DNA of 35,635 nt, taken from an uncultured Myxococcales bacterium (GTDB lineage Bacteria > Myxococcota_A > UBA9042). The DNA is taken from positions 1 to 35,635 of the forward strand of contig CALENB010000136.1 in the NCBI GenBank assembly GCA_937910235.1. Direction: 5' to 3'. The number at the start of each line of letters is the position of its first letter. The first letter of the stretch is position 1. A program made the translations under genes and the position numbers. The notes under the pieces are model-generated. The model had not been told where the DNA came from. It saw only the letters and a list, made by a program, of their open reading frames with translations, and searched no databases. Positions 1 to 35,635 of the stretch are shown one piece after another.

Positions 1-44
1 CGAAGGCGAAGACGAAGGCAGCGTCGAAAACGAAGAAGAAATAG
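1..44 (+). CDS. 3' end of a gene with a lysine-rich C-terminal tail (partial)
   Basis: The frame ending with TAG at 42-44 reads only K, A, T and S residues (KAKTKAASKTKKK) up to the window edge. Lys/Ala-rich tails of this kind occur on histone-H1-like proteins, some topoisomerases and other nucleic-acid-binding proteins, so a DNA- or RNA-binding product is possible. The body of the gene lies outside the window and no identity can be given. The PilT-like gene begins 25 bases downstream on the same strand, which is compatible with co-transcription. Confidence 0.5.
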   Translation, partial: KAKTKAASKTKKK

Positions 45-69
45 CCACTTCAGGTCGGGAGAAGCTGTC

Positions 70-1179
70 ATGTCGGATGTCATCGAGAACTTCGCGGTTG
101 TGCTCCGTTTTGCGGCCGACCGGCGGCTCACCGACGTCCACTTCAAAGCGGGTCAGCGGCCGCTGTATCGACGCGCTGGTCGCCTGATTTCGCGGCGTGA
201 GGAGGCGACGTTCGACGAGGCCGCGCTGACCGAGATCGCAGGTCACCTGTTCAGCGGCGAGCAGGCGCAGGCCTTCAACGCGGGCGCCGAGATCACGACG
301 CCCTATGGCTTGGTAGGCGCCGGGCGCTTTCGCGTGCATGTGTTCCGCCAGCGCGGCACGATCAGCTTCGCCGTTCGCGTGCTGCCACCGCGCGCGACGA
401 CGATCCGCGAGCTGCATCTCCCTCAAGCGGTGAGCAGCCTGGTCGTCGCGGAGAGCGGCCTGGTGCTCGTCACCGGTGGCAGCGGCCAGGGTCGATCGGC
501 GTCGCTCGCCGCGATGATCGACGCCGTCAACACGGCCACACAGTTCACGCGGCACGTGGTGACTGTGGAGTCCCCCGTCGAAGTGCTGTTCGAAGACAAG
601 CTCGCCTGGGTCAGCCAGCGTGAGGTTGGGGTCGACTGCAACGACTACATCGCCGGAATTGAGGGCGCGTTGCAGCAAGACGCGGACATCATCGTCATCG
701 ATCAGGTCGCGGACCAGCATGTGTGGGACGCCACCTTGCGGGCCGCCGAATCGGGCTGTTTGGTGATCGCGGCCGTGCGCGCCATGGACGTCGCCCAGAT
801 GTTTCGCTTCCTGCACGGCGTCATTGGCGGCGAGCGTCAGATGGCGTGGCGCATGCGCTTGGCGGGCGTGTTCCTGGGCGCGTTCTCCACGAACCTCATC
901 CTCGCGGCGGACGGAAAGACGCGTTATCCGGCAGCGGAAGTGCTCATGGCCAACGACGTCGTCTACACGCTGCTGCGCGACGGCCACGACCCGGCGGCGC
1001 TCTACGACGTGATGCACCAGCACCAGCCCCAGGGCATGCAGACCATCGATCAGAGTTTGCACGACATGCTGAACGCCAACGTCATCACCGCCGAGATCGC
1101 CCTCCAGCACGCGATGCGACCCGCCGAGCTGCAGACGATGCGCACCACCGGTAAGCGTTACGACTCAGGGCTGTTCTAA
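70..1179 (+). CDS. PilT/PilU-like secretion ATPase paralogue with degenerate ATPase motifs
   Basis: The 369-residue protein has the length and order of the type IV pilus retraction ATPase family: an N-terminal PAS-like part opening with TDVHFKAG (21-28, compare the PilT SDLH region), then a RecA-like core. The family motifs are visible but altered. The Walker A position reads GGSGQGRS (136-143), with Arg142 where the nucleotide-binding Lys is expected. The Asp box reads VESPVE (166-171). The Walker B position reads DIIVIDQV (206-213), with Gln212 where PilT has its catalytic Glu. The His box region reads AAVRA (234-238) and has no His. The fold seems intact while ATP hydrolysis should be poor or absent, so a regulatory or partner subunit for an active PilT elsewhere is my inference. 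The ATG at 70 follows GGGAGAAG (57-64) by 5 bases. No other pilus gene is in the window. Confidence 0.85.
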   Translation: MSDVIENFAVVLRFAADRRLTDVHFKAGQRPLYRRAGRLISRREEATFDEAALTEIAGHLFSGEQAQAFNAGAEITTPYGLVGAGRFRVHVFRQRGTISFAVRVLPPRATTIRELHLPQAVSSLVVAESGLVLVTGGSGQGRSASLAAMIDAVNTATQFTRHVVTVESPVEVLFEDKLAWVSQREVGVDCNDYIAGIEGALQQDADIIVIDQVADQHVWDATLRAAESGCLVIAAVRAMDVAQMFRFLHGVIGGERQMAWRMRLAGVFLGAFSTNLILAADGKTRYPAAEVLMANDVVYTLLRDGHDPAALYDVMHQHQPQGMQTIDQSLHDMLNANVITAEIALQHAMRPAELQTMRTTGKRYDSGLF

Positions 1180-1196
1180 GTCGCGGTGGGGCGCGC

Positions 1197-1224
1197 TTGA
1201 CCGCAACCCACCGCCACCTACTCT
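1197..1224 (+). promoter_or_regulatory. Sigma-70-type promoter for the Bax-inhibitor gene
   Basis: TTGACC (1197-1202), a 16-base spacer and TACTCT (1219-1224) match -35 and -10 consensus elements. The predicted start near 1231 leaves a leader of about 40 bases before the ATG at 1272. A TTG codon within the -35 box opens the same reading frame, but it would lie upstream of the transcript start. Confidence 0.5.
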
Positions 1225-1271
1225 GGCGATGTCTAGCTGCGTCGATCCCGACGCGCCTGAGGAGTACGAAG

Positions 1272-2054
1272 ATGCAGACAGATCCCCGTCCAAGCTCAAC
1301 CCCTTGGAGCCGCCCGCGCGGCGAGGCCAATATCCCCGTCGATCAGGTGCCTGGCACCCACGGACTCGGCGAGGTCAGCAACACCGAGCACGGCCAACGC
1401 AGCGCGATGGCCATGACGTTCATGAACCACGTCTTTGGCTGGATGTCGGCGGGGCTAGCCCTCTCCGGCGCCGTCGCATGGCTCGTGATGAACTCTGCGT
1501 CGGCCTACGCCGCGGTCTCGTCGTGGTATCTGCCGCTGGTGATCGGCGAGCTGGGGCTCGTCCTGTTCTTGAGCGCCCGCCTGCACAAGCTCAGCGCCAC
1601 CACCGCGGCGGCGATGTTCCTGACGTACGCGGCGCTCAACGGCCTGACCCTTGGCGTCATCGTCTTCATGTACACGCAGACCTCGGTGGCGCGCGTGTTC
1701 TTCATCACATCAGGCACCTACGGGGCGATGGCGTTCATCGGCGCGACCACCAAGAAAGACCTCACTGGCATGGGCTCGTTCCTCATGATGGGCGTCATCG
1801 CGATCCTCATCGCCATGGTCGTCAACCTCTTCCTGGCCTCCTCCGCGCTCCACTGGGCCATCAGCGTCATCGGCGCGCTCGTGTTTGCCGGGCTGACCGC
1901 GTACGACGTGCAAAAGTTCAAAGCGGCTGGATACATGGGCTTCAAGACGTCGCGCGAGGCGAGCCAGATGGCCATTCGCGGCGCGCTCAACCTCTACCTC
2001 GACTTCATCAACATGTTCCTCTTCATGCTGCGCCTGTTCGGCGACCGCCGCTGA
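1272..2054 (+). CDS. Bax inhibitor-1 (BI-1/YccA-like) family membrane protein
   Basis: The 260-residue integral membrane protein has a soluble N-terminus of about 45 residues and roughly seven hydrophobic segments between 50 and 255. The C-terminal signature of the BI-1 family is clear: FAGLTAYDVQKFK (205-217), then NLYLDFINMFLFMLRLFG (240-257). Bacterial BI-1 proteins are inner-membrane proteins, some of which behave as pH-sensitive calcium leak channels or interact with the membrane protease FtsH; the exact role here is unknown. The ATG at 1272 is chosen because AGGAG (1260-1264) lies 7 bases upstream. An in-frame TTG at 1197 would add 25 residues and has no ribosome site. The gene ends before a strong terminator and converges on typA. 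Confidence 0.9.
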   Translation: MQTDPRPSSTPWSRPRGEANIPVDQVPGTHGLGEVSNTEHGQRSAMAMTFMNHVFGWMSAGLALSGAVAWLVMNSASAYAAVSSWYLPLVIGELGLVLFLSARLHKLSATTAAAMFLTYAALNGLTLGVIVFMYTQTSVARVFFITSGTYGAMAFIGATTKKDLTGMGSFLMMGVIAILIAMVVNLFLASSALHWAISVIGALVFAGLTAYDVQKFKAAGYMGFKTSREASQMAIRGALNLYLDFINMFLFMLRLFGDRR

Positions 2055-2156
2055 GCGACTGACCCCAGGGAAGCGGCGCCGTTGAGGCCCTAAAACCCGA
2101 GAGAATCGGACCAGAAGCGAGACAGCGTTCAGAGCTCGGGCCCGGTCCACGAACAG

Positions 2157-2190
2157 AGACGGCCGCTCTCCGAAGGGAGAGCGGCCGTCT
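2157..2190. terminator. Bidirectional rho-independent terminator between BI-1 and typA
   Basis: A perfect 15-bp stem (2157-2171 paired with 2176-2190) closes a GAAG loop. It is followed by TTCGTTC on the plus strand and CTGTTCG on the minus strand. Its place between two convergent genes (stops at 2054 and 2225) suggests that it ends both transcripts. The T tracts are weak, but the stem is very stable. Confidence 0.85.
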
Positions 2191-2224
2191 TTCGTTCATC
2201 CAACCGCAGCAGCTGGCTGCGCTG

Positions 2225-4042
2225 CTAATGGCCCTTCTTCTTGTCGAAGCGCTTGCGCTCGTTGTGGTCGAGGTAGCGCTTGCGCAGCCGCATGCTCTGC
2301 GGAGTGACCTCAAGCAGCTCGTCGTCGTCAATGAACTCGAGGCAGGCCTCCAAGTTCATCTCTCTCGCCGGCACGAGGATGAGCTTCTCGTCTGCGCCCG
2401 ACGAGCGGATGTTGGTCAGCTTCTTCGCCTTGCCGGGGTTGATGACGAGATCACTGTCGCGCGTGTGAATCCCGATGATCTGACCCTGGTAGATCTTCAC
2501 GGCCGGGCCGACGAGCATCTGCCCGCGATCCTGCAAGTTGTAGAGGCTGTACGGTGTGGTCGTCGCCGACTCCAGGGCGATCAACACGCCGTTCTTGCGA
2601 CGCTTGATGACGCCGCGCCAAGGTCCGTAGTGGCTGAAGTTGTGAAACACAACGCCGGTGCCGCGGGTGTCGGTCAAGAACTCGGAGCGGTAGCCAATCA
2701 GCCCGCGCGAGGGAACGATGAAGACCATGCGGGTCGTGCCGTCGCCGCTCACGCGCATGTCCTGCATCTCGCCGCCGCGTTTGGCGAGCTTGTCGATGAC
2801 GGCACCTGAGAACTCGTCGGCGCACTCAGCGACGCAATCCTCGTAGGGCTCCATGATGCGCCCGGCCTCGTCTTTGCGGGTGATGACGCTCGGCGAACCG
2901 ACCTGCAGCTCGAACCCCTCACGTCGCATGGCCTCGATCAGCACGGACAAGCTCATCGTGCCGCGGCCTTTCACCTGCAGCACTTCGGGGCGGTCCGTCT
3001 CGTCGACGACGATGCTGACGTTATGCTCCAGCTCACGATCGAGGCGCTGGCGGATGTTGCGGCTCGTGACGTACTTGCCCTCCTGCCCTGAGAACGGCGA
3101 GTCGTTGACGAGGAACTCCATGCTCAGGGTCGGCTCGTCGATCGGCACGGCCACCATGGGGTCGGGGTGGCCCTCAGCGCAGAGGGTCTCGCCAACTGTC
3201 ACGTCGCCCACGCCTGCCAGCGCGACGACATCGCCTGCGATCGCGGTGTCGATGTCGACACGATTGGTGCCCAAGAAGCCCATCAGCTTGGTGACGCGGA
3301 AGTTCGACGTCGTGCCGTCGGCGCGGATCTGCGTCAGACGATCACCCTTGGTGATGCGGCCTCGGAAGACGCGGCCGATGGCGATACGACCGACAAAGTC
3401 GTCGCGATCGAGCGTGGCGACCTGAATCTGCAGCGGGCCCTCGATGTCGAACGTGCACTTCGGCACATGTGACGCGATGAGATCCATGAGCGGATCGAGC
3501 GTGTCCGACTCGCCGTCGGGATCCATCATCGCGTAGCCGTCGCGGCCGCAGGCGTAGATCACCGGGAACTCAAGCTGGTCTTCGGTGGCTTCGAGGTTCA
3601 CGAAGAGGTCGAAGATGTCGTTGAGGACGCGGTCCAGATCCCGATCAGGCCGGTCGACTTTGTTGATCACGACGATCGGCTTGAGGCCCAGCGCGAGGCT
3701 CTTTCGCAGCACAAACCGCGTCTGCGGCATGGGGCCTTCGGCGGCGTCTACGAGCAGCAGCACGCAGTCGACCATACCGAGGATACGCTCGACCTCAGCG
3801 CCAAAGTCAGCGTGACCCGGGGTGTCGACGATGTTGATGATGTCGCCCTTGTAGTGCACCGCGGTGTTCTTCGAGAGGATCGTGATGCCGCGCTCGCGCT
3901 CCTGGTCGTTGCTGTCCATGACCCGCTCAAACGCGAGCCCACCACGGCCGACGGCGCCGCACTGCTTGAGAATCTCGTCGATAAGCGTGGTTTTGCCGTG
4001 GTCGACGTGGGCGATGATGCCGATGTTTCTAACGCGCTGCAT
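2225..4042 (-). CDS. typA: Ribosome-associated translational GTPase TypA/BipA
   Basis: The 605-residue protein has the normal length of TypA/BipA, a GTPase related to EF-G that binds the ribosome and supports assembly of the large subunit and growth under stress or cold. The G motifs are present: AHVDHGKT (11-18), DTPGH (73-77) and NKVD (127-130). EF-G-like domains follow, with the TypA-specific C-terminal region at the end (LTNIRSSGADEK and the Lys-rich tail). The ATG at 4042 gives the standard MQRVRNIGIIAHVDHGK start and has an AAGGGG ribosome site a few bases upstream. A longer open frame to 4195 is not expected to be translated. The 270 bases up to the next gene upstream hold no gene, but they include a run of nine C at 4154-4162. 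Confidence 0.97.
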   Translation of the reverse strand: MQRVRNIGIIAHVDHGKTTLIDEILKQCGAVGRGGLAFERVMDSNDQERERGITILSKNTAVHYKGDIINIVDTPGHADFGAEVERILGMVDCVLLLVDAAEGPMPQTRFVLRKSLALGLKPIVVINKVDRPDRDLDRVLNDIFDLFVNLEATEDQLEFPVIYACGRDGYAMMDPDGESDTLDPLMDLIASHVPKCTFDIEGPLQIQVATLDRDDFVGRIAIGRVFRGRITKGDRLTQIRADGTTSNFRVTKLMGFLGTNRVDIDTAIAGDVVALAGVGDVTVGETLCAEGHPDPMVAVPIDEPTLSMEFLVNDSPFSGQEGKYVTSRNIRQRLDRELEHNVSIVVDETDRPEVLQVKGRGTMSLSVLIEAMRREGFELQVGSPSVITRKDEAGRIMEPYEDCVAECADEFSGAVIDKLAKRGGEMQDMRVSGDGTTRMVFIVPSRGLIGYRSEFLTDTRGTGVVFHNFSHYGPWRGVIKRRKNGVLIALESATTTPYSLYNLQDRGQMLVGPAVKIYQGQIIGIHTRDSDLVINPGKAKKLTNIRSSGADEKLILVPAREMNLEACLEFIDDDELLEVTPQSMRLRKRYLDHNERKRFDKKKGH

Positions 4043-4312
4043 GAGCGGAACCCCTTCAGGGCGGCGACAACGCCGCGCAGGTGGTTGGAACGTGAAAATG
4101 TATGCGAAGTGTTCGCTAGGGCTCAGGTGGCCCGGTCGTATGGGTGAGCCCGTCCCCCCCCCAGCAATGACGCGGGCGAGAAGCGAGACCGGCACGGAGC
4201 CATTGTGGCGAGAGGTTGGGTGTGAGCAGGAGAAGCGGAGCGGCGAGCCGTGTCCACTGCGAACAGTCGGTCGCTTGTCTTGAGGGGCAGGCGACTCTTG
4301 AGGGCAGCCGCG

Positions 4313-4696
4313 CTAGTCTTCTTCAGCGCAGACGCATTGCCGTGGGAGACGCCGCCGATGGTCTCGACAACGCTCCCGAGATACCCGGCACTGGCCAATC
4401 AAGGCGGCGACCTCCGGGTATGCGCGGCTGTAAGCGCATAAGTCTTCCGACAAACTGCAACTTTCGGTGCTGCGTGCACACATCTCGTGGCAAAAATCCA
4501 ACGCATCGTCTTTCGAGGCGACGGAGCTGATTTGGTAGCCCAGCTGGAGTTGGCGACTCGTGGCGACCTGGATTGCGGTGCGATCCTTTTCGTCGACGCC
4601 GAGCAGCCCATCGATGCGGGTATCCGGCGCGCTACAGCCAAACACAGCGACGAGGCTGAGGAGCGAAATGGCTGCGGTGATCAAGAATCGGCTCAT
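4313..4696 (-). CDS. Small cysteine-rich lipoprotein
   Basis: The protein has 127 residues, an N-terminal hydrophobic segment and a lipobox-like end with Cys21 (AVFGC; Phe at -2 is unusual). The mature part has eight regularly spaced cysteines (69, 73, 80, 87, 103, 110, 121, 123) in a predicted helical context, the pattern C-x3-C-x6-C-x6-C-x15-C-x6-C ending in CVC. Small lipoproteins with this layout are common in myxobacterial genomes, but I know of no function. The cysteines probably form disulfides in the periplasm. The ATG at 4696 starts the signal peptide; longer starts run into upstream sequence with no signal. The gene lies upstream of typA on the same strand and is divergent from the acyl-CoA synthetase gene. 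Confidence 0.75.
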   Translation of the reverse strand: MSRFLITAAISLLSLVAVFGCSAPDTRIDGLLGVDEKDRTAIQVATSRQLQLGYQISSVASKDDALDFCHEMCARSTESCSLSEDLCAYSRAYPEVAALIGQCRVSRERCRDHRRRLPRQCVCAEED

Positions 4697-4722
4697 AAGT
4701 TGGGTCGCGCGGACGCGTCTCC

Positions 4723-4752
4723 TGCATAGCTGGCGGGTGCGTCTACCCGCAA
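4723..4752 (-). promoter_or_regulatory. Candidate promoter of the small Cys-rich lipoprotein
   Basis: On the minus strand TTGCGG (4752-4747), an 18-base spacer and TATGCA (4728-4723) resemble -35 and -10 boxes. The transcript would start about 20 bases before the ATG at 4696. The rest of the divergent region up to 4973 holds short direct repeats (gccacgcgac near 4843-4861) and nothing else I can name. Confidence 0.4.
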
Positions 4753-4973
4753 GTGCCGACAGTGTAAAGCGCACATGGTGCCTGCGCAAGTCGCGGTTGC
4801 GCCGACCGCGCGCGTCGGACGGCGTCGTTGCACAACCTAGCCACGCGACTAGCCACGCGACCGCAAGTCACGCGCTGCGCTGCGGGTGCAGGCTAGACAG
4901 CGGGCGCAGGATGCACCCAGACTCCACGCCGTGGCCCACCTGGCGCGCTCCTCTTCTCCCGGAATATGCACTG

Positions 4974-6818
4974 ATGTCTGCCACGCTGGTCGAGATCTTC
5001 GAGCGCACCACGGCGCGCCAAGCCGGGCGTGGGATGCTTCGCAGTCGCCCCGCAGAGACGTGGCAGCGCGAGACCGGCAGCGAGTGGCGGGCTTGCGCGC
5101 GGTCCTGGGCGCGCGGTCTCATGGCGGCGGGGTTGCAGATGGGCGAGCGCGTCATGGTGCTCGCCGACACGTCGCCGGAGTGGTGCAAAGTCGAGGCGGC
5201 GATCCTGCTGGCGGGCGGCGTCGTTGTTCCGGTCTACACGAGCCATCTCTGCGACGACATCGCGTGGGTGGCCAATGACTGTGACGCGCGCTTCATCGTC
5301 GCCCACTGCCCGTTTCAGGTCGAGAAGCTGTTGCGCGTGCGGGAGCGCTTCACCGCGGTCAAACGTGCGTTCTATTTCCACCACACCGGCCGCCGCGAGC
5401 ACCCCGATCGGGACGGACGACGCGTGCTGACGATGGACGCCATCTTGCCGCCATCCGAGGCCTGGATCGTCGACATCAGCGAGCTGGCGACCGCCTGTGC
5501 GACCGTAGAGGAGGCGGATTTACAGGCTCGCAGCGCGGCGTTGACCCCTGAGTCGCCGTGCACGTTCGTCTACACGTCTGGCACAACCGGGCGGCCGAAG
5601 GGCGTCGTGTTGACCCACGGCGCGTTTGTCGCGGAGATCGCCGCGGTCACGGGCGCCCTCGCCATTGGCGAGCGTGACTCCGTGCTGCTCGGGCTGCCGC
5701 TCGCGCACATTTTGGCGCGCGTCGTCGCCTGGGTCGCCATCGATTCGGGCGCTGAGCTCATCTTTCCGCGCGGTCACACGACGTTGGTGGACGACGTTCG
5801 CGAGACCCAACCGACGATCATCCCGGCGGTTCCGCAGCTGCTCGAGGACCTACAGGCGACCGTGATCGCGGAGGCGATGAGCGGCGGCCGGCTGCAGCGG
5901 CGCGCCTTTGAGACCGCGGTCGGCATCGGTCTCGAGGTGAGCCAGCTCCGGCAGCAAGGCCAAGAGCCGGCGGGGCTGCTGGCGGCGAGATACACCGTCG
6001 CGCGCAAGCTCGTGCTCGACAAGCTTCCGCAACAGCTCGGCGGGCGGGTGCGGTTTCTGATCAGCGGCGGCGCGCCGCTCAGCGTCGAGCTGGCCGAGTG
6101 GCTGCACGCCTTTGGCTTGCTCGTGCTGGAGGGCTACGGCCTCACGGAGACCTGCGCTGCGGTGACGGTCAATCGCATCGACCGCTACAAGTTCGGGACG
6201 GTTGGGCTGCCGCTCAATGGCGTTGAGATCGCGCTGGCGGAAGACGGCGAGGTGCTGGTGCGCAGCCCCGGCAACATGAGCCACTACCACGAGCGGCCGG
6301 CGGAGACGAAAGCGACCCTCGACGACGACGGCTGGCTGCACACGGGCGACATCGGCGAGCTCGACGGCGACGGGTTTCTGCACATCACCGATCGCAAGAA
6401 GGACATCATCGTCACCGCTGGCGGCAAAAACATCGCGCCGCAGAACATCGAAGCCCATCTCAAGGGCGATCCGCTCATTGGGCAAGCGATGGTCTACGGC
6501 GATCGACGCCGCTTTCTGACCGCGCTGTTGACGCTCGACGAGGCGGAGCTGCGGCGCTGGTGCGCAGCGCTGTCGGTGCCCTACACGACCTACGCCGAGA
6601 TCTGCCAGCGCCCCGACGTCTATCGCCAGGTGGAGGCCGTCATCGACGAGCGAAATCGCCGCTTGGCGAGCTATGAGACGATCCGGAAATTCGCGGTGCT
6701 GGATCGCCATTTTGCGCTCAGCGAGGGCGATCTCACGCCGACCGGCAAGATCCGCCGCAAACAGGTCACGCGGCGCTATCGTACGCTGCTAGACGCGTTC
6801 TACTCCGAGGCGTTCTAG
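4974..6818 (+). CDS. Long-chain fatty acid--CoA ligase (AMP-binding, FadD15/FAA-type)
   Basis: The 614-residue adenylate-forming enzyme activates fatty acids to acyl-AMP and then acyl-CoA. The signatures seen are YTSGTTGRPKG (200-210, ATP loop), YGLTET (388-393), HTGD (456-459), the hinge and Lys region ITDRKKDIIVTAGGKNIAP (471-489), and LTPTGKIRR with catalytic Lys592. The insertion between about 290 and 360, ending in RFLISGGAPLS, is typical of the long-chain group (bacterial FadD15 and eukaryotic FAA) rather than short acetyl-CoA synthetases. The ATG at 4974 matches the usual start of the family; an in-frame ATG at 4911 has a worse ribosome site. The glycosyltransferase gene follows after 47 bases. 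The exact chain length of the substrate cannot be told from sequence. Confidence 0.92.
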   Translation: MSATLVEIFERTTARQAGRGMLRSRPAETWQRETGSEWRACARSWARGLMAAGLQMGERVMVLADTSPEWCKVEAAILLAGGVVVPVYTSHLCDDIAWVANDCDARFIVAHCPFQVEKLLRVRERFTAVKRAFYFHHTGRREHPDRDGRRVLTMDAILPPSEAWIVDISELATACATVEEADLQARSAALTPESPCTFVYTSGTTGRPKGVVLTHGAFVAEIAAVTGALAIGERDSVLLGLPLAHILARVVAWVAIDSGAELIFPRGHTTLVDDVRETQPTIIPAVPQLLEDLQATVIAEAMSGGRLQRRAFETAVGIGLEVSQLRQQGQEPAGLLAARYTVARKLVLDKLPQQLGGRVRFLISGGAPLSVELAEWLHAFGLLVLEGYGLTETCAAVTVNRIDRYKFGTVGLPLNGVEIALAEDGEVLVRSPGNMSHYHERPAETKATLDDDGWLHTGDIGELDGDGFLHITDRKKDIIVTAGGKNIAPQNIEAHLKGDPLIGQAMVYGDRRRFLTALLTLDEAELRRWCAALSVPYTTYAEICQRPDVYRQVEAVIDERNRRLASYETIRKFAVLDRHFALSEGDLTPTGKIRRKQVTRRYRTLLDAFYSEAF

Positions 6819-6865
6819 CGGCCGAGTGACCTGATTTCTGCGTTTCATCTGTTGGAGTCCCCGTG

Positions 6866-7603
6866 ATGCCTAGCTCTCCCAGCACGATCCCGAGCGCCAT
6901 CCCAAGCACGCTCATCTGCCTGCCGACCTATGAAGAGGCCGGGAATCTGCCGCTGATGATCGAGGCGATCCATGCGGTGGTGCCGACAGCGCACATCCTC
7001 GTGATCGACGACAACAGCCCCGACGGCACGGGCGTAATCGCCGATGAGATCGCTGCGCAGGACGACCGCGTCTACGTGTTGCATCGCACCGCCAAAGAGG
7101 GGCTCGGCCGCGCCTACATCGCCGGCTTCAAGTGGGCCTTGGCGCGTGATTACGCCCTCATCTTCGAGATGGACTGCGATTTCTCCCATCAGCCTAAGTA
7201 CCTAGTCGACTTCATCGCCAGCGCCCAATCCGCGGACGTGGTGCTCGGCTCGCGGTACATCCCTGGCGGCGGCACGCAGGATTGGAGCCCCTTCCGCAAG
7301 CTGATCTCGCGCAGCGGCAACGTCTACGCCCAAGCGATGTTGGGGCTGCCCTACAAAGATCTGACCGGTGGCTTCAAGTGCTTTCGCCGCGAGGTGCTCG
7401 AAGCGCTGCCGCTCGATGACATTTTTGGTGGCGGCTACGTCTTTCAGATCGAGCTGACGTATCGCAGCGTCAAGCTCGGTTTCCGAGTCGCGGAGGTGCC
7501 CATCATCTTTCCAGATCGCGTGCGGGGCGAGTCAAAAATGGACAAGTCGATCGTCCTAGAGGCGGTCCGCAACGTGTGGAAACTGCGGCTGCGGGTCCAC
7601 TAA
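6866..7603 (+). CDS. Polyprenol-phosphate mannosyl/glucosyltransferase, DPM1-like GT2
   Basis: The 245-residue GT2-family enzyme has the DPM1 (dolichol-phosphate mannose synthase) pattern: LPTYEEAGNL (19-28), IDDNSPDGTG (47-56), EMDCDFSHQP with the metal-binding DxD (103-105), GSRY, TGGFKCF and the C-terminal DRVRGESKM. It transfers a hexose from a nucleotide sugar to polyprenyl phosphate on the inner face of the cytoplasmic membrane, feeding lipid-linked glycan or protein modification. There is no C-terminal GtrA or membrane domain, as in short bacterial DPM1 forms. I chose ATG 6866 with GGAG at 6854-6857; a GTG at 6863 directly before it is also possible. It probably shares a transcript with the acyl-CoA synthetase. 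The sugar specificity is not resolved. Confidence 0.9.
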   Translation: MPSSPSTIPSAIPSTLICLPTYEEAGNLPLMIEAIHAVVPTAHILVIDDNSPDGTGVIADEIAAQDDRVYVLHRTAKEGLGRAYIAGFKWALARDYALIFEMDCDFSHQPKYLVDFIASAQSADVVLGSRYIPGGGTQDWSPFRKLISRSGNVYAQAMLGLPYKDLTGGFKCFRREVLEALPLDDIFGGGYVFQIELTYRSVKLGFRVAEVPIIFPDRVRGESKMDKSIVLEAVRNVWKLRLRVH

Positions 7604-7660
7604 TCCGCCGCTTTTGCGGGTCTGCAGGGCGTGGGTCCGACGGGACGCGCCAGAATGTGG

Positions 7661-7689
7661 TTGGCTCTCGCGAGGCAAGGCCCTATGCT
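7661..7689 (+). promoter_or_regulatory. Promoter of the bactofilin-argF operon
   Basis: TTGGCT (7661-7666), a 17-base spacer and TATGCT (7684-7689) form one of the best sigma-70-type promoters in the window. Transcription would begin near 7696 and give a leader of about 165 bases before the bactofilin ATG at 7861. Confidence 0.55.
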
Positions 7690-7695
7690 CCCGGC

Positions 7696-7860
7696 CGACT
7701 GCATTTTGGGGCCGTGCTACGGTTCCGAGACGGACGTCTCACCCGCGACAAGGTGGCGGCCGGCGACACGAACACACCGGCGACGGGCCTGCTCCGACGA
7801 CGGACTTCTTCCGAACATGCGCCGGCTCAGCCGGCGCCAGAACAGCGAGAATTCACACCC
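7696..7860 (+). promoter_or_regulatory. Structured 5' leader upstream of bactofilin
   Basis: The predicted leader contains two compact hairpins: GAGACG/CGTCTC (7727-7732 with 7735-7740), and a GC-rich 8-bp stem (7819-7826 with 7830-7837) with a TCA loop, which ends about 23 bases before the ATG. Neither is followed by a T tract, so they are not terminators. A regulatory role is possible but unproven; I recognise no known riboswitch. The reading frame of the bactofilin stays open upstream to 7576, so an unmarked N-terminal extension cannot be fully excluded. Confidence 0.3.
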
Positions 7861-8343
7861 ATGGACATCAACGCACTCCTTGGCAAAGGCAGCGAATTCG
7901 AGGGGAAACTCACCTTCGAAGGGACGGTTCGCATCGACGGCCGCTTCACCGGCGAGATCTTCAGTGACGGCCACCTCGTCATCGGTGATGGCGCGCAGGT
8001 GCAGGCCGAGATCCGCGTCGCCAACGTGACGGTGTACGGCGCGGTCACCGGCAACATCCACGCCGCTGAGAGCGTCGAGCTGCACGCGCCGGCCACCCTG
8101 CGTGGCAACATCATCTCGCCCGCGCTGCACATCGACAAAGGCGTGTTCTTCGAGGGCGCCTGCCAGATGTCGTCGCGCTCCCAGCCCGCCGCGCCCGCGC
8201 CGCGCCAGCAGGTCGTGGCCGCCCCCAAGGCGACGGTGCGCGAGAGCCAGCCGCTGCCGGCCCCGGTGACCCGCTCCAAGATCAGCGGTCTGTTCCAGGG
8301 CGACAGCGCTGGACGTCCGCCGGATCTGAAGCACAACTTCTAG
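7861..8343 (+). CDS. Bactofilin family cytoskeletal protein
   Basis: The protein has 160 residues. The central part (about 12-105) is the bactofilin beta-helix, built of short repeats with G and V/I at fixed spacing, such as FEGTVRIDGRFTGEIFSDG and VTVYGAVTGNIHAAESVEL. A Pro/Ala/Gln-rich flexible tail follows (from about 112) and ends in LKHNF. Bactofilins polymerise without nucleotide into filaments at the inner membrane and help to place cell-wall enzymes, polarity proteins or chromosome-segregation proteins. The start ATGGACATCAAC gives a typical short N-terminus; the ribosome site (GCGAGA) is weak. argF follows after 15 bases, so the two are likely co-transcribed, an odd pairing of cytoskeleton and arginine synthesis. 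Confidence 0.92.
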   Translation: MDINALLGKGSEFEGKLTFEGTVRIDGRFTGEIFSDGHLVIGDGAQVQAEIRVANVTVYGAVTGNIHAAESVELHAPATLRGNIISPALHIDKGVFFEGACQMSSRSQPAAPAPRQQVVAAPKATVRESQPLPAPVTRSKISGLFQGDSAGRPPDLKHNF

Positions 8344-8358
8344 TCCGAGAGGCTCGCC

Positions 8359-9303
8359 ATGACCCGCCACTTCCTCAGCGTCGCCGATCTCACCCCGGCG
8401 AAGGCGCGTGAGCTGCTCACGCTCGCGCACGACATCAAGGTGCATCCCGAAGCGTATCGCCAGGCGCTGTCGGGCCAAACGCTGGGTATGATCTTCCAAA
8501 AGAGCTCGACCCGCACGCGTGTCAGCTTCGAGGTGGGCATGTACCAGCTCGGTGGCCACGCGCTGTTTCTGTCGTCGCAGGACATTCAGATCGGACGCGG
8601 CGAGACGATCGCCGACACAGCGCAAGTGCTCAGCCGCTACCTCGACGCGATCATGGCGCGGGTGTTTGGCCACGACATTCTGGAAGATCTCGCCGCGCAC
8701 GGCTCCATTCCGGTGGTCAACGGCCTGAGCGACCTACTGCACCCCTGCCAGACGATGGCGGACGCGCTCACGCTGGCCGAAACTTGGTCCCCAGCCGGCG
8801 GGTTTGACCCCAACGCCTTGGCCGGCAAAACCCTGGTGTACGTCGGCGACGGCAACAACATGGCGCACAGCCTGCTCTACACGGGCGCCGTCTTCGGGAT
8901 GAACGTCACCGTCGTCGCGCCACGCGGCTACTGGCCCGATCTTGGGGTGATGGACCGCGCGCGCGCCATCGCTGCGGAGACCGGCGCGGTCCTGGCGGTC
9001 ACGGACGACACGGTGGCTGGCGTGGTGGGTGCGGACTGCATCTACACCGACGTGTGGGCGTCCATGGGCCAAGAAGAAGAAGCGGCGCAGCGCCTCCGTG
9101 ATTTTGCCGGTTTCCAGGTCGATTCGGCGATGATGGGCCGCGCAAATACGGGCGCGGTGTTCATGCACTGCTTGCCGGCGCACCGCGGCGAAGAGGTCAG
9201 CGCAGAGGTCTGCGACGGGCCGCAGTCGATCATCTTCGACGAAGCAGAGAATCGCTTGCACGCGCAGAAGGCCATCTTGGTCGACTTGATGCAGAAGCGC
9301 TGA
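8359..9303 (+). CDS. argF: Ornithine carbamoyltransferase
   Basis: The 314-residue enzyme makes citrulline from ornithine and carbamoyl phosphate in arginine synthesis. The family motifs are all present: STRTR (50-54, carbamoyl phosphate binding), HPCQ (128-131), DVWASMG (231-237, ornithine loop) and HCLPAHRGEEV (270-280, with the catalytic Cys). The last motif separates OTCase from aspartate carbamoyltransferase. The anabolic form (ArgF) is more likely than the catabolic form because no arginine deiminase or carbamate kinase gene is nearby. The ATG at 8359 has GAGAGG just upstream. Other arg genes are not in the window; the gene sits between bactofilin and a lipoprotein gene that begins 4 bases after its stop. 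Confidence 0.96.
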   Translation: MTRHFLSVADLTPAKARELLTLAHDIKVHPEAYRQALSGQTLGMIFQKSSTRTRVSFEVGMYQLGGHALFLSSQDIQIGRGETIADTAQVLSRYLDAIMARVFGHDILEDLAAHGSIPVVNGLSDLLHPCQTMADALTLAETWSPAGGFDPNALAGKTLVYVGDGNNMAHSLLYTGAVFGMNVTVVAPRGYWPDLGVMDRARAIAAETGAVLAVTDDTVAGVVGADCIYTDVWASMGQEEEAAQRLRDFAGFQVDSAMMGRANTGAVFMHCLPAHRGEEVSAEVCDGPQSIIFDEAENRLHAQKAILVDLMQKR

Positions 9304-9307
9304 GCTG

Positions 9308-10450
9308 TTGCGCCGTCGACCGACCCGCATATATCCAGCCCGGCTGGCGCTCGTCGCGCTGCTTGGGACCGTCGCGTTGACGACGGGCTGCGCGAAGCGG
9401 GTGACGCCCGCGGCTGGGGCGTCGAGTCAGAAGACCCAGGACGCCCAGAGTGCCCAGAAAGCCCAGAAAGCAGGGCTCGTAGCGCCACACGCTGGGACCA
9501 CCGACGCCGTGATCGGCACGGTCGACGAGACGCCGATCCACCTGAGCTGGGTCCGGGCGCGCCTCGTCCAGGCTGAAGCCAACCTGGGCGACGCCGAAGG
9601 GACGGCGGCCGCGCTGCTCGCCGCGGCGGCGGATGTCGTCTGTTTGCGTGAGTTCGCCGTCCTCGACCTGACGCCCAACGCTGGCGAACGACCGCACGAG
9701 GCGGTGGACCGGTTGCTGGCCGGCACGTGGCCGGCGACCTCAGCCTGCCGGGTCGACCCGGCCGACCTGAAGCTCGCGTTCCTCGCCCAACCAAGCCGAT
9801 GGCGGCACCCGACGGCGCTGACGCTCTGGGAAGCGCAGATCACGTGTTGCACCGACTGCACCAACGTCGAGCTGCATCAGTGCCAGACGCGCACCGCCGC
9901 CGCCGCCGTGGCGCTACGCGGCGCCCTCAGCGCAGCGCTTCCGCCCCCCCTAGCTGTGACCCGAACCACCCTCGCGGCCAGCCCCGCCCGTGCCCGCCAC
10001 GTGCCCGCTTTCGAACGGGCGCTCGCCAAGGTGAGCGGCTCACAGGCCCCGACGCTGCTGCGCTACACCGCCTTCGCGCGCGAGGCTGCCTTTCAGAAGA
10101 TGGCCTTCCGTCGCACAGATCCGGGCTTAGAGCGCGCCGCGATGGCGCTGCCCATCGGCGCGTTGACGCCACCCGTGCGCACCGCGGCGGGCTGGTCCGT
10201 GGCGATGGTGGTCGGCCACGAGCCGCCGTTGGCCGGTGGTCTTCGATCGCCCGAGACGCTGCGTGGGTTGCGGGCTGAGGTGTGCAAGACACAGGCGGCC
10301 GGCCAGCGGCGCGCCTATCGGGATCGGATGCTGGGCAAGGCCGTTCTGCAGTGGCACCGAGACGTGATTCGCGCCGAGTTTGGCGCCGCGGTAGACGCCG
10401 CCCTGCCGGAGCCGCCGCGGCGCGAACGACCGACGCTGCCGACGGACTGA
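9308..10450 (+). CDS. Lipoprotein resembling a parvulin-type (SurA/PpiC) peptidyl-prolyl isomerase
   Basis: The protein has 380 residues and a lipoprotein signal ending LTTGC (Cys28). A Gln/Ala/Lys-rich linker (about 40-56) follows. Residues from about 66, GTVDETPIHLSWVRARL, resemble the start of SurA/PpiC chaperone domains. Near 275-305, ALPIGALTPPVRTAAGWSVAMV matches the last strand of parvulin domains, which usually reads LxxGxxSxPVxTxxGWHIIxV. The middle of the isomerase domain is hard to recognise and carries extra cysteines (CCTDC near 180), so it may be inactive and act only as a chaperone. The start is the TTG at 9308, since no ATG lies before the signal peptide. It is 4 bases from argF, so translation is probably coupled. 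Confidence 0.65.
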   Translation: MRRRPTRIYPARLALVALLGTVALTTGCAKRVTPAAGASSQKTQDAQSAQKAQKAGLVAPHAGTTDAVIGTVDETPIHLSWVRARLVQAEANLGDAEGTAAALLAAAADVVCLREFAVLDLTPNAGERPHEAVDRLLAGTWPATSACRVDPADLKLAFLAQPSRWRHPTALTLWEAQITCCTDCTNVELHQCQTRTAAAAVALRGALSAALPPPLAVTRTTLAASPARARHVPAFERALAKVSGSQAPTLLRYTAFAREAAFQKMAFRRTDPGLERAAMALPIGALTPPVRTAAGWSVAMVVGHEPPLAGGLRSPETLRGLRAEVCKTQAAGQRRAYRDRMLGKAVLQWHRDVIRAEFGAAVDAALPEPPRRERPTLPTD

Positions 10451-10480
10451 TGCTGCGCGAGCGAACGGCCGGGAGACGGC

Positions 10481-10526
10481 GGGCCGCTAGGCCACAAAGC
10501 GGCGGGCCGCTAGGCCACAAAGCGGC
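10481..10526. repeat. Perfect 23-bp tandem duplication over a stop codon
   Basis: Two identical 23-bp units sit end to end (10481-10503 and 10504-10526). The right-hand unit contains the stop codon and the last codons of the minus-strand oxidoreductase; the left-hand unit lies just beyond it. Each unit holds a short inverted repeat, GCCGCT and AGCGGC 9 bases apart, so the pair offers two small hairpins between two convergent genes. Confidence 0.9.
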
Positions 10527-11691
10527 GCGCCGAGTAGGGCCCCGCGCTCTTGCCCTCCAACATCACCTCAGACAACACCTGCGCGACACGAAACGCTTGG
10601 CCGATGCCGTGCCCAGTAAACCCGCCGATGAAGTAGATCTGCGGCTGCCCCGGCAAGCTCCCGATCATAGGCAGCCCGTCCTGCGAAAAGCCCATGATCC
10701 CGGCCCACCGGTAGGCCACGCGGGTCTTCTCCAGGCGCTCGAAGTGCCGCCGCAGAAAGGCCTCCAACGCGACGTGAATCTCGGGGTTTGGCGTGTCGGC
10801 CACGCCCACCTCCGCGTCTTTGGCGAGCTGCCTGAAGCCACCGATCAACACGCGGCCGTCGGGCAGCTGACGGAAGTAGTCGAGCACATGATTGCAGTAA
10901 CATGGCGCCGCCATCATGGGCGCCACGGGCTCGGTGACGAGGATCTGACCGCGGGTCGGGTAGATCTTGTCGGCAAACCACGGGTGCACCTCGCTCGAGT
11001 AGCCGTTGGTGGCGAGCACCACGAAGCTGGCACGAAACACGGCGCGCTGCGTGTGCACCCGAACACCGTCCGTCACGGACTCCAGGCGTCGCACCTCATG
11101 ATGCGGATACACCGTTGCGCCGCTGAGCCGCGTGATGCCGCGCACCAACTTCACCGGGTGGCACTCGCCGTCATCATGAAAGAGCGCCCCGCCGAAAAAC
11201 CCCCGGGCGCCCAGGTTGTCAGCGATGTGGGCCTCGTCGACAGTCGAGACCGCGATGCCCCGCGCCGCCATCAGCGCGGCCGATTCGTGCAGCTCCCGCA
11301 GCTCATGCTCACTACCGGCGAGGGAGTAGGTGCCCGCCTGGCGAAAGTCGCAGTCCACGCCACCTTCGCCGACGATCTGGTCCCGGATCAGCGCGAGGTT
11401 CTCTTGGCTGTGTTGCCAGAGCGTGTGGGCCAAGTCGGGGCCGAGGCGGCTGACTTGGCGGGTGTAGTGCTCGACGGATCCACACGTGACGAAACCAGCG
11501 TTGCGCCCGGAGGCGCCTGCGGCGACGTCACCCTTGTCAACGAGCGCGACGCGCATGCCCGACTCCCGCAGCCACCACGCGATGGACGCACCCGAGATGC
11601 CGGCGCCGATGATCAGCACGTCCACGTCAATGTCGTCACGGTCTGAGCCGTGTGCCACGTGGTTTTCGTCGAGCCAGACAGAGATGCTCAT
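10510..11691 (-). CDS. FAD-dependent oxidoreductase of the DAO family (PuuB-like)
   Basis: The 393-residue flavoprotein has the Rossmann dinucleotide motif GAGISG (29-34) after DVDVLIIG, then GRNAGFVTCGSVEHY, and near the C-terminus RWAGIMGFSQDGLPMIG and GFTGHGIGQA, typical of D-amino-acid oxidase-like enzymes. The GxNAGxV form and the TRGQILVTEP segment are closest to gamma-glutamylputrescine oxidase and related amine oxidases, which oxidise a secondary or primary amine and pass electrons to O2. The substrate is not certain. The ATG at 11691 follows the acetyltransferase stop by 25 bases, so it is probably the last gene of the rel-GNAT-oxidoreductase operon. It converges on the lipoprotein gene. 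Confidence 0.85.
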   Translation of the reverse strand: MSISVWLDENHVAHGSDRDDIDVDVLIIGAGISGASIAWWLRESGMRVALVDKGDVAAGASGRNAGFVTCGSVEHYTRQVSRLGPDLAHTLWQHSQENLALIRDQIVGEGGVDCDFRQAGTYSLAGSEHELRELHESAALMAARGIAVSTVDEAHIADNLGARGFFGGALFHDDGECHPVKLVRGITRLSGATVYPHHEVRRLESVTDGVRVHTQRAVFRASFVVLATNGYSSEVHPWFADKIYPTRGQILVTEPVAPMMAAPCYCNHVLDYFRQLPDGRVLIGGFRQLAKDAEVGVADTPNPEIHVALEAFLRRHFERLEKTRVAYRWAGIMGFSQDGLPMIGSLPGQPQIYFIGGFTGHGIGQAFRVAQVLSEVMLEGKSAGPYSARRFVA

Positions 11692-11716
11692 GGGGGTTCC
11701 TTGGTGCGTGCTGCGG

Positions 11717-12325
11717 TCAGCCGTCAGGCGTGTCTGCGGGGCCGGCGCTCGTGGGGACGTCGCCTAGCGAGAGGTACATCTCGACCGCGGTGCAGAGACA
11801 CGGATAGCCATCGCGGACGCAGGTGTAGTCGACATCGATCCAGTAGTTGTCGATCTCAACGATCGGTCTAAACCCCAAGCGAGACAAGTAGCGAAAAGAC
11901 GAGTTTCCCGGGGATTCCTTCCAACAATGGGTCACCACACCGCGCGCGCCAAGACGGCGCAGGCTGTCGAGCGCGGCGGTCGCCATGCGTGAACCGAGGC
12001 CCTGCCGCCGCACGGCGTCATCGACGAACGCGGTCTGAAAGTAGCCGCTGTCGGCGAGCGGCGCGGGCCACAGCTCCGGCGAGATCTTCTGGCCACGGCC
12101 GTGCTGCCAGGCGCCGGGCGGGAGACTGAACCGGAACCCGACGAGGCGCGGCGGCTGCGACAGCAGCTCGGCGACATGGGAGCAGACGACGTCACCCGAC
12201 GTGGACCGCGCCAACATCTCGGTGACGGAGGCGCGCGAGTAGTAGCCATCCCCGACCAGCCGGTCCGCCAACGCCACCACGGCGGGGATGTCAGCGACCA
12301 GCATGGTGCGAATACGTGTGTTCAT
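11717..12325 (-). CDS. GNAT-family N-acetyltransferase
   Basis: The 202-residue protein has a GNAT fold: N-terminal MNTRIRTMLVADIPAVVALADRL, the strand FQTAFVDDAV, the acetyl-CoA loop RRQGLG (106-111), and SSFRYLSRLGF (142-152), where such enzymes end motif B. The C-terminal end has three close cysteines (169, 176, 178) in YTCVRDGYPCLC, a pattern that may bind metal. The acceptor substrate is unknown. The ATG at 12325 fits the family start; a GTG at 12355, only 3 bases from the rel stop, would add ten residues and allow translational coupling. Its place between rel and an amine-oxidase-like gene hints at a stress or amine function, but that is inference. Confidence 0.8.
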   Translation of the reverse strand: MNTRIRTMLVADIPAVVALADRLVGDGYYSRASVTEMLARSTSGDVVCSHVAELLSQPPRLVGFRFSLPPGAWQHGRGQKISPELWPAPLADSGYFQTAFVDDAVRRQGLGSRMATAALDSLRRLGARGVVTHCWKESPGNSSFRYLSRLGFRPIVEIDNYWIDVDYTCVRDGYPCLCTAVEMYLSLGDVPTSAGPADTPDG

Positions 12326-12358
12326 GGCCAAAGACGGGGCAGCGAGCGGCGCCACGGG

Positions 12359-14584
12359 TCAGCTGCTGACGCGCTCAACGCTGTGGACAAAGGGCAGCTT
12401 CCGCAGCCCGCGCAGCACACTCTCAAGCTGCTCGGCGTTCTTCACCTCAACCTCAAACTCGTTGATCGCGCGCTGCTTGCTCACCACGCGGCAGTTCGCC
12501 TGGAGGATGTTCACACCCGACTCGCGAAAGCGCTGCGTCATCTGCGCCAACATGCCGGCGCTGTTGCCCGTGTGCACACGCACGGTCACGGGGGCGACCT
12601 CGCCGTCGTCGTGGGTGGACCAGGTCACATCGATCCGTCGCATCGGATCCGCGTCTCGGGCGCGCGCGCAGCTGTACTGATGCACGGTGATGCCGCGGCC
12701 GCGGGTCACAAAGCCGATGATGTCGTCGCCCGGAACCGGCGTGCAGCAGCGGCCAAAGCGCACCACGACGTCGTTGATGCCGGCCACAACCACAGTTGAG
12801 GGCCCAGCCGCCTCGTCCTTCTTGGTCCGCCGCGGCGCAGGAGGTGGCGGCTCGGCGATCGCGGCGTTGTCGTCCGGCAGCAGCCACTTCACGATCTCGT
12901 CGGCCTGCATCTTGCCGTAGCCGACCTGAATCTGAAGCTCGTCAAACGTCTGGCAACGAAAGCGCGACAACATCTTCTTAAAGTTCTCGTGTTTCTCCAC
13001 CCGGCCCAGCGAGTGACTCGCCCGCCGAAACGCCTTCTCCAGCAGATCGTGGCCGATCGTCAGCGCCCGCGCGCGCTGCTCTTGGCGGATATAGTTCCGG
13101 ATCTTGGTCTTGGCGCGCGCCGTCTTGACGAAGTCCAGCCAACCTCGGCTCGGGCGCGAGTCGGCGCGGGTCATGATCTCAACGATGTCGCCGTTTCGCA
13201 GCTGCGTGTTGAGCGTCGTGATGCGGCCGTTGATCTTGGCACCCAGCGCCGTCTCGCCGACCCGTGTATGCACCGAATAAGCGAAATCTACCGGCGTCGC
13301 GCCGCGCGGAAACACCTTCAGCTCGCCCGCCGGCGTGAAGGTGTAAACCTCGTCGTTGAAGAGATCGACCTTCATATTATCGAGGAATTCGTCGTTGTCT
13401 GTGACGCCGGCGTTCCACTCCAGCAGCTGCTTGAGCCACGTGAAGCGCTCTTCATCCTTGGGCGAGATCGCCTTGCCAGCCTCCTTGTACTTCCAGTGCG
13501 CGGCGACGCCGTTTTCGGCGATGCGATGCATCTCCTTGGTGCGGATCTGAATCTCGATCTGCTGCCCGCTCGGCCCCATCACCGTCGTGTGCAAACTTCG
13601 ATAATTGTTGGCTTTCGCCAGGGCGATGTAGTCCTTAAACCGCCCCGGAATCGGCGTAAAGTTGCTGTGCACCACCCCGAGCCCGCGGTAGCACTGCTCG
13701 ACCGTGTCGGTCAGCACGCGAAACCCCTGCGCATCGTAGATCTCGGAGTACGGCAGATTTTGCCGCGTCATCTTTCGGTAAATGCCGTACAGGTGTTTGG
13801 GTCGCCCGGAGACGTCCACATCCACCAGCTCAGCGGCGACCATCTGCGCCTTGAGCAGCGTCACGACTCGCGCGACGTAGGCTTCGCGCTCGGGCTGCCG
13901 AACCCCCACGTCCTTCTTCAGACTCTGGTAGTCGTCCGGATACAAATAGCGAAAGCAGTAGTCCTCCAGCTCCGACTTCATCCAACCCATGCCGAGGCGA
14001 TTGGCGAGCGGGGCATAGATCTCCAGCGTCTCCAGCGCGATGCGCTTCTGTTTCTCCGGGCGCATGGCGTCGAGCGTCGACATGTTGTGCAGTCGATCGC
14101 AGAGCTTGATCAGCAGAACCCGGATGTCCTTGCTCATGGCGACGAGCATCTTGCGGAAGTTTTCGGCCTGTTTGTGTTCGGTGCGTCCAAATCGAATCTT
14201 GTCGAGCTTGGTCACGCCGTCGACGATAACCGCGATATCCTGGGAGAATAGCTGGCCGATCTGCTCCGCGCTGACCGTCGTGTCCTCAACGAGATCGTGC
14301 AGCAGGCCGGCGCACACGCTGGCCTCATCGAGCCGCATCTTCATGATTAGCTGCGCAACCGCGATCGGGTGCGCATAGTATGGCTCACCAGACTTTCGGT
14401 GCTGACCGAGGTGATGCACGGCGCCAAAAATCCACGCCTCACGCAGCATCACCCCGTCGTTCTTCGGCAGGTAGGTCTGCAGCTGTGCAACGAGCATGTC
14501 GGCCGTGGGAACTTTCCACTTCGCGAGTTCGGTGACTGCTGCGAGCACCTTCTCTTCGGGAAGGGTCGAGGAGGGGGACGTCAT
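12359..14584 (-). CDS. Bifunctional (p)ppGpp synthetase/hydrolase, RelA/SpoT family
   Basis: The 741-residue protein has the full long-RSH layout. The hydrolase domain keeps its metal ligands: YAHP (His72), HDLVED (96-101) and LCDRLH (Asp162). The synthetase domain has RFKD (315-318), the form found in bifunctional Rel/SpoT rather than the EFDD of RelA, and YRSLHT (328-333). A TGS domain (about 413-473), a conserved double-Cys region (CC 613-614) and a C-terminal ACT domain (about 665-741) sense the ribosome or amino acids. It makes and removes the alarmone (p)ppGpp and is probably the main stringent-response enzyme. The ATG at 14584 is chosen; a GTG at 14629 is in frame. It is the first gene of an operon with the acetyltransferase and oxidoreductase. 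Confidence 0.95.
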   Translation of the reverse strand: MTSPSSTLPEEKVLAAVTELAKWKVPTADMLVAQLQTYLPKNDGVMLREAWIFGAVHHLGQHRKSGEPYYAHPIAVAQLIMKMRLDEASVCAGLLHDLVEDTTVSAEQIGQLFSQDIAVIVDGVTKLDKIRFGRTEHKQAENFRKMLVAMSKDIRVLLIKLCDRLHNMSTLDAMRPEKQKRIALETLEIYAPLANRLGMGWMKSELEDYCFRYLYPDDYQSLKKDVGVRQPEREAYVARVVTLLKAQMVAAELVDVDVSGRPKHLYGIYRKMTRQNLPYSEIYDAQGFRVLTDTVEQCYRGLGVVHSNFTPIPGRFKDYIALAKANNYRSLHTTVMGPSGQQIEIQIRTKEMHRIAENGVAAHWKYKEAGKAISPKDEERFTWLKQLLEWNAGVTDNDEFLDNMKVDLFNDEVYTFTPAGELKVFPRGATPVDFAYSVHTRVGETALGAKINGRITTLNTQLRNGDIVEIMTRADSRPSRGWLDFVKTARAKTKIRNYIRQEQRARALTIGHDLLEKAFRRASHSLGRVEKHENFKKMLSRFRCQTFDELQIQVGYGKMQADEIVKWLLPDDNAAIAEPPPPAPRRTKKDEAAGPSTVVVAGINDVVVRFGRCCTPVPGDDIIGFVTRGRGITVHQYSCARARDADPMRRIDVTWSTHDDGEVAPVTVRVHTGNSAGMLAQMTQRFRESGVNILQANCRVVSKQRAINEFEVEVKNAEQLESVLRGLRKLPFVHSVERVSS

Positions 14585-14646
14585 GATGTCGGGTGACTCC
14601 AGGTGCGGCCCGCCAGATCGGGGGCTCACACTACTTTACGCAAGAC

Positions 14647-14665
14647 GGGTGGAGAATTCCCACCC
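14647..14665. promoter_or_regulatory. Inverted repeat in the rel/exbB divergent region
   Basis: GGGTGG (14647-14652) and CCACCC (14660-14665) form a 6-7-6 inverted repeat around AGAATTC, in the 176 bases between the divergent rel and exbB starts. Its position fits an operator or a stem in a leader. I see no clear -35 and -10 pair on either strand nearby. Confidence 0.25.
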
Positions 14666-14760
14666 ATTGCGGAACACTTTCTTCCCCTCAGGGTGTTCGC
14701 CCCCGCACGCAGCCGGCGGCCCAGTCGCGCACCGACCAGCCAATCAGGAGTTTTCGGACC

Positions 14761-15441
14761 ATGATCATCGAGCAGATCGCCCAAATCTTGGATCAAGTGG
14801 GCGCAGTTTGGTTGCTATATATTTTGATGGCGCTGTCCGTAGCGTCCGTCGCGATCGTGATCGAGCGCGTCCTGTTTCTCCAACGCAACAAGGTGCCTGT
14901 CGCGACCCTGCAACCTGAGCTGTTGCGGGCGCTCGACGCCGGCAAGGACGCGGCGGAGAAGGTGCTGGCGCCGTACACTGGCATGGAGGCGCAGGTCGCG
15001 CTGGCCGGTGTTCGCGAGATGCACCGGGGTCCGGCGGCGGTGGAGGAGATCATGACGGCGCGGGCCGCGGTGGAGAAGTTGCGCTACGACCGATTTCTCG
15101 GATTTCTCGGCTCCCTGGGCGCCAACGCGCCATTTATCGGCCTGCTTGGCACGGTGATCGGCATCATGGGCGCGTTCGCGGATCTGAAGTCGTCCATGGG
15201 CGCAGATGGCGGCGGCGCGAATCGAACCGAGGCGATCATGGGCAGCATCTCGGAGGCGCTCGTGGCGACCGCGGTTGGCCTCTTCGTCGCGATCCCGGCG
15301 GTGTGGGCGTACAACGAGTTCAAAGGCCGCATTCGCAACGTGCAAGGCAACACAGCGGCGCTCGGTGGCATCGTGCTCGCCCACGTGAAGACGCCACCAG
15401 ACGCCTCGGCAGAGGACGGCAACCGCGCGAGCGAGCGCTGA
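14761..15441 (+). CDS. exbB: ExbB/TolQ/MotA-family proton channel protein
   Basis: The 226-residue inner-membrane protein has one TM helix near the N-terminus (about 15-37), a cytoplasmic loop, and two C-terminal TM helices. The family signature is visible in GANAPFIGLLGTVIGIMGAF (about 121-140) and ISEALVATAVGLFVAIPAVWAYN (about 162-184). With ExbD it forms the proton-motive-force-driven motor that powers TonB. exbD and tonB follow, which favours ExbB over TolQ. The ATG at 14761 has AGGAG at 14746-14750, 10 bases upstream. It is divergent from rel. The 126-base gap to exbD contains short imperfect repeats (cgggaaac) and no gene. Confidence 0.92.
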   Translation: MIIEQIAQILDQVGAVWLLYILMALSVASVAIVIERVLFLQRNKVPVATLQPELLRALDAGKDAAEKVLAPYTGMEAQVALAGVREMHRGPAAVEEIMTARAAVEKLRYDRFLGFLGSLGANAPFIGLLGTVIGIMGAFADLKSSMGADGGGANRTEAIMGSISEALVATAVGLFVAIPAVWAYNEFKGRIRNVQGNTAALGGIVLAHVKTPPDASAEDGNRASER

Positions 15442-15567
15442 ACCCGTCCCAGTCCCGCGAAACCCGAGCACAGCGCGGGAAACTCAAGCCCAGCACGGGA
15501 AACCACGCATAGAGAGGGCGTAGAGAGGACGCAGCGAAGGCTGCGCCACGCCGACCGGAGGGCAACG

Positions 15568-16002
15568 ATGGCTGCAAAACTTGGCGGCGGTGACGACGAG
15601 GGCATCACCGACATCAACGTCACCCCGCTCGTCGACATCATGCTGGTGTTGCTGATCATCTTCATGCTGACCAGTGAAGTGGTGAGCAAGAAAGTGAAGA
15701 AGCCGACGATCGACATCGACTTGCCGACCGCGTCGTCGGGGCAGGACAAGCCCGGCGAGCCGCTCAGCATCGTGATCAACAAGGACGGCGATCTTTTCCT
15801 CAACGGCAAGCCGATCAGGGAATTGGATCTGCGCGCAAAGGTTAAAGCTACGGTCGCGCTCAGGGGCAAAGGAAAGGCTGAGGCCGTGTTGAGCGCGGAC
15901 AAACGCTTGTCTCACGGGCAGGTGGTTCGCATGATCGACATGCTGCGGGTGCTCGGCGTGGAGAACGTCGCCATCAACACGAAGGAACAAGAGATCGAGT
16001 AG
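15568..16002 (+). CDS. exbD: ExbD/TolR-family biopolymer transport protein
   Basis: The 144-residue protein has a short cytoplasmic N-terminus (GITDINVTPLVDIMLVLLII, about 12-31, with the conserved Asp in the TM helix that carries protons), one TM helix, and a periplasmic domain that begins with the KKVKKPTIDIDLP segment. It is the proton-translocating partner of ExbB. The ATG at 15568 is preceded by CGGAGG, a strong ribosome site. The C-terminus (NTKEQEIE) ends 47 bases before the tonB-like gene. Confidence 0.94.
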   Translation: MAAKLGGGDDEGITDINVTPLVDIMLVLLIIFMLTSEVVSKKVKKPTIDIDLPTASSGQDKPGEPLSIVINKDGDLFLNGKPIRELDLRAKVKATVALRGKGKAEAVLSADKRLSHGQVVRMIDMLRVLGVENVAINTKEQEIE

Positions 16003-16049
16003 CTCGGGACGGGGGGCTCCTGGCTCGGTGCGCTGAGGCGCGCCGGCAA

Positions 16050-16925
16050 GTGAGTGCGCCCGACGGCCGCCGACACAGCCGACTACGGCACGGAGCGAAC
16101 GCTATCGACACCCTCTCTTCATTGTTCGACCGAGACTTGATCGTCGGCTTCGCGCTCGCGCTGCTGCTCCACCTGAGCATTGGCTGGTGGGGCGCGGGAC
16201 TCGACTTGACCAGGGCGCCACCCAAGCTGCCCGATCGCGTCGTGGCCAGGGCGGTCTACGAGGAGATTCGGTTGCCGCCACCGCCGCCGCCGCCGCCCAA
16301 ACCCAAGCCGCCGGAGCCGAAACCGGAGCCGGTGGTGAAGCAGGAGGCGCCGAAACCCGCGCCCAAGAAGCTCATGGGGCAGCCAAAGCGGAAGAAGAAG
16401 CCGAAGAAACCGGACACGAAGCCCAAACCGAAGCCCAACGAGCCGGCGCCGCTGGTGCTGTCGAAGACCTATGGCGCGACCGGTGACGGCGGTGTGGTGG
16501 TGCAGTCCGGCGAAGACGACATGTTCGGCGATCCCGGCGTGGCGGCCAACGAGAACAACACCCGCCCGCGCGGTGATGACGACGGCGGCAGCGCCGCGAC
16601 CCCGGGCCCAAAGGGCGACGGAGGCACAGCCAAAGAGCGTCAGATCCTGATCGTGCACGCCCGACCCAAGTCACGCTGCACCGTGGCGTGGCCGGAGGGC
16701 TCGCCAGGGTCCAGGCGCATCGTCGAAGTGACCCTGCTGCTCAGCGTCGACACGCTCGGCAAGGTCTCGACAAAACGCATCCTGAAGAGCGCCGGCGAGC
16801 CATTTGACAGCGCCGCGAAGGCCGCGCTGCGACGCTGCGCCTTTCGACCCGGCACGCGGGACGGAAAAGCCTTTGTTGATCGCGTACCCTTCATCGTCGA
16901 GTTCCGACCAGGGAGCAGCGCGTGA
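16050..16925 (+). CDS. tonB: TonB-like energy transducer
   Basis: The 291-residue protein has one N-terminal TM helix (about 29-50, LIVGFALALLLHLSIGWW), a Pro/Lys-rich spacer (about 76-135, PPPPPPPPKPKPPEPKPEP and several KPK motifs) and a C-terminal TonB-like domain (about 205-287). That domain reads VEVTLLLSVDTLGKVSTKRILKS and ALRRCAFRPG, the usual TonB box-binding fold. A Cys pair (210 and 263) flanks it and may form a disulfide. It links ExbBD energy to outer-membrane receptors, but no TonB-dependent receptor is in the window. The start is GTG 16050 with GAGG upstream. The Asp/Gly-rich stretch (about 154-195) between spacer and domain is unusual. The end overlaps the next gene by four bases. 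Confidence 0.88.
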   Translation: MSAPDGRRHSRLRHGANAIDTLSSLFDRDLIVGFALALLLHLSIGWWGAGLDLTRAPPKLPDRVVARAVYEEIRLPPPPPPPPKPKPPEPKPEPVVKQEAPKPAPKKLMGQPKRKKKPKKPDTKPKPKPNEPAPLVLSKTYGATGDGGVVVQSGEDDMFGDPGVAANENNTRPRGDDDGGSAATPGPKGDGGTAKERQILIVHARPKSRCTVAWPEGSPGSRRIVEVTLLLSVDTLGKVSTKRILKSAGEPFDSAAKAALRRCAFRPGTRDGKAFVDRVPFIVEFRPGSSA

Positions 16926-18064
16926 GGTTCGTGGGGCATCTTCAGCAGCGGCAGCAAGGCGCGCGAACGAGACCGAGTCCGATCGGGTTGTTGGCGCTAT
17001 TTGCCTGCATTGGCGGCCTCAGCGGCTGTGAAGCGACGTACGCGCCGCCCTCCTTGATCAACAAGCTGCGGATCGTGGGTGTACGCGCGGAGCCGCCGGT
17101 GCTGCACGCGGTTGGTATCGACCAGACCCCGCCGGTGCTGAGCTCGGTTGTCACCACCCTCACGCCGCTGGTGCTCGGCGCCGATCCGAATGAGACGCTG
17201 TGCCACGCCTGGTCCTTGTGCCTCTTCGCGCTCAATCAGAACGGCAACTACGTGTGTGTCGATCCGGATCTGGAGACGTCGCTGGGCACGGGCGCCACGG
17301 CGACGGTCACGATCGCGCAGGCCGTGCCGCTGTTTCTGAAGCTGCCGGCGGTGTTCGAGAAGTTGGCCATCACGGTGCCGCCGGAGCTGAAAGGCGTCGC
17401 CAAGACGACACCGGAGCTGAAGGACGCGAGCGGCACCGAGGTGGTTGTGCGCATCAAAACCGCCGAGGCAGGCAGCAAAGACGTGAGCGGCACCTGCCCG
17501 ACCGACGCGCTCGCGTGGCTGGCGAAACCGTGCACCGATCGCACGCGCTGTTTGGTGGGCTACAAGCGCCTCGCCCTGGCGATCAACGCCAAGGATGCCC
17601 ACACGAACCCCGTGATCACAGGGCTTGAGCTCGATGGTGTGGATTGGCCGGAAGACGTCACGCCGACGGTGCCGTGTTATCGCGGCGATGATTTCTACGG
17701 CCAAGTTGGCAGCGGAGCGGTGCCGATGACGCCGCGGTGGACCCCTGGCAGTCGCGAGGAGATCGGCCCCAGCGCGGACCCGTCAGTGACGGAGCCCGTG
17801 AAGGAGGGGCTGCTGTTCTCATGGCTCTCGACCGGAGGCGATTGGGACAAGCAACGCACGTTTGACAAGGTGCCGGCGAACGCGTTTCTGCCGCCCCACT
17901 ATGACGGTAAGGCGTCGCAGCTGCTGCGGATTTGGATGGTGGCGCGGGATGGTCGCAACGGCACGACGTGGACGAGTCGTCAGATCGAGGTGCGCAGCGG
18001 TAGCAGCAGCGCGGGCCATCCGCTGTGCAGCGCCAGACCGTCGCTGCCCGGGTGCCCAAAGTAG
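16922..18064 (+). CDS. Lipoprotein of unknown function, coupled to tonB
   Basis: The 380-residue protein has a lipobox LSGC (Cys36) after a 35-residue signal with a basic N-region. The mature part starts KLRIVGVRAEPPVL (about 48-61), a theme common to lipoproteins of myxobacteria and relatives in which 'I-x-V-R-A-x-P' begins a beta-rich domain. Several cysteines (for example CHAWSLC, about 94-100) suggest disulfides. I do not recognise a catalytic motif. The GTG start at 16922 overlaps the tonB stop in a GTGA junction, so translation is coupled and the protein likely works with the TonB/ExbBD system at the envelope. It ends 177 bases before the next gene. Confidence 0.75.
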   Translation: MRFVGHLQQRQQGARTRPSPIGLLALFACIGGLSGCEATYAPPSLINKLRIVGVRAEPPVLHAVGIDQTPPVLSSVVTTLTPLVLGADPNETLCHAWSLCLFALNQNGNYVCVDPDLETSLGTGATATVTIAQAVPLFLKLPAVFEKLAITVPPELKGVAKTTPELKDASGTEVVVRIKTAEAGSKDVSGTCPTDALAWLAKPCTDRTRCLVGYKRLALAINAKDAHTNPVITGLELDGVDWPEDVTPTVPCYRGDDFYGQVGSGAVPMTPRWTPGSREEIGPSADPSVTEPVKEGLLFSWLSTGGDWDKQRTFDKVPANAFLPPHYDGKASQLLRIWMVARDGRNGTTWTSRQIEVRSGSSSAGHPLCSARPSLPGCPK

Positions 18065-18127
18065 CGACGTCCGGCCCTGGTCAAGCGCCAAACCCTCGGG
18101 AGCGAGAGGCCGTGCGACCGTGAGACC

Positions 18128-18151
18128 GGTCCCACCACCACGCGTGGGACC
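18128..18151. repeat. Inverted repeat upstream of the sigma-54-like promoter
   Basis: GGTCCCA (18128-18134) and TGGGACC (18145-18151) are perfect 7-bp arms with a 10-base loop. It has no T run on either strand, so it is more like a regulator site or a weak stem than an intrinsic terminator. It lies about 40 bases before the sigma-54-like element. Confidence 0.4.
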
Positions 18152-18193
18152 ACGAATCCCGCCCGAAAACACCGTATTTTCAAGCTTTGAGCT

Positions 18194-18209
18194 TGGCATA
18201 GTCTCTGCA
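18194..18209 (+). promoter_or_regulatory. Candidate sigma-54 (RpoN) promoter
   Basis: TGGCAT-N6-TGCA matches TGGCAC-N5-TTGCA with GG (18195-18196) and GC (18207-18208) exactly 10 bases apart; two consensus positions differ (C to T, T to C). The transcript would start near 18220, about 20 bases before the ATG at 18242 and just ahead of the ribosome site. The inverted repeat at 18128-18151 could be a binding site for an activator. Confidence 0.45.
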
Positions 18210-18241
18210 ACCACCGTCGGCATCTGCTGACGGAGGTTCCC

Positions 18242-18940
18242 ATGAGACTGCATCGCCCATCACGACCGCGCCCTACTCACGCCACGCCTACCTCACGTGC
18301 CCGCTCGGCGTCGGGGCGATGGCGCACACCGCTGCGGCGACGTGCGGTGCCTGGGGCCGTGCCAGGGGCCGCGCTCGTGGTCGCGCTCGTGGTCGCGCTG
18401 TGGCTCCTGTCGCCCACGCCGGGGGTCGCGGCGCCGCCAGCGGCGCCTCGCACGACGCGACCGTGTGTCATCCCAAGGGTGAACATGGCGCGCGTCGAGG
18501 CCGCGTTGGCGCGGTTGGCCCAGCGCCCACAATCGCGGCAGCCGTCGCGATTGTGGGCCTTGCTGCCCGCGAAGCTCAGCGCGGGTGGCCAGCAGAGCGT
18601 CAACACTGGCGCTGGCCTCACCATCGCCGATGATGGTTCAAACGTGCGGTGGCTCGCCGGAGATCGCCGCGGTTGGAGCGTGCGGTTGAGCTGGGACCTG
18701 AGGGCGCTGTGGGCGACGCGGGCCAGGCAACGGATGCCGGCGCTGGCCCATGCGCTGCTCGTCGATCGCATCGCGACGCGGGTCGCCGCGGCCGTGCAGG
18801 CGGTGGGTCACGCTCGCGCCGTCGCCACCGAGCACCCCAACGGGACCGCCCGGTGCTTCAAGGCGCAGGCGGACGCCCGCGGTGCGGAGCTGCGGCTGCG
18901 GGCGCTGCTCGCCGCGACGCGTCAGGTCTCATCGCATTGA
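18242..18940 (+). CDS. Secreted protein of unknown function
   Basis: The 232-residue protein has a long Arg-rich N-region, a hydrophobic stretch (about 40-58, AVPGAALVVALVVALWLL) and a likely signal cleavage near residue 63. The mature part is Ala/Arg/Leu-rich and helical, with two cysteines (73 and 203). No domain is recognised. The ATG at 18242 has ACGGAGG upstream. The gene is behind a possible sigma-54 promoter, is transcribed in line with the TonB operon, and converges on prfA. A ladder of three acccgtc repeats (18949-18968) follows it. Function is open. Confidence 0.65.
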   Translation: MRLHRPSRPRPTHATPTSRARSASGRWRTPLRRRAVPGAVPGAALVVALVVALWLLSPTPGVAAPPAAPRTTRPCVIPRVNMARVEAALARLAQRPQSRQPSRLWALLPAKLSAGGQQSVNTGAGLTIADDGSNVRWLAGDRRGWSVRLSWDLRALWATRARQRMPALAHALLVDRIATRVAAAVQAVGHARAVATEHPNGTARCFKAQADARGAELRLRALLAATRQVSSH

Positions 18941-18986
18941 ACCCGTCAAACCCGTCGGACCCGTCGAACCCCGTTGCACCCAGGCG

Positions 18987-20060
18987 CTAGACCAACCCGG
19001 CCGTGGCCATGCGGGCGGTGCGCTCGGCGGCCAGCAGCGCCTCGACGACGGGATCCAGCCCGCCTTCCATGACCGCGTCGAGCGCGTGCAGCGTGAGGTT
19101 GATCCGATGGTCCGTGACGCGATTTTGCGGGAAGTTGTAGGTCCGAATCCGCTCCGAACGATCCCCAGATCCCACCTGCGCCCGGCGATCGGCGTCGTGG
19201 GCGCTCTTGGCCTGCCGGTGCTGCTCGTCGTAGAGCTTGGTGCGCAGCAGGCTCATCGCGCGATCGCGGTTCTTGTGCTGCGAGCGTTCGTCTTGGCACT
19301 GCACCACCACACCGGTGGGCAGATGGGTGATCCGCACGGCCGAGTCCGTCCGGTTGACGTGCTGCCCGCCCGCGCCACTGGCGCGATACGTGTCGATCCG
19401 CAGGTCGGACGTGTTGATCTCCAAATCGACGTCCTCGACCTCCGGCAGCACGGCCACCGTCACCGCGGAGGTGTGAACGCGGCCCTGGCTCTCCGTCGTG
19501 GGGATGCGCTGAACACGGTGGGTGCCCGACTCGTGCTTGAGCTGCGAGTAGGCGCCGAGACCGGTGATCACGCAGACCACCTCCTTCAGGCCACCCTGCG
19601 CCGCCTCATTGGAGGAGACTTGTTCGATCTTGAACTTCTTGTTGTCTGCGAACCGCGAATACATCCGCAGCAGGTCCCGCGCGAAGAGCGCGGCCTCTTC
19701 ACCGCCCGTTCCGGCGCGGATTTCGAGCACCACGTTGCTGTTGTCGCGCGGATCCTTCGGGATCAGCAGCTCCTTGATGTGGGCTTCGATGGCGCTGCGC
19801 TCGGTGGTCAACGCGTCGAGCTCCTCCCGAGCCATCGCCTTCATCTCCGGATCGCGCTCGTCTTGCACCATCTGGCGCGTCGCGTCGGCCTCTTCGCCGA
19901 GGGCGACGAAGCGGAGATAGCTCGTCACCGTGTCTTCGATCGACGTGCGCTCACGCATCAACGCGGTCATCTGAGTAGGGTCGGAGGCGATCTCAGACGT
20001 AGCCAGCGCGGCGTCGATCTCGTTGAAGCGGGCGACGACTTCGTCGAGTTGACCGAACAT
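18987..20060 (-). CDS. prfA: Peptide chain release factor 1
   Basis: The 357-residue protein has the RF1 layout: a coiled N-terminal domain, the stop-codon reading tripeptide Pro-Thr-Thr (187-189; PxT marks RF1, SPF marks RF2), and GGQ (231-233), which enters the peptidyl-transferase centre. It recognises UAA and UAG and releases the finished protein. The flanking segment RVHTSAVTVAVLPE is standard. The ATG at 20060 has AGGAG six bases upstream; a longer frame to 20177 is not needed. Downstream of prfA one often finds the methyltransferase gene prmC, but it is absent here. A membrane-protein gene precedes it on the same strand. Confidence 0.97.
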   Translation of the reverse strand: MFGQLDEVVARFNEIDAALATSEIASDPTQMTALMRERTSIEDTVTSYLRFVALGEEADATRQMVQDERDPEMKAMAREELDALTTERSAIEAHIKELLIPKDPRDNSNVVLEIRAGTGGEEAALFARDLLRMYSRFADNKKFKIEQVSSNEAAQGGLKEVVCVITGLGAYSQLKHESGTHRVQRIPTTESQGRVHTSAVTVAVLPEVEDVDLEINTSDLRIDTYRASGAGGQHVNRTDSAVRITHLPTGVVVQCQDERSQHKNRDRAMSLLRTKLYDEQHRQAKSAHDADRRAQVGSGDRSERIRTYNFPQNRVTDHRINLTLHALDAVMEGGLDPVVEALLAAERTARMATAGLV

Positions 20061-20125
20061 GACTAGCTCCTGCGTGGTGGACGGCGCGGGCCGCGCGCGA
20101 GGTGTAGTCGCCCCGCAGCTGAAAC

Positions 20126-20980
20126 TCAACCTAGCAGGTTTTCTGGGCGCGGTGACGGGGCGCTGGGAGCCGAGCAATCCAAGGCTTCAGCGGCGGCGAC
20201 CGCGACAGCCATCGCGGCCGCAGTCGGCGTCGGACGCGCCCAGGCCATGAGTCGATGCAGCCAGGGCGGAGGCCGTAAGCCGCGCCGCACCGCGACGAGG
20301 ACGCACCCAAGCGCAGCTGGGCCCGTGAGCCAGATGGCGTGGTCGGCACCGTCCAGGGTCGTGGCGAGCACGCCAGCCTCCAGCGCCGCCGCCAGGATCG
20401 TCGCCAGGGCAAGGATCGTAGCGCCGCAGGTGAGGCCGGCCGGATCTGCGAAGGTGTGCTCCGCGGCGTGCAGCGCCTGACGCGCCGACGCCGCGCCGAT
20501 TCGGACACGCAGCGCCTGCCACGCCCAAGGTGCGAGGCGGAGGGCCAAGCGGCCGACCACAGCCGCCAGCAGCGAGGCCGCCGCGGGCAGCTCCGCGTCG
20601 ACCTGAACCGAGTGCGCCGTCGACGACGCCCAAGCCCAGCCCGCGGCCGACGTCGCCACAGCCGGCAGCCAACACCACACGATCAGCGCCGCAGACGTCG
20701 AGCCGAGGCGCCAGTTGGGCGACGTCTCGCGCAGCGCCGCCCACGCCCGCCACGCCTGCGCTTCCAGGCGAAGCGTCGCGAAAGGCCCGGCGATCGGGGC
20801 GTAGAAGCGGCGCACCACCACGCGACCCGCGGGGAGTCGGGCCGCGACGACGCCGACCTCGCCAGCGACCATGGCGATCGCGCCAGGCAGCGCGGCGGCC
20901 CAACGCAACGAGGCGGGGCTGCCGCGCTTGGCTGGGCGGGGTCCCTCGGCTTGGCGGGCGGGCTGTCTTGAGCGGATCAC
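20126..20980 (-). CDS. Membrane protein of unknown function
   Basis: The 284-residue protein is Ala/Trp/Arg-rich with several hydrophobic segments (about 25-48, 97-120, 130-152, 190-215 and 220-235), so it is probably an inner-membrane protein with five to six helices. I do not recognise the family; the location directly before prfA recalls DUF1385-type genes, but their motifs are not seen. The start is GTG 20980 with AAGGGG nine bases upstream. The minus-strand hydrophobic frame is preferred over other long frames in the same stretch because only it has sensible membrane segments. It ends 65 bases before prfA and is probably co-transcribed with it. Confidence 0.55.
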   Translation of the reverse strand: MIRSRQPARQAEGPRPAKRGSPASLRWAAALPGAIAMVAGEVGVVAARLPAGRVVVRRFYAPIAGPFATLRLEAQAWRAWAALRETSPNWRLGSTSAALIVWCWLPAVATSAAGWAWASSTAHSVQVDAELPAAASLLAAVVGRLALRLAPWAWQALRVRIGAASARQALHAAEHTFADPAGLTCGATILALATILAAALEAGVLATTLDGADHAIWLTGPAALGCVLVAVRRGLRPPPWLHRLMAWARPTPTAAAMAVAVAAAEALDCSAPSAPSPRPENLLG

Positions 20981-20991
20981 GCTGGTGCCCC

Positions 20992-21018
20992 TTGTCAGGA
21001 TGGGTGGTCAACGATAAT
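20992..21018 (+). promoter_or_regulatory. Candidate promoter of the HAD phosphatase gene
   Basis: TTGTCA (20992-20997) and GATAAT (21013-21018) each match consensus at five of six bases, with a short 15-base spacer. The predicted start near 21025 lies after a GTG at 21021, which supports ATG 21060 as the translation start. Confidence 0.4.
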
Positions 21019-21059
21019 TCGTGGCTCCCTCGCAACCCTCAGTCGACGCGGAGCGCACC

Positions 21060-21725
21060 ATGGCCATTGTACATCACCCCGATCCTCGCACGATCGTCGC
21101 GCTGATCGACGCGGTGCCGGCGGGCGGAACGATCGCGACCGACTGCGACGGCACAGTGTGGACGGGCGATATCGGCGACGACGTCGTGCTGGCGGCCGCC
21201 CAAGATCCCGACCGCTTCGGTTGCGGACCGGTGGACTTTGAAGCCTACGTCGCGCGGCTGAAGACGGACTACGAAGGCGCCTGCCTCTTCGCCTGCGAGG
21301 TGCTGCGTCACATCTCACCCGACGACGCCGCGGACGCCCTGCGTGCGGTGGTGCCGACGACGTTCGCCGCGCGCCGCTACTTCGTCGAAGCGCTGCAACA
21401 AGCCATGGCGCGGGGGGTGGCGGTCTGGTTCGTCAGCGCGTCGCCGCTGCTCGCGGTCGAGGTTGGCGCTGGGATCATCCGCGTCACGCCCACCGGGATG
21501 ATCGGGATCGAGCTGGCCAGCGAAGGAATTCGTGCCCCCTGGCCGATCGGTGAAGGCAAGCCAGCGGCGTGGCGTGCGCGCGGGATGCCGAGTCTGGATC
21601 TGGCGTTTGGGGACTCCGAGTGGGACGTGCCCCTGATCGAGAGCGCCGCGACTGGCGTCATGCTGGTCCGCGCCGAGCACGACGCCGATGTCGCGCGTAG
21701 CGCCGCGGATGTACGAGGCCGCTGA
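21060..21725 (+). CDS. HAD-superfamily phosphatase (phosphoserine-phosphatase-like)
   Basis: The 221-residue enzyme has the four HAD motifs: DCDGT (28-32, nucleophile and acid Asp), FVSASP (124-129, motif II Ser126), GEGKPAA (164-170, Lys167) and FGDSEWD (183-189). The cap region between motifs I and II is helical, as in class IB phosphatases such as SerB. Motif IV usually reads GDGxND; here the order is GDSEWD. Substrate cannot be assigned; phosphoserine or a phosphocholine-type substrate is possible. The ATG at 21060 follows GGAG (21050-21053). The gene is divergent from the membrane protein upstream. Confidence 0.85.
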   Translation: MAIVHHPDPRTIVALIDAVPAGGTIATDCDGTVWTGDIGDDVVLAAAQDPDRFGCGPVDFEAYVARLKTDYEGACLFACEVLRHISPDDAADALRAVVPTTFAARRYFVEALQQAMARGVAVWFVSASPLLAVEVGAGIIRVTPTGMIGIELASEGIRAPWPIGEGKPAAWRARGMPSLDLAFGDSEWDVPLIESAATGVMLVRAEHDADVARSAADVRGR

Positions 21726-21784
21726 CCGCAACCAACCCGCCTGCGCGCAGCTGGTCCGTCCCGTCGCTTCGGGGCAACGCGACC

Positions 21785-21790
21785 TATGCT
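21785..21790 (+). promoter_or_regulatory. Possible -10 element of the Cys-rich lipoprotein gene
   Basis: TATGCT matches the -10 box of the bactofilin promoter and lies 51 bases before the ATG at 21842. No convincing -35 box is found at the right spacing, so the call is weak. Confidence 0.25.
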
Positions 21791-21841
21791 GTAGGAGGTG
21801 GTGGTGGCGTGTTTCGACCGCTGAGCCGCCCGGGAGGAGCG

Positions 21842-23227
21842 ATGAGTTTGCGCCATGCACGATGTCACGAAACCCCGCAGGGAGCGCTCATGGTGGCCTT
21901 CGCCTGCGCGCTGATCCTCGGAGTCGGGACCGGCTGCGGCGGCGGAAACGGCGGAGATCCGGGCGCTGGCGACACGGACATCGCGGACACCAACATCGCG
22001 GACACCGACGCGTCTGACACCGCGACCGTGCAGGACACGCTGTCTGGCGACGGCGCGCTCGATGACGGCGGCGCGGGGAGCTGCGGCGGCCTGAGCCAGC
22101 TCGACTGCGCCGCGACGAAGGGCTGCACGGTCGCGCTCGCACAGGACGGCTGCGGTGGCGCCAACGCGCCCAGCTTCTACGCTGGCTGTCTCGAGCCAGG
22201 GCTGACCTGCGGCGGCGTGGCGACGTGCGGCAACAAGGGCACGCAGTACGGGATCTTCCCGTGGACCTGTCTGCCAAGCGGTTGGGCAGCGGCGGGCTTC
22301 GACACCGCCAACTGCTGCCCGTCGACACCGAAACCCGAATGGTTCACGTGCAACAACGACACCGATTGCGAGGTGTTTGAGGCCGAGTGTTGCGATCACT
22401 GTAACGGCGGCAAGCTGCTGGCCGCGAACGTCACGCACATCGGAGCGGCCACGATCTCCCTCGCCAAGCCGCCGTCGACCTGCATCGCCACGATGTGCAC
22501 GGCCATGGGCTGCGCGCCCGGTGTCGGCGTCTGCGAGGCGGGCAAGTGCGCCGCGAAGCTCGACCCGGGCTGGGGTAAACCGTGCGCCAGCCTCAGCGAG
22601 ACGGACTGTGTGCTGTCGCAGCAGTGCGTGCCGGTGTTTGGCTACGACAAAGGCCAAGTCTGCGACAACGCGGCGGCGCTGACCAAGACGTTCGAGGGCT
22701 GCATGGCTCATGGCGTAAGCTGCGACGACGCGCTGACGTGCGCCAGCAAGGCCGGAAAACTCGTCGTATTTCCGTTGACGTGCCTGCCAGCCGGTTGGAA
22801 AGCCGAACCTTTCGAGACGTGCTGCAAACCCAAGCCGCTGGTGTGTGACGCGGGCGCCGCAGCCGAGTTGTCGAAGTTCTGCCTGCGCCGCGCGGGCGGC
22901 GGCACCAACCTGGAGCCAGGCATGCCGATCGAGATTGTCGTGTATCCGAAGGGCTGCCTGTCGAGCTCCTGTACCAAGGTCCATCACAAGAGCTGCGACG
23001 TGACCGTGGCGGCGGCCGACGTGAGCGTGACGGGCCTCGTCTGCGTGGAGGCCACCGGCGGCGGTGGCCCCTGCACCGCGGACTGCAATGGCGGCGGCTT
23101 CGCGACTTGCAAGCTCAGTGGCCTGGCGGCGGGCGACTATGTCGTCAGCCTCGGCAGCGTCACGTTGAAGGTGACGCTGCCGATGACGTTGCCGGTCGGC
23201 GGGCTGTGCGCGGGCGCCCAGTGGTGA
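21842..23227 (+). CDS. Large cysteine-rich lipoprotein with duplicated domains
   Basis: The 461-residue protein has a lipobox VGTGC (Cys32), an acidic linker rich in Asp and Thr (about 44-67) of the kind common in myxobacterial lipoproteins, and then a surface part with many cysteines. Residues 81-159 and 248-328 are related: both run from Cys-x-x-Leu to a C-C pair through a shared GCMAHGxSC/GCLEPGLTC core and a FPxTCLPxGW motif. Between them lies a CNNDTDCEVFEAECC region. The C-terminal part (about 340-461) is beta-rich. The function is unknown; the disulfide-rich repeats suggest an outer-surface binding protein. The ATG has a strong GGAGGAG ribosome site; a GTG at 21809 is in frame. Confidence 0.8.
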   Translation: MSLRHARCHETPQGALMVAFACALILGVGTGCGGGNGGDPGAGDTDIADTNIADTDASDTATVQDTLSGDGALDDGGAGSCGGLSQLDCAATKGCTVALAQDGCGGANAPSFYAGCLEPGLTCGGVATCGNKGTQYGIFPWTCLPSGWAAAGFDTANCCPSTPKPEWFTCNNDTDCEVFEAECCDHCNGGKLLAANVTHIGAATISLAKPPSTCIATMCTAMGCAPGVGVCEAGKCAAKLDPGWGKPCASLSETDCVLSQQCVPVFGYDKGQVCDNAAALTKTFEGCMAHGVSCDDALTCASKAGKLVVFPLTCLPAGWKAEPFETCCKPKPLVCDAGAAAELSKFCLRRAGGGTNLEPGMPIEIVVYPKGCLSSSCTKVHHKSCDVTVAAADVSVTGLVCVEATGGGGPCTADCNGGGFATCKLSGLAAGDYVVSLGSVTLKVTLPMTLPVGGLCAGAQW

Positions 23228-23331
23228 GCGGGCCAAAGTGAGGATCCCCGACAAATCTGCGCCGCGCGTCGAATCGCGCCCGTAGCTGGCGCGTTGCGTC
23301 GTCTATGGCCGTCGTGGCTGCAGGACCCATC

Positions 23332-24279
23332 ATGCGAGCGTTTGCACCTCAGTTTTTGCGTAGTCACGGCGACCACGTGCCCCCTCACAGCCGGAATAAT
23401 CGGCGCGCACGTCGTCATGGACCGTCCCTGCGCTGGGTCGGTCTGCTGGCCGCGACGGTCGCGGTGCTGCTGCTCGCCGTGGCCCCGCCAGCTTTTGCCG
23501 GCAAGCTCGACCGCGTGCGCGCCGCCGCCAAGGGCAGCCACACGAAGTCCTCAAGTCGCAGCAGCAGCGACTCCAGCTACGGCAACGGCGGCAGCGCAGA
23601 GGATGTGGTGCTGGCGCTCTACATCGTCGCCTCCCCCTGGTGGCTCCCGCACGCGGCGCTCGGCGACCAGTGGGGGCGGCCGTTCGCGTATCTCTCCCAC
23701 CCCTACGCCGATGGTCACAGCGGCTATGTGCTGCAAGCCGGCCGCGACGCCCCGGGTCACGACGCGTCGGGGCGCGCCGTGCTTGGCGCCGGCACCTCGG
23801 TGCGCGCCTCCGTGGAGGGCGGGCTCATCGACCCCACGATGACGAGATTTGGCCTCGCAGGCCGGATCTCCGGGTCGAGCCGGTTCGAAGTCGAGACGCG
23901 GTGGGACCTTTTTAGCGAGGCCCTGCCGGGCGGCGCCATCGACCAGCTCTGGCTCGGCGACGTCACCGTCACCTGGCAGCACGCGGTCGGTCGACACGGC
24001 CAGTTTCGCAGCGGCCTTGGCGTGCGCGCCTTGGTCGACAGAGGCGAGACCACGTATGGCATCAACTTCACGTACGGCATGGATCTCTACCCCGTCCGAC
24101 CGCTGGTGCTGCACGCCGCGGTCGATCTTGGCACGGTCGGCCAAGCCGTGGTCACGCAGGTGCAGGCCTCCTTTGGACTGATGCTCGGCCCGCTCGAGCT
24201 GTACGCCGGCTACGACCAGACCTGGATCGATGACATCGATCTGGGCGGCCCGACCGTCGGGCTGCGGATGTGGCGCTGA
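23332..24279 (+). CDS. Secreted or outer-membrane beta-rich protein
   Basis: The 315-residue protein has a long basic N-region, a hydrophobic signal (about 36-55) and a likely cleavage after AFA (56). A Ser-rich segment follows (about 64-77). The rest alternates hydrophobic and polar residues with aromatic girdles (YAGYDQTWI, LELYAGY and similar) and ends in GLRMWR, a pattern of a beta-barrel or beta-sandwich envelope protein. No family is recognised. The ATG at 23332 has AGGA six bases upstream; an ATG at 23305 would add nine residues. It is transcribed in the same direction as the Cys-rich lipoprotein, after a 104-base gap. Confidence 0.65.
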   Translation: MRAFAPQFLRSHGDHVPPHSRNNRRARRHGPSLRWVGLLAATVAVLLLAVAPPAFAGKLDRVRAAAKGSHTKSSSRSSSDSSYGNGGSAEDVVLALYIVASPWWLPHAALGDQWGRPFAYLSHPYADGHSGYVLQAGRDAPGHDASGRAVLGAGTSVRASVEGGLIDPTMTRFGLAGRISGSSRFEVETRWDLFSEALPGGAIDQLWLGDVTVTWQHAVGRHGQFRSGLGVRALVDRGETTYGINFTYGMDLYPVRPLVLHAAVDLGTVGQAVVTQVQASFGLMLGPLELYAGYDQTWIDDIDLGGPTVGLRMWR

Positions 24280-24317
24280 GCCCGTTCAGGTCTGGCGCTA
24301 AGGCGCTCCAGCGGCGG

Positions 24318-24346
24318 TTCACGCGTCGCGCGACTAGCGCTACTCT
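24318..24346 (+). promoter_or_regulatory. Promoter of the EI24-like gene, likely leaderless
   Basis: TTCACG (24318-24323), a 17-base spacer and TACTCT (24341-24346) resemble -35 and -10 boxes. The -10 box ends six bases before the ATG at 24353, so transcription probably begins at or within a base of the start codon. No Shine-Dalgarno sequence is present. Confidence 0.4.
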
Positions 24347-24352
24347 ACCGAC

Positions 24353-25228
24353 ATGAACACACCTGCTCCCGCCCCTGCAGCACGCCCAGATCCAGCGCAC
24401 GCGTGGCCAGATCCCAACACCGGCAGCACGCTCAGACGATTCTGGACGGGGATGAAGTCCGCGTTCGGCGGCTTCGGCGTCGCCCTGCGCCACCCCAAAG
24501 TGCTGGTGTGGTGCGGCGCGGCGTTTGTCCTCTATGCCCTCGTGATGGTCGCGGTGCTTTATGCCGCCGCCAGCTGGGACGAGCGCTTCGTGCAAGCCGT
24601 CATGTGGGAGCGTGGCCCGGCGTGGTGGCAATCGGCGCTCTACGAGGTCGCGCGCGCCGGGTTGTACGTGCTGTGGTGGATCGTCGCGCTGCTCGCCTCC
24701 TTCACCGCCGCGTTGCCCCTCATGGCGCCGCTGTTCGCCTTTGTCGCCGAGGCCACCGAGGTCGCGTTCTATGGCTATCCCGCGCAAGAGACGACGTTCA
24801 TGGAGCTCGCCAAAGAGATCGGCAAGGGGGTGTTGCGCAGCCTCGTGCTCGTCGCGGTCAACATCATCGCAGCCGGATTTATCTGGCTCCTCGGCAGCTT
24901 GCTTGGGCTGCTCTTCCCGCCGCTCGGCACGGTCGTCGCGATCGTACTCGGCGGCGGCTGGGCGGCGCTGTGGTACGGCGTGCTCGGCATGAACTACACG
25001 TTCGAGAACAGTCACACCTCCTTGGGCAAACAGATGCAGGTGCCGCAGCGCATCCTGCCCCTGCTGCTGGGCTACGGCACTGTCGCGCACTTGATGAGCT
25101 ACATCCCACCGCTCGTGCCCTTCATCGTCGTGAGCGCGACGGTCCTGGTCTGCCGGCTGGAGGTGCATGGCCACGCCGAGCTCAAACTTCGGGCCGCGGC
25201 CAAGGCGCAACGCACCGGCGACGCCTAG
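24353..25228 (+). CDS. EI24/CysZ-like integral membrane protein
   Basis: The 291-residue protein has an Ala/Pro-rich cytoplasmic N-terminus (about 1-45), then about five to six hydrophobic segments (51-72, 103-128, 161-187, 191-213 and 236-268). The region around FGVALRHPKVLVW and the order of segments, including the LLFPPLG hairpin, recall the EI24 domain, found in bacterial CysZ sulfate transporters and in membrane proteins of unknown role. The family call is tentative. The ATG at 24353 follows a -10 box with no ribosome site. The ArsA-type ATPase genes follow after 83 bases. Confidence 0.75.
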   Translation: MNTPAPAPAARPDPAHAWPDPNTGSTLRRFWTGMKSAFGGFGVALRHPKVLVWCGAAFVLYALVMVAVLYAAASWDERFVQAVMWERGPAWWQSALYEVARAGLYVLWWIVALLASFTAALPLMAPLFAFVAEATEVAFYGYPAQETTFMELAKEIGKGVLRSLVLVAVNIIAAGFIWLLGSLLGLLFPPLGTVVAIVLGGGWAALWYGVLGMNYTFENSHTSLGKQMQVPQRILPLLLGYGTVAHLMSYIPPLVPFIVVSATVLVCRLEVHGHAELKLRAAAKAQRTGDA

Positions 25229-25311
25229 CTGGCACACTGGATCCAGAACCGGGATGTGGCCTACCATGGCCGCGCACGACGGCCAGTAGTCCAACGTGAG
25301 AGGGACCCCAG

Positions 25312-26259
25312 ATGCGACACCTGCTCGATCGCCACATTCTGCTCGTGACTGGCAAGGGGGGCGTCGGTAAATCCACCGTCGCGGTGACGCTGGCGCGTCG
25401 GGCGTCGCGCGACGGCAAAAAAGTGCTGCTGATCGAGTTCGAATCCGTCTCGCGCGCCGCCCCGCTGTTTGGCCTGGAAGAGGCGCCGACCGAGGCCGTC
25501 CAGATCGAGCCGGGCCTGGATCTGATGGGCTTCGATCTGCTCCACAGCTTGCACTTCTTCGCCGTCGATCAGCTCAAGCTCAAGTCCCTGGTCAAGCTGG
25601 CGCTGCGAAACGACAGCGTGCGCGGCTTCTTCCTCGCGATGCCGGCGATCAAGTCGATCCTCTTTCTCTACCACCTCTACCGCCTGGAGACGGCACATGG
25701 ACCCGACGGTGACGGCCGCTGGGACCTGATCGTCTGCGACATGCCGACCTCTGGTTTTGTCGCCGGTCTGTACGGTGTGCCAGCGATGGTGGGGCAGATC
25801 TTTCGGGTCGGTCCGCTCGCCAAGACAGCGGAGGGCATGGGCAAGCTGCTCTTCGATCCGCTCATCACGGGCATCGTGTTGGTGACGCTGCCCGAGGAGA
25901 TGCCGGTGGTCGAGACCATCGAGCTGCGCAACGCCTTGCGGAAGAAACACGGCATCGACACCGCCGCGATCGTCGTCAACGGCGTCTATCCGACCCTGCT
26001 GGAGCCGGCGGAGATCGCGGCGCTGGGTGAGGCGGTTGGCGACGGCGAGTCCCCGGGGTCGACGGACGTGCACGGCCTGCTGTGGGCGGCCGAGGTGTTG
26101 CGTGGGCGCAGTGACCGAGCAGCGCGGCTCCTACCGGCGCTCCGCTCCGCGGTGAATGGGCGGGTCATCGAGCTCCCGCACCTGTTCAAGCGGCAGCTCC
26201 CGATCGGGGCGATTGACGAGCTGGCGGCCGTGGTGAAGACCGCGCTGAAGGGGACCTGA
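25312..26259 (+). CDS. ArsA/Get3-like ATPase, first of a tandem pair
   Basis: The 315-residue P-loop ATPase has a deviant Walker A GKGGVGKS (14-21), which marks the ArsA/MinD-like group, and a switch-II-like CDMPTSGF (142-149). The switch-I region that reads DPA in most ArsA proteins is IEFES (41-45) here. No ArsA-specific metal-binding cysteines are seen, so arsenite transport is unlikely. The next gene encodes a second ArsA-like protein, and such pairs, for example in mycobacteria, are thought to act as a heterodimer. The ATG at 25312 follows GAGAGG. It lies in the same direction as the EI24-like gene. Confidence 0.85.
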   Translation: MRHLLDRHILLVTGKGGVGKSTVAVTLARRASRDGKKVLLIEFESVSRAAPLFGLEEAPTEAVQIEPGLDLMGFDLLHSLHFFAVDQLKLKSLVKLALRNDSVRGFFLAMPAIKSILFLYHLYRLETAHGPDGDGRWDLIVCDMPTSGFVAGLYGVPAMVGQIFRVGPLAKTAEGMGKLLFDPLITGIVLVTLPEEMPVVETIELRNALRKKHGIDTAAIVVNGVYPTLLEPAEIAALGEAVGDGESPGSTDVHGLLWAAEVLRGRSDRAARLLPALRSAVNGRVIELPHLFKRQLPIGAIDELAAVVKTALKGT

Positions 26260-26280
26260 GGCTGAAGCACCTCTCGCCCC

Positions 26281-26308
26281 GCACACGTCGCCCTGCACAC
26301 GTCGCCCT
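26281..26308. repeat. Perfect 14-bp tandem repeat between the ArsA-like genes
   Basis: The unit gcacacgtcgccct occurs twice in a row (26281-26294 and 26295-26308) and a third time in part. It lies in the 119-base gap between the two ATPase genes. It may simply be a slippage product; no regulatory role is shown. Confidence 0.85.
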
Positions 26309-26378
26309 GCACATTGTGGCCGTGATGTGGCAGAACCCGGGACCGATTCTTCCGTAGCCGTCTGAGCTGGAGCCGCAC

Positions 26379-27602
26379 GTGGCCGACACCCCCACCAACC
26401 CGCTGCTGACCATGCTCGACGAGAGCAAGCTGATCATCTGCATCGGTAGCGGCGGCGTGGGTAAAACCACCACCGCGGCGGCGCTGGGGCTACTCGCCTC
26501 CTTGCGTGGCCGCAACACGCTGGTGTTGACCATCGATCCGGCCCGTCGATTGCTGCAGGCGCTGGGGCTACATGGCCGCGATTTGCCCAGCAATACGCCC
26601 TTAGAGGTGTTTCCGCGCATGTTGGACGCGCTCGATCATCCTGAGCCGGGACCCTTTGACCGCGGCGCCGCCAACGCCGGCAGCCTGCACGCGATGATGT
26701 TGGACCCAGCCGCCGGCGCGAGCCTGATGGTCGAGCGCCTGCTTCCGGATGACGCGATGCGGGAGCAGGTCTTGGGCAACCGCATCTACAACGCGCTGTT
26801 GCCCGCGCTCTCAGCGTCGCCCGATCTGGTGGCGCTGGAGCTGATCGCGGACCTGCATCGCGAAGGTCGCTTCGACCTGATCGTGCTCGACACCCCGCCG
26901 GCCCACAACACGATGGACTTCTTGCAGGCCGGCCAGACGTTCTCCAGCTTCATCAACGAACGCGCGCTCAAGTGGTTCGCGAAGGTGCCGCGCAAGGACG
27001 CTGCCGAGAAGCGCAGCATCTTCCGCCGCGGCAGCTCCGTGGCCATGAGCGTGCTGGGCAAGCTGTTCGGCGCCGAGATTCTCCCGGACATCGCCGAGTT
27101 CTTCGACAGTTTTCGCGATGTGATGCCGCTGATGCGCGAGCGCAACGAGCAGACCGACGCCCTCATGCGCTCGGACGTGACCCGGTTCGTCGCGGTGACC
27201 GCGCCCGGCGGGACGAGCCTCCGCGAGGCCTACCACCTCCGTGATCTGCTGCGCAAAGAGTCGCTGCCGTTCGCTGGGTTCGTGGTCAACCGCGTGCTGC
27301 AGGCGCCCGATGGGTTGGGGGATGAGGGCCGGCTGCAGGCCTTGTCGGAGGACTTGAGCCGACGCCTCACCTCGACGGGTGTGCCGGCCGATCAAGCCGC
27401 GAGTCTGGTGGCGCGTGTGCATGAGGGCGCGCGGCAGCTGCGGTTCTTGGACCGCGCCGATCGTCGCCAAGTAGCGGAGCTCAGCGCCCTGGCCGGCGCC
27501 AACGCCTTCTGCGCGGTGGTGCCGCAGATGGAGCACGACATTCACGTGCTCGATGAGCTTCGAGATCTCGCTACACAGCTCGTCGGCGGCCTGCAAGACT
27601 AG
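26379..27602 (+). CDS. ArsA/Get3-like ATPase, second of a tandem pair
   Basis: The 407-residue protein has the deviant Walker A GSGGVGKT (23-30), the switch-I DPA (53-55) and switch-II DTPPAH (171-176), all intact. A long helical insertion (about 180-260) follows the switch-II region, where Get3/ArsA proteins hold their client or partner. It is the more canonical of the two ATPases and may provide hydrolysis for the pair. The GTG at 26379 follows CTGGAG by 7 bases. Downstream an outer-membrane protein gene begins after 131 bases. The client, whether a tail-anchored protein, anion or other, is unknown. Confidence 0.87.
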   Translation: MADTPTNPLLTMLDESKLIICIGSGGVGKTTTAAALGLLASLRGRNTLVLTIDPARRLLQALGLHGRDLPSNTPLEVFPRMLDALDHPEPGPFDRGAANAGSLHAMMLDPAAGASLMVERLLPDDAMREQVLGNRIYNALLPALSASPDLVALELIADLHREGRFDLIVLDTPPAHNTMDFLQAGQTFSSFINERALKWFAKVPRKDAAEKRSIFRRGSSVAMSVLGKLFGAEILPDIAEFFDSFRDVMPLMRERNEQTDALMRSDVTRFVAVTAPGGTSLREAYHLRDLLRKESLPFAGFVVNRVLQAPDGLGDEGRLQALSEDLSRRLTSTGVPADQAASLVARVHEGARQLRFLDRADRRQVAELSALAGANAFCAVVPQMEHDIHVLDELRDLATQLVGGLQD

Positions 27603-27733
27603 CCGCACGCGACGGGGCTGGACGCTCGCGGCGCGCTGACACACAATGGCCGACGATCGCAGGTGTCCACGCGCGCTCAAGCCGTTGAAGACCAGCCAAG
27701 GGGCCGACTTTGCGCCCCCAGAATGGAGATGCC

Positions 27734-28594
27734 ATGAACCGCCGCCACCTCGTCCGCTGGCTGGCCCTTGCCGCCTTCGCGCTGAGCCTCGTGCTCACGC
27801 CGTCGCCGCGTGGCCTGCAGCTGGGCTCCGAAGCGCAGGCAGGCGGGCTGGACCTTGATTTCCGGGCCTTCTACGACCCGAATCGCGCGACCGAAGAGCG
27901 CACGCTGAGCAAGCCCTATCAGTCCCTGATGAGCGAGCTGAGCTTGGCGATGGGGTCGCGCATGGTCGGGCCGGCCGGCTCCCTGGGCGCGCTTGGATTT
28001 GAGGCGGCGTACGAGCTGTCGTTTGTCGGGACCAACAGCAAGGCGAGCTACTGGCAAGACGCGGCGTCCGCGCCCAACGCGCAGGTCAGCACCAGCCAGC
28101 TGCGCGTGCGCAAAGGGCTGCCCTACGGCTTGCAGCTCGGCGCGAACCTGACGCACCTAAACGACTCCAACATGTGGGCCATCGGCACCGAGTTGAACGT
28201 GTCGCTGATCGACGGCTTCGCCAACATCCCCAACCTGGCGGTGCGCAGCAGCATAAACGTGGTGCTGGGCAACGCGGACCTCGGCATGCTGATCGTCGGC
28301 GCGGACGTGGTCCTCTCCAAGTCCTTCGGCATCGCCGGCATCCTCGCGCTGCAGCCCTGGGCGGCGTACAGCTTCGCGTTCACCCACGTCAGCACACACC
28401 AGATCGACGTCTACCCGACGGCGTCATCGATCCAGCCGGATCTGATGCTGCTCAAGCAGATCAACAACACGAGCCACCGCGCTGCGTTTGGTCTTCGGGT
28501 CGTCGTGACGCGGATCAGCCTTGGCTTTGAGTTCCTGCGCTCCTTCACCGACGACCTGAACGTGATGACGCTCAAGCTCGGCGTGGATTTCTAG
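27734..28594 (+). CDS. Outer-membrane beta-barrel protein of unknown function
   Basis: The 286-residue protein has a signal peptide (MNRRHLVRWLALAAFALSLV, cleavage near AQA at 36), then alternating beta strands such as LRVRKGLPYGLQLGANLTHL, ending in the aromatic C-terminal residue of LKLGVDF, the usual recognition signal for the BAM complex. No substrate-specific motif is seen. The ATG at 27734 has GGAG (27724-27727). The MeaB gene begins 22 bases after its stop. Confidence 0.75.
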   Translation: MNRRHLVRWLALAAFALSLVLTPSPRGLQLGSEAQAGGLDLDFRAFYDPNRATEERTLSKPYQSLMSELSLAMGSRMVGPAGSLGALGFEAAYELSFVGTNSKASYWQDAASAPNAQVSTSQLRVRKGLPYGLQLGANLTHLNDSNMWAIGTELNVSLIDGFANIPNLAVRSSINVVLGNADLGMLIVGADVVLSKSFGIAGILALQPWAAYSFAFTHVSTHQIDVYPTASSIQPDLMLLKQINNTSHRAAFGLRVVVTRISLGFEFLRSFTDDLNVMTLKLGVDF

Positions 28595-28616
28595 GCGACC
28601 CGACCCGCAGCCAGCC

Positions 28617-29543
28617 ATGAATATCCAGGATGAGCTGCTGGTCGCCGAGGTGCGCCGCCGCTCGTTGCGGCCGCTGGCGCGCTTGCTGCGTGACATCGAC
28701 GACGACGTGGACGCGGTGAACCCGGTGGTGCAGGCGCTATGGCCGCATGGTGGGCATGCCCACATCGTCGGGATCACGGGGCCTCCCGGCGCTGGCAAAT
28801 CAACCCTGGTCTCGGCGCTGATCGCTGGCTGGCGTGCGCGTGGCAAGACCGTGGCGGTGCTCGCCGTCGATCCGAGCAGCCCCTTCACGGGCGGCGCGCT
28901 GCTCGGTGATCGGGTCCGAATGATGCAACACGCCACCGATGAGGGCGTCTTCATCCGCTCCATCGCCACACGCGGCGCGCTCGGTGGTCTAGGGCCAAGC
29001 ACGCTCGAACAGGCCGGGGTGCTCGACGCCGCGGGGTTTGACGTCGTGGTGATCGAGACCGTCGGCGTAGGTCAAGATGAGGTGGACATCGTCCGCGCCG
29101 CGCACAGCACCGTCGTCGTCGAGGTGCCTGGGCTCGGAGACGCTGTGCAGGCGATGAAGGCCGGAATCTTAGAGATCGCCGACATCTTCGTGGTGAATAA
29201 GGCCGACCGTCCGGGCGCGCAGACGACGGTGGCCGACCTGCGCCGGCTGGGCATGATGGCGCCACGACAGGACGGCTGGCGTGTGCCGGTGCATGCGGTC
29301 GTCGCGCTGCGAGGCACCGGCGTCGACCCGGTGCTCGATGACCTGGAACGGCACCGCCCGCTCGGTCAACAGGGGGATCGGGCCGAGGCGCGGGCCCTGC
29401 ACGGCATCCGGCGGGCCCGACGGCAGCGGCTCGACCGCCAGCTAGAGCCTTGGTTGCGGACGACTGAGGCCGGACGCGCGCTCGTCGCGGACGTCGTCAC
29501 ACGGCGGCTTTCGCCCCGGGAAGCGGCGCTGTTGTGCCCGTAA
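28617..29543 (+). CDS. meaB: Methylmalonyl-CoA mutase-associated GTPase MeaB (ArgK-type)
   Basis: The 308-residue G protein has the family motifs GPPGAGKST (55-63), VDPSSPFTGGALLGDRVRM (84-102), ETVGVGQDE (147-155) and NKAD (194-197). MeaB loads and protects the cobalamin cofactor of methylmalonyl-CoA mutase, needed in propionate and branched-chain metabolism. In most genomes the mutase genes are near; here none is within the window, so its partner must be elsewhere. The old name ArgK reflects a mis-assigned kinase role. The ATG at 28617 lies 22 bases after the barrel gene and it is convergent to the winged-helix gene. Confidence 0.93.
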   Translation: MNIQDELLVAEVRRRSLRPLARLLRDIDDDVDAVNPVVQALWPHGGHAHIVGITGPPGAGKSTLVSALIAGWRARGKTVAVLAVDPSSPFTGGALLGDRVRMMQHATDEGVFIRSIATRGALGGLGPSTLEQAGVLDAAGFDVVVIETVGVGQDEVDIVRAAHSTVVVEVPGLGDAVQAMKAGILEIADIFVVNKADRPGAQTTVADLRRLGMMAPRQDGWRVPVHAVVALRGTGVDPVLDDLERHRPLGQQGDRAEARALHGIRRARRQRLDRQLEPWLRTTEAGRALVADVVTRRLSPREAALLCP

Positions 29544-29565
29544 GGGCGCTGCGCACAGCCCAACG

Positions 29566-30789
29566 CTAGCCGGTTACAACCGACACGCGGGCTCCGGCCA
29601 ACTCGAGGTGCGCGGCGAGCGCGTCAGCCTCGCGCTGCACGGCACCGAGGTAGTCGGTGGACCAGGCGGACAGCGGCGTCACCGCCACGTCAACGGCGCT
29701 GGTCTTCGCCTTGTGACTCCAGGTCGCCACGATGCGCCCACGCGCCAGCACCACCGGCGCCACGACGGCGGCTCGGCGCCAGACCAGCTTGTGCTCGGCG
29801 GTATCGGGGAGCGTCCAGGTCTTGTCAGCGTGGGTCATCATCATGCCATCCCACATCGGCAGCAGCCGGAGCGGCCAAGCGGCGTCACTCGCGCCGGGCT
29901 GCAGCGACAAGGCTTCGGCGTCCTCGGCGCGGGCCAGGAGGCCCTTCTTCGTGCCACAGACCACGGCCACCAGCTCGTCTTGCATGCCGGCGAGCCAGCG
30001 TTTCACGTCGGCCATACGCGCGCCGAAGAAGTGACCGATGTCTTGTGCCGTCGCCGGCGCGGCCACGGCGAGGTAGCGCCGAATCAGGGCGCGATTGGCG
30101 TCATCCGCAGGTGGCGCTGACCACGCCAACTGCGGAAACCACGCGGCCCGCGCGGCATACGCCTGCTCCTTGCCCGCTTTGTCGGCGGCGCAGAGCACAC
30201 CCTGGTTGGCGAGCGTCCAGAGCAGCCGTCCGGCCGTGAATCGCCGGGTTTCGGCGTCGAGCTGGTCCGCGGTCGGCGTGGCCTTGAAGAGGTACTTGGC
30301 GTTCTTCTCAATCTGTGGTCGCACCGCGGCGTGGTAGTCGGCGCTGATGTGCGCGCCCAGATCCGACCGCGTCACCGGTCGGCCGGCGGCCTCCACCACC
30401 CGCTGCGCCATCGCGACGTCGACCTCCGGCGGCTGCAGGCCACGTCGGCCACCGCTGGCCCACTGCGCGCGCGCCGCGACAACCGTGGGCCAATCCGCCG
30501 GATCGAGCAGATGAATGGTCTCGCGCTGCGCCCAGGTGCGCACAACGGAGGGCGACGTGCGGTCGAACAACGCGGCCTTGAGGGCAGCCGCGGTCGGACG
30601 TTCGGAGGCGCGGAGGTTCACGCCATGGCTCGACGGTCCAAGCTGCTGAGATTGCACGCCCACCATCGCACGCGCGACGTGCAGCGCCGCCTCGGCGGCG
30701 TCTCCGGGCGCGCCTGGACCCGCAAGAAACCCCCTGATCGCTCGGAAATACAGGGCTTGGTCGATAGTGAGGTGGAGCGGTGCGGACAT
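29566..30789 (-). CDS. Winged-helix AlkZ/YcaQ-type DNA glycosylase-like protein
   Basis: The 407-residue protein matches the HTH_42 (AlkZ/AlkX) family. It opens with an N-terminal DQALYFRAIRGFL-type helix and carries QSQ (46-48), the QxQ motif that holds the catalytic Gln in AlkZ. VVRTWAQRETIHLLDPADW (about 82-100) corresponds to the R-G-T-x-H-L motif of the family, and PLRLLPMWDGMMMTHADKTW follows near the C-terminus. AlkZ enzymes remove alkylated or crosslinked bases; many family members are untested. The ATG at 30789 is used. Its stop is 22 bases from the meaB stop, so the two converge. Confidence 0.8.
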   Translation of the reverse strand: MSAPLHLTIDQALYFRAIRGFLAGPGAPGDAAEAALHVARAMVGVQSQQLGPSSHGVNLRASERPTAAALKAALFDRTSPSVVRTWAQRETIHLLDPADWPTVVAARAQWASGGRRGLQPPEVDVAMAQRVVEAAGRPVTRSDLGAHISADYHAAVRPQIEKNAKYLFKATPTADQLDAETRRFTAGRLLWTLANQGVLCAADKAGKEQAYAARAAWFPQLAWSAPPADDANRALIRRYLAVAAPATAQDIGHFFGARMADVKRWLAGMQDELVAVVCGTKKGLLARAEDAEALSLQPGASDAAWPLRLLPMWDGMMMTHADKTWTLPDTAEHKLVWRRAAVVAPVVLARGRIVATWSHKAKTSAVDVAVTPLSAWSTDYLGAVQREADALAAHLELAGARVSVVTG

Positions 30790-30905
30790 GGCGTGGACCT
30801 GGGAAATGGAGGATGGGATCGTGACGGGCGATAGGCCCTGACGCGGGCGATGGCGCCGGGCGATGGTGGCCGACGATGCCGGTCAGCGAGAGCGGGGGCG
30901 CGGGC

Positions 30906-32660
30906 TCAGCGGGTCGAGACCACCGCAAACCACCCATCGAGCGTGCCACGACCGCAGCCGCGGGCCGCGCCGAGCAGTCGCAGCGCGCGTTTGCCGGCTG
31001 GCAGCAGCACCGAGATGCCCGTGGCGCCACCAGGGTTGAGGGCTGCCCTCCCCGTCATCTTGCCGCGCCCGCTCACTTGGGCGAGCCACGCCGGGCCGAG
31101 CAGGCCGCCTTCACGGACGAAGAGCTGCACGCCGCGACGGCCGGGCAACAGCTGCACGTAGGTGTCAGCGGCCAACGTCGGCTTGAAGCGGCGTTGCACC
31201 TTGAGTCGACCCTTCTTGTCGACGCTGCCAAGCCAGCCGTTGCCGTCCGCTTGCCGGCCGACGACCCACAGGGCGCCGCGGGCGGCCGGCGCGAGCGCGA
31301 GCACGACGCCTGGCAGGGCTGAGGTGACGGTGGCCTGCGTATGGCCAGCGCCGTCGAACGCCTCCAAGAGCCCCGCGCCATCATCGGCGCCGCCAACCCA
31401 GGCTTTGTCGCCTTGCAGCACAAACGCGTGGGCGCGCTGCACGCCTTTGCGCGTGACGCGCGCGTCGCCACGAACCTTGCCGGCCGCATCGAGCCGCAGC
31501 AGCCACAGATCGGACGCGCCGGTTGTGTCAGCTTCCGCCAAGGCCAACGCGCGACCCGGGCCAACACGCACGACCGCCACCGCCCTGTCGACGCCGCCAC
31601 CGTCACGCTCGTCGTGGCCGCGAACACGGCCTTGCAGATCGAGGCGGACAAAGAGCGCGTCACTGCCGGGCTGGGCGTCCGTCGCGCCGACAACCCATGC
31701 GCCCGCTTTGCCGTCCAACGCCAGCGCGTACGGGCGATCGGGCCCGCCTGCGCCGAAGTCGGCGCGACGCTGGGTGCGGCCAGATGGGTCGAGGATCCAG
31801 GTGCGCAGCTGCGTATCGCCATCGGCGGCGGTCGCTTCACCGACGGCCAAGACGGCGCCACCATCCAGGGCCACGGCCGTTCGCACAAAGTCGTGACCGA
31901 TGCCGCCGAGACAGCGCTCGATCAACGCCGCTGGCGCGCGACGGCCTGGCTTGGCGATGCGCGCCTTGAAGCGGCCGCTGTCTTTGGCGCGGGTCACCAA
32001 GGTCTGCCAACGCCCAGCTTCGCGGCGAAGACGCGCGGCGCGGGCGAGCAGCGTCGCCGTGTGCGCGACGGCAGGCGGCACGGGCCACCCCATGGCGGTC
32101 GCCTGGCGCTCCAACGTCTGCATGGCGGACTTCAGCCAAGCCTTGCCGCGCTTGGCCTTGCCCTGGGCGGCGACGTCCTGCGCCAAGCCGAGCTCAGCCA
32201 GCGCGTTGGCGCGGCGAGTCGCTTCCAGCCCGCGATCACCGCCGCCTTGCGTGCCGAGCGTGCGCCACCGATGCGCGGCCTCGTCAAACAGACCGGCGGC
32301 CTCAAGGTGCTGGGCGAGCATCAGCGCGCCCGGCGGCCCGGAGACGGTGGCGCTCTGCTCATAACAGGCGAGCGCGACGCCTGGGTCGAACGTCAGTGTC
32401 GCCGTCTTCGTCGCCGCCGCGCCGCACTGGAGCTGCGGAATCACAACGGCGCTGCCAGGCGTCACAACGCGGGCGAGCGGCTGGGGCGCCGGCGTGTCTG
32501 GCGCCTGCACCTCCGCTCCGGCCAACGGCACCTCACCGGCGAGCGGCGGTGGCCCGGCGGTCTGAGCGAGGCTCGGCGTCGCCGTGAGCGTCAGCGCTGC
32601 GATCACGACGATCAGCTGGGTCGCCACTGCCACGTCTGCCCGCGAAAACGCCGCAAGCAT
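30906..32660 (-). CDS. Secreted propeller-like protein of unknown function
   Basis: The 584-residue protein has a signal peptide (hydrophobic ATQLIVVIAALTLTATPSLAQ, cleavage near 32). A helical middle part follows (about 120-240). The second half (about 245-584) repeats a W/L-x-x-L-D-x-x-G-K/R-V pattern, for example LRLDAAGKVRG and LVRLDLQGRVRG, which is typical of beta-propeller blades. No catalytic site is recognised. The ATG at 32660 begins the signal; a GTG at 32771 with GGAG five bases upstream is an alternative that would add 37 residues. The gap of 216 bases to the gene upstream holds a 7-bp hairpin (32795-32815) and nothing else I can name. Confidence 0.7.
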   Translation of the reverse strand: MLAAFSRADVAVATQLIVVIAALTLTATPSLAQTAGPPPLAGEVPLAGAEVQAPDTPAPQPLARVVTPGSAVVIPQLQCGAAATKTATLTFDPGVALACYEQSATVSGPPGALMLAQHLEAAGLFDEAAHRWRTLGTQGGGDRGLEATRRANALAELGLAQDVAAQGKAKRGKAWLKSAMQTLERQATAMGWPVPPAVAHTATLLARAARLRREAGRWQTLVTRAKDSGRFKARIAKPGRRAPAALIERCLGGIGHDFVRTAVALDGGAVLAVGEATAADGDTQLRTWILDPSGRTQRRADFGAGGPDRPYALALDGKAGAWVVGATDAQPGSDALFVRLDLQGRVRGHDERDGGGVDRAVAVVRVGPGRALALAEADTTGASDLWLLRLDAAGKVRGDARVTRKGVQRAHAFVLQGDKAWVGGADDGAGLLEAFDGAGHTQATVTSALPGVVLALAPAARGALWVVGRQADGNGWLGSVDKKGRLKVQRRFKPTLAADTYVQLLPGRRGVQLFVREGGLLGPAWLAQVSGRGKMTGRAALNPGGATGISVLLPAGKRALRLLGAARGCGRGTLDGWFAVVSTR

Positions 32661-32876
32661 GGGCTTCGAGCGCGTGAGGTCGGTGGTGAGACAGCGTTGC
32701 GCAGCGACGCGATCGCCCGGCGGAGGCGCGCTAGGGCATGGATGGACGGCGCCTGGGGATGAGGTGGACACACAGACTCCGGAGGTGGATGGGCTCGGAC
32801 CGACGGTGGGTCCGAAGGCCGTCGCGAGCGGGCCGCCAAGTGTGCCGCGGGTGCAGCCCTGTGATCAATCCTTCGA

Positions 32877-33275
32877 TCAGCGCGCGCGGACCCAGATGCT
32901 GCGGCCGCGCTTCTCGAACTCAACCTTGCCTAGCTCGGCCAAAATCGGCGTCACGTAGCTCGCGAAGCGGCCGCGATAGCCCTTGCGTACGCCATACCAG
33001 CCGCCGGCAGGGTTGGCGTCAGAGCGCCCCCAGTGCTCAACCGTGCCCGGCTTGGTCTCGACCTTCTCGTCCTTGTTGCCCAGCTCCATCCAGTCGCCGT
33101 GCGCCACGAGCATGGCGTGAAGATCGTCGAGCGCGCGGAGCTGGTAGTGCAGCCACGTCGACCCAACTTGGCAGTGCAGCACCTGCTTCTCTTCGTCCCG
33201 GTGCATCTCAAAGGTGGCCTGACCCAGCGGTGTGTTCAGCAACCACGGATCACCCACTACGCCAGCTCCACTCAT
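32877..33275 (-). CDS. Small conserved-looking protein of unknown function
   Basis: The 132-residue protein starts MSGAGVVGDPWLLNTPLGQ and has a compact basic, aromatic C-terminal half (GGWYGVRKGYRGRFASYV). No transmembrane segment or signal is seen, so it is likely cytosolic. I do not recognise the family. The ATG at 33275 has AGGAG six bases upstream; a longer open frame to 33458 has no such site and crosses the regulatory repeats. It is divergent from the TetR gene and could be controlled by the same region. Confidence 0.75.
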   Translation of the reverse strand: MSGAGVVGDPWLLNTPLGQATFEMHRDEEKQVLHCQVGSTWLHYQLRALDDLHAMLVAHGDWMELGNKDEKVETKPGTVEHWGRSDANPAGGWYGVRKGYRGRFASYVTPILAELGKVEFEKRGRSIWVRAR

Positions 33276-33371
33276 GATGTTCTCCTTTTGCGCGCCGCTG
33301 ATGGACGCAGGCGACACACGCGCGTGTCGCTGCTCGCGAGGCGACCGACAGTAGACCCCGTCGCCTCCGAC

Positions 33372-33415
33372 GGCGCAACGATCGCGCAGCGACCGCGCAA
33401 TCACCGCGCAACGAC
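33372..33415. repeat. Four 11-bp direct repeats upstream of the TetR gene
   Basis: Four contiguous 11-base units (33372, 33383, 33394 and 33405) share the pattern CGCGCAACGAC with small changes. The period is close to one DNA helical turn, so all units face the same side of the helix. The array lies between the small unknown gene on the minus strand and the TetR promoter. Confidence 0.8.
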
Positions 33416-33435
33416 CCTGACAGGCCAGGAATCGC

Positions 33436-33464
33436 TTGACACCACAATAAATGACCATAATACT
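33436..33464 (+). promoter_or_regulatory. Promoter of the TetR gene
   Basis: A consensus TTGACA (33436-33441) is followed by a 17-base spacer and AATACT (33459-33464). The region is distinctly AT-rich for this genome. The palindromic operator (33452-33474) covers the -10 box, so binding of the regulator would block transcription. Confidence 0.55.
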
Positions 33465-33474
33465 AATATGGTCA
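33452..33474 (+). promoter_or_regulatory. Palindromic operator at the TetR promoter
   Basis: TGACCATA (33452-33459) and TATGGTCA (33467-33474) are perfect 8-bp arms, with 7 bases between them. The size and symmetry match operators of TetR-type repressors. A related element (ATGACCATAAT-N9-GTCAATT) is found again at 34148-34174 at the start of the downstream gene. Confidence 0.65.
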
Positions 33475-33499
33475 ATTCGCCATCACCGAGGTCCGTCCC

Positions 33500-34147
33500 A
33501 TGCAAGCTGACAAACACCGCCGCATCCTGGACTGTGCTGCTGAGGCGTTCGCGCGATTCGGATTCCGCAAGACGTCGATCGCGGACATCGCTGCGGACGC
33601 GCGAGTCGCCAAAGGCACGGTCTACCTAGCGGCGACCTCGAAGCAAGACCTGTTCTACCAAGTGCTACACCGCGAGGTGCGCGAGGGTGTCGCCGCGGTT
33701 GGCCAGCTGATTGACGCCAGAAAATCAGCCGAATCGCTGCTCGCGACCGTGCTGGAGGCCGACTGTCAGCACTACGACACGCGACCGCTGATCCGCGAGC
33801 TGCTCGTCGGCGAGGCGGCTGTGGCGGTGCCAGACCAGAGCGTGGAGTTCAGCGAGCTGCGTCGCCTCGCGCGGAGCAACCTGCGCGACGTGGTGCGTCT
33901 GGGTCAGCGACAGGGCGTCTTTCGGACCGATATCGAGGCGGATCTGGCGGCCGAGCTCATGCAGGACATCCAGGTAGCGACGCTGCTCTTTCACGACGCA
34001 CCCGGGCTGAGCGAGGCGTCGCATCCACGCTGGCAGACGACGGTTCAGATCTTCGTACGCGGCCTGCGGGTCGCCGCTAGCTCGACGGCGATCGACGCCG
34101 CCGCTTTCACGGGGTGCGCGCTGCGGACCCAACCGGTGAACCCATGA
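33500..34147 (+). CDS. TetR-family transcriptional regulator
   Basis: The 215-residue protein has the TetR DNA-binding N-terminus: a helix with RILDCAAEAFARFGF (8-22), then the turn and recognition helix (about 26-45, TSIADIAADARVAKGTVYL). The C-terminal ligand domain is unassigned. It probably represses its own promoter through the palindrome at 33452-33474 and controls the VTT gene, whose start overlaps its stop in an ATGA junction with a similar operator-like element inside. The ATG at 33500 has GAGG upstream. Confidence 0.9.
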   Translation: MQADKHRRILDCAAEAFARFGFRKTSIADIAADARVAKGTVYLAATSKQDLFYQVLHREVREGVAAVGQLIDARKSAESLLATVLEADCQHYDTRPLIRELLVGEAAVAVPDQSVEFSELRRLARSNLRDVVRLGQRQGVFRTDIEADLAAELMQDIQVATLLFHDAPGLSEASHPRWQTTVQIFVRGLRVAASSTAIDAAAFTGCALRTQPVNP

Positions 34148-34752
34148 ATGACCATAATGAACAAACAGTCAATTTGGGACTCACCGCTGACGACGCACCA
34201 CGCGCGACCGGTCGACGGTGGCGCCTACTTGGCGTGGGCGTCTTGCTCGTCACCCTCTATCTCGTCGCGCGCGCCACGGGGCTCACAGAGTGGGTCACAG
34301 CGGAGCGACTACGTGGCGCGATCCTCGGAGCGGGGCCGTGGGGCGTCCTGGTGTTCCTCGTCGCGTTCGCCCTCGGCACCCTGGTGCAGGTCCCGGGCGT
34401 GCTGTTCATCGCGGTGTCGGTCGCGGTCTACGGACAGCTGCTGGGCGGAACTATCGGCCTCGCGGGCGCCCTGATCGCGGTGTCCACGACCTTCTGCACG
34501 GTGCGCGCGGTGGGCGGACGGCCGACCGGCGCTGCGGCCAAGGGGGTCGTCGGAAAGCTGCTCGGTGGGTTGCAGCGCTACCCGAAGCGCACGGTCATCG
34601 GCCTGCGTCTGGTGACTTTTCTGAGTCCGCCCGTGACGTATGCCCTCGCCCTCTCCCCAATCCGCTACCGCGACTACATGATCGGATCGGCCGTCGGGCT
34701 GGTGCCACCGTTGATGACGCTCGTCGCGCTGTCCAAGTGTCTATTGGCCTAG
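34144..34752 (+). CDS. TVP38/VTT-domain (DedA-like) membrane protein
   Basis: The 202-residue protein has a hydrophilic N-terminus and several hydrophobic segments (about 28-45, 65-90, 95-120, 152-175 and 180-198). LVQVPGVLFIAVSVAVYG and LRLVTFLSPPVTYALALSPIRYRDYM match the two halves of the VTT (SNARE-associated Golgi) domain with its conserved proline and RL-x-P-x-P-x-x-x-Y positions. Proteins of this group act in lipid or membrane homeostasis, in some cases as lipid scramblases. The ATG overlaps the tetR stop. An operator-like element lies in its first codons. Confidence 0.85.
   Translation: MNDHNEQTVNLGLTADDAPRATGRRWRLLGVGVLLVTLYLVARATGLTEWVTAERLRGAILGAGPWGVLVFLVAFALGTLVQVPGVLFIAVSVAVYGQLLGGTIGLAGALIAVSTTFCTVRAVGGRPTGAAAKGVVGKLLGGLQRYPKRTVIGLRLVTFLSPPVTYALALSPIRYRDYMIGSAVGLVPPLMTLVALSKCLLA
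34148..34174. promoter_or_regulatory. Second copy of the TetR operator-like element, inside the VTT gene start
   Basis: ATGACCATAAT (34148-34158), nine other bases and GTCAATT (34168-34174) match the element at 33451-33477 at 18 of 18 flanking positions with the same spacing. The left arm TGACCATA is intact; the right arm is AGTCA where the first site has GGTCA. It lies within codons 2-11 of the VTT gene, so repression by a roadblock or looping to the upstream site is possible. Confidence 0.55.
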
Positions 34753-34786
34753 ATTGGTGGGCTGTGAGCGCGGGTTTGGCGGTCGG

Positions 34787-35341
34787 CTAGCTCGACGAGG
34801 CGCACTTGCCGCTGCGACACGTGCCCTTGCCGCAATCGGAGTTCGAGCTGCACGTGCCGTCGGGCGAGTTGGCGCACTTGCCGCTGCGGCAGGCCGCGCC
34901 GCCACAGTCCGACTTGGAGCTGCAGGAGCCGCCGCGCGCCGTCGCGCACTTGCCGCTGCGACAGGACACGCCCTTGCCGCAATCCGAGCTGGAGCTGCAG
35001 CCGCCGGCGCCCACGGCACATTTGCCGCTGCGGCACGAGCCCTTGCCGCAGTCCGAGTTCGAGCTGCACGTGCCATCGGGCGCGTTGGCGCACTTGCCGC
35101 TACGGCAGGCGGCGCCGCCACAATCCGACTTGGAGCTGCACGAGCTGCCCGGTGCAGTCGCGCACTTGCCGCCGCGGCAGGACACGCCGCGGCCGCAGTC
35201 CGAGCTTGAGCTGCACGAGCCGCCCGATCGGGCCCAGGCGACGGTGGCCCAAGCGACGGTGACGCCGACCGTGAGTGTGGTCGCCGCCAGGACCAGCAGG
35301 GTGAGGGTCTTGCGGCGAGTGAGCGTCAGGTTGGTGGGCAT
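34787..35341 (-). CDS. Secreted protein with six four-cysteine repeats
   Basis: The 184-residue protein has a signal peptide (TLLVLAATTLTVGVTVAW, cleavage near 38) and then only repeats. Each unit is about 24 residues with C-x5-C-x4/5-C-x4-C, for example CSSNSDCGKGTC followed by RSGKC, giving 24 cysteines in all and none outside. The units come in order A-B-C-A-B-C. The motif resembles disulfide-rich modules in secreted proteins of myxobacteria and relatives. No lipobox is seen. The ATG at 35341 has GAGAGGA upstream. Function may be binding, structural or signalling; none is proven. Confidence 0.8.
   Translation of the reverse strand: MPTNLTLTRRKTLTLLVLAATTLTVGVTVAWATVAWARSGGSCSSSSDCGRGVSCRGGKCATAPGSSCSSKSDCGGAACRSGKCANAPDGTCSSNSDCGKGSCRSGKCAVGAGGCSSSSDCGKGVSCRSGKCATARGGSCSSKSDCGGAACRSGKCANSPDGTCSSNSDCGKGTCRSGKCASSS
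34790..35215 (-). repeat. 216-bp tandem duplication inside the Cys-repeat gene
   Basis: Residues 43-114 and 115-184 are encoded by two copies of a 216-bp unit (35215-35000 and 34999-34790). The copies differ at scattered, mostly synonymous positions. Each copy holds three four-cysteine modules that are more alike across copies than within one copy. Confidence 0.8.
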
Positions 35342-35635
35342 GAGTCCTCTCGTGGGCTGGGCGCGCGCCGCCGAAGGGGTGCAGGCAGTCACGCTGGCAA
35401 CGTGCGCCAGCGGCTTTGGGCCGTCAAGGCGAAGTTGGACAGTCCCAGCGTGGGCAAAGGCGTCGGAGAGGAAGGACCCAGCGGCGGTCCACGTCGTCGT
35501 GACGGCGGCTGAGACGGCAGGCCTCGATCATCGTTTCGTCCATGACGGTAGATCAGGCAGTCTCGCGAACACCCGTCCCTAACTAAAAGTGGATCAACAG
35601 ACACGCGCACCGCGAACGAGTCCACCACAGCACTA
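35342..35635. other. Intergenic right end of the window
   Basis: This stretch lies upstream of the Cys-repeat gene and runs to the window edge. A short open frame on the minus strand (35389-35628, 79 residues) has no domain or good ribosome site and was not accepted. I see no clear promoter. The gene that would flank this region is outside the window. Confidence 0.4.

Follow-up and report, generated by a model that had tools for sequence, protein, structure and literature searches.

The tetR gene of the window (the whole 35,635-nucleotide stretch of DNA that was analysed) is bracketed by two copies of one palindromic element, and the existence of two operators for the TetR regulator encoded between them is well supported by sequence comparison. 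The first site, op1 (33452..33474, no strand assigned), lies over the -10 box of tetR; the second, op2 (34149..34171, no strand assigned), begins 2 nt past the tetR stop codon and occupies codons 2-10 of the following gene, which encodes a VTT protein. We consider it probable that both sites are operators of this TetR and that op2, in the window, works as a roadblock to elongating polymerase.

The regulator gene (33500..34147, plus strand) encodes a protein of 215 aa with a TetR_N helix-turn-helix (PF00440, 2.1e-11, over the gathering score) and a TetR_C_29 domain (PF17938). Compared with the NCBIfam equivalogs (RutR/FadR/AcrR), it stays far below every cutoff, the best match being FadR-type (53.5 bits; cutoff 200). 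The VTT gene (34144..34752, plus strand) encodes 202 aa with a VTT domain (PF09335), a DedA/TVP38-like membrane protein; an ATGA overlap joins the tetR stop codon to its start codon, ATG 34144, which is preceded by GGTGA. A start at TTG 34174, which would leave op2 untranslated, is possible and was set aside, as it lacks a Shine-Dalgarno sequence whereas ATG 34144 follows GGTGA and overlaps the tetR stop. The divergent neighbour of tetR, on the minus strand (32877-33275), encodes a DUF6855 (PF21619) protein, with op1 some 175 bp ahead of the start of that gene. Beyond the VTT gene, the minus strand at 34787-35392 encodes a predicted secreted Cys-rich protein, with a signal-like N-terminus followed by CSSxSDCGxGxxCRxGKC-type repeats.

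The initial annotation had described the same element at the tetR promoter and inside the start of the VTT gene, and both copies are indeed present there with 0 mismatches, the number expected by chance within the window being 0.00. In the whole 7.1 Mb genome the string ATGACCATAAT-N9-GTCAATT occurs exactly twice, at op1 and op2. The element, palindromic over 23 bp, has TGAC-N15-GTCA as its core, and the flanks common to the two copies are short (AA on the 5' side, ATT on the 3' side). Op1, TGACCATAATACTAATATGGTCA, is near-perfect, with 20 of its 22 arm positions symmetric; op2, TGACCATAATGAACAAACAGTCA, retains one arm and the outer TGAC/GTCA half-sites, beyond which little is symmetric (10 of 22). 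Being less symmetric than op1, op2 of the window may be a weak binding site. The consensus of the family of related loci described below, TGACYR-N11-YRGTCA, has three matches in the 7.1 Mb, two of which are op1 and op2 while the third is GC-rich, so that the regulon looks local, with one further consensus match besides the pair.

The control of tetR itself is the clearest part of this organization. A sigma-70-type promoter (33436..33464, plus strand) is composed of TTGACA at 33436-33441, a spacer of 17 and AATACT at 33459-33464, the latter inside op1, in agreement with the earlier placing of the element over the tetR -10 box. It scores 10/12 and reaches a z of 3.2 against shuffled flanks, and no other promoter-like match turned up on the two strands from 33250 to 34300; the scan was modelled on E. 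coli sigma-70, and promoters of another type would escape it. Across the family op1 likewise holds the -10 of a TTGAC-type promoter (mean z 3.02 against shuffled flanks), mostly at op+4, op+10 or op+12. Because op1 overlaps a sigma-70 -10 here and in nearly all relatives, repression by TetR of its own promoter through op1, the autoregulation suggested at the outset, is strongly supported. In this respect the system resembles the autoregulated TetR/AcrR repressors, which share the TetR_N helix-turn-helix, a palindrome over their own -10 and a second operator at a neighbouring target; a palindromic operator at its own promoter, with binding predicted from sequence, is what op1 represents here and in 27 of 29 relatives. 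Unlike them, it has a 23-bp palindromic operator, TGAC-N15-GTCA, and reaches no NCBIfam equivalog cutoff. Its architecture differs as well: one site lies on either side of the regulator gene, without a shared divergent promoter, and the second may fall within codons.

Whole genomes from the same genus, family, class and phylum, those of another class in this phylum, and genome contigs were searched for relatives of the TetR. After exclusion of an outlying long-branch relative (L044, which has neither operator) and of two duplicates or near-duplicates (L056 and L064), 29 distinct family loci were counted, whose regulators are 33-52% identical to that of the window. In 27 of the 29 loci a TGAC-N15-GTCA site precedes tetR by no more than 100 bp (0.08 expected from dinucleotide shuffles), and the two loci scored as lacking it, L060 and L070, carry similar palindromes with half-sites one base wider apart. 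The second element, whose presence in orthologous loci the initial annotation had proposed to check, was found within 300 bp past the tetR stop codon in 27 of the 29 relatives (0.10 expected). Elsewhere on the family loci there is one such site in 89 kb, and the control loci of more distant TetRs (n=19) contain one in 62 kb and no pair. Taken as sequence evidence, this conservation strongly supports op2 as a true operator of the tetR product. That the repeat reflects chance or coding similarity, with no operator at all, is hardly credible: op2 is translated, and nothing else speaks for this explanation, which was rejected on the window, genome and family-locus site statistics, namely the expectation of 0.00 in the window, the two genomic copies and the occurrence of the pair in relatives far above shuffles.

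The gene that follows op2 is not constant. In most loci it encodes a ferritin-like diiron protein, but the window has the VTT protein in this position, and other loci have a zinc-type quinone oxidoreductase (L045) or an SDR (L057), both assigned by Pfam, or proteins recognized by eye from the sequence: SDR (L072, L073), aldo-keto reductase-like (L075), P450-like (L076) and short lipoprotein-like (L071). In the TetR tree the SDR and AKR loci group together and the window is on its own long branch, many forks being unresolved. No ferritin-like gene was found elsewhere in the window genome, in a search run without a positive control. Relatives across the phylum retain op2 in front of target genes that have been exchanged repeatedly, which gives the operator pair the look of a portable control cassette. 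Most relatives have op2 between the genes, 11-47 bp ahead of the next start codon; only at three loci, the window and the sister loci L058 and L059, does it overlap the opening codons of the gene that follows. In L058 and L059 it covers roughly codons 5-12 of a ferritin-like gene, which read SDWLT(S/A)MVK, and strong Shine-Dalgarno sequences set the gene start upstream of it. Of the proposed intragenic second site, the role as an operator is strongly supported, whereas its placement inside a gene is a local variant. As the tree separates the window widely from L058/L059, capture of op2 by a reading frame probably took place at least twice.

The codons of the VTT gene over op2 are AT-rich, with a GC3 of 0.3 against 0.83 in the remainder of the gene, and no later run of 10 codons has a GC3 below 0.5, which suggests selection acting on the DNA and not on the protein. 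Relatives of the VTT protein align to it only from residue 20 onward, and TGAC-N15-GTCA is absent from the loci of the seven that were inspected; the segment encoding op2 is for these reasons seen as a variable N-terminal tail. A quite unlikely alternative would make op2 of the window a relic, the VTT gene having joined an old second operator that now provides mere N-terminal codons. The degradation of half of its palindrome is compatible with this, as is the position of the VTT gene as a newcomer whose relatives have different N-termini, but a relic would hardly be expected to match TGACYR-N11-YRGTCA exactly, as one of only three sites in 7.1 Mb, nor to retain AT-rich codons in a GC-rich gene.

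A second question is whether op2 contains a promoter. If it were an ordinary promoter operator, the -10 of the downstream gene would be inside op2 and be occluded by TetR. There are some signs of such an arrangement among the relatives: in nine loci TTGNNN can be paired, at a spacing of 17-18 bp, with a weak -10-like hexamer at op2+12, a position used also by the op1 promoter in L072-L075; op2 is usually close upstream of a start codon; and in L042 and L071 op2 is preceded by a strong terminator hairpin of tetR, past which the next gene would need a promoter of its own. On average, however, the promoter signal at op2 is no better than in shuffled flanks (family-wide mean z 0.38 vs 3.02 at op1). 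Op2 also has an inner signature distinct from op1, TGACCAGAAAAC(C/G). In the window no sigma-70 promoter for the VTT gene was found at op2, where z is -1.3, below its shuffles, and a transcription start within op2 would come after the VTT start codon. We therefore regard an own promoter at op2 as unlikely.

A roadblock is the likeliest predicted role of op2 on the tetR-VTT transcript because op2 of the window shows no promoter and the two genes overlap through ATGA; judged from the letters alone, op2 of the window is a candidate repressor site past a promoter and without one of its own. According to this model, TetR on op1 would cover the -10 of its own promoter and so silence both tetR and the overlapping VTT gene, while TetR on op2 would provide a further, likewise conserved level of control over the gene after tetR. 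Polymerase escaping op1 would be stopped by op2-bound TetR just past the tetR stop codon. Basal transcription would then yield repressor but little VTT protein, and a ligand would presumably release TetR from both sites together. Roadblock operators are found in E. coli, PurR at purB being one example. Repression of this type is also known for LacI roadblocks, and termination at roadblocks is promoted by Mfd (PMC10310618). The likeness to the E. coli cases consists in a repressor site past the promoter that is able to stop elongating polymerase; the differences are that roadblocking is here a prediction and that the site belongs to the regulator encoded on the same transcript.

In about half of the relatives op2 has an additional feature. 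Of the 29 loci, 15 (L029, L042, L055, L060, L062, L065-L071, L076, L078 and L079) have a T7-9 tract whose end lies 8-12 bp, usually 9, before op2, and only one such tract occurs elsewhere on the family loci, in 98 kb; the tract is absent before op2 of the window. The candidate role of the tract as a plain intrinsic terminator of tetR was discarded, convincing hairpins being present in few loci only. Because the hairpins before it are weak or missing in most loci and strong in L042 and L071, it is not simply an intrinsic terminator everywhere, and together with op2 it may constitute either a repressor-dependent terminator or a weak promoter. The combination of a T7-9 tract and a TetR palindrome 8-12 bp further on could be a terminator gated by the repressor, a possibility that we put forward tentatively. 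Polymerase would come to a halt against bound TetR, its active site lying within the T tract, and would be released there; both genes would be fed by one promoter, with the ligand determining if transcripts extend beyond tetR. In that case the window and L058/L059 would be variants in which the site has moved into the next frame and acts as a plain roadblock. A comparable anatomy is known from the yeast Pol I terminator (Reb1/Nsi1 and a T-rich element), in which the polymerase comes to rest within a T-rich stretch located 15 bp before the roadblock site (PMC12366685). The likeness lies in the T7-9 tract about 8-20 bp upstream of the palindrome in half of the relatives; the polymerase is bacterial, the proteins are unrelated, the analogy is anatomical only, and the window has no T tract. 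Together, the loci with a T tract and the three that have the operator in codons offer a natural test set for repressor-stopped elongation in bacteria.

The initial annotation had also suggested DNA looping over about 700 bases, in which a TetR assembly would bridge op1 and op2 and strengthen repression as the auxiliary operators of lac and gal do. One regulator with two operators about 700 bp apart, kept as a pair, is what such a mechanism would use. The spacing nevertheless varies from 626 to 881 bp, merely following the length of tetR plus the gap, and no helical phasing was detected (25 loci; Rayleigh p ~0.5 for periods of 10.4-10.6 bp, which is weak evidence at such a distance). Proteins of the TetR family usually bind a single operator as dimers, and this analysis gave no indication of a tetramer. 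Looping is thus unsupported, and we judge it very unlikely.

In the open-access literature no description was found of this TetR group or of a TetR-VTT operon, and the group, with its predicted operator and two-site layout, is apparently undescribed. As this layout can be read directly from genomes, it allows the target gene of each member to be named. Among known operators, that of RutR, a member of the TetR family, is TTGACCA-N2-TGGTCAA; its half-site TGACCA/TGGTCA is similar, and the window TetR shows weak N-terminal sequence similarity to RutR, but the half-sites of RutR are 2 bp apart against 11 bp here, and the window TetR scores 31 bits against the RutR cutoff of 368.

A second TetR-VTT locus with the same regulator was not present among the relatives searched, and the search of plasmids for the regulator returned distant TetRs only. 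In line with a local regulon, 17 relatives have 2-9 consensus matches each, against 0-2 for a control with the reversed pattern. Genome G539 has extra family-consensus sites away from tetR, two of them 67 bp apart on contig C119 and one, identical to op2 of the window, on contig C197, a hint that this species may have a small regulon. Finally, in five loci (L042, L066, L067, L068 and L076) an extra GGTCA half-site, oriented as a right half-site, is present 3 bases past op2.
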